This document shows positions 1 through 64,000 of a stretch of 64,000 nt of DNA, one piece after another (position 1 is the first letter of the stretch; every line of letters begins with the position of its first letter). This DNA is from Acidobacteriota bacterium (GTDB lineage: Bacteria > Acidobacteriota > Thermoanaerobaculia > Multivoradales > Multivoraceae): assembly GCA_011525365.1 (NCBI GenBank), contig WTGQ01000003.1, forward strand, positions 62,001-126,000, in the 5' to 3' direction. Position numbers and translations under genes: made by a program. The notes below the pieces were generated by a model that worked only from the letters and a program-made list of their open reading frames with translations, was not told the DNA's origin and did not search any database.

Positions 1-1540
1 GTCTCGCCGGATCGAGGCCGTCGTAGTCGAAGCCGCCGAAGAAGCGGAGCCGGATGCGGGTGCCGGAGGTCGCGTAGGTCTCCTTGCGGCGCATCCCCTG
101 GAAGATGGCGTCCCGGGTGTTCTCCTCGGCCCACACCGCGGCGAGGCCGGAGGCCGAGAACTGCGCGCTCCGCATGCCGAAGTAGGGGCCGAGCTCGTCG
201 TCGACGACGGCGCCGCGCGCCCGCGCGGCGGGCGGCAGGCCGGCGATGTAGTCCAGCCGCTCCTCCGAGACCGGCACCGCGCCCCGGTTCTCGGGACTCA
301 CCGAGGTCGGCGCGGAGCCGAAGTAGTTCGACTCGTCGAAGGAGGGCGCGCCGTTGTGGGTGTCGCTGGAGCCGACGAAACCGATCTTGAACGGGTTGCC
401 GCGTCCCTCCTGCTCGAGCGCCAGACCGTTGACCAGAGCCTCCCGCGCGTAGCTGCCGCCCGGATCGCTGTGGGAGGTGATCCTGCCCTTGCGGGTGTTC
501 AGGATCTCGAAGTCGGCCCACTCGTCGTCCGGCGAGAGCCGGGGGTGGGTCTCCGAGGTGCCCTTGACCTGGGTCAGTTCGACCAGCGGCTCGTTGCGCA
601 TGCGCTGTTCGGCGAAGGCCCGGTCGACCGCCCGGCCGTCGGAGTACTTGAGCCGAAACACCTGGCCGTGCGACTGGTTCGAGTTGTGCGGGATCGCCAG
701 GCTGTCGACGCCCTGCTCCCGCAGCCGGTCCATCCAGCTCCAGAGCTGCTCCGGCTCGTGCGAATCGAGGCGCGTGAACGGCCGGGCCGGCGCCTCCGGC
801 CCGGCAAAGATGACGTTCCGGTGGTACGCCGCCGATTCCGGCGCCGGCGTCGACGACGTCCACTCGTAGGCGATGAAGGTGGTGAAGTTACCGGGGTCGT
901 TGTGGCGCTCCGCGGCGAGGATCGAGTCCTCCCAGGCCGAGCGGTGGGCGTCGTCGTCGAAGGACGCGAACTGCATCTGCGGATGGTTCGTCATCCTTGC
1001 CCGCTGCCGCCGCAGGAAGCCGCCGTCGGTGCGCATCTGGCGGCCGAAGCGCTCGCGGAACAGGACGGACCGCATCTGCAACGAGTACGGGTTCAGGTTG
1101 TCGCCTTCGTTGACGCCGTGGAACGCCTCCGCGCCGGGAAGCTGGCCAACCCTGGTCGAAGGGTCGGCCCACTGCGGCACCATGCCGAGAAAGAACCCGT
1201 GGTCCGAGACGGCGAAGAAATCGAGCGGCTCCCGGAGCTTCATCTCGTTGCCGAAGGAGCTTTCGATCGCTTCGCCCCTGGCGAAGCGGTAGCTCTCGTC
1301 GGGCGTCACCTCGGTACCGAGGAGGTAGGCGTCGAAGGAGTAGCGGGTGTGGACGTGGACGTCGCCGAAGTAGACGTTGCGCTGCTCGTTGTAACCCTCG
1401 GTCGGCGACGCCGGGTGAGGCGCCTCGGCGTAGTCGTTGACGGATAGCGACGTGTCGGAGCAGCCGAAGGCGGTGAGACTCAGGATCACGGGCGCGGCGG
1501 AGAGCTTCGGCATGGGCATGTCCACAGGGTAGCGCGCCAT
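1..1540 (-). CDS. DUF3604 family lipoprotein, C-terminus cut by window start
   Basis: The reverse strand is open from an ATG at 1540 to the window edge (about 513 codons). Near the N-terminus it reads NVYFGDVHVHTRYSFDAY, giving an HxH pair at H62/H64 as in PHP-like metal sites, and later SDHGFF. The last visible part reads FQGMRRKETYATSGTR, a stretch typical of DUF3604 (PF12228). The N-terminal hydrophobic segment ends at C27, so it is probably an exported lipoprotein, although the lipobox (AFGC) is imperfect. Start 1540 is preceded by GGAGG at good spacing; in-frame ATGs at 1519 and 1513 are alternatives. It is divergent from the serine hydrolase with only 12 bp between starts. No biochemical function is established for the family; a hydrolase is likely. 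Confidence 0.85.
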   Translation of the reverse strand, partial: MARYPVDMPMPKLSAAPVILSLTAFGCSDTSLSVNDYAEAPHPASPTEGYNEQRNVYFGDVHVHTRYSFDAYLLGTEVTPDESYRFARGEAIESSFGNEMKLREPLDFFAVSDHGFFLGMVPQWADPSTRVGQLPGAEAFHGVNEGDNLNPYSLQMRSVLFRERFGRQMRTDGGFLRRQRARMTNHPQMQFASFDDDAHRSAWEDSILAAERHNDPGNFTTFIAYEWTSSTPAPESAAYHRNVIFAGPEAPARPFTRLDSHEPEQLWSWMDRLREQGVDSLAIPHNSNQSHGQVFRLKYSDGRAVDRAFAEQRMRNEPLVELTQVKGTSETHPRLSPDDEWADFEILNTRKGRITSHSDPGGSYAREALVNGLALEQEGRGNPFKIGFVGSSDTHNGAPSFDESNYFGSAPTSVSPENRGAVPVSEERLDYIAGLPPAARARGAVVDDELGPYFGMRSAQFSASGLAAVWAEENTRDAIFQGMRRKETYATSGTRIRLRFFGGFDYDGLDPAR

Positions 1541-1552
1541 AGGATCGCCTCC

Positions 1553-2929
1553 ATGCAGATCAGAACCACGCCCGCCCTGGCCTTCCTGACCACGGTCGCA
1601 TCCATACTCGCGCCGGCGGCAGCCGGCGCCGACGACCGTGGCGCTCTGCTCGAACGAATCGACGGACTCGTTTCCGAGTCGATGGAGGCCACGCAGACGC
1701 CCGGCATCTCGGTCGCCGTGCAGCATCGCGGCGAACTGGTCCTGGCCCGCGGCTACGGCCTCGCCGACGTCGAGAACCGGGTGCCCGCGACCGAGCACAC
1801 GGTCTACCGCATCGGTTCCGTCACCAAGCAGTTCACCGCGGCGGCGGTCATGAAGCTGGTCGAGGACGGGAAGGTCGCCCTCGACGACCCGATGACGAAG
1901 TACTTCCCCGACTACCCGGTCGGCCCGTTCCACATCACGGTAGGCCAGTTGCTCGATCACACGAGCGGCATCAAGGGCTACACCGAGATGCCGGGGTTCT
2001 GGGAGAAGGGGCGGCTCGATCTCTCGCACGAGCAGATGATCGAGCTGTTCTCGACCGTGCCGTACGAGTTCGAACCGGGCGACCGCTACCAGTACAACAA
2101 CTCCGGCTACTACCTGGCGGGCCTGCTGGTCGAGAAGGCGAGCGGCAAGTCGTACGCGGAGTACCTGGAGGAGACGTTCTTCCGGCCGCTCGGGATGCGG
2201 GAGTCGCACTACCTCTACAACGACCCGATCGTGCCCAACCGCGCCGAGGGCTACCGGGTCGAGGACGGCGTCCTGCTGAACGACCAGCCGCTCTCCATGC
2301 ACCTGCCGTTCGCGGCCGGAGCGCTCGGCTCCAGCGTCCTCGACCTGGTGCGCTGGATGGTGGCGCTCGGCGCCGGCGACGTCGTGGGGCCGGACGGGCT
2401 CGAGGCGATGACGACCCGGCGACGGCTACCCCGCGGCGAGGAGATCGGCTACGGCCTCGGCCTGTTCGTGGGCGAGATGGCCGGCCACCGCCTGATCGAG
2501 CACGCCGGTGGCATCAACGGCTTCCTGAGCCAGCTCGCCTGGTACCCCGACGACGATCTGATCGTCGCCGTGCTCGCCAACAGCGGCTCCGCCGAGCCCG
2601 GCCCCCTGCAGGCCCGCATCGCGAGGGCCGTGCTCGGAGTGGCGGAGCCGGACCACGCTCCGGTCGCGCTGGAAGAGGACGAACTGAAGCGCTACGCCGG
2701 CATCTACGACTTCGGGCGGAATCCGCTACCCGTCGCGGTGAAGGACGGCAAGCTGCTGATCGCCGGGCGAGAGACCGTGCCGATCGGCGAGCACCGCTTC
2801 GCCGGCACCCGCGACAAGGAGCAGATCGCGATCTTCGAGGTCGACTCGGAGACGGGCGTAGCCACCCACCTGCGCCTCGAGCGCTGGGGCCAGGTGCAGC
2901 GCGGCAAGCGTGCCGGCGCGGAGCCGTAG
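1553..2929 (+). CDS. serine hydrolase, beta-lactamase class C / PBP4* family
   Basis: 458 aa with a Sec signal peptide (cleavage near A24-D27). Class C beta-lactamase fold (PF00144): S89-V-T-K92 is the SxxK nucleophile motif, Y181-N-N183 the YxN motif, and H317-A-G-G stands where KTG is found in true beta-lactamases. The HxG variant is usual in D-aminopeptidase/esterase-like members, so an exported esterase or peptidase is more likely than antibiotic resistance. About 80 residues after the catalytic domain form a small C-terminal beta domain common in these proteins. It shares a 12-bp divergent start region with the DUF3604 gene and converges on the sulfatase gene with 5 bp between stops. The substrate cannot be read from sequence. 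Confidence 0.88.
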   Translation: MQIRTTPALAFLTTVASILAPAAAGADDRGALLERIDGLVSESMEATQTPGISVAVQHRGELVLARGYGLADVENRVPATEHTVYRIGSVTKQFTAAAVMKLVEDGKVALDDPMTKYFPDYPVGPFHITVGQLLDHTSGIKGYTEMPGFWEKGRLDLSHEQMIELFSTVPYEFEPGDRYQYNNSGYYLAGLLVEKASGKSYAEYLEETFFRPLGMRESHYLYNDPIVPNRAEGYRVEDGVLLNDQPLSMHLPFAAGALGSSVLDLVRWMVALGAGDVVGPDGLEAMTTRRRLPRGEEIGYGLGLFVGEMAGHRLIEHAGGINGFLSQLAWYPDDDLIVAVLANSGSAEPGPLQARIARAVLGVAEPDHAPVALEEDELKRYAGIYDFGRNPLPVAVKDGKLLIAGRETVPIGEHRFAGTRDKEQIAIFEVDSETGVATHLRLERWGQVQRGKRAGAEP

Positions 2930-2934
2930 CTGCC

Positions 2935-4335
2935 TCAGATGTGCCACTCGATCGTGTCGCCGTTGTAGGTCGTCGTCGCGCGCCGCGAAGGTGGCGATAC
3001 GCGGCCGTCCTGCATCTCCTCGTTCCAGCGCGCGAACGCCTCCTTCAGCTTCGCCACCACGTCCGGGTTGACGGCGGACAGGTCCTCGGACTCGGAGGGA
3101 TCCCGGTCGACGTTGTACAGGCGAATCCGGTCGCCCGCCATCAGCAGCTTCCAGGAGCCGTGACGGACGGCCGCGTTGGGTCCGGAGCGCCAGAACAGGT
3201 AGTCGTGCGGCGCGCCTTCCATCTCGCCTGACAGGTAGGGGATGAGGTCGACTCCGTCGAGACGGTAGCTCTCGACGTCCGGGACCCCCGCCAGGCTCGC
3301 AGACGTGGCGAAGAGGTCGAGCGAGCTGATCGGGTGCTCGTAGACGGTGCCGGCCGGGATGCGGCCGGGGAAGCGCATCAGGAAGGGAACGCGGACGCCG
3401 CCCTCGTACAGGTTCCGCTTGTGGCCGATCAGGGGGCTGTTGTGGATGCGCTCCGTGTCCTGCGTGGACATGGCCCCATTGTCGGAGGTGAAGATGACCA
3501 GGGTGTTGTCGGCGAGGCCGTGCTCCTCGAGCTTCGCCAGCACCATGCCGACGGCATCGTCGAGGGCGCTGACCATCCCCGCGTAGACGCGCCGGTACGG
3601 ATCGTCGAAGTCGGGAAAGCGCTCGTAGTGCTCGTCCATCACCTGCATCGGGGCGTGGACCGCGTAGAAGGCGAGATAGAGGAAGAAGGGCTTGTCCCTG
3701 TTGCGATCGATGAACTCGATCCCTTCGCGGGCGAGTTGCGTGGTCTGGTACTCCTTCAGCTCGTCCTCCTCGCGGCCCTTGAACATGGCGACGATGCGGT
3801 CCGGGTTCCCGCGGGTCACCGGCTTCATCTCCAGGGCGTGCGCGCCAGGCCAGCTCGGGTCGACGTAGTTCATGCCGGACGGCATGCCGTAGAAGTAGTC
3901 GAAGCCACGGTCGAGGGGATGCAGGAGCCGCCTCATCCCGAGCTGCCACTTGCCGATCGCGGCGTTCGTGTAGCCGGCGGTCTTCAGCGCATCGCCGATC
4001 GTGCGGTGGTGGACGCCGAGGGTCCCCCGGGCGGCGCCGATCGGCGGCACGGTCTGCGAGTTGAGCTCCTTGCCCCAGCGCTGTTGGTAGCGGCCCGTGA
4101 TCAGTCCGTTGCGGGACGGGTTGCAGACCGGCGCGGTCATGTAGCCCGATACGAAGCGGACTCCCTGCTCACCGATCGAGTCGATGTGCGGGGTCGGGAT
4201 GCTGGCGCCGCCGTAGGCCGAGATGGCGCCGTAGCCGAGGTCGTCGGCGAACAGGAGGACGATGTTCGGTTGGTCCTCGGCGCCCGCAAGGGCCGCTGGC
4301 AGGAACATTAAGACAACGAGGGCCAGTCTCTTCAT
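2935..4335 (-). CDS. S1-type sulfatase, formylglycine-dependent
   Basis: 466 aa with an N-terminal signal peptide (MKRLALVVLMFLPAALAGAE), so periplasmic or secreted. Sulfatase domain PF00884: D31-D32 in LLFADDLGYG are predicted calcium ligands, and C71-N-P-S-R is the CxPSR motif whose cysteine is oxidised to formylglycine. HxxxIGKWQLG and FTSDNGA follow as in arylsulfatases. Length is normal. It needs a formylglycine-generating enzyme; the FGE-fold protein at 19416-20561 lacks the catalytic cysteines, so the maturase must be elsewhere. Likely substrates are sulfated glycans, but the exact substrate is unknown. A 71-bp divergent region separates it from the PQQ dehydrogenase. Confidence 0.92.
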   Translation of the reverse strand: MKRLALVVLMFLPAALAGAEDQPNIVLLFADDLGYGAISAYGGASIPTPHIDSIGEQGVRFVSGYMTAPVCNPSRNGLITGRYQQRWGKELNSQTVPPIGAARGTLGVHHRTIGDALKTAGYTNAAIGKWQLGMRRLLHPLDRGFDYFYGMPSGMNYVDPSWPGAHALEMKPVTRGNPDRIVAMFKGREEDELKEYQTTQLAREGIEFIDRNRDKPFFLYLAFYAVHAPMQVMDEHYERFPDFDDPYRRVYAGMVSALDDAVGMVLAKLEEHGLADNTLVIFTSDNGAMSTQDTERIHNSPLIGHKRNLYEGGVRVPFLMRFPGRIPAGTVYEHPISSLDLFATSASLAGVPDVESYRLDGVDLIPYLSGEMEGAPHDYLFWRSGPNAAVRHGSWKLLMAGDRIRLYNVDRDPSESEDLSAVNPDVVAKLKEAFARWNEEMQDGRVSPPSRRATTTYNGDTIEWHI

Positions 4336-4406
4336 CGCGGCGCCTTTCTACGGTTGGAGTGACTCCTTGGCAGCTTACAGCCGGCCAGCGAGTACGATTC
4401 CGCGCC

Positions 4407-6443
4407 ATGCCACCTACCCGACCTGCCCTGGCCCTGAAGGCGCCCCTGGCAGTGGCGCTGCTGACCGTGGCCTGCGGCCCGACCGACGAGGACTGGCCCG
4501 TCTACCTGGGCGACTCCGGACGCCAGCACTACAGCCCGCTCACCGGGATCGACCGGGACAACGTCAGCCAACTCGAGGTCGCCTGGGTCTACGACGCGGG
4601 AGAGCCGCGGGGTCCCGGCGCCACGATGTACACCAGCCCCCTGGTCATCGACGGCGTGCTCTACGCGCTCTCGCCCCATCTCGACGCCTTCGCGCTCGAC
4701 GCGGCGACCGGCGAGGAGATCTGGCGCACGAACCTGGAGCTTTCCGGCAACGCCCAGCGGGGGCTCATGTGGTGGGAAGACGGCGCCGACCGGCGTCTCT
4801 TCTACACCCACGGCAAGGACCTGATCGGGCTCGACGCCGGCGACGGCAGTCTGGTCGAGACCTTCGGCGACGGCGGCCTGGTCGACCTGACGCCGGACGT
4901 CGACCGGGCCGGCGTCATCTTCGTCACCGTGCCTGGCGTCGTCTTCGAGGACAAGCTGATTCTCGGCTTCTCGACCAACGAGGACGCGAACGCATTCCCG
5001 GGTTCGATCCGGGCGTTCAGCGCGGTGGACGGCAGCCTGGTCTGGCAGTTCGACACGATTCCGAAGCCCGGCGACACCGGCTCCGAGACCTGGGCCGAGG
5101 GCTCGCTCGAGCGCGCCGGCGGCGCGAACGTCTGGACCGGCATGGCGCTGGACGAAGAGCGCGGCATCGTGTTCGCGCCGACCGGCTCGGCGACTCCCGA
5201 CTTCTACGGCGCGAGCCGTCCCGGCGACAACCTGTTCTCCGACGCCCTGGTCGCGGTGGACGCGCGCACGGGCGAGTTGCTGTGGCACTTCCAGGTCGTC
5301 CGCCACGACCTGTGGGACAAGGACAATCCGTCGCCGCCGACCCTGGTCCGGCTCGAGCGCGACGGCCGCCCGATCGACGCGGTAGCGATCACGACGAAGA
5401 CGGGGCAGCTCTACGTCTTCGACCGAGAGACCGGCGAGTCGATGTACCCGATCCACGAGATCGAAACGCCGATCCCGAGCACCCTGCCGGGCGAGGTGAC
5501 GTCGCCGACGCAGCCGATGTCCGCTGTCGTAATCAGCCGGCAGGACTTCGAGATCACGAACCGCACCCCGGAGGCGCGCGCTTTCGTCGAGGAGCGGATC
5601 AAGGACTGGGACCTCCGGCCCTGGGCGCCGCCGAAGGTCGGCACCGTCCTCTTCATGCCGTGGTACGACGGCGGCGGCGAGTGGGGCGGTTCGGCGTTCG
5701 ATCCGAACACGAACCACCTGATCGTCAACGCGAACGACGTCGCCGGCATCCTGGAACTGACCGAGGTGCCGGTCGGCTTCAGCCGCTACGGCACCTACGC
5801 GCTTCACTGCGGCCGTTGCCATGGGCAGAAGCTAGAGGGCACCGACATGGGCGGTCCGCTGCTCGGCGTCGGCGACCGGCTGTCCCGAGGCGAGATGCGC
5901 CGGATCATCCGCGAGGGCAGCGGCCGGATGGAGGGTTTCGCGCACCTCAACCGGATCGAACTCGGCGCCATCGAGGCCTACATCCTGTCGCCGGAGCCCG
6001 AAGAGGACGAGCCCAGAGGCGAAGTCGCCTACGCGCTCGGCGGCTACGTCTATCTCCGCGACCACGAGAACCTGCCCGGCAACTCGCCACCCTGGGGAAC
6101 GCTCAACTCGATCGACCTGGCCACCGGCGAGATCGCCTGGAAGGTGCCGTTCGGCGACTACCCAACGCACCCCGGCCTCGGCTTCGGCGCGGTGAACTAC
6201 GGCGGCCCCGTGGTGACGGCGTCGGGCCTCATCTTCATCGGAGCGACGCCGGACGAGATGTTCCGCGCCTACGACACGCGGAACGGCGAGATCCTCTGGG
6301 AGACGAAGCTGTCGGCAGCCGGCTACGCGACGCCGGCCGTCTACAGCGTGGACGGCAAGCAGTACGTCGTCATCGCCGCCGGCGGCGGCCGGACGGGCGG
6401 GCCTTCCGGCGGCGAGTACATCGCGTTCAGCCTGCCGGAGTGA
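4407..6443 (+). CDS. PQQ-dependent dehydrogenase with inserted cytochrome c domain
   Basis: 678 aa from the ATG at 4407, chosen because it begins directly with a lipoprotein-like signal (hydrophobic stretch ending LLTVAC); a GTG at 4359 would add 16 residues. The N-terminal DWPVYLGDSGRQHYSPLTGI and the tryptophan-rich repeats mark the eight-bladed PQQ propeller of quinoprotein alcohol/glucose dehydrogenases. Between blades, C468-G-R-C471-H472 is a covalent haem c site in an insert of about 80 residues; M-containing loops (DMGG, GRMEGF) offer the sixth ligand. The propeller then resumes to the C-terminus. It probably oxidises an alcohol or sugar in the periplasm and passes electrons to the respiratory chain. 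Substrate not predictable. Confidence 0.88.
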   Translation: MPPTRPALALKAPLAVALLTVACGPTDEDWPVYLGDSGRQHYSPLTGIDRDNVSQLEVAWVYDAGEPRGPGATMYTSPLVIDGVLYALSPHLDAFALDAATGEEIWRTNLELSGNAQRGLMWWEDGADRRLFYTHGKDLIGLDAGDGSLVETFGDGGLVDLTPDVDRAGVIFVTVPGVVFEDKLILGFSTNEDANAFPGSIRAFSAVDGSLVWQFDTIPKPGDTGSETWAEGSLERAGGANVWTGMALDEERGIVFAPTGSATPDFYGASRPGDNLFSDALVAVDARTGELLWHFQVVRHDLWDKDNPSPPTLVRLERDGRPIDAVAITTKTGQLYVFDRETGESMYPIHEIETPIPSTLPGEVTSPTQPMSAVVISRQDFEITNRTPEARAFVEERIKDWDLRPWAPPKVGTVLFMPWYDGGGEWGGSAFDPNTNHLIVNANDVAGILELTEVPVGFSRYGTYALHCGRCHGQKLEGTDMGGPLLGVGDRLSRGEMRRIIREGSGRMEGFAHLNRIELGAIEAYILSPEPEEDEPRGEVAYALGGYVYLRDHENLPGNSPPWGTLNSIDLATGEIAWKVPFGDYPTHPGLGFGAVNYGGPVVTASGLIFIGATPDEMFRAYDTRNGEILWETKLSAAGYATPAVYSVDGKQYVVIAAGGGRTGGPSGGEYIAFSLPE

Positions 6444-6466
6444 GAGCCCTTCCCGGCAGAAAGTTG

Positions 6467-6499
6467 TTGCACCTGGGTAAAAATGCGGCTATTTTACCC
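6467..6499 (+). promoter_or_regulatory. Sigma70-like promoter overlapped by perfect palindrome
   Basis: TTGCAC (6467-6472), 17-bp spacer, TATTTT (6490-6495). A perfect inverted repeat, GGGTAAAA (6475-6482), 9-nt centre, TTTTACCC (6492-6499), covers the spacer and the -10 box. The predicted transcription start falls on or beside the A of the ATG at 6502, so the mRNA would be leaderless. The AT-rich patch stands out against its GC-rich surroundings. The palindrome is placed as expected for a repressor operator. Promoter calls in an unknown GC-rich genome are uncertain; the palindrome itself is exact. Confidence 0.6.
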
Positions 6500-6501
6500 G
6501 G

Positions 6502-7659
6502 ATGTTCGACCGACTGCTGGCTCCGGTCCTTCGCTCGTCGAAGCGTAGCGCACTCGTCCTCGGCCCCCGCCAGGTCGGCAAGTCGACCTTGCTGGCCACG
6601 CTGGAACCGGACCTGGTCGTCAACCTGGCCGACCCGGGGGCGTTTCGCGAGTACGTAGCCCAACCCGAGCGCCTCTCCAGGGAACTCGCCTCCGCGCCAC
6701 AGGAGACGATGACGGTGTTCCTGGACGAAGTGCAGCGCGTCCCGGCATTGCTCGATACCGTCCAGGTGCTGCTCGACCAGAGGCCGCCACGCTTCCGGTT
6801 CCTCCTGTCCGGGTCGAGCGCCCGCAAGCTACGCCGCGGACGGGCCAACCTGCTGCCGGGGCGCATCCACGTCCACTACCTGCATCCGCTGCTCGCCTCC
6901 GAACTGGGCTCCGACTTCAATCTGGAGCGAGTCCTTGCCCACGGCAGCCTGCCCGGCATCTACGCCGAGAAAGACGAAGCTACTCGCGCACTCGATCTGA
7001 GGAGCTACGTCGACACCTACCTGCGCGCCGAAATCCAGGCCGAGGCCCTGGTCCGTGACGTCGGTGGCTTTGCCCGCCTGCTCGACCTGGCCGCGGCCGC
7101 GTCGGGCCGCATCCTCAACCTGAACTCCCTGTGCAAGGACGCAGGCATCCCGTACGAGACCGCCCGCCGCTACGTCGATGTCCTCGACGACACCCTGGTC
7201 GCCTTCCGCGTCCCGGCCTGGAGCGGCTCAGACCGATCGTCGCTGGTCCGCCACGGGAAGCTCTTTCTGTTCGACCTCGGCGTGCGGAATGCCCTCTTGC
7301 GCCGGCCGCTGGATCGTCCGCTCGACGACGAGCGCGGCCTGCTGCTCGAGCACCTCGTGGCCTACGAACTCCAACGCCGCCTCGGCACGCTATGGCCGGA
7401 GGCCGCGCTCTACCACTACCGGACCCGCCACGGCGCCGAGGTCGACTTCGTGCTGGAGGTGGGCCGGGAAGTCTGGGGGATCGAAGTCAAGGCGAGTCGC
7501 CGTGCCGACCGCTCCGTGCTTCGCGGTTTCCGCTCCCTGGCCCAGAGGACCGACCGTCTGAAGCGCCGGATCGTCGTCTACCTGGGAGATCGACCGCAAC
7601 GGATCGAGGACGTGGAGGTGTTGCCGTTCGAGGAGTTCGCGGCGTTGCTGCCGGCCTAG
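6502..7659 (+). CDS. AAA-type ATPase with DUF4143 C-terminal domain
   Basis: 385 aa. Residues 21-28 (GPRQVGKS) are the Walker A loop and D75-E76 in TVFLDEVQR the Walker B; RFLLSGSSARKLRRGRANLL is the sensor region typical of AAA_14 (PF13173). The C-terminal DUF4143 (PF13635) ends in a restriction-endonuclease-like fold: HGAEVDFVLE followed by GIEVKAS gives the E...D...ExK pattern near residues 310-333. No SD is visible before the ATG; see the leaderless promoter at 6467-6499. These ATPases are scattered, often horizontally transferred, single-gene units of unsettled function. It is a lone gene between the PQQ dehydrogenase and a convergent esterase. Confidence 0.9.
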   Translation: MFDRLLAPVLRSSKRSALVLGPRQVGKSTLLATLEPDLVVNLADPGAFREYVAQPERLSRELASAPQETMTVFLDEVQRVPALLDTVQVLLDQRPPRFRFLLSGSSARKLRRGRANLLPGRIHVHYLHPLLASELGSDFNLERVLAHGSLPGIYAEKDEATRALDLRSYVDTYLRAEIQAEALVRDVGGFARLLDLAAAASGRILNLNSLCKDAGIPYETARRYVDVLDDTLVAFRVPAWSGSDRSSLVRHGKLFLFDLGVRNALLRRPLDRPLDDERGLLLEHLVAYELQRRLGTLWPEAALYHYRTRHGAEVDFVLEVGREVWGIEVKASRRADRSVLRGFRSLAQRTDRLKRRIVVYLGDRPQRIEDVEVLPFEEFAALLPA

Positions 7660-7667
7660 CGTGCCGA

Positions 7668-8735
7668 CTACGGCGCCATGCCGTGGCGGCGCAGGAAATC
7701 GAGCAGCAGTTCGACCGTCCGGTCTCCTTCCCTGATCATGTTCGGAAGGATCGAGTTGTGGGTGCGGTCAACGAGCCACTCGAACTCGACTTCGGCGCCC
7801 GCGGCCTCCATCGCCTCGAACATCTCGACGTTCTGCGTACGGCGCGTCTCGGTGTCGCCGTCGGCGACGGTGATCAGCATCGGCGGCAGATCGGGCGCTA
7901 CGTAGCGGATCGGCGAGGCTTCCCGGACGAGTTCCGGGTCGGCACGCCAGGTCAGGAGGTGCCGTTCGCGGCCGGCGCGCTCGGCGTTCATCAGGCCCGT
8001 GATCGGCAGCGACGCGCGGATGTGGCGCAGGCCAAGGCCGCGCGCTTCGAGGTAGCGGCCGTCGACGGACAGGAGGGCGGCGATGTGGCCTCCGGCGGAG
8101 CCGCCCGAGACAGCGATCCGTTCCGGGTCGCCGCCGTAGTCACGGATGTGGTCCCAGGCCCAGCGGAAGGCGAGGGCGGCGTCTTCGATGTAGGCGGGGT
8201 AGGCGTACTCGGGCGACAGCCGGTAGTTCGGCGCCGCGACGAGGTAACCGAGCGACGCGAACCGCGGCCCCAGCTCGGTCAGCGTCGCCTTGTCGCCGTT
8301 GTAGAGCCCGCCGCCGTGGAAGAAGAGGATGACGGGGTGCGGACCGTCGCCGGACGGAATGTAGACGTCGAGCTTGCCGCGGCCGCCCGCGTACTCGGGG
8401 CCGGTGGCATACTCGAGGTTACGGACGATCCGGATTCCGTTCGTGGTGTCCTCGGCGAAGTCCCAATTGTCGGGGCCGCGGCGGGTCTTGCGGCCGCGGC
8501 CGGCTCCGCCACGGCCGATCGTGTCGACTTCCCCGGCGGAGAGGATCCCGTTGTCGTCGGCGTCCAGCGCGAAGAGGAGGACGCGCCGGGCCTGGGCGGG
8601 GAGTTCGGACGCCGTCAGGGTGCCGTCCGCGTCGGCGTCCAGGGCGGCGACGAGTGGCGGCGGGGTGTCGGTCTGCGCCGGGCTCGGCGCCGGCAGGAGG
8701 GCCAAGCTCAGAACGGAGGTGAACGCACGGATCAT
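7668..8735 (-). CDS. secreted alpha/beta hydrolase (esterase) with N-terminal EF-hand pair
   Basis: 355 aa. A signal peptide (cleavage near A20) is followed by two canonical 12-residue EF-hand loops, D33-x-D-x-D-G...E44 and D58-x-D-x-N-G...E69, then an alpha/beta hydrolase of the BD-FAE/HSL type: oxyanion H140-G-G-G143, nucleophile elbow G211-G-S213-A-G215, acid D292 or D294, and H326 in DRTHNS. The start at 8735 overlaps the transketolase stop (ATGA). The long open frame upstream of this ATG is only an antiframe of transketolase. Probably an exported calcium-binding carboxylesterase; substrate unknown. Confidence 0.88.
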
Positions 8736-10774
8736 CCGGAGAGCAGGCGACGGGCGCGTTCGGCGATCGCCGAGGCGTTGATGCCGAGGTTCTCGACCAG
8801 GTCCCCGTACGGCGCGGAGGCGCCGAAGCGGTCGAGGCCGAGGACGTCGCCTTCCGAGCCCGTCCAGCGCTCCCAGCCCAGGGTCGCCGCGGCTTCGACG
8901 GCCAGCCGGCGGCGGACGTTCGGCGGCAGCACCTGGTCGCGGTACTCCCGCGGCTGCGCGGCGAAGGCCTCCCAGGAGGGCATGCTGACGACGCGGACGG
9001 CGTGGCCTTCGGCTTCGAGTTCGGACGCGGCCTCCAGCGTAGGCGCGACCTCGGAGCCGGTGGCGATCAGGATCAGGTCGGGCTCGACGCCGCTGTCCGC
9101 CAGGACGTAGGCGCCGCGTGCGACGCCGTCGAGCGCGTGTTCGGAGGTCGCCTCCAGCACGGGGAGCTTCTGGCGAGTGAGGACCAGGGCGGAGGGGCCC
9201 GGGGTCTCGAGCGCCAGAGCCCAGGCCGCGGCGGTCTCGTTGGCGTCCGCCGGCCGGACGACGACGAGGCCCGGCACCGCACGCAGGTGGGCCAGGTGCT
9301 CGATCGGCTGGTGGGTCGGACCGTCCTCGCCGAGGAACACGGAGTCGTGGGTGAAGACGTAGATCGCCCGGAGCTCCATCAGCGCGGCCAGCCGCAGGCT
9401 CGGCTTGAGGTAGTCGAGGAAGCAGAGGAACGTGCCGCCGTAGGGCCGGAACAGGCCGGACAAGGCCAGGCCGTTCATCGCCGCGGCCATCGCGTGCTCT
9501 CGCACGCCGAAGCGGAAGTGGCGCGTCGGCGAACCGGCGGCGTAGTCGCCCTCGCCCTCGAGCAGCGTGTTGTTGGAGCCGGTCAGGTCGGCCGAGCCGC
9601 CGGCGAGTTCGGGGACCAGGTCCTTCAGCGCGTTGAGCGTGACCCCGGAGGCCGAACGCGTGGCGACCGGGCCGTCGCCGGGACCGAAGCGCGGGAGCGC
9701 GTCGCGCCAGCCGTCCGGCAGGCCGACGGCCAGACGGCGATCCAGCTCGGCCGCCGCATCCGGATACTCGCGGCGGTAGGACTCCAGCAGCCGGTGCCAC
9801 TCGGCCGCCGCTTCGGACCCGAAGTCCGCGGCCGGCGCGAACGCCGCGCGGGCCGCGTCGGGCACCAGGAACTCGGGCTCGAGCGGCCAGCCCAAAGCCT
9901 CCTTCGTGGCAACCACTTCGTCGGCGCCCAGCGGCGCGCCGTGCGAGGCGGCGCTGTCCTGCTTGTTCGGGCTGCCGTAGCCGATATGAGTGCGAACCTG
10001 GATCAGGCTCGGACGGCCGGTTTCCGCGAGCGCCGCCTCGAACGCGGCATCCAGGGCTTCGATGTCGTTGCCGTCCTCCACCGACAGCGTGTGCCAGCCG
10101 TACGCCCGGTAGCGCCCGAGCACGTCCTCGCTGAAGCTCAGGTCCGTCGGACCGTCGATCGTGATCCGGTTCGCGTCGTAGAGCACGTTCAGCTTGCCGA
10201 GACCGAGGTGGCCAGCCATCGAGCAGGCCTCGGAGGCGACGCCTTCCATCAGGTCGCCGTCGGACGCGAGCACCCATGTGCGGTGGTTGAACAGGACGTG
10301 CCCCGGCCGGTTGAAGCGCGCCGCGAGCAGTTGCTCGGCGATCGCCATGCCGACGGCGGCCGAGATGCCCTGGCCGAGCGGGCCGGTCGTCACCTCGACG
10401 CCCGGCGTCAGGCCGTGTTCCGGGTGGCCCGGGGTGAGCGAGCCGTACTGCCGGAAGTTCCGGATCTCCTCCAGGCTCAGGTCGTAGCCGGCCAGGTGCA
10501 GGAGGCCGTAGATCAGCGCCGAGGCGTGGCCGCAGGAAAGCACGAAGCGGTCCCGGTTCGGCCACTGGGGATCCCTGGGCGCGAAGCGCAGGTACTTCGT
10601 CCACAGCAGCGCCGCCATCGCAGCCTGACCCATCGGCGCGCCGGGATGGCCGCTGTTCGCCCGCTCGACCATGTCGACGGCGAGGAAGCGCAGCGTGTCC
10701 GTCGCGATGTCCAGCGGCTGCCGCTGGGGAGGCCCGCCGGCCTCGGGCGTTCCGGCAGCCTCGACCTGACTCAT
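8732..10774 (-). CDS. tkt: transketolase
   Basis: 680 aa from the ATG at 10774 (AGGAA 9 nt upstream); a longer frame to 10891 has no family-like residues. Thiamine-diphosphate enzyme of the non-oxidative pentose phosphate pathway moving two-carbon ketol units. Visible motifs: [11 protein letters not shown] near the N-terminus, the ThDP/Mg motif [13 protein letters not shown] followed by NRITIDG, the pyrimidine-binding region [16 protein letters not shown] and [18 protein letters not shown]. Full length for the family. Its stop overlaps the start of the EF-hand esterase by 4 nt, so the two are probably co-translated. A transaldolase gene lies separately at 61010-61666. Confidence 0.96.
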
Positions 10775-10862
10775 CGACGCGTGGTTCCTGTGGGTCGTGG
10801 GCGCGGCGGACGAAGGCGTGACGAGGGGCCGGTCAAGCGGCGCCAAGCATATACGGCGCGGC

Positions 10863-11651
10863 TCAGGGCTCCCGCAAGCTGGCAAAGCCACGAGAGCACG
10901 GATCCTCCAGGTCGAACCGGGCCAGCTCGATCGCGCGAGTCACGGCATCCTTCAGTGCTTCGGGGGTGCCGGGGTCGTCGGCATCGAACCCTACGAGGTC
11001 TTCCAGATCGAAACCCATCGTTTCGATGTGCAGGCTGAACAGGGCTTCCCCGCGCAGGATGTTCTGCAGCCCGGCGTTCACGCGTGCGGCCCGCCGAATG
11101 AGCCGCGGGTACGCCTCCAGGTGCGGAAGCAGATCGCCCTCGTCGTCGTAGTAGCGGCGGTCGCCGTCCCGCTCCATCGGCGCCAGAGTCGCGGTCGTGA
11201 ATGCGTTCAGGCGGTCGACGTACTGTTCCAGCGACCGGAGCAGGATTCTGCCCCTCACGACGGCCTGCACCAGACGGCTGTCCAGCGACTCGAAGTTCTG
11301 GCTGTCGAAAGCGGCCTGGAGGACCCGATCGTCGTACAGGTAGTAGAACTCGCCCAACGGAATGTCCGGCTGAAGGCCTTCATCGATCTCCCGGACGACC
11401 TGGATGTGCGGCCGCAGTTCCTCCAGTTGGTCGTGCAGGAACGAGACAAGGAGCTCGAAGTCGCAGATCAGGACCTCGCGGTACTTCAGCGCGACGTCCT
11501 GTTCGCGCTCGGCCGCCTGGCGATTGCCCAGGAGGAAGGCCAGGTAGACGCCGACGAAGACGACGACCAGCTCGATCGCGAAGAACGGCAGGTTCCTGCG
11601 CAGCGAGGCGCCGAGGCCGGGAAGAGCCGTCGGTGTTCGCCTCTCAGCCAT
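10863..11651 (-). CDS. single-pass membrane protein of unknown function
   Basis: 262 aa. ATG at 11651 is preceded by AGGA 7 nt upstream; an in-frame ATG at 11690 would add 13 residues. One strong membrane segment near residues 23-43 ([20 protein letters not shown]) is followed by a charged, helix-rich soluble region ([19 protein letters not shown]...). The pattern of an N-terminal helix ending in a loop rich in N/R/E resembles DUF6090-like proteins, but I cannot assign a family. No catalytic motif is visible. It lies upstream of and codirectional with tkt, about 88 bp apart. Confidence 0.75.
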
Positions 11652-11731
11652 CTCGTCTTCCTGGGCGCGTCGCAACCGGTTCCAGAGCATCCCTTGGGTG
11701 ACTACGGCTGGTCAGAGATCTGAGATTCGCT

Positions 11732-11760
11732 CCGGATGCCGGCCAGAAGGCCGGCGCACC
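11732..11760. repeat. hairpin-forming interspersed repeat, copy 1
   Basis: 29 bp identical to 12299-12327. The core is a perfect stem GCCGGCC (11738-11744), loop AGAA, GGCCGGC (11749-11755). It lies just downstream of the DUF442 gene and upstream of the membrane protein. A variant with the same stem and loop GCCA is at 57966-57983. REP-like; could also act as a transcript 3' end, although there is no T-run. Confidence 0.8.
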
Positions 11761-11765
11761 GACAC

Positions 11766-12287
11766 TCAGGGTTTCCAATCGAGGTAGCGGTCGACGGCCT
11801 TCTCGAGCGCGGCGCTTCGCAGTCCGTTCTCCTTCGCGAGGGTGCGGGCCTCCTCCCGGTCCACGCCCTTTCCGGCGACCAGATAGGCGTAGTAGAGGGC
11901 GCCGACCCGGTTGCCCGAGGCGCAGTGGACGAGCACCGGGCCGTCCACCCTGTCCATCGCTTCGATGAAGCGCTCGAAGGTCTCCGGCTGCTCGAGGCGT
12001 TCCGCGTCCACCGGCAGGTTCAGGTAGGGCACGTCCAGGCTCTGGAGTGCCGCGGGCTCGTCGAAGCCGCGGTTCTCGCCCTCGGCACGCAGGTCGAGGA
12101 CGAAGGACAGGCCGTCGGCGGCCATCGCCTTGAGCTGGTCCTCGGTCGGTTGGCCGCCGAAGAGGACGCCGGGCTCGGGGTGCTTCGCGCCGCGCAGGCC
12201 GTGGTCTTTCTGTTCGGCTGCCGCGATGCAAGCAATGAGAACCAAAGCAAACGTGGACAAGGCAGTCGCAAAGGAAAAGCTACGCAT
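11766..12287 (-). CDS. DUF442/PTP-like phosphatase, probable lipoprotein
   Basis: 173 aa from the ATG at 12287. The N-terminus has a good lipobox, LIAC with C20, so the mature protein is probably membrane-anchored in the periplasm. The remainder matches the DUF442 / beta-lactamase-hydrolase-like phosphatase family (PF04273): LFGGQPTEDQLKAMAADG early and VLVHCASGNRVGALYYAYL with H121, C122 and R127. The active loop is C-x4-R, as usual in this family rather than the C-x5-R of classical PTPs. It lies between two copies of a 29-bp repeat, 51 bp downstream of the suf operon, and may be read through from it. Substrate unknown. Confidence 0.82.
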   Translation of the reverse strand: MRSFSFATALSTFALVLIACIAAAEQKDHGLRGAKHPEPGVLFGGQPTEDQLKAMAADGLSFVLDLRAEGENRGFDEPAALQSLDVPYLNLPVDAERLEQPETFERFIEAMDRVDGPVLVHCASGNRVGALYYAYLVAGKGVDREEARTLAKENGLRSAALEKAVDRYLDWKP

Positions 12288-12298
12288 CAGAGTCTCCG

Positions 12299-12327
12299 CC
12301 GGATGCCGGCCAGAAGGCCGGCGCACC
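12299..12327. repeat. hairpin-forming interspersed repeat, copy 2
   Basis: Exact 29-bp match to 11732-11760, same orientation. Stem GCCGGCC (12305-12311), loop AGAA, GGCCGGC (12316-12322). It sits between the sufT stop and the DUF442 start, so together with copy 1 it brackets the DUF442 gene (567 bp offset). Confidence 0.8.
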
Positions 12328-12338
12328 CAGTGTTTGCA

Positions 12339-12680
12339 TCAGAAGAACCCCAGCTCCAGTTTCGCGGCTTCGCTCATCATCGCCGGGTTCCACGTCGGAT
12401 CCCAGACCACCTCGACCTCGGCGTCTTCGACGCCCTCGACGTCGCGGACCGTCCGCTCGACGTCGCCCGGCAGCGACTCGGCGACCGGGCAGTGCGGCGA
12501 GGTCAGCGTCATCTGCAGCTTGACGTGGGCATTCGGCTCTATCCGCACGTCGTAGATCAGGCCGAGCTCGTAGATGTCGACCGGGATCTCCGGGTCGTAG
12601 ACGGTCTTCAGGGCCTCGACGATGCGGGCCTCCAGGGCCGCCATGTCCACCTGGACTCCGGTCGCGGCGGTGTCGTCCAT
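12339..12680 (-). CDS. sufT: SufT-like MIP18/DUF59 iron-sulfur assembly protein
   Basis: 113 aa. The ATG at 12680 is chosen because GGGAGG lies 6 nt upstream; an ATG at 12686 sits directly on the SD. MIP18/DUF59 domain (PF01883): VYDPEIPVDIYELGLIYDV, then LTSPHCPVAESLP with the conserved C64, and a C-terminal WDPTWNPAMMSEAAKLELGFF tail shared by SufT/PaaD proteins. SufT helps mature Fe-S proteins, probably in cluster transfer. Last gene of the suf operon, 26 bp after sufU. Confidence 0.9.
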   Translation of the reverse strand: MDDTAATGVQVDMAALEARIVEALKTVYDPEIPVDIYELGLIYDVRIEPNAHVKLQMTLTSPHCPVAESLPGDVERTVRDVEGVEDAEVEVVWDPTWNPAMMSEAAKLELGFF

Positions 12681-12706
12681 TCTCATCCTCCCGTTGACGC
12701 TACAGC

Positions 12707-13159
12707 CTACTCGGTGGACACCGCCTCCGGGTCCCCGCCCTCGAGCGCGGCCCGCAGGGCGTGCCAGGCCAGCGTCGCGCACTTGATCCGCACCGGGTAG
12801 TCCTTGACGCCGCTCAGAACCTCCAGCTTGCCGAGATCGGCGCCGGCCCGCCCGTCCCCGTCGCCGGTCATCAGCTTCAGGAAGGACGCGATCAGCGCCT
12901 CCGCCTGCGGCCGTTCGAGGCCGCGGACCGCCTCGGTCATCAAAGACGCCGATGCGGTCGAGATCGCGCATCCGACGCCCTCGAAGGTGAGGCCGTCGAC
13001 CCGGTCGCCGTCGGTGCGCAGGTAGATCTTGACCTTGTCGCCGCAGAGCGGGTTGTAGCCCTCGGCGCAGGCCGACACCGGCTCGAGGGCGCCGAAGTTC
13101 CGGGGCGCGCGATAGTGGTCGAGGATGACCTGCTGGTAGAGGTCGCGGAGATCGGACAT
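12707..13159 (-). CDS. sufU: SufU, Fe-S scaffold / sulfur-transfer protein
   Basis: 150 aa. The three conserved cysteines and the aspartate of the SufU zinc/sulfur site are present: C39 and D41 in NPLCGD, C64 in GVGCAISTASASLM, C127 in RIKCATLAWHAL. The insert near residues 97-115 is typical of SufU as opposed to IscU. SufU accepts persulfide sulfur from SufS. It follows sufS by 27 bp. A SufU-type partner in place of SufE is usual in Firmicutes and Actinobacteria and also occurs in several other phyla. Confidence 0.94.
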   Translation of the reverse strand: MSDLRDLYQQVILDHYRAPRNFGALEPVSACAEGYNPLCGDKVKIYLRTDGDRVDGLTFEGVGCAISTASASLMTEAVRGLERPQAEALIASFLKLMTGDGDGRAGADLGKLEVLSGVKDYPVRIKCATLAWHALRAALEGGDPEAVSTE

Positions 13160-13186
13160 GGCTGCCGGTGGCCTACCCTACGCCCA

Positions 13187-14425
13187 TCAGCCGAAGATCC
13201 GCCGCACTTCGTGCAGGCCGGAGACCAGCAAGTCGACTTCCTCGTGGGTGTTGTACAGCCCGAACGAGGCCCGCACCGTGGCCGGGACGCCCAGCCGTTC
13301 CATCAGGGGCTGCGCGCAGTGGTGGCCGGCGCGGATCGCCACTCCCTGCTCGTCGAGAATCGTTGCCACATCGTGGGGGTGCGCGCCGTCGATCACCAGG
13401 GACACGACGGCGGCCCCGGGCAAACCGGCTTCCGTGCCCTGCCCCAGCACGCGAACCCAGGGGCGATCGTTCAGTGCTTCCACAGTATGGGAGAGCAGCT
13501 CCTGCTCGTGCCGCTCGATCCGATCCAGACCGACCGACTCCAGGAACTCGACCGCAACGCCCAGCCCGATCGCCGGCGCGATAGCAGGCGTTCCCGCCTC
13601 GAAACGCTGCGGCGGCGCCGCGTAGTCGGTGCGCTCGAAGGTGACCCGAGTGATCATCGCCCCGCCGCCATGGTACGGAGGCATGGCCGCGAGCAGCTCG
13701 CGCCGGCCCCAGAGCACGCCGATGCCCCCGGGGCCGTACATCTTGTGGCCGGAGAAGGCGTAGAAGTCGCAGCCGAGCGCGGCCACGTCGACGGCCATGT
13801 GCGGCACCGCCTGCGCGCCGTCGACCACCACGGCCGCCTCCGAGCGAGCGCGAGTCAGCTCGACCACGGCCGGAATGTCGTTCACCGTGCCGAGCGCGTT
13901 CGAGACGTGGGTCACGGCCACCACCCGGGTGCGCTCGTTGAGCATTCCGGCGAATCCGTCCAGATCGAGTTCGCCGTCGTCGGTGATCGGCGCCGCGCGC
14001 ACACGGGCCCCGGTCTGCTCGCAGACGAGCTGCCAGGGGACGATGTTCGAGTGGTGCTCCATCTCGGTCAGCAGAACCTCGTCGCCGGGCTCGAGAAGCG
14101 GCCGGCCGTAGCTCTGGGCAACCAGGTTCAGGCTCTCGGTCGTGCCGCGCGTGAAGACCACCTCATGGCTGTCCGGAGCGCCGATGAAGCGCGCGACCTT
14201 GCCGCGCGCCGCTTCGTACGCGTCGGTCGATTGCTCGGACAGCGCGTGCACGCCGCGGTGGGCGTTGGCGTAGTAGGTGCGGTAGCAGTCGTCGACCGCG
14301 TCGATCACGACCTCCGGCCGCTGCGCGCTGGCGGCGTTGTCGAGGTAGACCAGCCGGTGTCCGTGAACCTCCCGGGCGAGGATCGGGAACGAGGCGCGCA
14401 GCCGCTCGACATCGAGCGCCGTCAT
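13187..14425 (-). CDS. sufS: cysteine desulfurase SufS
   Basis: 412 aa, normal for group II desulfurases. K228 in FSGHKMYGPGG forms the PLP aldimine; H124 in EMEHHSN and the VDGAQ aspartate bind the cofactor; the catalytic C370 lies in RAGHHCAQPL on the short type II loop. It converts cysteine to alanine and passes persulfide to SufU. It starts 4 bp after the sufD stop, so translation is probably coupled. Confidence 0.96.
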   Translation of the reverse strand: MTALDVERLRASFPILAREVHGHRLVYLDNAASAQRPEVVIDAVDDCYRTYYANAHRGVHALSEQSTDAYEAARGKVARFIGAPDSHEVVFTRGTTESLNLVAQSYGRPLLEPGDEVLLTEMEHHSNIVPWQLVCEQTGARVRAAPITDDGELDLDGFAGMLNERTRVVAVTHVSNALGTVNDIPAVVELTRARSEAAVVVDGAQAVPHMAVDVAALGCDFYAFSGHKMYGPGGIGVLWGRRELLAAMPPYHGGGAMITRVTFERTDYAAPPQRFEAGTPAIAPAIGLGVAVEFLESVGLDRIERHEQELLSHTVEALNDRPWVRVLGQGTEAGLPGAAVVSLVIDGAHPHDVATILDEQGVAIRAGHHCAQPLMERLGVPATVRASFGLYNTHEEVDLLVSGLHEVRRIFG

Positions 14426-14429
14426 CGGC

Positions 14430-15791
14430 CTACCGCGGTCCGCCGCCGTTCAGGCTCGCGAGCAGCCGGTTCTCCAGGTCCTGCCGGAGCGGCTCGTGGG
14501 ACGCCTTCTCGACCAGCTCCCGGGCGAAGGCGTAGACCAGCATCGCGTGGGCCTGTTCGCGCTCGATGCCGCGGGAGCGCAGGTAGAAGAGCGCTTCCTC
14601 GTCGAGACGGCCGATCGTCGAACCGTGCGTGCAGCGCACGTCGTCGGCGAAGATCTCGAGTTGCGGATTGCTGTTGGCGAGCGCCGATTTCGACAGGAGC
14701 AGGTTGCGGTTCGTCTGCTTGGCGTCCGTCTTCTGCGCCGCCTGGTGCACGTAGATCCGGCCGTTGAACACCGACCGCGCCCGTCCGTCGAGGACGCCCT
14801 TGTAGAGCTGGTGGCTGGTCGTGTGCGGCTGACGGTGCTCGACCCGCATGTGGTTGTCCACGAACTGCGAGCCGGCGACGACATAGAGGCCGTCGAGCGT
14901 GCAGTGAGAGCCCTCGCCGTCGAGCGACCCCACCGTGTCGTTGCGCACCAGGCCGCCTCCGAACGCCAGGGAGGAGGAGTCGAAGGACGCGGAGCGTTCG
15001 AGCTGCGCGTGCTGAAAGCCGAGGTGGAAGGCGTCGGTCGCGTCGGCCTGAAGTCGGGTGTGGTGGAGCACGGATCCCGTCCCGCAAACGAACTCCGAAA
15101 CCGGGCAGACGAAGTAGCCGCCGGCCTTCGGGTCCACGGCGGCGAAGGTCTCGATCACCGAAGCCTGGCTGTTCTCGCCGGCGATGACGAGCAGGCGCGG
15201 GAAGCTGACCTCGACGGCGGGCGTTTCGTCGCCGGACTCCGCGGCGCGCGCCGCGGGAGCGTTGAGCCAGAGCACCTGCAACGGCTGCTCGACGACGGCT
15301 CCATCCGGAATCACGATCGCCGCGCCGTCCTCGAACAGGCCGGTGTTGAGGGCCGCGAACGGATGCACGCCCGCGTCGGCGCTGCACGAGGCGCGGCCGG
15401 AGGCGTGGGCGCCGAGATGCTCAAGGACCGGTTCCGTGTCGCCGCCGGCGCCGAGTTCCGCCAGAGCCACCGCGGTGACCTGCCTCGGCGGCGACGAGAC
15501 CTCCGGCGCGTAGCGGCCGTTGATGAACACCATCCGGGGACAGTCCGGGTAGAGAAAGCGGGCGGCCTCGCCGCCCTGGAGCGGGCGCCGCGAAGCCGCT
15601 GCCGGCGCCGCGCGCAGCAGCGAACCGAGGTTCGTCTGCCGCCACTCCTCGTCGCGGGCGGTCGGGAAGCCGGCGGCCTCGAAGCGCTCGATCGCCTCCT
15701 GGCGCCGCGCACGCAGAACCTCCGGTTCGCCGCCGCGGCGAGCGTAGAGATCCAGGTACGGCGCGGTGGAGCGGCCGCTGACGACGGTCAC
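14430..15791 (-). CDS. sufD: SufD, subunit of SufBCD scaffold
   Basis: 453 aa. SufBD core domain (PF01458) with the right-handed beta-helix region and C-terminal motif DDVRCTHGSTIGRLDEEALFYLRSRG, conserved in SufD and SufB. The N-terminus AIERFEAAGFPTARDEEWRQTNL is the SufD-type leader (FPT..EEWR). It partners SufB and SufC in the complex that builds Fe-S clusters. Four bp lie between it and both sufC (upstream) and sufS (downstream). Confidence 0.94.
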   Translation of the reverse strand: MTVVSGRSTAPYLDLYARRGGEPEVLRARRQEAIERFEAAGFPTARDEEWRQTNLGSLLRAAPAAASRRPLQGGEAARFLYPDCPRMVFINGRYAPEVSSPPRQVTAVALAELGAGGDTEPVLEHLGAHASGRASCSADAGVHPFAALNTGLFEDGAAIVIPDGAVVEQPLQVLWLNAPAARAAESGDETPAVEVSFPRLLVIAGENSQASVIETFAAVDPKAGGYFVCPVSEFVCGTGSVLHHTRLQADATDAFHLGFQHAQLERSASFDSSSLAFGGGLVRNDTVGSLDGEGSHCTLDGLYVVAGSQFVDNHMRVEHRQPHTTSHQLYKGVLDGRARSVFNGRIYVHQAAQKTDAKQTNRNLLLSKSALANSNPQLEIFADDVRCTHGSTIGRLDEEALFYLRSRGIEREQAHAMLVYAFARELVEKASHEPLRQDLENRLLASLNGGGPR

Positions 15792-15795
15792 TGGC

Positions 15796-16551
15796 TCAGC
15801 CTCCGGACGAACCGTTGGTCAGGCCGGTGTAGCCCTTCTCCTCGAGTTCGAGCGCCAGCTCGCTGCCGCCGGAGCGGACGATCCGCCCATCCAGGAGCAC
15901 GTGGACGTGGTCGGGCACGATGTAGTTCAGCAGTCGCTGGTAGTGGGTGATGACGACGAACGCCCGGTCCTCGCTCCTGAGCGCGTTGACCCCGGCCGCC
16001 ACCGTCTTCAGCGCGTCGATGTCCAGCCCGGAGTCCGTCTCGTCGAGGACGGCCAGCCGCGGTTCGAGCACCGCCATCTGGAGGATCTCGTTCCGCTTCT
16101 TCTCGCCGCCCGAGAAGCCCTCGTTGACGGGGCGCCTGAGCAGCGCCTCGTCCACGTCGACCAGTTCCGCGCGCTTGCGCAGCAACTGCAGAAAGTCCAT
16201 GGCGTCGAGTTCTTCCTCGCCCCTGGCCTTCCGGATCGCGTTGAGCGCGGCCTTGAGGAAGTAGCTGTTGCCGACGCCCGGGATCTCGACCGGGTACTGG
16301 AAGGCGAGGAAGAGGCCGGCATGGGCTCGCTCTTCCGGGGCCATCTCCTGCAGGTCGTCGCCGTCCAGCTCCAGCGAACCTGCCGTGACGTCGTACTCCT
16401 CCCGGCCCGCGAGCACCTGGGCCAGCGTGCTCTTGCCCGAGCCGTTCGGCCCCATCACGGCGTGGACCTCGCCGGCGTTCACCTCGAGATCCACACCCTT
16501 CAGGATTTCCTGTTCTTCGACCTTCGCGTGAAGGTCACTCACCCTCAGCAT
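15796..16551 (-). CDS. sufC: SufC, ABC-type ATPase of Fe-S assembly
   Basis: 251 aa from the ATG at 16551 (MLRVSDLHAKVEEQEILKG). Walker A is residues 34-41 (GPNGSGKS), the signature is FSGGEKKRNEILQMA and the Walker B is LAVLDETDSGLDIDAL. SufC powers conformational change of SufB2D2 and is cytosolic, not a transporter. A 69-bp gap separates it from sufB, the widest within the operon. Confidence 0.96.
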   Translation of the reverse strand: MLRVSDLHAKVEEQEILKGVDLEVNAGEVHAVMGPNGSGKSTLAQVLAGREEYDVTAGSLELDGDDLQEMAPEERAHAGLFLAFQYPVEIPGVGNSYFLKAALNAIRKARGEEELDAMDFLQLLRKRAELVDVDEALLRRPVNEGFSGGEKKRNEILQMAVLEPRLAVLDETDSGLDIDALKTVAAGVNALRSEDRAFVVITHYQRLLNYIVPDHVHVLLDGRIVRSGGSELALELEEKGYTGLTNGSSGG

Positions 16552-16620
16552 TGCTGTATCTCTCCGTGCGGCGTCTTCCGGCCGCTTGCGGTCCCGGCCC
16601 AACCCCGGCCCCCCGAAGGG

Positions 16621-18068
<1,448 letters not shown>

Positions 18069-18069
<1 letters not shown>

Positions 18070-18524
18070 CAGGAATTGCTCCCCAGCGGGATGAGCCTGG
18101 AAGCCGCGGGCCGGCCGGCGAGAAAGTCGGGGCGCGCCATGTCCTCGACCGTGACCCCTTCGAGAGCCCCGCGGACGGCCCGGTCGATCCGCTGCCAGTT
18201 CTCCCGCACGCGGCAGAACGCCTCGTAGGAACACTCGTCGTCCGAGTGCTCGCTGCACTGGGTCAGGGCGATCGGGCCCTCGAGCGCGAAGATCACGTGC
18301 GCGACGCTGATCTCCGCCGCCGGACGCGCGAGTTCGTAGCCGCCGTGTACGCCGCGGTGAGAAACCAGCAGGCCGGCCCTCGCGAGCATCTTGAGGATCT
18401 TGCTCACCATCGCGGGCGGCAGATGCGTCTGCAGCGCCAGCTCAGCCGCCGCAGTCTGGCCCGTCAGGGCCAGTTGGCTCATCAGGACGATCCCGTAGTC
18501 GGCTTGCTTGGTCAGACGGATCAT
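18069..18524 (-). CDS. Rrf2-family Fe-S sensing repressor of the suf operon
   Basis: 151 aa. Winged-helix Rrf2 protein (PF02082): [20 protein letters not shown], then a recognition-helix region [20 protein letters not shown] and the wing [12 protein letters not shown]. Three cysteines C90, C98 and C104 (spacing 7 and 5) match the 2Fe-2S ligands of IscR, so it probably senses cluster status and represses its own operon. It is the first suf gene and overlaps sufB by 1 nt. Similar to the SUF-system regulators annotated SufR/TIGR02944; the exact subfamily cannot be proven here. Confidence 0.92.
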
Positions 18525-18536
18525 GGCGGCGAAACG

Positions 18537-18553
18537 GGGACCCGAATAGTCCC
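18537..18553. promoter_or_regulatory. candidate Rrf2 operator upstream of suf operon
   Basis: Perfect arms GGGAC (18537-18541) and GTCCC (18549-18553) around 7 nt, 13 bp upstream of the regulator start. Read on the minus strand it contains GGACTATTCGGGTCC, loosely like IscR type 1 sites (GACT...AGTC). No clear -35/-10 pair could be assigned. Suggestive only. Confidence 0.4.
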
Positions 18554-18628
18554 GATTCGTAGAGTAGCAGCTTGCGCCGTAGAGCGCTACGTGTGAGTCC
18601 GCCCTGCGCTACCGTGTGAGCCGCCGTG

Positions 18629-19402
18629 ATGAACTCGGGTGCCATTCCCGTCTACTTTGACGTCTTCGGCGCGATCGTCATGATCTGGTGCGGGCTGACC
18701 TTGCCGGTGCTGGTCTACGGCCTGGTGGGCAAGGACAGGACCGGCCGGGTAGGCGGCCGTGCCTGGGGACCGAACGTCGACCCGCGCTGGGGTTGGCTCC
18801 TCATGGAGCTCTCGGCCCTGGCTGTCTTCCCGCTCGTCTACTTCGCGGCCGGGGAGCGTCACCGGGTCGGCGACGTCCTGGTCGGCCTCTGGCTTGCCCA
18901 CTACGTTCACCGCACCTTCGTGTGGCCGTGGATCGTCCAGCGCCAGGCGCGTCCGTTCCCCGCCGTCACGGCCGTCTCGGGCTTCGCGTTCAACCTCGTC
19001 AACGGCGCGCTCCTGGGCTGGTTCATGGCCCGGATCGCCGACTATCCGGGGGACTGGTTTTCCGATCCGCGCTTCCTGACCGGGGCCGCCCTGTTCACCG
19101 CCGGGGCAGCCCTGAACATCTCATCCGACTACCGCCTGTCGGCGCTGCGGGCCAGGGCCTCGGGCGGCGCGATCCTGCCCCGCGGCGGCGCTTTCGACTA
19201 CGTCTCCTGCCCGAACCTGACGGGCGAGATCGTCGAGTGGATCGGTTTCGCCCTGATGAGCTGGTCGCTGCCGGGCCTTGCGTTCGCGTTGTGGACCGGA
19301 GCCAACCTGATCCCAAGAGCCCGGTGGCGTCACCGCTGGTATCAAGAGCGATTCCCCGACTACCCTTCGAACCGCCGGGCGCTCTTCCCCGGCCTGCTGT
19401 GA
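18629..19402 (+). CDS. steroid 5-alpha-reductase-like membrane protein
   Basis: 257 aa from the ATG at 18629 (a GTG lies directly before it at 18626). Polytopic, about six hydrophobic segments. The C-terminal half matches the 3-oxo-5-alpha-steroid 4-dehydrogenase domain (PF02544): FDYVSCPNLTGEIVEWIGFAL, then HRWYQERFPDYPSNRRALFPGLL, the NADPH-binding C-terminal signature. In bacteria such proteins may reduce enone double bonds in steroids or other lipids; no substrate is proven. Divergent from the suf operon; convergent with the FGE-like gene, 13 bp apart. Confidence 0.88.
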   Translation: MNSGAIPVYFDVFGAIVMIWCGLTLPVLVYGLVGKDRTGRVGGRAWGPNVDPRWGWLLMELSALAVFPLVYFAAGERHRVGDVLVGLWLAHYVHRTFVWPWIVQRQARPFPAVTAVSGFAFNLVNGALLGWFMARIADYPGDWFSDPRFLTGAALFTAGAALNISSDYRLSALRARASGGAILPRGGAFDYVSCPNLTGEIVEWIGFALMSWSLPGLAFALWTGANLIPRARWRHRWYQERFPDYPSNRRALFPGLL

Positions 19403-19415
19403 AACCGGGGCCCGT

Positions 19416-20561
19416 TCAGGGAACGAGCGTCCGCGCGACGCGAAAGCCGATGTTCAGGCCGCGCTCGCCGACACCCACGCTGTTCCGGCCCGCGGCCCGC
19501 AGAAGGGCCGGGCGGTTGTTCCACGAACCGCCGCGGAGGACACGCCGCGAGCAGTCGCCCTCGGCCCAGGCGCTGCCGTCGGCGGGCGAACCCTCGTAGG
19601 TCCCGTTCCAGCAGTCTTCGACCCATTCCCACACGTTGCCGTGCGTGTCGTGGAGGCCCCATGGGTTCGGTGCGTAGCTCCCCACGTCGGCCGTCTCGAG
19701 AGCGACGCGGTCCGAGCACAGCGTGTTCCGCCACTCGACGTGCTCCGGAAGGCTGACGTCCGCGTGGTTCCCGTAGCGGCAGAGTTCCGAAGGATGATCG
19801 CCGAAGTGGAACTGCGTCGTTGACCCGGCACGCGCCACGTACTCCCACTCCGCCTCGCTCAACAGCCGGTAACCGCGACCCGTCTCTCCCGACAACCAGG
19901 CCACGTACGCCTGAGCGTCCTGCCAGGAGACGTTCAGCGCCGGGCGGCGGCCGCGGCCCCAACCCGCGTCGTCCGCCCGCGGGCGGCCGGTAGCAGCCGT
20001 GAAGTGGTCGTACTCGTCCAGCGTCACTTCGTGGACAGCTACCGCGAACGGCTCCGAAAACGACACCTCGCGGATCGGCCGTTCGCGGTTGCTGCAACCC
20101 ATACCGGACACGCAACCCATGTAGAAGCTGCCGGCCGGCACGACGACCATCTCCGGCCCACGGCCACCGGAGTTCAGCGCGTCCGAGAATCTCGCCCCGA
20201 CCTGCCAGGACATCCCTGGGACCGGTTCCGGCTCCGCGCGCGGCTGCTCCACCGGTGCGGCGTCACCGACCGGATCGTCGGCCGGCGACTCCGCGGAGGT
20301 CGACGCCGACGCCATCGCCATCGCAGCCAGCACGTCGGCGTGTACGCCTGCCTGAACGAGAGCCACCAGCCTCTCGACGCTGGTATCGAATGCGGTCGCC
20401 GTCGATTCGATCTTCGCCACGATGACCTCCGGCGGCAGGCCCGCCTCGGTGAGGCTCAGGATGTCCTCGTTGTCGAGCACTTCACCCTGCGCGAAGCCCG
20501 TCGCCGGACCCGCGAGGGCGAGGACCGTCGCGATCCCGGTAACAGCGGCGACCGGTCTCAC
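19416..20561 (-). CDS. exported FGE-sulfatase-fold protein lacking FGE cysteines
   Basis: 381 aa from a GTG at 20561 that overlaps the upstream stop (GTGA) and has GGAG at good spacing. Signal peptide to about A24, then a 55-residue segment (ILSLTEAGLPPEVIVAKIES) of a kind often seen in acidobacterial exported proteins, a Pro/Glu-rich linker, and a SUMF1/FGE-sulfatase domain (PF03781): MVVVPAGSFYMG, LLSEAEWEYVARAG, LHDTHGNVWEWVEDCW, RRVLRGGSWNN and GFRVART. Where true FGEs have a catalytic cysteine pair, this reads NRPALLRAAGRNS, so formylglycine-forming activity is not expected. A binding role is more likely. Last gene after pckA-acsA-AI-2E. Confidence 0.88.
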   Translation of the reverse strand: MRPVAAVTGIATVLALAGPATGFAQGEVLDNEDILSLTEAGLPPEVIVAKIESTATAFDTSVERLVALVQAGVHADVLAAMAMASASTSAESPADDPVGDAAPVEQPRAEPEPVPGMSWQVGARFSDALNSGGRGPEMVVVPAGSFYMGCVSGMGCSNRERPIREVSFSEPFAVAVHEVTLDEYDHFTAATGRPRADDAGWGRGRRPALNVSWQDAQAYVAWLSGETGRGYRLLSEAEWEYVARAGSTTQFHFGDHPSELCRYGNHADVSLPEHVEWRNTLCSDRVALETADVGSYAPNPWGLHDTHGNVWEWVEDCWNGTYEGSPADGSAWAEGDCSRRVLRGGSWNNRPALLRAAGRNSVGVGERGLNIGFRVARTLVP

Positions 20562-21661
20562 GTCTCTCCTTCCCCGCCGGCCGCCGGCGCCAGACGCTCC
20601 GCCTCCCGGCTGTCGCCGAGCAGCACGGCCACCCAGCGGAACTCCTCCGTGTTCTCGAGCAGGATCTTGACCACCATCGTCAGCGGCACCGACAGCAGCA
20701 TCCCGACCGGTCCCCACACCCAGCCCCAGAACACGAGGGAAAGGACGACCACCAGGGTCGAGAGGCCGAGCCGCCGGCCCAGGAGCGGCGGTTCGATGAA
20801 GTTGCCGATCACCATGTTGACGACCAGGTAGCCCAGGGCGACGAGCAAGGCCCGGCCGACGCCGATCTGGACCATGGCCAGGAGCGTCGTCGGCACCGCC
20901 GCGATGATCGAACCGAGATTCGGGATGAAGTTGAGGACGAACGCCACCAGGCCCCAGAAGATCGCGAACTCGACGCCCAGCACGCCGACCCAGATGCCGA
21001 TCAGCAGTCCCGTGGCCAGGCTGATCACCGTCTTGATCCCCATGTAGTGCTGGATCTCGTGCATGGCGCGGGCGAAGCGCGCCTCGGCGCCGGCGCTGCC
21101 GAAGGCCGCGCGCACCTTGGGACCGAAGGTCGCCGCCTCGAAGAGGGTGAAGATGACGATCAGCGAGATGACGAGGAACGACGACAGGGCGGCCGTCGTC
21201 GCCCGCAGGGTCCGGTTCACGAAGTCGACCAGGAAGCCCGGCTCGAAACGCGAGAACAGCGCCTGCGACAGCGAGTCATCGCCCGCCCACCAGTTCGCGA
21301 CCGGCACTCCCCGGTCCTCCAGCCATTCGCCGCCATCTTCGATCCACTCCGTCAGGGTGGACTGGATCTCGCCCATCTCGCCCGCGACCTGGTTCGCCGT
21401 TGAACCGACCAGGTAGCCGACGAGGGCGAGCACCAGCAGGTCCATCAGGATCGTGCCGAGGACGGCGACGATCATCGGCAGGCGTTGCTGCAGCCAGCTC
21501 AGAAGGGGCAGGCTGATCGCGGCGATGAAGATCGCGACCAGGAACGGGATCATGATCGACGACGCGGCCCGCAGACCGGCGACCAGGACGACGACGCAGG
21601 CCGCGACCAGCAGCAGGCGCATCGGCGTTCCGATGTCTCGTCGCTGGTCGTCCCGGGTCAT
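20558..21661 (-). CDS. AI-2E family transporter
   Basis: 367 aa, PF01594. Two N-terminal hydrophobic segments (residues 14-55), a long amphipathic soluble segment (EIQSTLTEWIEDGGEWLEDRG), then several membrane segments with WGLVAFVLNFIPNLGSIIAAVPTTLLAM, the family signature, and ending in FWGWVWGPVGMLLSVPLT. Despite the name, family members include Na+/H+ antiporters and exporters of unknown substrates. It starts 3 bp after the acsA stop and overlaps the FGE-like gene by 4 nt. Confidence 0.92.
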   Translation of the reverse strand: MTRDDQRRDIGTPMRLLLVAACVVVLVAGLRAASSIMIPFLVAIFIAAISLPLLSWLQQRLPMIVAVLGTILMDLLVLALVGYLVGSTANQVAGEMGEIQSTLTEWIEDGGEWLEDRGVPVANWWAGDDSLSQALFSRFEPGFLVDFVNRTLRATTAALSSFLVISLIVIFTLFEAATFGPKVRAAFGSAGAEARFARAMHEIQHYMGIKTVISLATGLLIGIWVGVLGVEFAIFWGLVAFVLNFIPNLGSIIAAVPTTLLAMVQIGVGRALLVALGYLVVNMVIGNFIEPPLLGRRLGLSTLVVVLSLVFWGWVWGPVGMLLSVPLTMVVKILLENTEEFRWVAVLLGDSREAERLAPAAGGEGET

Positions 21662-21664
21662 GGT

Positions 21665-23608
21665 TCAGCTTGCGGCGGCGCGATGGTCCTCGACCAGGCC
21701 GTCGACGACCGCGGGTTCCGCCAGGGTCGTCACGTCACCGAGGTCTTCGTACTCGCCGGCGGCGATCTTGCGCAGCACGCGGCGCATGATCTTGCCGGAG
21801 CGGGTCTTCGGCAGGCCGCCGGCGACGTGGATGTGGTCCGGGGTGGCGATCGGTCCGATCACGGTTCGCACCTGCTGGCGCAGTGCGGCCACCAGTTCCG
21901 TCCGGTCCCGGTTCTCCGCTTCCGGCGTGATCAGCACGTAGGCGTAGATGCCGACGCCCTTGATCTCGTGCGGGCAGCCGACGACCGCGGCCTCGGCCAC
22001 GGCGTCGTGGGCCACCAGGGCGCTCTCGATCTCGGCCGTGCCCAGCCGATGCCCCGACACGTTGAGCACGTCGTCCACGCGGCCGGTGATCCAGTAGTAG
22101 CCGTTCCCGTCCCGGCGGCAGCCATCCCCCGTGAAGTACATGCCCCGATAGGTGCTGAAGTAGGTCTCCACGAAGCGCTGGTGGTCGCCGTAGATCGTCC
22201 GCGCCTGCCCGGGCCAGGAGCGCTTGAGGCAGAGATTGCCGCTCCGGTCGTTGCCTTCGAGTTCGTTGCCGTCGGCGTCCACCAGCACCGGCTCGACCCC
22301 GAAGAAGGGCAGGGTCGCCGAACCCGGTTCGAGCGGCGTGGCGCCCGGCAGCGGCGTGATCAGGATGCCTCCCGTCTCCGTCTGCCACCAGGTGTCGACC
22401 ACCGGACAATCGCCGTTCCCGACGACATCGTGGTACCAGTTCCAGACCTCGGGGTTGATCGGTTCGCCGACCGAACCGAGAACCCGCAGCGAACCGCGGT
22501 CGTAGGCCGTGACCCACTGGTCGCCCTCGCGGGCGATCGCCCGCAGCGCGGTCGGCGCGGTGTAGAAGAGGGTCACTCCCAGGTCGTCGACGACCTGCCA
22601 GTAGCGGCCCGGGTCGGGATAGGTCGGCACCGACTCGAACATGACGCTGGTCGCGCCGTTGGCCAGCGGGCCGTAGACGATGTAGCTGTGACCGGTGACC
22701 CAGCCGATGTCGGCGGCGCAGAAGTGGATGTCGTCGTCGTGGTGATCGAAGATCAGCCGGTGCGTCATCGAGGCGTAGAGAAGGTAGCCGCCGGTCGTGT
22801 GAAGCACGCCCTTCGGCTTGCCGGTCGAGCCGCTGGTGTAGAGCACGAAGAGCGGCGCCTCGGCGTCGAGCCGCGCCACCGGCGCCGTCGCCCGCTGCTT
22901 CGCCGTCTCCTCGTGGAGCCACAGGTCGCGCCCCGGCATCATCGGGACATCGGTCTCCGTTCGCCGCGCGACCAGCATGTGCTCGACCAGGTCCAGTCCC
23001 TCGACGGCCTGATCGCAGGTCGCCTTGAGCGGGATCGTGCGGCCGCCGCGCAGGCCTTCGTTCGCGGTCACCAGCAGCCGGCAACCGGCGTCGACGATCC
23101 GCTCCCGCAGGCTGTCGGCCGAGAAACCGGCGAAGACCACCGAATGCACCGCGCCGATCCGGGCGCAGGCGAGCATCGTGTAGGCCAGCTCCGGGATCAT
23201 CGGCAGGTAGATGCAGACCCGGTCGCCCTGCCCGATCCCGAGCGAGGTCAGCACGTTGGCGATCCGGCAGACGTTCCGTTTCAGCTCCCGATAGCTGATC
23301 CGGTGGTAGCGGCCCGGTTCGTCCTCGACCCAGATCAGGGCGGTCTTGTCGGGCCGGGCGGCGGCGTGGCGGTCGACGCAGTTGGTGCAGGCGTTCAGCA
23401 CGCCGTCCTCGAACCAGGCGAAGTCGACGGCCTCGAAGTCCCAGCGCCCCGCCGACCGCGGCTCGGTGAACCAGTCCAGGGAACGGGTCTGTTCGAGCCA
23501 GAAGCCGTCCGGATCCTCGATCGACTGCCGGTACAGCTTCCGGTACGCGTCCATGCCGTCGACGTGGGCGCGGCCGCTGGAAGAGATCGCACTCTTGACG
23601 GGGATCAT
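21665..23608 (-). CDS. acsA: acetyl-CoA synthetase
   Basis: 647 aa. ATG preceded by AAGGAG at 6-nt spacing. ANL superfamily: P-loop [30 protein letters not shown], and the C-terminal hinge/lysine region [14 protein letters not shown] with K606 equivalent to the lysine acetylated for control in Acs. Length and N-terminus ([19 protein letters not shown]) match AMP-forming acetyl-CoA synthetase. It makes acetyl-CoA from acetate and ATP. Nineteen bp after pckA, consistent with joint acetate use and gluconeogenesis. Confidence 0.96.
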
Positions 23609-23627
23609 CCGGCTCTCCTTGCCGGCC

Positions 23628-25217
<1,590 letters not shown>

Positions 25218-25282
25218 CTCAACTACCTCGCCACGGTCGAGAGCGAGAAGCGGTCCCGCCTCACCGTCCGGGCCACAAGCAG

Positions 25283-25357
25283 TGGCTCCTCGGGAGGGAT
25301 TCGAACCCCCAACATTTCGGTTAACAGCCGAACGCTCTACCGTTGAGCTACCGAGGA
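25283..25357 (-). tRNA. tRNA-Asn (GTT)
   Basis: 75 nt including an encoded CCA. The acceptor stem TCCTCGG/CCGAGGA pairs fully; the anticodon arm is TTCGG-CTGTTAA-CCGAA with anticodon GTT; the T arm is GGGGG-TTCGAAT-CCCTC (last pair G-C then wobble-tolerant). Transcribed from the promoter at 25401-25430. Confidence 0.96.
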
Positions 25358-25400
25358 AGAATCCGCCTCAAGGCAAACAGCGGCGGGCGACACAGAGTTC

Positions 25401-25430
25401 ATCTTAGGGAGGCTTCGAGCCGACTGTCAA
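25401..25430 (-). promoter_or_regulatory. Sigma70 promoter for tRNA-Asn
   Basis: On the minus strand: TTGACA (25430-25425), 18-bp spacer, TAAGAT (25406-25401). The predicted start is near 25394, about 37 nt before the tRNA 5' end. A perfect -35 box in a GC-rich intergenic region next to rpoD's stop makes this a strong candidate. Confidence 0.75.
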
Positions 25431-25449
25431 ACCCCGCGCGGGTAGGCCG

Positions 25450-27174
<1,725 letters not shown>

Positions 27175-27183
27175 GACATCTCC

Positions 27184-28986
27184 TCAGCGCTCCGACTGCC
27201 GGTAGAGCTCGCGGCTGAGCTGCTGCTTCTCCTCGATCATCCGGTGCAGGGTCTCCATGTCACCTTCACGCTGTGCGCGATTGATCTCCCGGGCAAGCAG
27301 ATTGAGCCGCTGTCTGGCGAAACGTCGACCCAACTCGGCGAGACTGACTCGAAGTTCCGATTCATCCGATTCAGAGAAGGCAGACGACCGTTGTAACAAA
27401 AGCCCGGCGATCCGGTCAACAGGTCGATCGGTCTCGTTGTCCGTGCCGCGCCGGCGTCCCAGCACGTCCACGAGAGTGCCGGAATCGATCCGCTCCGCCC
27501 CGGCCTCGGCCTGCGCGCGCATGGCCTCGTAGATGGCGCGCAGAGCGGGATCGAAGAAGGCGTCCGGCGCCGGCCATTCGATGCCGCGCAGGTCCGGGGC
27601 GGCGGCAGTCAGACGCAGCACCTGCTCCTCGATCGACGAAGTCACCGGAGGTCGCGGTCCCGCGACGGGCCCGGGCGAATCCGCCACGACCGGCTTCTCC
27701 GCGGCGGCGGACTCACGCAGGAGCACGTCGACCTTGACCCCGAGGCGCTCGGCGGCGGTCTCGAAGTAGCCCCTTCTCGCGATCGGGTCGCCGACCCGGT
27801 CGATCAGCGTCCGCACTCGCGAGGCCTCGCGGGCGCGCAGCCGGGGGTCGAGCTCGCCGCGGCTGGGCAGATCGTCGATCTCGATCGCCACCGCATCCCG
27901 GGCCTCGGCAACCGTGGCGCGTACCGCCTCGGGGCCCTCGTCGAGCCGCAGCGAGTCCGGATCCTGGCCCGCCGGAAAGAGCGCGCGGCGGACGTTGAGC
28001 CCGGCCCCGAGCATGAGTCCCGCCGCCTTGCGGGCCGCCTCGATGCCGGCGCGGTCGCCGTCGTAGCCCAGGACCACCTCATCCGTGTAGCGGGACAGCA
28101 ACCGCACCTGCTGCCCCGTGAGCGCCGTTCCCATGCTCGCGACCGCCCAGTCGATGCCGGACGCGGCGGCTCCCAGGACGTCGAAGTAGCCCTCGACCAG
28201 GAGCGCCCGGCCCTGTTCCCGGATGCCCCGCCGGGCGGCGTCGAGGCCGTAGAGCAGGGTGCCCTTCCGGAAGTGGTCCGTCTCGTTCGTGTTGACGTAC
28301 TTTGCCTGGTCGTCGCCGAGGGTGCGTCCGCCGAACGCCAGCAGGCGGCCGGAGGGCGACCGGATGGGGAACATCAGCCGGTTGCGGAACCGGTCGTAGG
28401 GGCGTTCCGGCGCCTTCGGGCTGCGGGCGATCAGCCCGGCGGCTTCGAGGTCGGGGACCGGGATGCGTCGGCCCAGATCCTCGATCATCGTCCGCCAGTC
28501 GTCGGGTGCGTAGCCGACGCCGAAACGTGCGATCAGCTCCGACGGCACCTTGCGCCGCTGGAGGTACTGCTGCGGCACGGCTTCCGTCCTGAGCTTCGAC
28601 CGGAAAAAGTCGTAGGCGGCGTCCAGCGCGGCCTGGATGCGCTCGGACCGGTCGGGCCGGCCGTCGGCGCCTGGCCCGGACGTCCGCTGCAGCGGAATCC
28701 CGTAGCGCCGCGCCAGGTGCTCGATCGTGGTGGCGAAGGTGTCGCCCGTGAGTTCCATGTGGAAGCGCAGGGCGTCGCCGCCGGCGCCGCAGCCGAAGCA
28801 GTAGTAAAGCTTGCGCTCGGGGTCGAGCGACAGCGAAGGCGTCTTCTCCTTGTGGAAGGGGCAGAGCGCCACGAAGCGCTGGCCACGGCGCTCGACCTTG
28901 GTGTGCTCGCTGACGAGGTCGATGATGTCGACCGCCTCGCGCACCGCGTCCACCGCCTCATCGGTGAGCCTGGAGCGCCGCTGCAC
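27184..28986 (-). CDS. dnaG: DNA primase DnaG
   Basis: 600 aa from a GTG at 28986. N-terminal CHC2 zinc finger C42, H45, C63, C66 (CPFHKEKTPS, YYCFGCGAGGD). The TOPRIM domain has LLVEGYFDVLGAAASG and GYDGDRAGIEAARKAAGLML; RFGVGYAPDDW and RFRNRLMFPI are family motifs. The C-terminal helicase-binding domain is present but divergent. Synthesises RNA primers for replication. Confidence 0.97.
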   Translation of the reverse strand: MQRRSRLTDEAVDAVREAVDIIDLVSEHTKVERRGQRFVALCPFHKEKTPSLSLDPERKLYYCFGCGAGGDALRFHMELTGDTFATTIEHLARRYGIPLQRTSGPGADGRPDRSERIQAALDAAYDFFRSKLRTEAVPQQYLQRRKVPSELIARFGVGYAPDDWRTMIEDLGRRIPVPDLEAAGLIARSPKAPERPYDRFRNRLMFPIRSPSGRLLAFGGRTLGDDQAKYVNTNETDHFRKGTLLYGLDAARRGIREQGRALLVEGYFDVLGAAASGIDWAVASMGTALTGQQVRLLSRYTDEVVLGYDGDRAGIEAARKAAGLMLGAGLNVRRALFPAGQDPDSLRLDEGPEAVRATVAEARDAVAIEIDDLPSRGELDPRLRAREASRVRTLIDRVGDPIARRGYFETAAERLGVKVDVLLRESAAAEKPVVADSPGPVAGPRPPVTSSIEEQVLRLTAAAPDLRGIEWPAPDAFFDPALRAIYEAMRAQAEAGAERIDSGTLVDVLGRRRGTDNETDRPVDRIAGLLLQRSSAFSESDESELRVSLAELGRRFARQRLNLLAREINRAQREGDMETLHRMIEEKQQLSRELYRQSER

Positions 28987-29037
28987 GACCGCTCATGCTA
29001 ACGCCGAAAAGCGGTCGCCGCTTCGCGGGGCGTCCAG

Positions 29038-31542
29038 TCAGCGCAGGACGACTTCGGTCGCGCCGTCGCCGCCCGCGGAGGGCGGCGCGGGATTGAAACC
29101 GGCGACCGCCGGGTGGCTTCGCAGGTGCTCCCGAACGGCCCGGCGCAGCCGGCCGCTGCCGTGGCCATGGACCACCCGAACCCGTTCGCGGCCGGTCGCC
29201 AGTGCCCGATCGAGGTAGGCGTCGAGGGACTCCAGAGCCGGCTCGACCAACTGTCCGATCAGGAGCAGCTCCGCTTCCACCGGCTCCGCCTGCGACCGCT
29301 GGACCCGGACCCGGCCGGGCGCCGGACGTTCTCCGCCGGTTACCGGCGCAAGGTCGGCGGTCGGCGTCCGGACCCGCTTGCCGCGCACCAGCACCGTCGC
29401 CCGGTCGCCGCGAAGCTCCACCAGTTCACCCAGCCAGCCCAGCGAACGGTGGCGGACGCGGGCGCCTGCGACCAGAGGACGCTGCTCCTCCGACTGCGGC
29501 GGTTCCTCCGGTTCCCGATCCGGCGGCGCGTCGACGTCGCCGGCCGCGAGGGAAGCGCGATCGGCCGCCGCCGACAGGTCCCGGTCGAGTTCGCCGTGCA
29601 GGGACGAAGCCGCCCGGGCGAAGGCTCGCTTGCCCGGTCCCCGGGGCGTCGACGACAACTCGGCCAGGGCCTCATCCAGCCGGCGACGATTCGCCCGGCG
29701 CAGCGCGTCGACCTCGCGCCCAAGGGCCTGTTCCAGCCGCTGCCTGGCCGCCCGCAGCGACTCCTGCCCGGTTTCGAAGCGGGCGCGGGCCGTCTCCGTC
29801 TCGGCGGTCAGGCGGGCGAGCTCGGCCTCCCGCTCCAGCAGCCGCTCGCGGAGGCGTTCGTTGCGTTCCAGCACGCGCCGCAGCTTCTGGTGCTCGGAGC
29901 CCAGAAAGTGCTCGGCCCGCTCCAGCCAGGCCGGCGGCAGGCCGAGCCGGCGCGCCAACGCCAGAGCCTGGCTGCCTCCGGGCGGGCCGACGACCAGCCG
30001 GTAGGTGGGCAGGCCGTTCTCCGGGTCGAAACCCATCGCGGCGCAGGAGGCCGCCTGCGACTCGAGCGCGGCGGCGGCGAGCTGGGTGAGGTGCGTCGTC
30101 AGAATGCCCAGCGAACCGCGCTCGACCAGCCCTTCGAGCAGGGCGATGCCGAGCGCGGCGCCCTCCTCCGGGTTCGTGCCCGCGCCAACCTCGTCGAGCA
30201 GGACCAGGGTCGAGGGACCGGCGCGGCGCCACACTTCCCGCAGGCGCAGCAGTCGGGCGCTGAACGTCGACTGCTCGTCGAGGACGCTCTGCTCGTCGCC
30301 AACCACCGCCACGACGTGGTCGAGAACCGGCAGGCGGCTGGCCCGCGCGGCCGGAACCGGCAGACCGGCCTGGTTCATCAGGCACAGCAGCCCCACCGTC
30401 TTCAGGGCGACCGTCTTGCCGCCGGCGTTCGGACCGGTCAGGACCAGCGTAGTGTGGTCGTCGAGCTTCAGGTCGAGCGGCACGACGACGCCGCGGTTGC
30501 CGGCCGCACCCAGCGCCGACTCCCTGCGATCGGCGAGCCGCGGGTCGAGCAGCGGGTGGCGGGCAGAGCGAAGTTCCAGCAGCGGCGCCCTGCCGGCCGG
30601 ACCGTCCGATGCGACCGTGGCGAGCGCGGCGTCGACGGCGACGGCGAAGCGCGCCGCCGCCTGCATCGCGTCTACGGCGGCCAGGAAGTCGATGCGCGCG
30701 ACGATCGCCGGCACAAGAACCTGCACCTGAGCCACCAACTCGGCCAGGATGCGGGTGCGCTCGACATCCCGGTCGGAGGCGATTCGCTCCAGCTCGTCGT
30801 TGCCCTCGACCACGTCCGAGGGTTCGAAGTAGAAGCTCCTTCCCGAGGCGGAGCGGCCCCTGACCAGACCGGCGAGGCGACCGCGGCTGCCGGAGGGCAG
30901 GAGCACCGACAGCCGGCCACCCCGCATGGGGGTCGAATCGTCCGCCAGGGCGCTGGCGTGCTTCCGCACATAGACCTGAAGCGAAGCCTCGACCGAGGCC
31001 TGGGTGCGCCGGGCGTCCCGGACAAGCGTCCGCAGGCGCGGCGTCGCGGCGTCCCGCACGTCGCCGCGACGGTCCAGCATGCGGCGTAGACGGCTCGCCA
31101 GCCCGGCGCAGCCTCCGCCCTGCTGGCCCGGCGCCGCGGCTTCCGCGGCGCCGGCCTCCATCAGTCGCAGCGTCTCGACCTCGGCGGCGCACTGGGGCGT
31201 GGCCTCGAGACTCTCGAGCCGTCCCAGAACTCCTTCGCTGGCCTCGATCGCCGCCGCCAGGTCTAGAAGCTCCGGCCCGCCCAGGCCCCGACCGTCGCCG
31301 CCGAGATGATCGCGCAGGTCGAGGAGCCCGTCTAGAGAAGGCACCAGGGCGCCGTTCTGTTCAACGTCGCGGGCGATCTCCGCGTAGCGAACCCGGCGGC
31401 GATCGATCTCGGCGCGGTCGACCGCCGGCTCGATCGCCCGAACCGCCCGGCTGCCGGCGTCCGTCGAGGCGAAGCCCGCGAGAACGGCGAGCAGCGACGG
31501 AAACTCGAGTGCCTCGGACGTAGCGCCGCTGCAGCAACTCAT
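29038..31542 (-). CDS. mutS2: MutS2-family ATPase with Smr domain
   Basis: 834 aa from the ATG at 31542; the 8 extra in-frame residues upstream are unlikely. Middle: MutS core with Walker A LTGPNAGGKTVALKTVG near residue 370 and LVLLDEVGAGTNPEEGAALG as Walker B. A long coiled coil follows (RERLLEREAELARLTAE) and a C-terminal Smr domain (about 755-834) with VVHGHGSGRLRRAVREHL. Where MutS2 Smr domains have LDLRG, this reads L759-L-L-I-G763, so the acidic and basic residues tied to nuclease activity are gone. MutS2 acts on branched DNA and, in Bacillus, on collided ribosomes. Between rpsU and dnaG. Confidence 0.95.
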   Translation of the reverse strand: MSCCSGATSEALEFPSLLAVLAGFASTDAGSRAVRAIEPAVDRAEIDRRRVRYAEIARDVEQNGALVPSLDGLLDLRDHLGGDGRGLGGPELLDLAAAIEASEGVLGRLESLEATPQCAAEVETLRLMEAGAAEAAAPGQQGGGCAGLASRLRRMLDRRGDVRDAATPRLRTLVRDARRTQASVEASLQVYVRKHASALADDSTPMRGGRLSVLLPSGSRGRLAGLVRGRSASGRSFYFEPSDVVEGNDELERIASDRDVERTRILAELVAQVQVLVPAIVARIDFLAAVDAMQAAARFAVAVDAALATVASDGPAGRAPLLELRSARHPLLDPRLADRRESALGAAGNRGVVVPLDLKLDDHTTLVLTGPNAGGKTVALKTVGLLCLMNQAGLPVPAARASRLPVLDHVVAVVGDEQSVLDEQSTFSARLLRLREVWRRAGPSTLVLLDEVGAGTNPEEGAALGIALLEGLVERGSLGILTTHLTQLAAAALESQAASCAAMGFDPENGLPTYRLVVGPPGGSQALALARRLGLPPAWLERAEHFLGSEHQKLRRVLERNERLRERLLEREAELARLTAETETARARFETGQESLRAARQRLEQALGREVDALRRANRRRLDEALAELSSTPRGPGKRAFARAASSLHGELDRDLSAAADRASLAAGDVDAPPDREPEEPPQSEEQRPLVAGARVRHRSLGWLGELVELRGDRATVLVRGKRVRTPTADLAPVTGGERPAPGRVRVQRSQAEPVEAELLLIGQLVEPALESLDAYLDRALATGRERVRVVHGHGSGRLRRAVREHLRSHPAVAGFNPAPPSAGGDGATEVVLR

Positions 31543-31571
31543 TTCAGCTCGGCACCGAATCGCCAAGCTCG

Positions 31572-31591
31572 GCGCAGCGACTCCGCTGCGC
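31572..31591 (-). terminator. hairpin between rpsU and mutS2
   Basis: Perfect 8-bp stem GCGCAGCG (31572-31579), loop ACTC, CGCTGCGC (31584-31591), just downstream of the rpsU stop. No T-run follows on the minus strand, so it may be a partial attenuator or processing site that raises rpsU over the downstream genes, as in the E. coli operon, rather than a full terminator. Confidence 0.4.
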
Positions 31592-31598
31592 GGACTCC

Positions 31599-31808
31599 CT
31601 AGGCGAGGCCGGCGCGGCGTTCTTCAGCCAGGCGCCGCAGCATCTTCTTGCGCGCCTGCATGACCTTGCGCTTCCGCTTGACCGACGGCTTCTCGAAGTG
31701 CTGGCGCTTCTTGAGCTCGGTCAGAATGCCTTCCTTCTCGCACTTCCGCTTGAAGCGGCGAAGCGCGTTCTCGAAGCTCTCGTCTTCGCGTACCTGCACA
31801 ACCGGCAT
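31599..31808 (-). CDS. rpsU: 30S ribosomal protein bS21
   Basis: 69 aa from the ATG at 31808: [20 protein letters not shown] then [21 protein letters not shown] and a basic tail, the standard bS21 sequence. The longer in-frame reading upstream is non-coding leader. Helps mRNA binding near the anti-SD on the small subunit. First gene of the macromolecular synthesis operon with mutS2 inserted before dnaG and rpoD. Confidence 0.97.
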
Positions 31809-31832
31809 GAAGTGATCTCGTTCCCGTGGTTT

Positions 31833-31882
31833 GCGGGCTCGCGCCCGGATAGCCCCGCGGCCGACGACGCACGTCAGCCCGC
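31833..31882 (-). promoter_or_regulatory. possible structured leader of rpsU
   Basis: Within the predicted 5' UTR of about 79 nt, a perfect 7-bp inverted repeat GCGGGCT (31833-31839) and AGCCCGC (31876-31882) would close a 36-nt loop that is itself GC-rich. It could control bS21 translation or stabilise the transcript. Structure is visible; function is inferred. Confidence 0.35.
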
Positions 31883-31893
31883 GAGCGTTGCGG

Positions 31894-31922
31894 ATTCTGC
31901 ACGAGCCCGCCCGCCCCGTCAA
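31894..31922 (-). promoter_or_regulatory. Sigma70 promoter of rpsU-mutS2-dnaG-rpoD
   Basis: On the minus strand: TTGACG (31922-31917), exactly 17 bp, CAGAAT (31899-31894). Predicted start near 31887. It lies in the 129-bp gap between the lipoprotein stop and rpsU. Good match to the consensus in both spacing and -35. Confidence 0.65.
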
Positions 31923-31937
31923 GGGCAGGGAAAACGC

Positions 31938-32729
31938 CTACTCTTCTTCGGTCCGGCCCTCGACCGCGTTGGCGTCGGTGCGGTAGACCTTCCTGTCGCC
32001 CTCGCGGAAGAAGACACCGGCAGCAGCGCCGTCGCCGTGTTCCTCGGGGTTCTTCGGGTAGAACCAGGCGAAGACGTTCTCGGCCTCGAACTCTCGAACG
32101 TTGCGATGGAAGACCTTCCCGAGGAGCGCTTCGACCTCGGCCTCGGTCATGCCCCGCTCGATCTGCGCCAGCCGTTCGGCGGTGATGTAGCGCGCTTCCT
32201 GGTACTCGGCCAGGCGCGCCTGGAGATCGGCGTTGTCGGGATCGACGCCGAGGGTCCGCTGAAGGATCTCGACCGCCCGGCGGTAGTCGCCGCCCTTGAC
32301 CACGTACTCCTCCGCCAGGTACATGTCCTCGCCGCTCTTCATCGCGAAGGCGGCGCGCTGCTCTTCGGTCATCTCGCCGCCGAGTTCCCACTCCGCCTCG
32401 TTGATGTAGTTGACCAGCTTGGTCGAAAACGCTTCGCCGTCGTTGCCGACCTCGTTGTCGAGTGCTTCGATCGCCGCGTTGAGGGCCTCGACGTCGTCTT
32501 CCTCGCCCGGCGCGGCGACCTGCGCGCGAAGCCCCGCCAGGTCGTCGCGCTTGGCGTTCAGGGCCACCTGATCGGCCTGCAGCTCGGCCCAGGCATCGGC
32601 GCGCGCGGTGGCTACCCGTTCCTCCTCCGAGGGACCGCATGCGACCAGAGCGGCGAACAGGACGATGACCGAAGCGCCGGCGGCGAACCTCGCCCGGCCC
32701 GGCCGCCCGATTGGAGTGAATCTCGACAT
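31938..32729 (-). CDS. predicted lipoprotein with coiled coil and BamE-like region
   Basis: 263 aa. ATG at 32729 has AAGGAGG 7 nt upstream, so the start is secure. Signal with lipobox LVAC before CGPSEEE. Residues about 35-85 are helical and charged (coiled-coil-like), a TPR-like helix pair follows (DYRRAVEILQRTLGVDPDNADLQARLAEYQ), and QIERGMTEAEVEALLGKVFHRNV resembles the SmpA/OmlA (BamE) motif. Ends in an acidic tail. A periplasmic structural or assembly role is possible; no family is certain. Confidence 0.8.
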   Translation of the reverse strand: MSRFTPIGRPGRARFAAGASVIVLFAALVACGPSEEERVATARADAWAELQADQVALNAKRDDLAGLRAQVAAPGEEDDVEALNAAIEALDNEVGNDGEAFSTKLVNYINEAEWELGGEMTEEQRAAFAMKSGEDMYLAEEYVVKGGDYRRAVEILQRTLGVDPDNADLQARLAEYQEARYITAERLAQIERGMTEAEVEALLGKVFHRNVREFEAENVFAWFYPKNPEEHGDGAAAGVFFREGDRKVYRTDANAVEGRTEEE

Positions 32730-32766
32730 TCTGGCGCCTCCTTGGACCGCTTGTTGCGTGCTGCGG

Positions 32767-32772
32767 ACTATA
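32767..32772 (-). promoter_or_regulatory. -10 box for the lipoprotein gene
   Basis: TATAGT on the minus strand, about 38 bp before the ATG at 32729. No good -35 is seen. It is divergent from the tRNA promoter 49 bp away. Confidence 0.4.
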
Positions 32773-32820
32773 CCCCAAGGCAGGCCGGGACAGGCCACCC
32801 ATGAAGAGGAATCCTGGGGC

Positions 32821-32826
32821 TATACT
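32821..32826 (+). promoter_or_regulatory. -10 box for tRNA (CAT)
   Basis: TATACT ends 25 bp upstream of the tRNA 5' end, a typical tRNA promoter distance. The -35 region (around 32798-32803) does not match the consensus. Confidence 0.45.
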
Positions 32827-32851
32827 GCGGCACTGCGCTCGGGTGCCCTGA

Positions 32852-32924
32852 GGGTCCATAGCTCAGCGGTTAGAGCATCCGGCTCATAACCGGCAGGTCC
32901 CTGGTTCGAATCCAGGTGGACCCA
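32852..32924 (+). tRNA. tRNA with CAT anticodon (Met or Ile2)
   Basis: 73 nt, CCA not encoded. The acceptor GGGTCCA/TGGACCC pairs fully, D stem GCTC/GAGC, anticodon loop CTCATAA (CAT), T arm CCTGG-TTCGAAT-CCAGG. The top anticodon-stem pair (T27-C43) is mismatched. The loop fits both elongator tRNA-Met and tRNA-Ile2 (lysidine-modified); sequence alone does not separate them. Not an initiator, as it lacks the three G-C pairs in the anticodon stem and has a paired first base. Confidence 0.93.
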
Positions 32925-32982
32925 CACCGCGAACTGCGGAGCCTGCGATCGCTAACTCACTGGAACCTCTGACAATCGGCGC

Positions 32983-33723
32983 ATGGAAAGAGTCCTCGAC
33001 ACGATCGTAGATTTGCAGCAGGCGAGCACGGAACTCGCCCACAGCCGCGCCCTGCTGGAGGGGGTTCCCGAATCGATGCAGGAGCTCCACGACCAGTACG
33101 AGCACCAGCGGAGCGAGATCGAACGGCTCGAGCAGGAGTGGCAGCAGGCCGAACTCGAGCGCCGCGCCGCGGAAGCGGAGGCGGCGACGGGAAAGGAGAG
33201 CATCGAGCGCTACCAGGAACAGATCGCCCGCGTGACAACGCAGCGCGAGTACGGCGCCCTTCTGAGCGAGATCGACACCGTGCGCGCCAGGATGCGGGAA
33301 GCGGACGACGAGGCGCTGCAGGCCATCGAACGCCAGGACGAGGCGTCGACGCAACTCGACGAGATCCGTGGCGCGTTCGAGACCCTGAACGAGCAGTACC
33401 AGGAGCAGCTCGCCGTGTGGGAAGAGCAGAAGCCCGAGATGCGAAAGCGGGTCGAAGCGCTCGAGGGGCAGATCGAAGTGTTCCGCGAACGCCTCCCGCC
33501 TGCCGCCCTGCTCCAGTACGAGCGCCTCTTCGACCGCCACGGCGGCGCGCCCCTGGCGGCCATCGGAGTCGTGGAGAGCACCGGTGCTCCCATCCGGCAC
33601 TGCTCGTTCTGCAACTACCGGATCAGGCCCCAGGTCGTCGTGCAGATTCAGACCCAGGGCGCGCTCGTACCCTGCGATTCGTGCCAGCGAATCCTGTACC
33701 TGGACGACGGAGAGGCCGGCTGA
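32983..33723 (+). CDS. C4 zinc-ribbon coiled-coil protein (CdsZ/DUF164 family)
   Basis: 246 aa. Residues about 5-170 are a long coiled coil (ELHDQYEHQRSEIERLEQEW). The motif YGALLSEIDTVRARM is typical, and the C-terminus carries C207/C210 and C231/C234, a zinc ribbon (PF02591). Cytosolic, likely nucleic-acid associated; function poorly known. Its stop TGA overlaps the proposed CTG start of yggS. Confidence 0.88.
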   Translation: MERVLDTIVDLQQASTELAHSRALLEGVPESMQELHDQYEHQRSEIERLEQEWQQAELERRAAEAEAATGKESIERYQEQIARVTTQREYGALLSEIDTVRARMREADDEALQAIERQDEASTQLDEIRGAFETLNEQYQEQLAVWEEQKPEMRKRVEALEGQIEVFRERLPPAALLQYERLFDRHGGAPLAAIGVVESTGAPIRHCSFCNYRIRPQVVVQIQTQGALVPCDSCQRILYLDDGEAG

Positions 33724-34442
33724 ACGAGGCGCCGGGGAGGACCGCGGCCCAACGCCACGCGGAGATAGTGGACCGGCTGGCGGAAGCCTGCCGGCAGGCG
33801 GGCAGACAGCCGGAAGACGTCGCCGTGGTCGGCGCGTGCAAGCGCCAGCCGCTCGAGCGCATCGCCGGGGCGGTGGACGCCGGTCTCCGCATCCTCGGTG
33901 AGAACCAGGTCCAGGAAGGCGAGGCGCACCGCGCGGCGCTGCTCGAAGCCGGCTACGGCGACAGGGTCGCCTGGCATCTGATCGGGCCGCTGCAGACGAA
34001 CAAGGCGGCCCGCGCCTGCGACGCCTTCGACGTGTTCGAAGCGGTGGACCGGCCGAGGATCGCGGAGCGGCTGGACCGCGTGCTCGCCAGCCGGCGGCTC
34101 GGCGTTCGCGGCTGCCTGCTGGAAGTGAACATCGGCCGCGAACCCAGCAAGCACGGGTTCCTGCCCGAGGACACGGAAGCGATGCTGCGCGTGGGCGAAC
34201 TCGACCATCTGCGGGTCCGCGGCCTGATGGCGATTCCCCCGCAGCGCGCCGACGCGCGTGAGTCCCGCTCGGACTTCGCCGCTCTCCGGCGTTTGCGCGA
34301 CCGGATGGCCCGGGACGGCCTGTTCGGAGACGAAAGCGGCTGGCTGTCGATGGGCATGAGCGCCGACTTCGATGTCGCGGTCCTCGAGGGCGCCACCCAC
34401 GTGCGGATCGGTTCCGCGTTGTTCGGTCCGCGGCCGCGGTAA
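33720..34442 (+). CDS. yggS: PLP homeostasis protein YggS/PLPBP
   Basis: About 240 aa. No ATG fits; I place the start at CTG 33720, which overlaps the previous stop (CTGA) and has GGAGAGG upstream. GTG at 33768 (224 aa) is the alternative and would trim the first helix. K41 in VVGACKRQP binds PLP; WHLIGPLQTNKA, EVNIGREPSKHGF, GLMAIPP and LSMGMSADFDVAV are family signatures. Single-domain fold type III PLP carrier that buffers the cofactor and amino-acid balance. Confidence 0.92.
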   Translation: MNEAPGRTAAQRHAEIVDRLAEACRQAGRQPEDVAVVGACKRQPLERIAGAVDAGLRILGENQVQEGEAHRAALLEAGYGDRVAWHLIGPLQTNKAARACDAFDVFEAVDRPRIAERLDRVLASRRLGVRGCLLEVNIGREPSKHGFLPEDTEAMLRVGELDHLRVRGLMAIPPQRADARESRSDFAALRRLRDRMARDGLFGDESGWLSMGMSADFDVAVLEGATHVRIGSALFGPRPR

Positions 34443-34450
34443 GGACGCCG

Positions 34451-36250
34451 GTGTTACCGTTTCCTTCCTTGGAGACTCTTTCCGATCTCCTCCGGGTCGT
34501 CGCGGAACGCTACGGCGGTCGCGAGGACCTGCTGTCTATCCGGCGCCATCGCCGGACGGATTCACTGTCCGCCCGAGAATTCGTCGACGCCGTCTGCCGG
34601 ACCGCGAAGGCGCTCGAGTCGCGGGGAGTGGCCAAGGGCGACCGGGTGGCGCTGTTCGCCACCAACCGGCCGGAATGGCACATCGTCGACTTCGCCTGCC
34701 ACCTGCTGGGCGCCGTGTCCGTGCCGATCTATCCGACCCTCAACGCACCCCAGGTCGCCTACATCCTGCTCGACAGCGGCGCCGGCTGGATCTTCTACGA
34801 CGACAAGGCGAAACGGGACCTGCTCTCGGGCATCGTTCCGCAGGGCGAAGGCGAGCACGACGGAGACGGCAACGAGCAGCGGGGTCTGCGGATGGTGGCG
34901 CTGGACGCCGACGCCGCCGTCGAGGGCGGCACCCACCTCGAAGCCCTGATCGCCGGGGCGCCGCCGGCCACGGACGCCGACCTCGCGGCCTTCATCGGCC
35001 GGGTCGGCCAGGACGACACGGCGAGCATCATCTACACCTCCGGCACCACCGGCGACCCCAAGGGCGTTGTCCTGTCGCACCGGAACTTCGTCTCGAACAT
35101 CCTCGCCTGCCAGGAGCTCTACCCTCTGGGGGAGGAGGATCAGGCGCTCTCCTTCCTGCCGCTCTCCCACGTCTTCGAGCGAACGGTCGACTACCTCTTC
35201 TTCTACCGCGGGGTGTCGATCCACTACTCCCCGGCGATCGAGCGCGTCGCCGGCCTGATGCCGGACGTGCGGCCCACCGTGCTGTGTTCGGTGCCCAGGC
35301 TCTACGAGAGCGCCTACCTGCGCATCCAGAACCTGTTCGCGAGCCAGCCACCCGCCCGCCGCCGGCTGATCGGCTGGGCCCTGAAGGTCGGCAAGCGGCG
35401 GGCGGAGCGCGGCGGAGCGGCGCTCCAAGGCATGATCGCCGACCGCCTGGTGTTCCGCAAGATCAAGCAGCGGTTCGGGGGCCGCCTGCGCTTCGCCATC
35501 TCCGGCGGCGCCGCGATCGCCAACGAAGTCGCCGAGTTCTTCGACGCGATCGGCATCCGCCTCTACCAGGGCTACGGACTGACCGAGACCGCGCCGGTTC
35601 TGGCCGTGGAGTACCCCGGCGCCTCCCGCCGCGGCTCGGTCGGCACGGCCGCTCCCGGGGTCGAGCTACGGATCGCAGACGACGGCGAGATCCTCGCCCG
35701 CACCGAGGGCCTGATGCAGGGCTACTGGAAGAAACCCGAGGCCACCGCCGAGGCGATCGACCCGGACGGCTGGTTCCACACCGGCGACATCGGCCGCCTG
35801 GACGACGACGGCTACCTCTACATCACGGACCGCAAGAAGGACCTGCTGGTGACGAGCGGCGGCAAGAACGTGGCGCCCCAGCCGATCGAGCAGATGCTGA
35901 TCACGCACCCCGCGATCGCGCAGGTGGTCGTGGTCGGCGACGGCTACCCCTACCTCAACGCCCTGATCGTGCCCAACTACGCGGAGCCGCCGGAGCCGTT
36001 CACCGGCATGGACGCCTCGGAGCTGCGGCAGGACCCGCGCCTGCAGGAGCTCGTCCAGGGCGCGCTCGACCGCGCGAACGAGCGGCTGCCGGCCCACGAG
36101 CGCGTGCGCCGCTTCCGGTTGCTCGAGCGCGAACTGACGCTCGAGGAGGGCGAGATCACGCCTACGCTGAAGGTGCGCAGGAAGATCGTCAACGAGCGCT
36201 ACCGGGACGTGATCGCCTCGATGTACCTCAAGAGCCAGCGCGTCAGTTGA
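34451..36250 (+). CDS. AMP-forming long-chain acyl-CoA synthetase
   Basis: 599 aa from GTG 34451, with AAGGA just upstream. ANL motifs: IIYTSGTTGDPKGVVLSHRNF (A3), GYGLTETAPVLAVE (A5), GWFHTGDIGRLDDDGYLYITDRKKDLLVTSGGKNVAP (A7-A8). The A8 form DRKKDL...GGKNVAP and family layout fit the FadD15/eukaryotic-like long-chain fatty acyl-CoA ligases. Activates fatty acids for degradation or lipid synthesis. Nine bp after yggS; its last 8 nt overlap the convergent DUF3467 gene. Confidence 0.93.
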   Translation: MLPFPSLETLSDLLRVVAERYGGREDLLSIRRHRRTDSLSAREFVDAVCRTAKALESRGVAKGDRVALFATNRPEWHIVDFACHLLGAVSVPIYPTLNAPQVAYILLDSGAGWIFYDDKAKRDLLSGIVPQGEGEHDGDGNEQRGLRMVALDADAAVEGGTHLEALIAGAPPATDADLAAFIGRVGQDDTASIIYTSGTTGDPKGVVLSHRNFVSNILACQELYPLGEEDQALSFLPLSHVFERTVDYLFFYRGVSIHYSPAIERVAGLMPDVRPTVLCSVPRLYESAYLRIQNLFASQPPARRRLIGWALKVGKRRAERGGAALQGMIADRLVFRKIKQRFGGRLRFAISGGAAIANEVAEFFDAIGIRLYQGYGLTETAPVLAVEYPGASRRGSVGTAAPGVELRIADDGEILARTEGLMQGYWKKPEATAEAIDPDGWFHTGDIGRLDDDGYLYITDRKKDLLVTSGGKNVAPQPIEQMLITHPAIAQVVVVGDGYPYLNALIVPNYAEPPEPFTGMDASELRQDPRLQELVQGALDRANERLPAHERVRRFRLLERELTLEEGEITPTLKVRRKIVNERYRDVIASMYLKSQRVS

Positions 36251-36557
36251 CGCGAGCGGGCTGGTCCGTCGGGTCGGGCGCCTCCTCGATCACCCCGTGG
36301 ACCTCTTCATAGCGCCGCAGATTCGTGCCCAGGGCCCGGATGATCCGCTTGAGATGCCCGGGGCTGGTCACGATCCGGGCGCTGACGATGCCCTGAGGTG
36401 GAACCACGTTGATGAAGTCGAGGATGAACTCCTCGCGGGTATGGGTGATGCGCAGCAGGTTGGAGTAGGCGCCCTTGAGTTCGGCGTCGCCGATCTTCAC
36501 GTTGATCGACGAAGACGGATCCTGGTCGCCCGGTACTTCCTTGGGTTGGTCGCTCAT
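36243..36557 (-). CDS. DUF3467 family protein
   Basis: 104 aa from ATG 36557, which overlaps the wzt stop (ATGA) and has GGAG 6 nt upstream. DUF3467 (PF11950): GAYSNLLRITHTREEFILDF, VSARIVTSPGHLKRIIRALG, then LRRYEEVHG. Soluble, no catalytic residues evident. Function unknown; the tight coupling to wzt is notable. Its 3' end overlaps the end of the acyl-CoA ligase on the other strand. Confidence 0.88.
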   Translation of the reverse strand: MSDQPKEVPGDQDPSSSINVKIGDAELKGAYSNLLRITHTREEFILDFINVVPPQGIVSARIVTSPGHLKRIIRALGTNLRRYEEVHGVIEEAPDPTDQPARVN

Positions 36558-37894
36558 TCGATTCTCCGTTGGTCTCCGGCCTGGCGGCCGGGCGAGAGCC
36601 AGTCGATGTCGGTCCGCGCGCCCATCGTCTCCACCTGCCACTCATGGTCGGGCAGGTAGAGGCCGATGCTCCTCTGCCGTGTGCTCTCCGCCACCGTGAA
36701 CCGGAGCGCCCGGCGGCGGTAATCGTACGCCCTGCCGTCGCGGGCGTGAACCGCGACATCCACCGTGTACTCGCCCGGCGCCAGCCGCAGCTCCGGACAG
36801 ACGAGCCGGACCCGCACCGGCCCGGCGAGAGAGCGCGGCTCGAAGCCGGCCAGATCGGTGTTCGTGCCCCAGCAATCGACGCCCCGCGGCGTCTTGACGC
36901 CGACGCCGAAGACGAAGTCCGACAGGTCCTCCTTCGGCTCGACGTCGAGCTCGAAGGCCACCGCTTCCCCGCAGTGGACGTGGTAGCGCTCCTGCCGCTC
37001 CTCGCCGGCCAGCAGGCGCGCCGCCACGATCTCGGCCTGGCCCGAGCCCCAGCGCGCGGCCTCTTCGGCAGCGTCCGCGGTCGCCGCCGGATCCTGCCCG
37101 CGTTCATCCGCCTGGCGGCGGCGGTCGTGGGCCTCGCCCTCGCGCGCCGCCACCGACTCCAGGTAGGCGTCGATGACCCGCCGCGTCGACCCCAGGCCGC
37201 GGATCCGCCCGCCGTCCAGCCACATCGCCCGGTCGCAGATCTCGTCGATCAGGGTCATCGTGTGGCTGACCACGAGCAGGGTGCCGCCGCCGGCCAGGTG
37301 CTCCTCGATCCGCGCCAGGCAGCGGTGAACGAACTCCTCGTCGCCGACGGCAAGGACCTCGTCGACCAGGAGGACTTCCGGGTCGGTGTGAATGGCGACC
37401 GAGAAGCCAAGCCGGACGTACATGCCGGAGGAGTAGTACTTGATCGGCTCCTCGATGAAGTCGCCGAGGCCCGCGAACTCCACGATGTCGTCGTAGCGCC
37501 GCTCGATCCGGCGCCGGCTCAGTCCGAGCAGCGCCCCGTTGATGAAGATGTTCTCGCGGCCGGAGATCTCGGGATGAAAGCCCGCGCCGAGCTCGATCAG
37601 GGCCGCGACCCGGCCGTTCACCGAGAGTTCCCCGGAGGTCGGCGGCAGCAGGCCGGCCACCAGCTTGATCAGCGTGGACTTGCCCGAACCGTTGCCGCCG
37701 ATGATCCCGACCGCCTCGCCGGCCGCGACCTCGAAACTGACGTCGGTCAGGGCCTCGACGACTTCCGCCGAAGCCAGGCCCCCGGTCAGGCTGCCTTCGA
37801 GCAGCGCGCTCTTGAGCGTCCGCAGCCGGTAGCCGCCGGCGGCGCGCCGGTAGCGCTTGCACAGGCCGCTCGCCGCGACCGCCGGCGAACTCAA
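36554..37894 (-). CDS. wzt: polysaccharide ABC exporter ATPase (Wzt-like) with C-terminal carbohydrate-binding domain
   Basis: 446 aa from a TTG at 37894, 1 bp after the wzm stop; no ATG fits. Walker A residues 66-74 (GGNGSGKST), signature YYSSGMYVRLGFSVA, Walker B VLLVDEVLAVGDEEF: the TagH/Wzt subgroup. After a linker rich in R/E/A, residues about 295-440 form a Wzt_C beta domain (PF14524): RYHVHCGEAVAFELDVEPKE, GTNTDLAGF. Such domains read a terminal modification on the finished glycan and decide which polymer is exported. Partner of the permease at 37896-38708. Confidence 0.93.
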   Translation of the reverse strand: MSSPAVAASGLCKRYRRAAGGYRLRTLKSALLEGSLTGGLASAEVVEALTDVSFEVAAGEAVGIIGGNGSGKSTLIKLVAGLLPPTSGELSVNGRVAALIELGAGFHPEISGRENIFINGALLGLSRRRIERRYDDIVEFAGLGDFIEEPIKYYSSGMYVRLGFSVAIHTDPEVLLVDEVLAVGDEEFVHRCLARIEEHLAGGGTLLVVSHTMTLIDEICDRAMWLDGGRIRGLGSTRRVIDAYLESVAAREGEAHDRRRQADERGQDPAATADAAEEAARWGSGQAEIVAARLLAGEERQERYHVHCGEAVAFELDVEPKEDLSDFVFGVGVKTPRGVDCWGTNTDLAGFEPRSLAGPVRVRLVCPELRLAPGEYTVDVAVHARDGRAYDYRRRALRFTVAESTRQRSIGLYLPDHEWQVETMGARTDIDWLSPGRQAGDQRRIE

Positions 37895-37895
37895 C

Positions 37896-38708
37896 TCAGA
37901 CCGCCTCGGCCAGGGTGTCGGAGAGGCGCGAGAAGAGGCCCGCGCCCGCCACCCACGACACGGCGGCGATCGCGGCCATGATCGCCCACACATGGAGTTC
38001 GGGCAGGCGGCCGAAGAACAGAAGGTCCTGGGTCGCGGTGGTGAACGAAGTCATCGGGTTCAGTTGCACCACCCTCGCGAACTGCGGCGGCAGGTCGCTC
38101 AGCGTGTAGATGATCGGCGCCAGGAAGAACGCCAGGACGAGCAGGTTGCCGAGGAGATCCCGCACGTCCTTGAAGTGAACGCAGAGAGCCGCCAGCGCGA
38201 AGGCGAGACCGGCGACCATGACCAGTTCGATCGCCAGAACGGCCGGCAGCAGGACGGCCGTCCAGCCGGAGATCGGATAGCCGAGCAGCCGGCCGGCGAC
38301 CAGGGCGACCGCGACGATCGGCAGCGCCAGGAGGAAGTGCACGAGGTTCGCCGCCACCGCCACCGCCGGCAGCACCTCGACCGGAAACACGGCCTTCCGG
38401 ATCAAGCCCCCGTTGGCCGTGAGGGACGTGCAGCCCTCCAGCAACGAGGTGGAGACCCAGATCCAGGGGAACAGACCGGTGACGAGAAACACGCCGTAGG
38501 GCTCGACCGCCACCAGGTCCGAGCGCTTCAGAATCATGCCGAACACGAAGGAGTAGACGGCGAGCAGCAGGAGCGGATTGAGCAGGGACCACAGGAACCC
38601 CAAGACGCTTCCCCGGTAGCGCGCGCGCAGCTCCCGCATGACCAGGGTCCAGAGCAGGCTGCGGTAGCGGACCAGCGATCGGGCCACTTCGACCATTGCC
38701 GCGAGCAT
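37896..38708 (-). CDS. wzm: polysaccharide ABC exporter permease (Wzm-like)
   Basis: 270 aa from ATG 38708 (ATG 38696 is an alternative). ABC-2 permease (PF01061), six membrane segments, with MRELRARYRGSVLGFLWSLLNPLLLLAVY near the N-terminus and YTLSDLPPQFARVVQLNPMTSF before the last helices, both typical of Wzm/TagG. Forms the channel with Wzt. Starts 1 bp after the kinase-fusion stop. No glycosyltransferase genes lie nearby, so the exported glycan is assembled elsewhere. Confidence 0.92.
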   Translation of the reverse strand: MLAAMVEVARSLVRYRSLLWTLVMRELRARYRGSVLGFLWSLLNPLLLLAVYSFVFGMILKRSDLVAVEPYGVFLVTGLFPWIWVSTSLLEGCTSLTANGGLIRKAVFPVEVLPAVAVAANLVHFLLALPIVAVALVAGRLLGYPISGWTAVLLPAVLAIELVMVAGLAFALAALCVHFKDVRDLLGNLLVLAFFLAPIIYTLSDLPPQFARVVQLNPMTSFTTATQDLLFFGRLPELHVWAIMAAIAAVSWVAGAGLFSRLSDTLAEAV

Positions 38709-38709
38709 C

Positions 38710-40941
38710 TTACGTGGGCGCGCGGGCCAGACCGCCGGTCTCGCACTCGAGGTACACCGGCGCCCCGCCGAGCACGGCGGGAACCCGCTCGAGCTCCCGG
38801 CCGTCCCGGTCGCGCACTGAGCGCACCGCACTCTGAGGGGTGTAGGAGCGACCGCGGTCACCCGGAGCCCACACGATCCGGATGTCGCGCCCCTCCCGAA
38901 GCGCCCGGTAGCCGCGCAGCCCCGGCGGCATCCGCAGGCGCAGGACCTCCGCCCCGGTCAGCTCGCGCTGGAGTTGACGCAGCGCGAGATAGGCCGGACG
39001 CTGCCGGAGGCCGTCTCCCCGGGGGTCGAGCAGGCCGTAGCCCGCGGCCGCCAACTGCCACCAGTAAACGCGCTCCGCCAGACCGCTGCCCAGGGCCTCC
39101 AGAGCGTAGCGGACCAGGTAGCTGGCCTGGGCGTCCTCGTCCACCGCGACATCGCGGCCCGCGGGGGCGTGCGGACCCTCCGCGAGGGGCCAGTTGAACT
39201 CGGTGACCCAACTCCGGCCCGACGCGCAGTCCGGCGCCCTGCGCGCCAGGGAACGCAGAACCGCCAGCTTGCCGGCGAGGTCGAAGCCGAGCTGGCGGTT
39301 CTCGGGCGCGCCCCGCCGGTCGACGTAGAGCTGGCTGGCCAGAACGTCGAAGCGGCGCTCCGGCAGTCGCGAGTGGATCAGTCCGGCTGTCGCGTGAGGC
39401 TCGAAGTCGATCACCGCGGGGGCGAGAACGCAGGCGTCGGGGCGCTGAGCCCGTACCGCCGCGGCGCCGGCTGCCAGCAGGCTCCAGTAGTCACCGGGCC
39501 GCCAGACGCCCCACTTGCTGCGATTGGGCGCCTGGCCGATCAGGAACCGGCGCCCGCAGGGCGCGAGCGCCGCCGCCGCTTCCTCGACCCGCCGCCGCCA
39601 GAGGCCGGCGTCCCGCACCAGCGAGCGGTCCTGGCTGAACTGAAACACCAGGTCGACCGGCCGGTCGCCGTCGCTCAATGTTCGCGCCAGTTCGAGCAGG
39701 CCGCGGTCAACGCCCTGCCAGAGGTGGAAGCGCAGGAGCACGGTGTCGACTCCGAGATCGTCGATCGCCGCGGCCACGGAATCGCCCGGCGCCGAGCCGG
39801 GACCGACCGCGACGCCGAGGCCGCCGAAGTGAACCGGCGCCGGCGCACGGTCGAGGGCGCGCCGTGCTCGACGCGCCTCCGCGACCGACAGCAGCAGCGG
39901 CACGGCAGATCGAAGCAGCGGTCCCGCATGGTGGCCGACGTCGCGAAGGCGCACGCCGAGGCGCTGGCCCCGAGTGGCCTGCTGGTGCGGCTGATCGGTC
40001 AGCGGATCCCAGACCGTGCGCTCGGTGGCCGTAACCCCCCGTTCCGCGTCGGGGAGGTGGGGGTGGGCGCGGCGGCGCGGCAGCAGGAGATCGGACAGGC
40101 GCCGCAGACCCCGGCGCGCGCCCCGCTTGGATCCCAGCTTGAAGCGGAAGCCGTGGTGGCAGGTCTCGAACCAGATCCGCTGAAGCCGCGGCAGGCCGCC
40201 CGGCCGGTAGCCGGCCAGGTACTCGGCCCGGTCCTCCGGCCGCAGGACGGGCATCCGGCTGAGGTCCCTCAGTCGCTGACTGGTCGACAGCCGTCGCCGG
40301 AAACGGGCGCGGTTGAGGTCGACCAGGGACAGATCGGCATCGGTCGCCGGCTCCGACAGGAGGACGTTGCCAGACGTCAGATCCCTGAACCAGACGCCGT
40401 GACGGTGCAGCTCCGCGGCCAGCGCGCCGACCCGCCGCAGCAGGGTCGGACCGTGGATTCCGGGAAACTGCTCGGCCGCGGTGCCGGCGTTCAGGGCGCG
40501 CAGGACGTAGCGCAGTTCCAGCGCGTCCGGCACCAGGCGGCAGACGTACCAGGCGGGACCGCCGATCGCGTGCGATTCGGCGTAGAGGAGGGGCTCCGGC
40601 GTCGGGATGCCGAGACGACGGAGCCGGCGCGCGGCCCGGAAGCTGAGACGAGCCCGGCTGCCGCGCCGGCGGCGGCGGAGCCGCGCCCGTAGATCGTCGT
40701 GCCGGAACTGCTTGACGACCACGGCCGTCCCGGCCGCCTGCGCCGACGGCCGCCAGCGGGCTTCGTAGAGATAGCTGCGGCCCCAGTGCACGCTGCTCCG
40801 GCCGCTCCCGGGATCCAGCAGCCGGCGCAGGGTCTCCTCGAAGCCGGCGCCCGGGGCCCCGTCCACCGCTGCCGCGGCGACCGCGCCTGTGAGGTCGTCG
40901 AACTCGAACCGGCGTTCCGGTCCTTCGGTCCCGGCGGTCAA
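38710..40941 (-). CDS. LPS-kinase-like / TIM-barrel glycosidase-like fusion protein
   Basis: 743 aa from a TTG at 40941 that overlaps the rng stop (TTGA). Residues about 45-290 resemble Kdo/InaA/WaaP kinases (PF06293): K77 in VVVKQF, D187 in FRDLTSGNVLL, D208 in SLVDLNRARF. Residues about 370-665 look like a clan GH-A TIM barrel: FGGLGVAVGPG, FLIGQAPNRSKWGVW (469-480), SQLYVDRR and WVTEFNWP with E581 in the nucleophile position. The usual acid/base NE(P) motif reads QAP (470-472). No signal peptide or membrane helix. Probably modifies a lipid-linked glycan on the cytoplasmic side before Wzm/Wzt export; this is inference. Confidence 0.75.
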   Translation of the reverse strand: MTAGTEGPERRFEFDDLTGAVAAAAVDGAPGAGFEETLRRLLDPGSGRSSVHWGRSYLYEARWRPSAQAAGTAVVVKQFRHDDLRARLRRRRRGSRARLSFRAARRLRRLGIPTPEPLLYAESHAIGGPAWYVCRLVPDALELRYVLRALNAGTAAEQFPGIHGPTLLRRVGALAAELHRHGVWFRDLTSGNVLLSEPATDADLSLVDLNRARFRRRLSTSQRLRDLSRMPVLRPEDRAEYLAGYRPGGLPRLQRIWFETCHHGFRFKLGSKRGARRGLRRLSDLLLPRRRAHPHLPDAERGVTATERTVWDPLTDQPHQQATRGQRLGVRLRDVGHHAGPLLRSAVPLLLSVAEARRARRALDRAPAPVHFGGLGVAVGPGSAPGDSVAAAIDDLGVDTVLLRFHLWQGVDRGLLELARTLSDGDRPVDLVFQFSQDRSLVRDAGLWRRRVEEAAAALAPCGRRFLIGQAPNRSKWGVWRPGDYWSLLAAGAAAVRAQRPDACVLAPAVIDFEPHATAGLIHSRLPERRFDVLASQLYVDRRGAPENRQLGFDLAGKLAVLRSLARRAPDCASGRSWVTEFNWPLAEGPHAPAGRDVAVDEDAQASYLVRYALEALGSGLAERVYWWQLAAAGYGLLDPRGDGLRQRPAYLALRQLQRELTGAEVLRLRMPPGLRGYRALREGRDIRIVWAPGDRGRSYTPQSAVRSVRDRDGRELERVPAVLGGAPVYLECETGGLARAPT

Positions 40942-42422
40942 GACCCTTCGATCTCGGTGACGACGAAGTGCTCGCGATGCAGGTCCGGATCCGCCCGCAG
41001 CAGGATGGGCACGTCGAACGCTCCCTGCATCCCGTCCAGCACGTCCGACTCGGAACCGTTCAGCCCGTCCAGCACCGCCGGGTGAACCCGCACCGCTACC
41101 TGGCGGCAGCCGCGACCGGCATGCGCCAGGCAGGTTCGCCGCAACTCCAGGCAGATCGTGGCGACCGACTTGATCCGGCCCCTGCCGCGGCAGGTCGGGC
41201 AGGGTCCCATGAGCGCCCGCTCCAGGTTCGCGCGACGCCGTTGCCGGGTGAGCTGAACCAGGCCGAACTCGGAGATCTCGAGCACCCGCTTCCGGGCGCT
41301 GTCCTTTCGCAGTTCCGCCTCGAGCCGCTCGAAGACGGTGTGACGATCCTCTTCACGCTCCATGTCGATCAGGTCGATGACGAGGATGCCGGACAGGTCG
41401 CGCAGCCGGATCTGGCGGACGGCCTCCGCGACCGCCTCGAGGTTGGTCCGGAGGACCGTGCCGCGGAAACTCCCGATGCTCCCGGCGACGGCCGCGCCGA
41501 CGTCGCGGCCGGAGTTCACGTCGATGGCGACCAGTGCCTCCGTCTGGTTGATGACCAGGTGGCCACCCGACGGCAGCGGCGCCTTCGGCTCAAGCGCGGC
41601 GTCGACGCCAGCGTCGATGCGGTAGCGATCGAACAGGCCGCGGCGGCTCCGCTCGAGCCTCGTCAGGAGCTCCGGCTGGACCCGCCCGAGGTACTCGCGG
41701 ATCACCCGGTAAGCATCGGCGCCGTCGACCAGCAGGGCGCCGAAGTCCTCCCCAAAGTGGTCGCGAATCACTTGTACCGCGAGTTCCTCCTCCTGGTGAA
41801 CCAGCGCCGGGGCCGCTGACGCGGCCGCCCGCTCGTCGATCTCCCGCCAGACGCCCGCGAGGACTTCGTACTCCCTCGCGAGGTCCTCCGCCGGCACCCC
41901 CGCCGCGGCCGTACGCACGATGCATCCCGTCTCTTCGAGCAGATCGCCCCACAGTTCCTGGGCCATGGTCTTGAGGCGCGTCCGTTCGTCGGGATCCTCG
42001 ATCCTCCTGGAGATCCCCAACCGACCGGCCAGGGGCGTCAGCACCAGGTAGCGGCCGGGAAGAGTGATTTCGGTGGTGATCCGCGGCCCCTTGTCCGCCA
42101 GTCCCTCCCGGGCGATCTGAACGACGACTTCCTCACCCCGGCGCGGAATGCCGCCGCCGCTCGGCCCGCCGTCTCCTCCGGACGCTCCCGACTCGTCGCC
42201 CGTCATCTCCTCGAGGTACAGGTAGGCGTCCCGCTCCAGCCCCAGGTCGACGAAGGCCGCCTTCACGCCGGGAAGAACCCGCCGCACCTTCCCCTTGTAG
42301 ATGTTGCCGGCGAGACCTCGGCCCCGATGCCGCTCGACGAAGAACTCCACCAGCCGGCCGGCCTCCAGGACGGCGAGGCGGGTCTGGTGCGGATCGCCTT
42401 CGACCAGAAGCTCCCTGTTCAT
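40938..42422 (-). CDS. rng: ribonuclease E/G family endoribonuclease
   Basis: 494 aa from ATG 42422; the long frame upstream is an antiframe of rodA. S1-like domain GNIYKGKVRRVLPGVKAAFVDLG, then the RNase H-like/DNase I-like catalytic core with ALVAIDVNSGRDVG and LSGILVIDLIDME (the metal-binding aspartates), and the zinc-link CPTCRGRGRI. Size and lack of a long C-terminal scaffold indicate RNase G-type. Processes rRNA and mRNA. Its position after the mre genes matches E. coli, where rng (cafA) follows mreBCD. Confidence 0.95.
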   Translation of the reverse strand: MNRELLVEGDPHQTRLAVLEAGRLVEFFVERHRGRGLAGNIYKGKVRRVLPGVKAAFVDLGLERDAYLYLEEMTGDESGASGGDGGPSGGGIPRRGEEVVVQIAREGLADKGPRITTEITLPGRYLVLTPLAGRLGISRRIEDPDERTRLKTMAQELWGDLLEETGCIVRTAAAGVPAEDLAREYEVLAGVWREIDERAAASAAPALVHQEEELAVQVIRDHFGEDFGALLVDGADAYRVIREYLGRVQPELLTRLERSRRGLFDRYRIDAGVDAALEPKAPLPSGGHLVINQTEALVAIDVNSGRDVGAAVAGSIGSFRGTVLRTNLEAVAEAVRQIRLRDLSGILVIDLIDMEREEDRHTVFERLEAELRKDSARKRVLEISEFGLVQLTRQRRRANLERALMGPCPTCRGRGRIKSVATICLELRRTCLAHAGRGCRQVAVRVHPAVLDGLNGSESDVLDGMQGAFDVPILLRADPDLHREHFVVTEIEGS

Positions 42423-42451
42423 TTCGCTGCCGGCGGAAAGCCCCGGACGGC

Positions 42452-43567
42452 TCAGATGTTGACGAACCGCCGTATGTCGAGACCGATCATCAACCCGGTG
42501 GCCGCACAACAGAAGAGCATGAAGGAGCCGCCGTAGCTGAGGAAGGGCAGCGGGATGCCGGTGATCGGAAGCAGGCCGACCACCATCGCCGTATTGTAGA
42601 GAACGTGGCCCGCCATGAAGGCGAGCAGGCCGACGACGAGCAGCATGCCGGCCGGATCTCGGGCCGCCAGAGCGGCACGCACGCCGTTCCCCAGGTAGAG
42701 CAGGAGCAACCCCAGCACGACGGTGACGCCCATGAAGCCGTACTCCTCGCCCAGCACGGCGAACACGAAGTCGGTGTGGGGCGTCGGCAGGAACTGCAGA
42801 TTCGACTGTGTCCCCTCTCCGTATCCCTTTCCCAGCATCTGGCCCGACCCGATGGCGATGCGGCTCTGGCGCACCTGGTATCCCGACCCGAGCGGATCCG
42901 CGTGGGGCCTGAAGAAGCTCGATAGCCGGTCTTTCTGGTAGTCCTGCAGGGCGAAGATCCAGATGGCGCCCGCGACCACCGCCGCCACCCCCAGCGCGAT
43001 CAGAGCGGGACGGAGCCTGACGCCGGCGACGACAGCCATCGCGGCGAGCATGGGTATGAACATCAGGGCGCCGCCCATGTCCGGCTGCAGGGCGATCAGC
43101 AGCACGGGCACGCCGACGAACGCCGAGGCCGCCCACAGCCAGCCGCGAGGCGCCACTGGCGCCTGCGCTTCCGCCATGTGACGGGCCAGCAGGAGGACGG
43201 TCGCGATCTTGCAGAAGTCCGACGGCTGGCCGCCGAAACCACCGATCCCGATCCAACTCCGCGCCCCGCCCGCTTCGTGGCCGAAGAAGGTCACCGCCGC
43301 GAGCGCCGCGACCGCCGCCAAGTAGATCCAGAACGCGTAGCGAAGCAGGAACGAGTAGTCCACCGCCGCCGCCGCCGCCATGACCAGCAGACCCAGAGCG
43401 ATCCACGCCGACTGACGTACCTCGTAGTCGGTACTCATGTCCGCCGAAGCACTTGAAATGACGACCAGGCCGATCGTCGACAGCGCCAGCGCCGATCCGC
43501 CGAGCAGCCAGGAGACGGATCGGACCCGGCGTAACAGGGGCCACGGATCAGGTCTTGTCGGCAACAC
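42452..43567 (-). CDS. rodA: RodA, SEDS peptidoglycan glycosyltransferase
   Basis: 371 aa from GTG 43567, overlapping the mrdA end by 20 nt; TTG 43564 is possible. About ten membrane segments. SEDS signatures: ARSWIGIGGFGGQPSDFCKIA, DMGGALMFIPML and the C-terminal GLLPITGIPLPFLSYGGSFML. Polymerises lipid II for cell elongation together with PBP2. Confidence 0.96.
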   Translation of the reverse strand: MLPTRPDPWPLLRRVRSVSWLLGGSALALSTIGLVVISSASADMSTDYEVRQSAWIALGLLVMAAAAAVDYSFLLRYAFWIYLAAVAALAAVTFFGHEAGGARSWIGIGGFGGQPSDFCKIATVLLLARHMAEAQAPVAPRGWLWAASAFVGVPVLLIALQPDMGGALMFIPMLAAMAVVAGVRLRPALIALGVAAVVAGAIWIFALQDYQKDRLSSFFRPHADPLGSGYQVRQSRIAIGSGQMLGKGYGEGTQSNLQFLPTPHTDFVFAVLGEEYGFMGVTVVLGLLLLYLGNGVRAALAARDPAGMLLVVGLLAFMAGHVLYNTAMVVGLLPITGIPLPFLSYGGSFMLFCCAATGLMIGLDIRRFVNI

Positions 43568-45347
43568 TGAAGTAAGCCTCGTGTATCTCTCTCGCCAGCG
43601 GCGCCGCCGCTTCCGAGCCCCTGCCGCCGTTCTCGACGAACACGACGACGACCAGCTCGGGCGCTCCCACCGGAGCGTAGGAGGTAAACCAGGCGTGGTC
43701 GGCCTGATCGGGCGGGAGGTCCTCCGACCGGGTCCAGGTCGCCTGCGCGACGACCTGGGCGGTGCCCGTCTTGCCCGCGACGGCCACCACCGGCGTCCTG
43801 GCACTGCGTCCCGTTCCGTTCTCGACGACATTGGCGAGCGCTTCGGCGACGAAGGACACCACCTCGTCGTCCAGACCGAGCGGCTCCGGAGGTTCCCCGC
43901 CGCTCACGATCAGGTACGGGCGCACCCGGAATCCCCCATTCGCCACCGCGGCGGTCATCACCGCCACCTGCAGCGGCGAAGCCAGTAGCGGCCCCTGGCC
44001 AATCGCCACCGAGACCGTCTCGCCCGGGTACCACGGGTAGCCCCGGCGATTCCTGCTCCACTCGGGATCGGGCACCAGACCCTCGCTCTCGCCGGGGAGC
44101 TCGACTCCTGTCCGGACGCCCATCCCGAGCCGTCGGGCATAGGCGGCAATCGTCTCGATTCCGATCTTGACGCCCTGCCGGTAGAAGTAGATGTCGCAGG
44201 AGTGCTGCAGGGCCCCGCGCAGATCGACGAGTCCGTGTCCGCTCGACTGCCAGCAACGCCAGCGCCGGTTGTAGAGCCTGGTCGCGCCGCCGCAGTAGAT
44301 CCGTTCCTCGGGACGAAGCAGTCCCTCCGCCAGGCCCGCCACCACCATCGCGATCTTGAACACCGAACCCGGCGGGTAGGTGTTCTGGATCGCGCGGTTC
44401 TGGAGCGGCTTTCCCGGCGCGTCGACGATCCGGTCCCAGTCCTGCTGGCTCAGCCTGCCGCCGAAGCGATTCGGGTCGAAGGAAGGGGAGGAGACCATCG
44501 CCCGGATCGCGCCGTCACGGGGGTCGAGCGCCACGATCGCGCCGACCTTGTCCGCCAGCAGGTTCTCGGCCAACTGCTGTAGCGGCAGATCGATCGTCAG
44601 GGTGACGGACTCGCCGGGCTCCGCGTCCGTCCGCCGCACGTCCTCGCCCATCAGGCGCCCGCGGCTGTCCACGACGACGATCCGCTCCCCGTGGTTTCCG
44701 CGCAGCGGGCGATCCCGCAGCAGTTCCACGCCGCTGCGGCCGACCAGGTCCCCGGCCGCCAGGGAGTCGTCGCGGTCGTGTTCGTCGGGAGTCGGCTCGC
44801 CGAGATGACCCACCACATGGGCGGCCTGGAAGCTGTGCCTGTACAGGCGGCGCCTGGAGGTGGAGATCTCGAACTCCGGATGTTCGGGTACCGACACCTC
44901 GAACCGGGCGACCTGGGTCAACTCCAGGTCCTCGGCGAGCAGCACGGGTACCTCCCGGGCCACGTCCCGATGACGTTCCAGCGCGGTCCTGAGTTCCCGC
45001 TCCTCCCGACCGAGGATCCCGGCGGCGAAGGCCAGACTGGCGGCAGGATCCGCGCTCCGGCTGCGGTCGATCATCAAGCGAAAAGTGGGCGTGTTCTCGA
45101 CCAGGATCCGCCCCGAACGGTCGTAGATCAGGCCCCTCGGGGCGTCCAGTCGCAGCACCCGCAACCGGTTGTTCTCGGCGAGCCGTTCGTAGTGCTCCGC
45201 CCGAACGATCTGGTGATACCAGTAGGCGCCGACCACGACCGCCAGGCACAGACCCAGCGCGCCGCACAGCCACTTGAGCCGGGCCGCCATGTTCATCAGG
45301 ACCCAATCCGAGCTGTGCTCCCGGGTGGGGTTCTGCAGACTCATCAT
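43548..45347 (-). CDS. mrdA: penicillin-binding protein 2
   Basis: 599 aa, single N-terminal membrane helix (about 25-45), pedestal domain with RLRVLRLDAPRGLIYDRSGR, and a transpeptidase domain with S328-V-F-K331, S383-C-D385 and K526-T-G. Class B PBP of the elongasome that cross-links peptidoglycan and works with RodA. ATG at 45347 is followed directly by a second ATG. Fourth gene of the mreB run. Confidence 0.96.
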   Translation of the reverse strand: MMSLQNPTREHSSDWVLMNMAARLKWLCGALGLCLAVVVGAYWYHQIVRAEHYERLAENNRLRVLRLDAPRGLIYDRSGRILVENTPTFRLMIDRSRSADPAASLAFAAGILGREERELRTALERHRDVAREVPVLLAEDLELTQVARFEVSVPEHPEFEISTSRRRLYRHSFQAAHVVGHLGEPTPDEHDRDDSLAAGDLVGRSGVELLRDRPLRGNHGERIVVVDSRGRLMGEDVRRTDAEPGESVTLTIDLPLQQLAENLLADKVGAIVALDPRDGAIRAMVSSPSFDPNRFGGRLSQQDWDRIVDAPGKPLQNRAIQNTYPPGSVFKIAMVVAGLAEGLLRPEERIYCGGATRLYNRRWRCWQSSGHGLVDLRGALQHSCDIYFYRQGVKIGIETIAAYARRLGMGVRTGVELPGESEGLVPDPEWSRNRRGYPWYPGETVSVAIGQGPLLASPLQVAVMTAAVANGGFRVRPYLIVSGGEPPEPLGLDDEVVSFVAEALANVVENGTGRSARTPVVAVAGKTGTAQVVAQATWTRSEDLPPDQADHAWFTSYAPVGAPELVVVVFVENGGRGSEAAAPLAREIHEAYFSVADKT

Positions 45348-45360
45348 GTGGCCTTCGCGG

Positions 45361-45873
45361 TCACCGCGGACGCGCCCTCCCCTCCTTCAGTGTACGCCGT
45401 TCATCCGCCCAGGCCTGGGCCCTGTTGAACAACCACAGGCCCGGCACGCCGATGGCGGTCGTCGCGACGACGCGCAGTGGAACGGCGCCACCGCTGGGCT
45501 CGCCGACTTCCAGGACCGCGAGCAGGCCCAGCACGATCGCCTGATGAACCAGCGTGCCGACCGCAACCAGGAGCGACGCCACCATCCTCTGGCTCGTGTC
45601 CACACGCTGCGACAGGCGGGCGACTCCGTAGCCCACGACACAACAGGCGAGGCCATGAAGGCCGAACGGCGAGGCACTCAGCGTGTCCTGGACCAGGCCG
45701 GCGGCCAGACCGCCCGTGACGCCCTGGAGCGAGTTGCCGGTCAGACTGCTCAGGACGACAAGGAGCACGAACAGGTCGACCGCCCTGCCGGCCACTGGCA
45801 GAACTTCGGCGAGGAGCAGCTCGACCAGCGACACCAGGGCTAGGCTGGCGGCGAACCTAGCGGCCCACGGCAT
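45361..45873 (-). CDS. mreD: rod-shape protein MreD
   Basis: 170 aa from ATG 45873, overlapping the end of mreC by 17 nt. Five or so hydrophobic segments with DLFVLLVVLSSLTGNSLQGV and GLAAGLVQDTLSASPFGLHG, the conserved MreD core. Inner-membrane elongasome component. Sequence conservation in MreD is low; position and topology carry the call. Confidence 0.9.
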   Translation of the reverse strand: MPWAARFAASLALVSLVELLLAEVLPVAGRAVDLFVLLVVLSSLTGNSLQGVTGGLAAGLVQDTLSASPFGLHGLACCVVGYGVARLSQRVDTSQRMVASLLVAVGTLVHQAIVLGLLAVLEVGEPSGGAVPLRVVATTAIGVPGLWLFNRAQAWADERRTLKEGRARPR

Positions 45874-46696
45874 CCGCGCCGTCCATGACCGCCTCGGGCA
45901 CCGGGTCGCGGCGCCACACGAAGGCATGGCTGAGCGAACCGAGATCCACGCGCGGGGCGACCTTGATCTGGTGGAACTGATCGCCGCTGGACTCGACGGA
46001 GGTGACCGTGCCGATCGGGATCCCGCGCGGGAAGACGCCGTCGATGCCGGCCGTCACCACGCGGTCTCCAGGCCGGACATCCACCTGTACGGGTACGTAC
46101 GCGAGCGAGAGTACGCCGGCCTCCTCCGTGCCCCGAACGATGCCCTGACGGCGCGTGCGCTCGATCATCGCCCCCACCGAAGAGTCGCGATCCGTAACCA
46201 GCAGCACGCGCGCGTAGTCGCCCCCGGCGGAAACGACCCGGCCCAGCAACCCGTCGACGGTGGTCACGGGCCGCCGCGCCCACTCCTCTCTCGCGTTTCC
46301 GCGAGGCAACCGCAGGATGGCGCTGCGCCGCCACGAGTGGTAGTCGACGTAGACGACGTCCGCCAGTAACAGTTCGGCATCCTGCGGCCGCGCGTATCCG
46401 AGCGGCGCCGAAAGCAGGTCGACCTCCAGTTCCGCGCCAAGCGCCGCCGCATGGGCCGCCTCGAGCTCCCGCAGCCGGCTTCGCAGTTCGTCGTTCTCGC
46501 GTTCCAGCCGAGCCCTCGTCCGCCACGTCTCCCGCACCCTGTCCGCGACATCGGCGGCCGCGGCGACCAGTCCTTTCGCCGGGGCCTCCACCCACAGCGC
46601 GACGTCGGCCGCACGCTCCGGCGACTGCGCGGTCAGGGACGCGACGAGAAGGGTCACCGCGACGGCGAACAGGATGGCGACCCGGCGCTCGCTCAT
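45857..46696 (-). CDS. mreC: rod-shape protein MreC
   Basis: 279 aa from ATG 46696. One N-terminal membrane helix (residues 7-24), a coiled coil (RARLERENDELRSRLRELEA), then the periplasmic double beta-barrel domain with VDGLLGRVVSAGGDYARVLLVTDRDSSVGA and RPGDRVVTAGIDGVFPRGIPIG, which are MreC hallmarks. Organises PBP2/RodA. Seventeen bp after mreB. Confidence 0.95.
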   Translation of the reverse strand: MSERRVAILFAVAVTLLVASLTAQSPERAADVALWVEAPAKGLVAAAADVADRVRETWRTRARLERENDELRSRLRELEAAHAAALGAELEVDLLSAPLGYARPQDAELLLADVVYVDYHSWRRSAILRLPRGNAREEWARRPVTTVDGLLGRVVSAGGDYARVLLVTDRDSSVGAMIERTRRQGIVRGTEEAGVLSLAYVPVQVDVRPGDRVVTAGIDGVFPRGIPIGTVTSVESSGDQFHQIKVAPRVDLGSLSHAFVWRRDPVPEAVMDGADAVGR

Positions 46697-46712
46697 CTCG
46701 GTGAACGCCCCC

Positions 46713-47729
46713 TCAGCGAACCGAAACCCTGCGCAGCAGATCGATGTCCCGCAGCACGCGGCCGGCGCCAAGCACGACGGAAGCAAGCGGGTCCTCCGCG
46801 GCGAAGACCGGCAGTCCGGTCTCCTCCCGCAGCCGCTGGTCCAGCGAGTGAAGCAACGCACCGCCGCCCGACAGCACGATGCCCTTGTCCATCACGTCGG
46901 CTGACAGTTCCGGCGGCATCCGTTCGAGGGCCTGCAGCACGGAGTTCACGATCTGCTGCACGGGTTCCTCGAGCGCATCCCGGATCTCGCAGTCGGAGAT
47001 CCTGAGGCTGCGAGGGACGCCGCGCACGAGATCCCGCCCCTTGATGTCCATGTAGAGGGCCTTCTGGAGTGGGAAGGCGGAGCCGATCTCGACCTTGATC
47101 CTCTCGGCGGTCCGCTCGCCGACCAGCATGTTGTGCTTGCGCTTCAGGTGCTGGGCGATCGCGTCGTCCATCGCGTTGCCGGCCACGCGCAGCGAACGGC
47201 TGTAGACCGTCCCGGAGAGCGAGATGACGGCCACGTCGCTGGTGCCTCCGCCGATGTCGACGATCATGTTGCCCGTCGGCTCCGTGATCGGCAGGCCGGC
47301 GCCGATGGCCGCCATCATCGCCTGTTCGACCAGGAAGACCTCCGAGGCGCCGGCGCTCATCGCCGACTCCCGCACCGCCCGTTTCTCTACCGGCGTGATC
47401 TCGGAAGGCACGCCGATCACGATCCGCGGGCGGGCTAGGCGGCGGCCGTGGTGCGCCTTGCGGATGAAGTGCTTGAGCATGTGCTCGGTCATCTCGAAGT
47501 CGGCGATCACGCCGTCCTTCATCGGCCGCACGAGGAACAGGATGCCCGGCGTACGTCCGAGCATCTCCTTGGCCTCGGTGCCGACCGCCTCGATGCGGTT
47601 GCTCTGGCTGTTGACGACGACGACCGACGGCTCGCGCACGACGATGCCGTTCGCCTGAGTGAAGACGAGCGTGTTGGCCGTCCCCAGGTCGATGGCCAGG
47701 TCGCTAGAGAACCACTGCAGGAAACGCAT
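46713..47729 (-). CDS. mreB: actin-like cell-shape protein MreB
   Basis: 338 aa. MSSDLAIDLGTANTL-type phosphate 1 motif (here SSDLAIDLGTANTLVF), VIGVPSEITPVEKRAVRES, VDIGGGTSDVAVISL phosphate 2 and the adenosine motif IVLSGGGALLHSLDQRL. Forms membrane-bound filaments that guide elongation. First gene of the run to 36243. A candidate -10 (TATGAT, 47757-47752) lies upstream. Confidence 0.97.
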   Translation of the reverse strand: MRFLQWFSSDLAIDLGTANTLVFTQANGIVVREPSVVVVNSQSNRIEAVGTEAKEMLGRTPGILFLVRPMKDGVIADFEMTEHMLKHFIRKAHHGRRLARPRIVIGVPSEITPVEKRAVRESAMSAGASEVFLVEQAMMAAIGAGLPITEPTGNMIVDIGGGTSDVAVISLSGTVYSRSLRVAGNAMDDAIAQHLKRKHNMLVGERTAERIKVEIGSAFPLQKALYMDIKGRDLVRGVPRSLRISDCEIRDALEEPVQQIVNSVLQALERMPPELSADVMDKGIVLSGGGALLHSLDQRLREETGLPVFAAEDPLASVVLGAGRVLRDIDLLRRVSVR

Positions 47730-47830
47730 TCGGGATGGACCTCATACCGCGATCATAACCGCCGGAAGATCGCCCGATCCTGTTAGCATGCAAGCTCTTC
47801 TGCGCCCTGCCGGGCGCCGGGGTCCAGATC

Positions 47831-49783
47831 ATGCTGAACGTCATCCGCAAGAACATCAAGAGCTTCTATCCGCTGGCCATCGGACTGGCAGGGGTGTTCG
47901 TGCTCCTCGTCTTCACCGACTTCCGGTCGCTCGAGGGCACCCGGGTCAACCCGGACGCCGCCATCCTGGGCGGCGACAGCATCACGTTCGCCGAGTTCGA
48001 ACGCAGCTACCGGAACGCCGAGAGCCGTTACCGGGAGATCTACGGCGACGCATTCAACGCGGATCTCGCTGACCAGCTCCAGTTGCCGGTGCAGGCCCTC
48101 GAAGCCCTGATCAACGACCGCCTTCTCATCATGGAGGCCGAGCGAATGGGGCTGACGGTCAGCGACGAAGAACTGCAGGAAGAGATCCTCTCCGTGCCCG
48201 GCCTGACCGACGGGGCCGGCAACTTCATCGGGGCAAGGCAGTACCAGGATCTCCTGCGCGCGAACCGGCTCACGGTGGACGGGTTCGAGAACGACCTCCG
48301 CAGTGCCGTGCTCGTACGGAAGCTGCAGGCGGCGCTGACCGAGGTCGCCCACGTTTCTGACGCGGAGGTGGAACTGCGCGCCCGCGAGGCCGCCGAACGC
48401 GCCGCGATCCGCTACTTCCAGGTGCCGGCCAGCCGCTTCGCCGACGAGGCCGAACCTTCGAGCGAGGAGGCCGCGGCCTACTTCGAGGAGCACCGCGAGG
48501 AGTTCAAGCTCCCCGAGCGCCGGCGAGTGGGTTATCTCCTGGTCAGCACGAACACGGTGCGGGCCGAACTCGAGGTGACCGACGACGAGGTCCAGAGTTA
48601 CTACGAGGACAACTCGGCCCAGTTCGAGATCCCTGAGCAGGTTCGCGCCAGCCACATTCTCCTGCTCGAGAACGGCGAACGGGACGCGGAGCAGGCGCGC
48701 AGCCTGCTGAACCGGCTGCGCGGCCGCATCGAGGCGGGAGAGGACTTCGCGGCGCTGGCCCGGGAGTACTCGGACGACGAGGCGACGAAGGAGGCCGGCG
48801 GCGATCTCGGCTACTTCGGCCGCGGCGCGATGACGCAGGCCTTCGAGGACGCCGCGTTCGCCGCCGCGAGCGGCGACCTGGTGGGACCGGTCGAGAACCA
48901 GCTCGGTCCGCGCGCCGCCCATCACCTGATCCAGGTCCACGAGCGCCGGGAAGGCGGACGCCAGACCCTCGACGAGGTCTCCAACCTGATCCGTGTCCAG
49001 CTCCTCGCCACCAGGGCCGAGGAAGAGGCGAAGAGCCGGATCGACGCCCTGCACGAGCGGCTGGCCGACGAGTCGTTCGCGGGCGAGGACGAAGCCCGCG
49101 AACTGGCCGCCGCCGAAGCGCTCGTCTATGCCAGCACCGAGCCCTTCGGCGAAGACGACCCCGTGGCCGGCATCGGCCGGAACTTCAACTTCAGTTCCGC
49201 GGCGTTCGGTCTCGAGGCCGGCGCCTGGTCCGAGCCGGTCCGCATCGCGGCTGGCTGGGCTCTCCTGTCGGTGCTCGAGGTGCTGCCGCCTCGCGACTCG
49301 GAGTTCGCGGAAGTCGAAGTGGACGTCCGGGAGGTCGTCCGCGGGCAGAAGGAGAGCGAACTCCTGGCGGCGGCGCTCACCGAAGCCCGGGGGCGCGTCG
49401 AGAACGGGTTGAGCATGGACGACGCGGCCGAGGAGTTCGATGCCGTGATCGAGGAGAGCGGGAGCTTCGGCCTGCGGGAGCCGATCGGCACCCTGGGCGC
49501 CATGCCCGAGCTGTCCCGCGCGGCCTTCGCGCTATCCGCCGGCGAGACAGGCGGACCGGTGGACACTCCGTTCGGCGCCGTCCTGTTCGAAGTCACCGAG
49601 CGCGAGTCCTTCGATCCCGTGCTGTTCGATCCGGAGGCGACACGGAACGAGCTGCTGGCCGAGCGCAACCTGACGATGCTCCAGTCCCTGCTGCAGCAGC
49701 TCCGCGAGGAGGTCGGCGTCCGCTACACCCAGGACTTCATCGAGAACTTCGGTCTGGCCGAGACCGAGGCGGCCGGCACCTGA
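47831..49783 (+). CDS. PpiD/SurA-like periplasmic peptidyl-prolyl isomerase
   Basis: 650 aa. One N-terminal membrane anchor (about 14-30), a SurA_N-like chaperone region (LQLPVQALEALINDRLLIMEAERMGL), a parvulin domain at about 268-370 (QVRASHILLLENGERDAEQA, FAALAREYSDD, GGDLGYFGRGAM) and a second, degenerate parvulin-like half with GSFGLREPIGTLGAMPELS. Layout equals PpiD. It assists folding of exported proteins. Upstream gene of ruvA, with 25 bp between them. Confidence 0.92.
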   Translation: MLNVIRKNIKSFYPLAIGLAGVFVLLVFTDFRSLEGTRVNPDAAILGGDSITFAEFERSYRNAESRYREIYGDAFNADLADQLQLPVQALEALINDRLLIMEAERMGLTVSDEELQEEILSVPGLTDGAGNFIGARQYQDLLRANRLTVDGFENDLRSAVLVRKLQAALTEVAHVSDAEVELRAREAAERAAIRYFQVPASRFADEAEPSSEEAAAYFEEHREEFKLPERRRVGYLLVSTNTVRAELEVTDDEVQSYYEDNSAQFEIPEQVRASHILLLENGERDAEQARSLLNRLRGRIEAGEDFAALAREYSDDEATKEAGGDLGYFGRGAMTQAFEDAAFAAASGDLVGPVENQLGPRAAHHLIQVHERREGGRQTLDEVSNLIRVQLLATRAEEEAKSRIDALHERLADESFAGEDEARELAAAEALVYASTEPFGEDDPVAGIGRNFNFSSAAFGLEAGAWSEPVRIAAGWALLSVLEVLPPRDSEFAEVEVDVREVVRGQKESELLAAALTEARGRVENGLSMDDAAEEFDAVIEESGSFGLREPIGTLGAMPELSRAAFALSAGETGGPVDTPFGAVLFEVTERESFDPVLFDPEATRNELLAERNLTMLQSLLQQLREEVGVRYTQDFIENFGLAETEAAGT

Positions 49784-49808
49784 CCGCGGCGCGGCGCTCC
49801 ATAGCGGC

Positions 49809-50426
49809 TTGATCGGCTATCTGCGCGGGCGCCGCCTGACCCTCGAGCCCGAACGCCTGGTGCTCGACACCAACGGCGTCGGCTACGCCGTGCGGATCCC
49901 GCTGTCGACCTACTTCGAGTTGGAGAAGCTCGACCCGGCCGCCGAGATCGGCCTGTTCATCCACACCCACGTCCGCGCCGACGCGATCGAGCTCTTCGGC
50001 TTCTGGACCGAGGCCGAACGGACCGTGTTCGAGCATTGTCTCGCCGTCAGCGGCGTCGGCCCCCGGCTCGCCCAGGTCGTCCTGTCCGGCGGTTCCACGA
50101 CGGACCTGCTGAACGCCATCGGTGGCGGCAACGTGGCGGCCCTGACCCGGATCCCGGGCATCGGCCGCAAGACGGCCGAACGGATGGTCCTGGAACTCCG
50201 GGAAAAGGCGAAGACGCTACTCGCCGAGGCCGGCGCCGAACCGCCCCCTGCCGAGCCCGAAGCCGACCGCGAGGACGAACAGGAACAGGCCGTCAGCGCC
50301 CTGGTCAACCTCGGCTACCGCGCGTCCGAGGCGCAACGCGCCGTCTCACGCGCGCTCGCGGAAGAACCCGAGATGGACTTCCAGGAACTCCTGCGCCGGA
50401 GCCTGCGGCGGCTGTCGCGGCTCTGA
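49809..50426 (+). CDS. ruvA: Holliday junction helicase subunit RuvA
   Basis: 205 aa from a TTG at 49809 (MIGYLRGRRLTL). OB-fold N-terminal domain with VLDTNGVGYAVRIPLST, two helix-hairpin-helix motifs (AVSGVGPRLAQVVLSG, RIPGIGRKTAERMVLEL), an acidic linker and the C-terminal three-helix RuvB-binding domain (ALVNLGYRASEAQRAV). Length normal. ruvB would normally follow on the same strand; here it is on the other strand behind a MITE-like element. Confidence 0.96.
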   Translation: MIGYLRGRRLTLEPERLVLDTNGVGYAVRIPLSTYFELEKLDPAAEIGLFIHTHVRADAIELFGFWTEAERTVFEHCLAVSGVGPRLAQVVLSGGSTTDLLNAIGGGNVAALTRIPGIGRKTAERMVLELREKAKTLLAEAGAEPPPAEPEADREDEQEQAVSALVNLGYRASEAQRAVSRALAEEPEMDFQELLRRSLRRLSRL

Positions 50427-50464
50427 CGGCCCGGAGGGCGTCGGAGAGGCCTCGGACGCACTCG

Positions 50465-50638
50465 CCGTCCTGGGGCACGAGGGGTCAGCTCCCAGGGTGA
50501 CGCGGGCGCTTGAGAGGAGATGGAGAGGGTTGCGCCCGCTCCGCTTCACTCGCTCCGGTTGGTTTCGGATCCTGTGCGGTCGTTGGCCGTCGCTCGTTCA
50601 GAGGCACCTGGGAGCTGACCCCTCGTGCCCCAGGACGG
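50465..50638 (+). mobile_element. MITE-like element, copy A (174 bp, 32-bp perfect TIRs)
   Basis: Left end 50465-50496 begins CCGTCCTGGGGCACGAGGGG; the reverse complement of 50607-50638 is identical over all 32 bp. The 110-bp interior codes for nothing plausible. A second copy, inverted, is at 51742-51915, the same length and differing at only a few bases. Together they bracket ruvB. No clear target-site duplication is seen; 12 bp beyond the right end (GCTGGAGGT[C/T]GT) are also shared with copy B, so the unit may be slightly longer on that side. Confidence 0.85.
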
Positions 50639-50669
50639 GCTGGAGGTCGTTGGTGGCCCTGGTGCGCCT

Positions 50670-51701
50670 TCAGAACAGGGTGCCCCGGACTTCCAGGTCC
50701 AGGTGTTCGTACGCTTGCTTGGTGGCCACGCGGCCGCGGCGGGTGCGCTGGAGGAATCCCTTCTGGACAAGGTAGGGCTCGTAGAAGTCCTCGATCGTGC
50801 CCTCGTCCTCCCCGACCGACGCCGCAAGCGCCTTGAGGCCGGCGGGGCCGCCTCCGTACTGCTCGATCAGCAGTTTCATGATTCTGCGGTCGATCTTGTC
50901 CAGGCCCTGTTCGTCGACTTCCTGCTGAAGGAGAGCCTGGTTGGCGGTGTCGCGGTCGATCCGTCCGTCTGCTTCGATCTGCGCGTAGTCGCGCACCCGG
51001 CGCAGCAGCCGGTTCGCGATCCTGGGCGTGCCGCGGCTGCGCCGGGCGATCTCATCGGCGCCGCCCAGATCGACGGGCACTTCGAGCAGCTCGGCCGAGC
51101 GCTGGATGATCACGCTGAGGACATCCGGACCGTAGAAGTCGAGCCGGTGGACGATGCCGAAGCGCCCCTGCAGCGGCGGTGTGATCAGGCCGGCGCGGGT
51201 CGTGGCGCCAACCAGCGTGAACCGGGGCAGATCGATGCGCACCGTCTTGGCCATCGGCCCGGCACCGATCACCAGATCGAGCTGGAAGTCCTCGAGCGCC
51301 GGGTAGAGGATCTCCTCCACCGTCGGACCGAGCCGATGGATCTCGTCGATGAAAAGGACGTCTCCGGGTTCGAGGTTGGTCAGAATGGCGGCAAGATCGC
51401 CCGGTCGTTCCAGGACCGGACCAGAGGTGGACCGCAAGGTGGAACCCATCTCCCTGGCGATGATGTGCGCCAGGGTCGTCTTGCCCAGCCCGGGGGGCCC
51501 GAACAGCAGCACGTGGTCCAGAGCTTCGCCCCGCCGGCGCGCCGCCTGCATGTAGATGTCGAGTAGCTCGACGATCTTCTCCTGGCCCAGGTACTCGCTC
51601 AACCGTTGCGGTCGAAGCGACGGTTCGACGCGACGGTCCTCCGCGTCCCGGGCGGCTGAAAGAACGCTCTCTTCACCGTCGGTGCCGCCCGTCCCGGCCA
51701 T
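50670..51701 (-). CDS. ruvB: Holliday junction helicase motor RuvB
   Basis: 343 aa. AAA+ ATPase: Walker [17 protein letters not shown], Walker [21 protein letters not shown], sensor 1 LVGATTRAG, arginine finger region [12 protein letters not shown], and the C-terminal winged helix [22 protein letters not shown]. Complete and apparently functional. Orientation is opposite to ruvA and it stands alone between inverted MITE copies, so it needs its own promoter; none is obvious in the 40 bp before the start. Confidence 0.97.
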
Positions 51702-51741
51702 GCGCGGATGCTATCGCGGCCTCTCGGCCACAACCTCCAGC

Positions 51742-51915
51742 TCGTCCTGGGGCACGGGGGGTGAGCTCCCAGGTGCCTCTGAACGAGCGACGGCCAACGA
51801 CCGCACAGGATCCGAAACCAACCGGAGCGAGTGAAGCGGAGCGGGCGCAACCCTCTCCATCTCCTCTCAAGCGCCCGCGTCACCTTGGGAGCTGACCCCC
51901 CGTGCCCCAGGACGG
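51742..51915 (-). mobile_element. MITE-like element, copy B (174 bp, inverted relative to copy A)
   Basis: Its reverse complement matches copy A almost throughout, including the interior (CGCTTGAGAGGAGATGGAGA and onward). Differences include GGGGGG for GAGGGG near both ends and CCCAAGG for CCCAGGG. It occupies most of the 314-bp gap between ruvB and thrA; the remaining 100 bp (51916-52015) is the thrA leader, in which I see no clear promoter or riboswitch. Confidence 0.85.
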
Positions 51916-52015
51916 GCGGGTGCACGCCACGCCGTGGCGCCGACCGTCGTTGGGGTGTACGCTATTGCGCCTTTCGCGCCCTGCGACGACGACGTGACTC
52001 CACCTCCGACGCACC

Positions 52016-54559
52016 ATGAAGGTACTCAAGTTCGGCGGCTCTTCCGTGGCCGATGCAAGCCGCCTGCAAGCGGCGGCTCGGATCGTCGAACGGCAACTCG
52101 ACGGTTGTCCGGGGGACGGTGCGGTGGTGGTGTCCGCCCTTGGCGGGGTGACGGACCGCCTGCTGGCACTGGCGGCGGGCGCTGTCGAGGGTAACGGGGG
52201 CGCTGAGGCGGCGCGCGAGGCCGCCGCGCTTCGAGAGCACCACCTGAAGATCGCGGCCGAGGTCGCAGCCGAGGCCGACCTTCCCGCTCTCAGGACGGCC
52301 CTCGAGGATCTGTGCGACGGCCTGGTCCGGGAACTCGGCGACTGCGAACGGACCGGGGTCACCGTGGAGCGGCCGCGGGAAGCATGGATCGACCGCATCG
52401 TCTGCCACGGCGAGCTTCTGTCGACCCAGCTCCTGGCCGCGGCGCTCCGCGCCCGGGGCCTGCCGGCCGAGGCCCGCGACGCCCGTCCGCTGGTGCGGAC
52501 CGACCGTTCCTTCCAGGCGGCGCTGGTCGCGCTCGAGCCGACGCTGAACGCGATCGCAGCCCACTTCACCGGCCTCGGCGAGGACGGACCCCTGCAGGTG
52601 GTCACCGGCTTCCTCGGCAGCACGCCCGAGGGCGAGACGACGACCCTGGGCCGCAGCGGTTCCGATTTGACGGCTTCTCTCGTCGGCGCCGCGCTCGACG
52701 CCGAGCGGATCGAAATCTGGACCGACGTCCCGGGGGTGATGACGGCCGATCCGAGACGCGTCGAAGACGCCCTGCCGATCCCGCGGCTGAGCTACGAGGA
52801 GATGCTCGAGCTCTCCCACTTCGGCGCCAGGGTGGTCTACCCGCCGACGGTCACCCCGGCCCGCCGCAAGGCCATTCCGCTGCTCGTTCGCAGCACCCTC
52901 GATCCCGAGCACCCCGGAACCCTGGTCGACGGCGGCAGGGACCGGCAGCGGGCTCGCGGAACGGCGGTCACCGGCATCTCCTCGATCGACGACGTCCACC
53001 TGATGCTCCTGGTCGGCGACAACCTGGTCGGCACCCCGGGGGTCGCCGCGCGGCTCTTCGACGCCCTGGCGGCGAGCGGAGCCAGCGCCATCCTGATCTC
53101 GCAGGCGTCGAGTGAGCACTCGATCTGCTTCGCGGTCGAGCCCGGAGTCTCCGAAGCCGCCCGCGAAGCGGTCGAGGCCGAGTTCCGGTCGGAGATCGAG
53201 TCCGGATCGGTCCGGCCCCTGATCGTCGAGCGCGACCAGTCGATCGTCGCGGTGGTCGGCGACGGTATGCGGGAGCGCCCGGGCATCGCCGGCCGGGTGT
53301 TCGGGATCCTCGGCCGGCGGGCGGTCAACGTGCGGGCCGTGGCCCAGGGTTCGTCCGAGCGGAACATCTCGATGGTCGTCGCAAGGGCCGACCAGGGCCG
53401 CGCGGTGCGCTGGATCCACCGGGAGTTCTTCCGTGGCTCCGCCTCCGGTCGGCTCGCGCTCTACGTGCTGGGCGTCGGCGGCGTCGGATCCGCGCTGCTG
53501 CGCCAGCTCGCCGCCGAACGGGACGCGCTCGAACGGCGGGGCATCGACCTGCAGTTGCGGGGATTGGCGAGCTCGCGTTTCATGGAACTCGCGGTGCGCC
53601 GGGGCGGCAGGCGCCTGGACCCCGGCGCCGCCGAAGACCCGGACGGCTGGCGGAGCGCCCTGGAGCGGGGCGGCGAAGCGGCCCACCTCGACCGGCTGCT
53701 CGAGCACCTCGGCGAGACCGCCGCCGGCGGCGGCCGGACGATTCTGGTCGACGTCACGGCGAGCGGCGCGATGAGCGCCGTCTACCACCGCGCGCTCGCG
53801 GCCGGCGCCGCGGTGGTCAGCGCGAACAAGCTGCCGTTCGCGGGGCCGATCGCGGACTTCCGCGCGTTCCGCGCGGACGGCGGGGCGAACGTCTTCCACG
53901 AGGCGACCGTGGGCGCCGGCCTGCCGGTGCTCCACACCGTCGACCTGCTGCTGGGCGCGGGCGATCCGATCGAGTCCGTCTCGGGCGTCTTCTCCGGAAC
54001 GCTGGCCTATCTCACCGGCGAGTTGAGCGCGCGGCAGGTGTGGAGCGACGCCGTGCGCCGCGCCCACCGGCTGGGCTACACGGAACCGGATCCCCGCGAC
54101 GATCTCGGCGGACTGGACGTGGCGCGCAAGCTGCTCATCCTGGCCCGGCTCTGCGGCGCCGATCTCGAAATGGACGACGTCGACGTGGCGCCCATGCTCG
54201 ACCGGCCCGACCTCGCCGACCTGCCGCTCGAGGACTACTGGCAACGCCTCGCCTCCGCCGATGAGGAGATGGCCGCCCGCTTCGCCGAGGCCAGGTCCGC
54301 CGGACTCGAACTCGCCTATCTCGCCGAACTCGAGACGGGCGGCGAGGGAGCAACGGCCCGGGTCGGCCTCCAGGCCGTCCCGTCCGACCATCCGGTGGCC
54401 GGAATGCCGGCCTCGGACAACATGTTCGTCTTCCGCAGCCAGCGCTACGACGCGCGGCCGCTGATCGTCCAGGGACCCGGCGCCGGGACCGAGCTCACCG
54501 CCGGCGGCGTGTTCGGCGACATCCTGCGCGCCTGGGCCGAGCGGGGAGCCTCACCATGA
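52016..54559 (+). CDS. thrA: bifunctional aspartate kinase / homoserine dehydrogenase
   Basis: 847 aa. Residues 1-300: aspartokinase ([45 protein letters not shown]). Two ACT domains (about 318-390 and 405-465; [20 protein letters not shown] and [20 protein letters not shown]) probably sense threonine. From about 480: homoserine dehydrogenase with nucleotide loop [24 protein letters not shown] and [22 protein letters not shown]. It catalyses steps 1 and 3 of the aspartate pathway. First gene of thrA-asd-thrB-thrC; stop overlaps asd by 4 nt. Confidence 0.96.
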
Positions 54560-55647
54560 CCATTCGGAACGAACCCCTCCGCGCCGCCGTCCTCGGTGCG
54601 ACCGGCACCGTGGGCCAGCGCTTCGTCACCCTGCTGGCGGAGCACCCGTGGTTCGAGTTGACGGCCCTGGCCGCTTCCGAGCGCTCGGCCGGCAAGGCCT
54701 ACCGCGAGGCGGTGACCTGGATTCAGACCCGGCCGATCGACGACGCGGTGGCGACCATGCAAGTGCAGACGATCGACGAACTGATGGACGGCGACTTCGA
54801 CATTGTCTTCTCGGCCCTTGACGCCAGCGTGGCAAGTGACATCGAGCCCCGGTTCGCCCGCCGTTGCCTGGTCGTCACCAACGCCAGCGCCCACCGCATG
54901 GACGCGGACGTCCCGCTGCTCGTGCCCGAAGTGAACCCGGACCATCTCTCGCTGCTGGCTTCGCCCGAGGGCGGCCCAATCCTCCCCGAAGGCAGAGCGC
55001 TGCCCGCCGGCATCGTCGCCAACCCGAACTGCTCGACGATCGGCCTGGTGCTGGCGCTCAAGCCGCTGGCCGATGCCTTCGGTTTCGAGCGGATCTCCGT
55101 CGTGACCCTGCAGGCGGTGTCCGGCGCCGGGCTGCCCGGCATCTCGAGCTACCAGATCCTGGACAACGTGATCCCCTGGATCTCCAGCGAAGAGGAGAAG
55201 CTCGAGATCGAGACCGGCAAGATCCTGGGCCGGGTCCACGGCGGAACGATCGAGCCGGCCGAGGTCGCGGTCTCCGCCCAGTGCAACCGCGTTCCGGTGG
55301 TCGACGGACACACGCTCTGCGTATCGGTCGACCTCAAGGGCGAGCCCGCGATGGAGGACGTCCGGGAAGCCTGGCGGAGCTTCCGCGCCGAGCCCCAGGA
55401 ACGCGGGCTGCCGTCGGCGCCGGCGCAGCCGACCGTCTACCTCGGCGACGACGAGCCTCCCCAGACGCGCGTCCACCGGGACCTCGGCCAGGGCATGACG
55501 ACCTCCATCGGCAGGCTCCGGGAGTGTCCGATTCTCGGCTACCGGTTCGTCGCCCTCTCGCACAACACTCTGCGGGGCGCCGCCGGCGGGGCGCTGCTCG
55601 CCGCCGAGCTCGCCGTCGCCCGCTGCGGGCGACGGGGCGCCAGATGA
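54556..55647 (+). CDS. asd: aspartate-semialdehyde dehydrogenase, archaeal/fungal type
   Basis: 363 aa. NADP loop VLGATGTVGQRFVTLL, catalytic C159 in IVANPNCSTIGL, and GAGLPGISSYQILDNVIPWI plus EEEKLEIETGKILG, which are hallmarks of the archaeal/fungal branch rather than the classic E. coli type. Reduces aspartyl phosphate to the semialdehyde, step 2 of the pathway. Overlaps thrA and thrB by 4 nt each (ATGA). Confidence 0.94.
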   Translation: MTIRNEPLRAAVLGATGTVGQRFVTLLAEHPWFELTALAASERSAGKAYREAVTWIQTRPIDDAVATMQVQTIDELMDGDFDIVFSALDASVASDIEPRFARRCLVVTNASAHRMDADVPLLVPEVNPDHLSLLASPEGGPILPEGRALPAGIVANPNCSTIGLVLALKPLADAFGFERISVVTLQAVSGAGLPGISSYQILDNVIPWISSEEEKLEIETGKILGRVHGGTIEPAEVAVSAQCNRVPVVDGHTLCVSVDLKGEPAMEDVREAWRSFRAEPQERGLPSAPAQPTVYLGDDEPPQTRVHRDLGQGMTTSIGRLRECPILGYRFVALSHNTLRGAAGGALLAAELAVARCGRRGAR

Positions 55648-56633
55648 CGAACCCGGTGAGGGCGTTCGCCCCGGCCTCGGTTTCCAACATCGCCTGCGGA
55701 TTCGACATCCTGGGCTTCGCCCTGCAATCGGACGGCGACGGCCGCCTGGGCCCGGGAGACGTCGTCACCGCCCGCGAGCGCGAGACGACCGGCGGCGCCG
55801 GCGGGTACGGCCCGGTCCGCATCACGGCGATCGCCGGCGACGAAGGCCGTCTGCCACTCGAGGCGGGACGCAACACGGCCGCCGTCGCCGCGAAGGCGCT
55901 GGTCAACGGCGAGGCGCCGGACGCGGCCGTCGACCTCGAGATCGAGAAGCGCATGCCGCTCGAGAGCGGTCTGGGCTCCAGCGCCGCGAGCGCAGTGGCG
56001 GCGGTGGTCGCCGTCGATGCGCTGCTCGGCCTGGAGCTGCCGGCCGCCGCCCTGCTCCGCTACGCCGTCGCCGGCGAGGTCCTGGCGAGCGGCGGCCCCC
56101 ACGGGGACAACCTGGCTCCTTCCCTGCTCGGCGGGCTCGTCCTGGTCCGCTCGCTCGATCCCGAGCCGGACGTGATCGACCTGCCGGTGCCCGAGGGCCT
56201 GACCTGCGCCCTCGTCCGGCCCCACGCCGAGGTGAACACGAAGGAGTCCCGGGCCCGCCTGGATCGCCACCTGCCGCTCGAGCGCGCCGTGACCCAATGG
56301 GGCAACGCCGCGGCGCTGGTGGCGGCGCTCTATCGTTCCGACCTGGAACTCCTGTCTCGGTCCCTCGTCGATGTCGTCGCCGAGCCCGTCCGCGCGCCGG
56401 GTGTGCCCGGCTTCGACGCCGCCAGGGCGGCCGCGATCGATGCCGGCGCGCTGGGTTGCAGCCTCTCGGGCAGCGGCCCCGCACTGTTCGCCCTGTGTGA
56501 CGGCCGGGTCCGCGCCAGGCAGGTGGCGGCAGCCATGGCGGGCGCGTTCGAGTCCTCCGCGGATGTCGACTGCGACCAGCTCGTCGCGCCCCTGCCGGCG
56601 CCGGGCGCGCGCGTGATCGACGGCGAGGCGTAA
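55644..56633 (+). CDS. thrB: homoserine kinase
   Basis: 329 aa from ATG 55644 (ATGA overlap). GHMP kinase: APASVSNIACGFDILGFAL at the N-terminus, ATP loop MPLESGLGSSAASAVAAVVA, and the C-terminal GCSLSGSGPALFAL. Phosphorylates homoserine for ThrC. The long upstream frame is an antiframe of asd. Confidence 0.95.
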   Translation: MTNPVRAFAPASVSNIACGFDILGFALQSDGDGRLGPGDVVTARERETTGGAGGYGPVRITAIAGDEGRLPLEAGRNTAAVAAKALVNGEAPDAAVDLEIEKRMPLESGLGSSAASAVAAVVAVDALLGLELPAAALLRYAVAGEVLASGGPHGDNLAPSLLGGLVLVRSLDPEPDVIDLPVPEGLTCALVRPHAEVNTKESRARLDRHLPLERAVTQWGNAAALVAALYRSDLELLSRSLVDVVAEPVRAPGVPGFDAARAAAIDAGALGCSLSGSGPALFALCDGRVRARQVAAAMAGAFESSADVDCDQLVAPLPAPGARVIDGEA

Positions 56634-56634
56634 G

Positions 56635-57960
56635 GTGCGCTTCGTCAGCACGGCGGGCAGGACCTCGCCGGTCACCCTCGCCGAGGCGCTGCTCGAGGGG
56701 CCGGCCCCGGACGGAGGCCTGTTCGTGCCCGAGCGGCTGGAACCGCTGAGCGCAGCCGACCTCGCCCTGCTGCGATCGCAGCCGCTGACCGGCATCTCCG
56801 CGGTCCTCGGCCGCCGCCTGTACGGCTCGGAGGTCCCGGAAGACGAGCTCGCGGCGCTGCTCGAGGACGCCCTCGACTTCCCGATCCCGCTCACCCCGAT
56901 CGAGCCCGGCATCCACTGCCTGGAGCTGTTCCACGGGCCGACGCTCGCCTTCAAGGATGTCGCCTCGCGGGTCATGGCCCGCCTGATGGCGCGGTTCGCG
57001 ACGGCGGCCGGCGACGCCGAGACCACCGTGATCGTGGCGACCAGCGGCGACACCGGCAGCGCCGTGGCCCACGCATTCAGCGGCGTCGCCGGCTTCCGGG
57101 TCTGCGTGCTGTACCCGGACGGGCTGGTCACCGAGGCGCAGCGGCGCCTGTTCACGACCCTGGGCGGCAACGTGACCGCGGTCGCGGTCGAAGGCACCTT
57201 CGACGACTGTCAGAGCCTGGCCCGGGAGGCCTTCGCCGACGGCGAACTGCGCCGGCAGCGGCCTCTCGCCTCGGCCAACTCGATCAACATCGGCCGGCTG
57301 CTGCCACAGGTCTTCTACTACTTCCATGCCTGGTCGCAGCTCCCCTCGCCGCCGCTCGACGACGCCGGCGAGCCGCTCGTCTTCTCGACGCCGAGCGGCA
57401 ACTTCGGCAACCTGACCGCCGGCCTGATCGCGAAGCGGATCGGCCTGCCCGTCTCCCGTTTCGTGGCGGCGACCAACGTGAACGACGTCGTGCCGGCCTA
57501 TCTCCGGAGCGGCGACTACGCGCCGCGCGGCTCGGTCGCCACGATCTCGAACGCGATGGACGTCGGCAATCCGAGCAACTTCGCCCGCATCGTTCATCTC
57601 TACTCCAGTGCGGGCGAGCCGCTCGAACACCTCCGCCGCGATCTGGCGGGCCACGCCTTCGACGACCAGGCGACCCGGCGCGCCATGCGCGACGTCCACG
57701 ACCGCACCGGCTACCTGCTGGACCCCCACACCGCCGTCGGCTACCTCGGCCTCAAGGCGGAACTCGAAGCCCAGGGCGGCGGCACCGGCGTCCTCCTCGC
57801 CACCGCCCACCCCGCCAAGTTCGCCGAAACCGTCCAGACCACCATCGGCACCGACCCGCCCGCACCGCCCGCCCTCCAACGCTCCGCCCACCTCCCCGAA
57901 CGCATCATCGAGATCCCGGCCGACTACGCCGCCCTGCGCGACGTGCTGCTTGGCGGCTGA
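56635..57960 (+). CDS. thrC: threonine synthase
   Basis: 441 aa from GTG 56635, 1 bp after the thrB stop. PLP fold type II: K107 in FHGPTLAFKDVASR, ATSGDTGSAVAHAF phosphate loop, ANSINIGRLLPQVFYYF, and FSTPSGNFGNLTAGLIAKR. The layout with FVPERL-type N-terminus fits class 2 (E. coli/yeast-type) enzymes. Converts O-phosphohomoserine to threonine. Ends the operon. Confidence 0.95.
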   Translation: MRFVSTAGRTSPVTLAEALLEGPAPDGGLFVPERLEPLSAADLALLRSQPLTGISAVLGRRLYGSEVPEDELAALLEDALDFPIPLTPIEPGIHCLELFHGPTLAFKDVASRVMARLMARFATAAGDAETTVIVATSGDTGSAVAHAFSGVAGFRVCVLYPDGLVTEAQRRLFTTLGGNVTAVAVEGTFDDCQSLAREAFADGELRRQRPLASANSINIGRLLPQVFYYFHAWSQLPSPPLDDAGEPLVFSTPSGNFGNLTAGLIAKRIGLPVSRFVAATNVNDVVPAYLRSGDYAPRGSVATISNAMDVGNPSNFARIVHLYSSAGEPLEHLRRDLAGHAFDDQATRRAMRDVHDRTGYLLDPHTAVGYLGLKAELEAQGGGTGVLLATAHPAKFAETVQTTIGTDPPAPPALQRSAHLPERIIEIPADYAALRDVLLGG

Positions 57961-57965
57961 GGCGC

Positions 57966-57983
57966 GCCGGCCGCCAGGCCGGC
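57966..57983. repeat. GCCGGCC hairpin, variant of the 11.7/12.3 kb repeat
   Basis: Stem GCCGGCC (57966-57972), loop GCCA, GGCCGGC (57977-57983), in the 42-bp gap between the convergent thrC and nucleotidyltransferase genes. Same stem as the repeats at 11732 and 12299. Its position fits a bidirectional transcript end, although no T-runs flank it. Confidence 0.6.
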
Positions 57984-58002
57984 ACCGATTCGGGCGGTCA
58001 CG

Positions 58003-59013
58003 CTAGAGGGGCGTGAACACCAACCCGTCCCGTTCCCTGCTGCCGGCGCCAAGCCCCCAGTCCACCGGCGTCACGAGCTGCCCGTCGATCCGGACGAAGT
58101 CGGGGACGCGGACTCCCGGCCCGAGAATGGTCTCCCGAATCCGGGCGCCCGCGCCGACCCGGGCGCCGGGCAGCACGAGGCTCCGTTCGACGACGGCGTT
58201 CTCGCCGACGTGGCTGGCGGGCTCAAGGACACTTCTCTCGACGGTGGCGCCAGAGTCGACCGAGACTCCCGGGGCGACGAAGCGGCGGCGGCGTTTGCGG
58301 CCGCCGGCGGTGCGGCCCCACTCCAGGGCGCCTTCGAGGTAGCGGCGGGGGGTTCCCAGATCGTGCCAGGGGCGGCGGCTGCGGAAGCCGACGATCCGGG
58401 CGCCGGAGCGGAGGAGCGGCTGGTAGAGGCCTTCGACGATGTCGTTCGACGACGGGCGCGGGGGGATCTGCTCGACAATCCGGCGGGAGAGGATGTGAAG
58501 GCCCTGGAATGTCCGTTTCCGGCCGCGGACCGGGCCGACCCTGAGGTCGCGGAGCCCGACCACCAGGCCGCGGGGATCGACTTCCACGCCGCCGCCGACG
58601 CTGCCGTCCCAGCCGACCTGGAGGGTGACGTCGGCGCCGCTGCGGCGGTGGCGGTCGAGCGCCTCACGGATCGGCCAGCGGCAGAGCGAGTCGCCGTTGA
58701 CCAGCACGATGTCGTCGGCATCGGCGAGAAAGTCGCGCAGGTTGACCACCGCGCCCAGCGTGCCGAGCAGGTCCGGTTCGACCTCGAAGCGGAGTTCGAT
58801 CCCGCGGGCGCCCGCCTCGCTCTCGAGCCCGCGGCGCACCGCGTCTCCGAGGTGGAACAGGTTCACCGCGATCTCGCGGCCGGCGCGGTGAAGAAGGTCG
58901 ATCGTCCGCATGGCGACCGCGCGGCCGGCCACCGGCAGCAGGGGCTTGGGCACGGCGCCGGTCAGCGGCCGCAGCCGTTCGCCCCGGCCGGCGCACAGAA
59001 CGAGGGCCCTCAC
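58003..59013 (-). CDS. NDP-sugar nucleotidyltransferase with left-handed beta-helix tail
   Basis: 336 aa from GTG 59013, overlapping the CYTH stop (GTGA). N-terminal motif LCAGRGERLRPLTGAVPKP (pyrophosphorylase signature with R13 and K23), then VLVNGDSLCRWP with the metal-binding aspartate, and C-terminal hexapeptide-like repeats (VERSVLEPASHVGENAVVERSLVLPGARVG). Looks like mannose-1-phosphate guanylyltransferase/MurU relatives. The exact sugar and nucleotide are not certain. Confidence 0.88.
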   Translation of the reverse strand: MRALVLCAGRGERLRPLTGAVPKPLLPVAGRAVAMRTIDLLHRAGREIAVNLFHLGDAVRRGLESEAGARGIELRFEVEPDLLGTLGAVVNLRDFLADADDIVLVNGDSLCRWPIREALDRHRRSGADVTLQVGWDGSVGGGVEVDPRGLVVGLRDLRVGPVRGRKRTFQGLHILSRRIVEQIPPRPSSNDIVEGLYQPLLRSGARIVGFRSRRPWHDLGTPRRYLEGALEWGRTAGGRKRRRRFVAPGVSVDSGATVERSVLEPASHVGENAVVERSLVLPGARVGAGARIRETILGPGVRVPDFVRIDGQLVTPVDWGLGAGSRERDGLVFTPL

Positions 59014-59597
59014 CCCGTAAACACCATGTCCCGGGGCAGTCCCTCGTGCCGCGCGCGGTGATCGCGGTAGATCGCGAGATAGTCCCGCAGGTCCGCCTGC
59101 TCCGGATCGATGCCGCAGCGGCGGCAGACGCGCTCGATCGCGCCGGCAGGCAGGTCCGGTTCGACCTGCTCGACCTCGACGAAGTCCCCGATCGGCGTCC
59201 GGTCGAGGGCCACCTCGCAGCCGAGAAGCAGCCACCGCTCGCGGACCTTCTCGTAGCGCGCCGTGACTTCGAAGCCGAGCGACTCGAGGAACAGCCGCGC
59301 CGCCGCCGGGTCGTCGACGGTGAACTCGTGCTCCACCCGCTCCTTCACTCCGCCCCGGATCTCGGGAGCGGACTTGTACGTCAGCCGGCTGCCGCCGCCA
59401 TCGGTGCGCAGCCGAAGCAACTCGCGGCCGGTCCGCAGCTTCCCGGAGGGCGCGGCGTCCCGGCGGTCGAAGACCCAGTTCGACTCCATGGCGGCGGCTC
59501 GTTCGAGCTTGCCGCCAGCCGCGCGGACCCGCTCCCGGACCCGGTCCAGGTCGGCGACCGCGACCTTGATCTCGCGCTCGCGCCCGGGTGCGGTCAA
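59010..59597 (-). CDS. CYTH domain protein
   Basis: 195 aa from TTG 59597, overlapping the M20 stop (TTGA). The CYTH signature ExExK is E7-R-E9-I-K11. LLRLRTDGGGSRLTYKSAP, VEHEFTVDD and YEKVRERWLL supply the usual basic/acidic tunnel residues, and the late GDFVEVEQ the metal site. CYTH enzymes hydrolyse triphosphates (thiamine triphosphate, inorganic) or act as class IV adenylate cyclases; which applies here is open. Confidence 0.9.
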   Translation of the reverse strand: MTAPGREREIKVAVADLDRVRERVRAAGGKLERAAAMESNWVFDRRDAAPSGKLRTGRELLRLRTDGGGSRLTYKSAPEIRGGVKERVEHEFTVDDPAAARLFLESLGFEVTARYEKVRERWLLLGCEVALDRTPIGDFVEVEQVEPDLPAGAIERVCRRCGIDPEQADLRDYLAIYRDHRARHEGLPRDMVFTG

Positions 59598-60991
59598 GCG
59601 GCGGCGCAGCCTCCGAGGCGGTCGAGCACGCGGACCACCGTGCGAATGCCCTGGTAGAAGTTCGCGAGATCCATCTTCTCGTTCGGGGCGTGCAGCCGGT
59701 CGTCCGACAGGCCGAAGCCGATCAGCAGCACGGGCGCACCCAGCACCTCGGAGAGCGTGGAGACGATGGGAATCGAACCGCCCTCCCGGACCCGAACCGG
59801 CTCGCGGCCCCAGGCTTCGCGCACGCCCTCGAGGGCCGCGTCGACGAGCGGACCGTCGAGGTCGACGAGCACGGGCGGCGCCCCGTTCAGGTTCTCCACC
59901 TCGACCTCGATGCCCGGAGGCGCCAGCGAGCGCATGTAGGCCGCGAAGGAACGGAACAGCCGCTCCGGCTCCTGGTCCGGCACCAGTCGCATCGACACCT
60001 TGGCGCCGGCCTGGTTCGCGATCACCGTCTTGGCGCCGGGGCCCTGGTAGCCGCCCCACAGCCCGTTCACGTCGCAGGTCGGCCGTGCCCACACCCGTTC
60101 CAGGGTCGTGTAGCCCGCCTCACCCCACAAGGCGGACGCGCCGATCTCGTCGCCGTACTTCGCCTCGTCGAACGGCAGCGCCGCGAACGCCGCGCGTTCT
60201 TCCGCGCCCAGCGGCCGCACGTCGTCGTAGAAACCCGGAATGAGGATGCGGCCGTCCCGCGGGTCGCGGAGCGCCGCGAGCATGGTGCCCAGGACGTTCA
60301 GGGGGTTCGCCACGGCGCCGCCGAAGGTGCCGGAATGCAGGTCCCGGCCCGCGCCGCGTACCCGGACCTCGGTGTAAAGCAGGCCCTTCAGGCCGTAGAG
60401 CACGGAAGGCTGGCCCGGCCCGTACATCGAGGTGTCGGAGACCAGGGCCAGGTCGCAGGCCAGGCGCCGGGACTCAGGGCTGCGGACATAGGCCTCGATC
60501 GCCTCGCCGCCGCACTCCTCCTCGCCCTCGATCAGGAACTTGACGTTGACCGGCAACGTGCCGGTTTCGGCCATGATCGCCTCCACCGCCTTGATGTGGG
60601 TGAAGGACTGGCCCTTGTCGTCGGTGGCGCCGCGGGCGACGATCTGCTCTCCGCGCTCGCCCGTCTCGATCGTCGGTTCGAACGGGTCGTTGCGCCACTC
60701 TCCCAGCGGGTCGACCGGCTGCACGTCGTAGTGGCCATAGAACAGGACGGTCGGGCGGCCGGGAGCGCCGAGCCACTCGCCGTAGACGAGCGGATGGCCC
60801 GCGGTCTCGATGATCTCCGCCTCGAGCCCCGCGGCCTCGAGCCGCTCCCTGACGAAGCCGGCGCAACGGCGCACCTCGGCGGAATACTCCGGATCGGTCG
60901 AGACGGACGGGATCCGCAGGTACTCCTTCAACTGCTCCAGGCTGGCGCCAGTCTCGCGGTCCACCCGCTCGAGGACGGCGTCGACGCTCAT
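59594..60991 (-). CDS. M20 family dipeptidase/metallopeptidase
   Basis: 465 aa. Zinc-site residues H87 and D89 in YGHYDVQP, D124 in RGATDDKGQ, E158-E159 in IEGEEECGG, SDTSMYGP and the late histidine near HAPNEKMD. The lid domain sits in the middle (residues about 190-350). No signal peptide, so cytosolic. Matches the dipeptidase/CNDP subgroup. Eighteen bp after transaldolase; overlaps the CYTH gene by 4 nt. Confidence 0.93.
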   Translation of the reverse strand: MSVDAVLERVDRETGASLEQLKEYLRIPSVSTDPEYSAEVRRCAGFVRERLEAAGLEAEIIETAGHPLVYGEWLGAPGRPTVLFYGHYDVQPVDPLGEWRNDPFEPTIETGERGEQIVARGATDDKGQSFTHIKAVEAIMAETGTLPVNVKFLIEGEEECGGEAIEAYVRSPESRRLACDLALVSDTSMYGPGQPSVLYGLKGLLYTEVRVRGAGRDLHSGTFGGAVANPLNVLGTMLAALRDPRDGRILIPGFYDDVRPLGAEERAAFAALPFDEAKYGDEIGASALWGEAGYTTLERVWARPTCDVNGLWGGYQGPGAKTVIANQAGAKVSMRLVPDQEPERLFRSFAAYMRSLAPPGIEVEVENLNGAPPVLVDLDGPLVDAALEGVREAWGREPVRVREGGSIPIVSTLSEVLGAPVLLIGFGLSDDRLHAPNEKMDLANFYQGIRTVVRVLDRLGGCAAA

Positions 60992-61009
60992 CGGCCCTGC
61001 CAGTCGCGG

Positions 61010-61666
61010 TCAGTCATCGAAGCTCTTGCCCGTGGCCCGCCAGTCGGAGAGGAAGCTCTCCAGCCCGATGTCGGTCAGGGGATGGCGGTAGAGCTGGCTC
61101 AGCGTCTTGAAGGGAAGGGTCGCGACGTCGGCCCCCATTTCCGCCGACAGCACGACGTGAACCGGATGCCGCACCGAGGCGACCAGGACCTCCGTCTCGA
61201 AGTCGTAGTGGGAGTAGATCGAGATCACCTGCCTGATCAGGTCCATGCCGTCCTGGGCGATGTCGTCGAGGCGGCCGACGAAGGGTGAGATGTAGGCGGC
61301 GCCCGCCTTCGCCGCCAGCAGCGCCTGAGACGGCGAGAAGCAGAGGGTCACGTTGCACCGGATCCCGTCCTCGGCCAGGCGCCGCACGGCGGTCAGCCCC
61401 GGCGGTCCGAGCGGCACCTTGACGACCACGTTGTCCGCCAGGCCGGCGAGCCGCCGGCCCTCCTCGAGCATGCCGTCGAGGTCCGTCGCCAGGACTTCGC
61501 CGCTGACGGGGCCCGGCACCAGCTCGGCGATCTCCTTGACGGTCGGCAGGTAGCGCTTGCCCTGCTTGGCGATCAGGCTCGGGTTCGTGGTGACGCCGTC
61601 GACCATGCCCCACTCCAGGCCGGTCTCGATCTCCCCCACGTCCGCGGTGTCCAGAAAGAACTTCAT
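61010..61666 (-). CDS. tal: transaldolase (small TalC/FSA-like type)
   Basis: 218 aa. [36 protein letters not shown], Schiff-base K83 in VVVKVPLG, and [19 protein letters not shown] are signatures of the short transaldolase/fructose-6-phosphate aldolase group. Length matches this group. Works in the pentose phosphate pathway with the transketolase at 8.7 kb. Eighteen bp after gyrA. Confidence 0.95.
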
Positions 61667-61684
61667 CGTGGCGCCTCCCGCCTG

Positions 61685-64000
61685 CTAGTTGACTGGCTCC
61701 GCCTCGGCCGCTTCGGCGTCACCGTCCTCGCCGTCCTCATCTTCCTCGCCGCGATCCGGGATGCGGGCCAGGGCGACGATGTGGTCAGCGTCGTCCAGGT
61801 CCATCACCTTGACCCCCTGGGTGGCGCGGCCGATCAGCGACACGCTGCCGGCGGTGATGCGGATGATCTTCCCCTCGTGGGTGATCAGCATCAGTCCGGT
61901 GTCCTCGCTGACCTGCCGGACGCCGACCACGTCCCCGGTGCGATCGGACACCTTCAGGTTGATGATGCCGAGACCGCCCCGCGACTGCAGGCGGTACTCC
62001 TCGATCGCGGTCCGCTTTCCGAAGCCGCTCTCGCTCACGGTCAGAAGCGTCGTCTCCGGAGCCTGCGCCTCTACGGACTCGTCCCTGGGCAGCAGGCACT
62101 CCATCGACACGACCCGATCTCCCGGGCGCAGTCTGATCCCGCGCACACCGCGAGTCGCCCGGCTCAGGGAACGCAGGTCGCTCTCGGGGAAGCGGATCGC
62201 GTAGCCCTTCTGTGTGGCCAGTACCAGTTCGCTCCGGGTGTCGGTCACCTTGACCGACAGGAGACGGTCGTCCTCGTCGATCCGAAGCGCGATGATGCCG
62301 CTGTTGCGTGGCCGCGAGTACTCGGACAACGCCGTCTTCTTGACCACCCCCGCCTCGGTGGCGAAGGTCAGGAACCGGTCCTCCGGGAACTCCCGCACGG
62401 CGGCGGTGGCCGCGACGCCCTCGCCGCTGTCGAGCCGCAGGAGGTTGACGATCGCCTTGCCGCGGGCGGCCGGGCCGAGTTCGGGGATCTGGTGCACCTT
62501 GAGCCAGTAGCAGTAGCCCCGGTCGGTGAACACCATGATGTAGCTGTGGGCGGAGGCGACGTAGAGCTGCTCCACGAAGTCGCCGTCGCGCGTGGCCATG
62601 CCGGTCCGGCCCTTGCCGCCGCGATGCTGGGCGCGGTAGAGGCTGAGCGGCGACCGCTTGATGTAGCCGGACCGGGTGACCGTGATCACCATGTCCTCGT
62701 CGGCGATCATGTCCTCGATCGTGATGTCGGAGGAGTGGGCCACGATCTCGGTGCGCCGCGGGTCGCTGAAACGCTTCTCGATCTCGTCGAGTTCGGTCCG
62801 GATCTCCTGAAGCAGCAGCCCGTCGGAACCGAGGATCGCGCGCAGACGCTCGATCTCCGCGATCAGCTCGCGGTGCTCCTGCTCGATCTTCTCCCGCTCC
62901 AGGCCGGTCAGCCGCTGCAGACGCATGTCCAGGATCGCCTGCGCCTGGGGCTCGCTTAGCGTGAAGCCCTCGATCAGGCGCTCCTTGGCTTCGGGCGGCG
63001 TGCGGCTCGCACGGATCGCGGCGATCACAGCGTCCAGATGATCGAGCGCGATGAGGAGTCCCTCGAGGATGTGGGCACGCCTCTCGGCCCGGGCCAGGTC
63101 GTATCGGCAGCGCCGGATGACGACCGTGCGGCGATGGTCGAGGAAGTGGCGCAGCAGGCCGCGCAGGGTCAGCACCTGGGGCTGGCTGTCGACGATCGCC
63201 AGCATGTTCATGCCGTAGCTGACCTGGAGCTTCGTCATCTTGTAGAGGGTGTTCAGGACGATCTCGGCCACCTCGCCGCGCTTCAGGTCGATCACGATCC
63301 GGATGCCGTCGCGGTCAGACTCGTCGCGCAGGTCGCGGATGCCCTCGAGCTTCTTCTCGCGCACCAGCTCGGCGATCCGCTCGATCAGGCGGGCCTTGTT
63401 CACCTGGAAGGGAAGCTCGGTCACGATGATCGACTGGCTGTCCTGGCCGGTGTCCACGATCTCGGCGCGGGCCCGCACCTGGATCGAGCCACGACCGGTG
63501 GCGTAGGCGTCGTGGATGCCGGCGCGGCCATGGATGAAGCCGCCGGTCGGGAAGTCCGGCCCGGGCAGCAGCTCCATCAGTTCTTCCAGGGTCGCCTGGG
63601 GGCGGTCGATCAGCAGCTTGACCGCCGCGATCGCCTCACCGAGGTTGTGTGGCGGGATGTTCGTCGCCATGCCGACGGCGATGCCGGCCGACCCGTTGAC
63701 CAGCAGGTTCGGAATCCGGGCCGGAAGCGGCGCCGGCTCCTGCTCGGAACCGTCGTAGTTCGGCACCCACTCGACGGTGTCCTTCTCGATGTCCTCGCGC
63801 AGCAGCTCCTCGGCGATCCGCGTCAGGCGGACCTCGGTGTACCGCATCGCCGCCGGATTGTCGCCGTCGATCGAGCCGAAGTTGCCCTGGCCGTCCACCA
63901 GCGGATAGCGCATGGAGAAGTCCTGCGCCATGCGCACCACCGTGTCGTAGATCGGTCCGTCGCCGTGCGGGTGGTACTTGCCCATCACGTCGCCGACGAT
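61685..64000 (-). CDS. gyrA: DNA gyrase subunit A, N-terminus beyond window
   Basis: 771 codons visible; about 70 N-terminal residues are missing. [14 protein letters not shown] opens the fragment; [10 protein letters not shown] contains the active-site tyrosine; the C-terminal pinwheel has the GyrA box [10 protein letters not shown], separating it from ParC; and the protein ends in an acidic tail ([19 protein letters not shown]). In the quinolone region the residues are GDGPIYD, that is Gly where E. coli has Ser83, with Asp87 kept. First visible gene of a run to 58003. Confidence 0.97.

Follow-up and report, generated by a model that had tools for sequence, protein, structure and literature searches.

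Repeated reorientation of ruvB between inverted hairpin elements in a genus of Acidobacteriota

The gene ruvB is reversed relative to its neighbours in 8 of 21 species of one genus of uncultured Acidobacteriota in the family Multivoraceae, and we consider it likely that homologous recombination between two copies of a hairpin element, placed in opposite orientation, has flipped the ruvB segment repeatedly. Orientation varies from species to species, the neighbouring genes hold their places, and the switch points fall within the elements. The ruvB sequences also appear not to follow the history of the neighbouring genes, which points to exchange of alleles between species at the same locus.

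The ruvB locus and its orientation among relatives

The locus was found in the window, i.e. the whole stretch of 64,000 nucleotides under analysis, in a genome of 4.22 Mb in three contigs (G000); the sample codes suggest what we take to be sponge hosts. ruvA and ruvB converge there, bounded by a PPIase/SurA-like gene and the gene for aspartokinase/homoserine dehydrogenase, AK-HSD (Table 1). This convergence had been proposed in a sequence-only reading of the window, and Pfam identifies both genes. The same reading had placed two near-identical 174-bp elements in opposite orientation around ruvB, with coordinates that proved correct, and had argued that a flip would bring ruvB about 40 bp behind the element on the strand of ruvA; in a virtual flip of the segment the ruvB start indeed comes to lie 40 bp beyond the left element (a count over 51702-51741). 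The inverted repeat arms (50465-50650 and 51730-51915) are 186 nt long and 97% complementary, with 1079 nt between them, and a gapped alignment of the arms extends over 194 columns at 95.8% (about 50458-50650 and 51730-51923, converted coordinates). Each arm is itself a hairpin with terminal inverted repeats of 32-35 nt, perfect over 32 nt in the left copy and 91% over 35 nt in the right copy. The right copy is 98% identical with the left, the next best genomic copy reaching 82%, and ruvB is the only gene that the pair encloses.

Table 1. Features of the ruvB locus in the source genome (window coordinates)
Feature	Position	Strand	Basis and remarks
ruvA (TTG start), fixed left flank	49809..50426	+	Pfam RuvA_N, HHH_5, RuvA_C
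Left hairpin element copy	50454..50650	+	Covariance model R1 match G000:C2:112454-112650; 174-bp core with terminal inverted repeats 50465-50638
ruvB, inverted gene	50670..51701	-	Pfam RuvB_N, AAA_lid_4, RuvB_C
Predicted -10-like motif TAGCAT, ending 6 nt ahead of the start codon (ATG) of ruvB	51708..51713	-	Function predicted only
Right hairpin element copy, inverted	51730..51927	-	R1 match G000:C2:113730-113927; core 51742-51915
Aspartokinase/homoserine dehydrogenase (AK-HSD), fixed right flank	52016..54559	+	Pfam AA_kinase, ACT, Homoserine_dh

The genus was sampled with 21 genomes, one per species (G000 and 20 congeners in which ruvB was found), and each locus was oriented by its best match to ruvA, the PPIase gene or the AK-HSD gene. 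ruvB is reversed in G000, G001, G003, G006, G012, G014, G018 and G020 and codirectional with ruvA in the other 13 genomes (G002, G004, G005, G007, G008, G009, G010, G011, G013, G015, G016, G017 and G019). The genes mreB, PPIase, ruvA, AK-HSD and asd are constant in position and strand wherever the stretch shows them: ruvA is on one strand with PPIase and with AK-HSD in each of the 21 genomes that shows these genes, and AK-HSD lies on the strand of ruvA in all 19 genomes whose stretch shows it (those of G009 and G011 stop before this gene). The two ruvB contigs of G007 are both codirectional, and no mixed orientation is seen inside that assembly.

Several ruvB loci also differ in other ways. 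The reversed ruvB of G020 (L045) is without 54 codons in frame (alignment codons 141-194), by either a real deletion or an assembly fault. In G002 (L048) the left element and ruvB are separated by about 1.3 kb of additional DNA, which includes an open frame of 167 aa. In G015 (L044) and G009 (L063) ruvB is split over frames, as is AK-HSD in G015, possibly through sequencing errors.

In the same family but outside the genus, ruvB is reversed in G021 and codirectional in G022 and G023. More widely, 94 loci were reduced to 88 outside the genus by setting aside five genus loci (L068-L072) and a duplicate (L033 = L066), and some of the 88 may be one species under two handles. Among them are 73 adjacent ruvA-ruvB pairs, 72 codirectional and one, that of G021, reversed; 6 further loci are codirectional but with the two genes more distant, and 9 have no detectable ruvA in reach. 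The relative orientation of ruvA and ruvB in close relatives, to which the sequence-only reading had looked for a check, is thus variable inside the genus between fixed flanking genes and almost uniform outside it.

Breakpoints, element loss and the number of changes

Spacers of 15-400 nt were compared between genomes, in pairs within one clade only. For opposite-orientation pairs in clade A, the inner spacers align better when flipped in 22 of 24 comparisons, the two exceptions being at noise level (z below 1), and the outer spacers align better unflipped in 25/25. Same-orientation controls from this clade align better unflipped at both places (inner 18/21, outer 24/24). Between G018 and G016, for example, the spacers give z values of 36 and 19 flipped and of -0.5 and -1 unflipped. 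Clade B is in the same direction (inner flipped 2/3, outer unflipped 2/2), with the inner-spacer test clouded because the repeats, whose arms measure 349-377 nt in G014 and G007, extend almost to ruvB. Since the inner spacers move with ruvB and the outer spacers stay, the breakpoints are placed within the elements, and a crossover within the element, roughly 200 bp long, is the most likely. The inversion of ruvB that had been suspected from one genome is thus supported, with breakpoints within both elements and with orientation changed repeatedly in the genus.

An inverted repeat of this kind may also mislead an assembler, and the arms in G000 are short and 97% complementary. We give almost no credence to an assembly artefact, because ruvB is reversed as well in G001, G003 and G012, whose loci no longer show a recognisable pair of elements, and in G018 despite arms about 85% alike.

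Of the 19 complete loci in the genus, defined by ruvA, ruvB and AK-HSD on one contig, 12 have both elements recognised (5 reversed, 7 codirectional), five have one and two have none. One or both elements are thus unrecognised in seven, of which 3 are reversed and 4 codirectional, and remnants of lost copies are seen in several spacers. Once one copy is lost the orientation state should freeze, and the loci missing an element do look locked, in either orientation. Several observations speak against recurrent inversion. The reversed G018 has arms only about 85% alike, possibly by later divergence; the reversed G001 retains only a remnant of one element; and the reversed ruvB of G021 has no element and no fitting flanking inverted repeat, only a weak 22-nt pair with one arm inside ruvB. 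Also, apbE and a TPR-protein gene, enclosed by the same element pair, are unflipped wherever seen, and the orientation difference between G001 and G016 goes with an import of ruvB (see below). Convergent ruvA and ruvB without elements, which the sequence-only reading had considered fatal to its proposal, therefore does occur, in G021 of another genus; within the genus G001 comes closest, with its one-element remnant.

Orientation changes were counted on trees built from the best single tblastn segment per gene, so that ruvB of G015 (frameshifted) and of G009 enters only partly, and such counts take flips and imports of an already reversed allele together. On the flank tree (mreB, PPIase, AK-HSD and asd) the genus requires 6 changes, each of them forced by well-supported (starred) branches. 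Of 500 label shuffles, 206-222 need no more, and orientation is thus unclustered on that tree. The ruvA tree requires 7 changes, 4 of them forced, and the ruvB tree 5, with 3 forced by well-supported branches and 67 of 500 shuffles as low. A single reversed clade is rejected by the AU test for the flanks (p = 1.6e-58), for ruvA (p = 7.9e-7) and for ruvB (p = 0.0014). The reversed G014 and the codirectional G007 are sisters on both the flank tree and the ruvB tree. Because most outgroup loci are codirectional, the ancestor of the genus was probably codirectional too, and back-reversals are possible.

Probable exchange of ruvB alleles and the predicted ruvB leader

In clade means of fourfold-site identity (L042-L067 loci, G011 omitted), ruvB reaches 75.4% between clades A and B, close to the 78.4% within B and the 81.7% within A; for five neighbouring genes the A-B identity is 57-62%. 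Judged from these identities, ruvB looks like a gene pool common to clades A and B, which points to exchange between species. Clade C ruvB shows 66.2% with A and 62.9% with B, within or below the range of other genes, and sharing is less clear there. One case is the pair G001 and G016, 98-100% identical over most of the flanks, with a divergent tract that covers ruvB (92-95%), the last third of ruvA (94%) and the first sixth of AK-HSD (89%). The ruvB of G001 is close to that of G006 (98-100%, both reversed), and that of G016 to that of G008 (96-99%, both codirectional). Because the closest match of each ruvB here is in a less related species with the same orientation, the change came, or came also, by import, and at least this one orientation difference appears to go with import of a ruvB stretch and not with a simple flip. 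In G011 (L062), which has no element between ruvA and ruvB, ruvB is far more divergent than the flanks predict and is likely an imported allele.

These results could also be explained by one or two ancient inversions, with the reversed ruvB alleles then spreading between species through homologous recombination at the flanks. Both the A-B identity of ruvB (75.4% against 57-62% in the neighbours, and only 78.4% within B) and the G001/G016 tract, matching G006 and G008 with orientation shared in each case, would be expected from such spread. We nevertheless regard it as rather improbable, because even the ruvB tree, on which the history of the alleles themselves is traced, requires 5 changes, 3 of them forced, and rejects one reversed clade (p = 0.0014), and because G014 and G007 differ in orientation although both ruvB and the flanks make them sisters.

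The ruvB start was searched for the motif TANNAT at a distance of 5-8 nt from an ATG, the ATG lying no more than 420 nt from where the tblastn match begins. Such a motif precedes the ruvB ATG in 21/21 genus genomes in both orientations, with a gap of 6 nt in 20 genomes and of 7 nt in G011, and is predicted to be the -10 box of a transcript with little or no leader. A sigma-70 consensus scan of 49700-52100 found no promoter or terminator, so that conservation is what speaks for a ruvB promoter. In 10 of the 13 codirectional genomes, moreover, the left element, a strong hairpin, lies between ruvA and ruvB. The sequence-only reading had suggested that flipping might switch co-expression of ruvA and ruvB on and off. 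That part does not hold up well: the predicted leader travels with ruvB in 21/21 genomes and the hairpin separates the two genes even in most codirectional loci, which makes such a switch unlikely, although read-through from ruvA would differ between the two states.

Recurrent inversion between the elements, which we prefer, would proceed as follows. From a codirectional ancestor with ruvB enclosed by an inverted pair of about 200-bp elements, homologous recombination of the RecA type between the copies would invert the ruvB segment, and loss of an element would lock the orientation reached. In both states ruvB would be transcribed from the predicted promoter just before its start codon, which moves with the gene, so that a flip would end the coupling to ruvA but leave ruvB expressed, and may be nearly neutral. 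The locus would also take up ruvB alleles from other species, as the sequence identities suggest, and an import can carry its orientation along. A bolder extension, in which ruvB is a genus-wide cassette both invertible and exchangeable, flipping within populations, swapped between species and locked by element loss, seems doubtful to us; if true, the recombination machinery would keep rearranging and replacing its own gene, ruvB being the Holliday-junction motor.

The element family, competing mechanisms and known systems

The element measures about 200 bp; its ends are asymmetric and its middle is structured. The RNA fold of the left copy has an energy of -123 kcal/mol, which corresponds to z = -9.4 in a comparison with 200 shuffles. 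Predicted stems covary among 16 aligned copies: pairing holds in 95.9% of cells, and 13 of 51 pairs are changed on both sides (91.3% and 6.2 in shuffles), figures that lean toward structure because RNAalifold drew the structure from the same alignment. A covariance model built from the 16 copies, at a threshold of E <= 1e-10, finds 18 distinct places in G000 and matches in 21/21 genus genomes, G000 included, and in 0/39 others of a 60-genome comparison. Matches per genus genome range from 7 to 54 at this threshold, with a few places matched on both strands. At most 41 candidates per genome were scored in the 60-genome comparison, so that some of its copy numbers are minimum values; for G017, for example, it gives at least 39 matches and a separate count 54. 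In six genomes, adjacent copies separated by less than 2 kb face inward (+,-) in 13 of 14 cases, one being (-,-) and none outward, and at 2-5 kb two are (-,-), two (+,+) and one (+,-). An Rfam search of the window returned two tRNAs and no match at the elements. Two further arrangements were seen. In G014 (G014:C1:330952-331482, L254:4957-5367) two copies face each other 66 nt apart, and in G000 (G000:C1:2100379-2104389, L187:5380-9390) two complementary element halves (model positions 8-99 and 97-199) are separated by about 3.8 kb that contain an lptD-like gene and a broken gene for an IS110-type transposase.

The elements had been called MITEs, and their size, terminal inverted repeats and multiple dispersed copies fit that name, the mobility that it implies being putative. 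By eye, no target-site duplication is seen at the core ends, and on either side the conserved sequence continues beyond the core for about 12 nt.

Inverted element pairs enclose other genes as well. In G000 one pair (G000:C1:2040177-2041694; L148, L005) surrounds apbE just behind an nqrF-like gene; its neighbours are presumably nqrF and a small gene resembling nqrM. apbE lies on the nqrF strand in all 16 genus genomes examined, with both elements at least partly present in 9 of them. Another pair (G000:C1:997198-998338; L178) surrounds the gene of a 197-aa TPR protein, near a pyruvate kinase gene and a molybdopterin-binding dehydrogenase gene. Relative to the dehydrogenase gene its strand is constant in 13 of 14 genomes, and in the remaining one, G001, the stretch does not include the dehydrogenase gene; both elements are present in 7 of the 14, and no match to the TPR gene was found in G011 and G012. 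The gene larC keeps its orientation to its neighbours in 14 of 14 genomes examined but says little, because only G017 has the element pair there. Since apbE and the TPR gene are never flipped where seen, an element pair alone is insufficient for flipping, and ruvB may differ by tolerating both orientations, perhaps through its own promoter, or by frequent exchange.

Breakpoints inside a conserved inverted site might equally be produced by a site-specific invertase acting on the elements, as in an inverton, and the IS110-type transposase beside an element half elsewhere in G000 belongs to the protein class of the Piv invertase. We consider this very improbable: six scanned locus genes (mreB, PPIase, ruvA, ruvB, AK-HSD and asd) include no recombinase, the sole match in G000 to IS110 (PF01548), the one family searched, has an in-frame stop, and apbE and the TPR gene do not flip with the same pair. 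A third mechanism, in which the pair transposed as a MITE or composite MITE, excising ruvB and reinserting it reversed at the same place, would accord with a genus-specific family with terminal inverted repeats in 21/21 genomes and with the 13 of 14 inward-facing neighbours below 2 kb in six genomes. It is highly improbable in our judgement, as ruvB sits between the same neighbours in every genus genome showing both sides, the elements have no known transposase partner (IS110 alone having been searched), and several reinsertions into one gap are less simple than inversion. Homologous recombination between the copies is preferred over both.

With some three to six changes of orientation in one genus, this core repair gene amounts to a natural experiment on the importance of gene order, operon membership and strand for ruvAB. 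Close species occur in opposite states, and the element pair is complete at some loci but not at others, so that one can test what it costs to uncouple ruvB from ruvA. The locus also suggests a route by which small hairpin repeats could make a housekeeping gene a hotspot for inversion and interspecies exchange.

Among known systems, REP and BIME sequences are extragenic palindromes with a covarying stem, as is the ruvB-flanking element, which differs in its length of about 200 bp, its asymmetric ends, its structured middle and its 7 to 54 matches per genus genome. In a phase-variable inverton, a segment bounded by inverted repeats is found in both orientations, and the ruvB segment likewise lies between inverted repeats in both orientations among species; unlike invertons, it has no recombinase among the neighbours scanned, contains the whole of ruvB with its own predicted promoter, and was seen reversed between species. 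In a review, MITEs are described as hotspots for homologous recombination (PMC10969869). With MITEs and composite units such as TIME-COMP (PMC13367494), the elements share small size, terminal inverted repeats, many copies and gene-flanking pairs; they differ in that the pair has remained with one housekeeping gene across many congeneric species, and in that no transposase partner or target duplication is shown. Among the matches listed in a search of the open literature, by titles and abstract starts, no report of a ruvB inversion was found. In two further papers, inversions larger than 10 kb between inverted repeats are described between strains of two bacterial species (PMC5372343), and the inversion of IS elements in Wolbachia (PMC3004938). 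As in those cases, the inverted repeats at the ends are unchanged after inversion and breakpoints are reused; what sets the present case apart from them is a single core repair gene, small hairpin elements and repeated changes of orientation across a genus. Repeat-mediated inversion is a known process (PMC5372343, PMC3004938), and ruvB as the gene that is probably flipped is what differs here.
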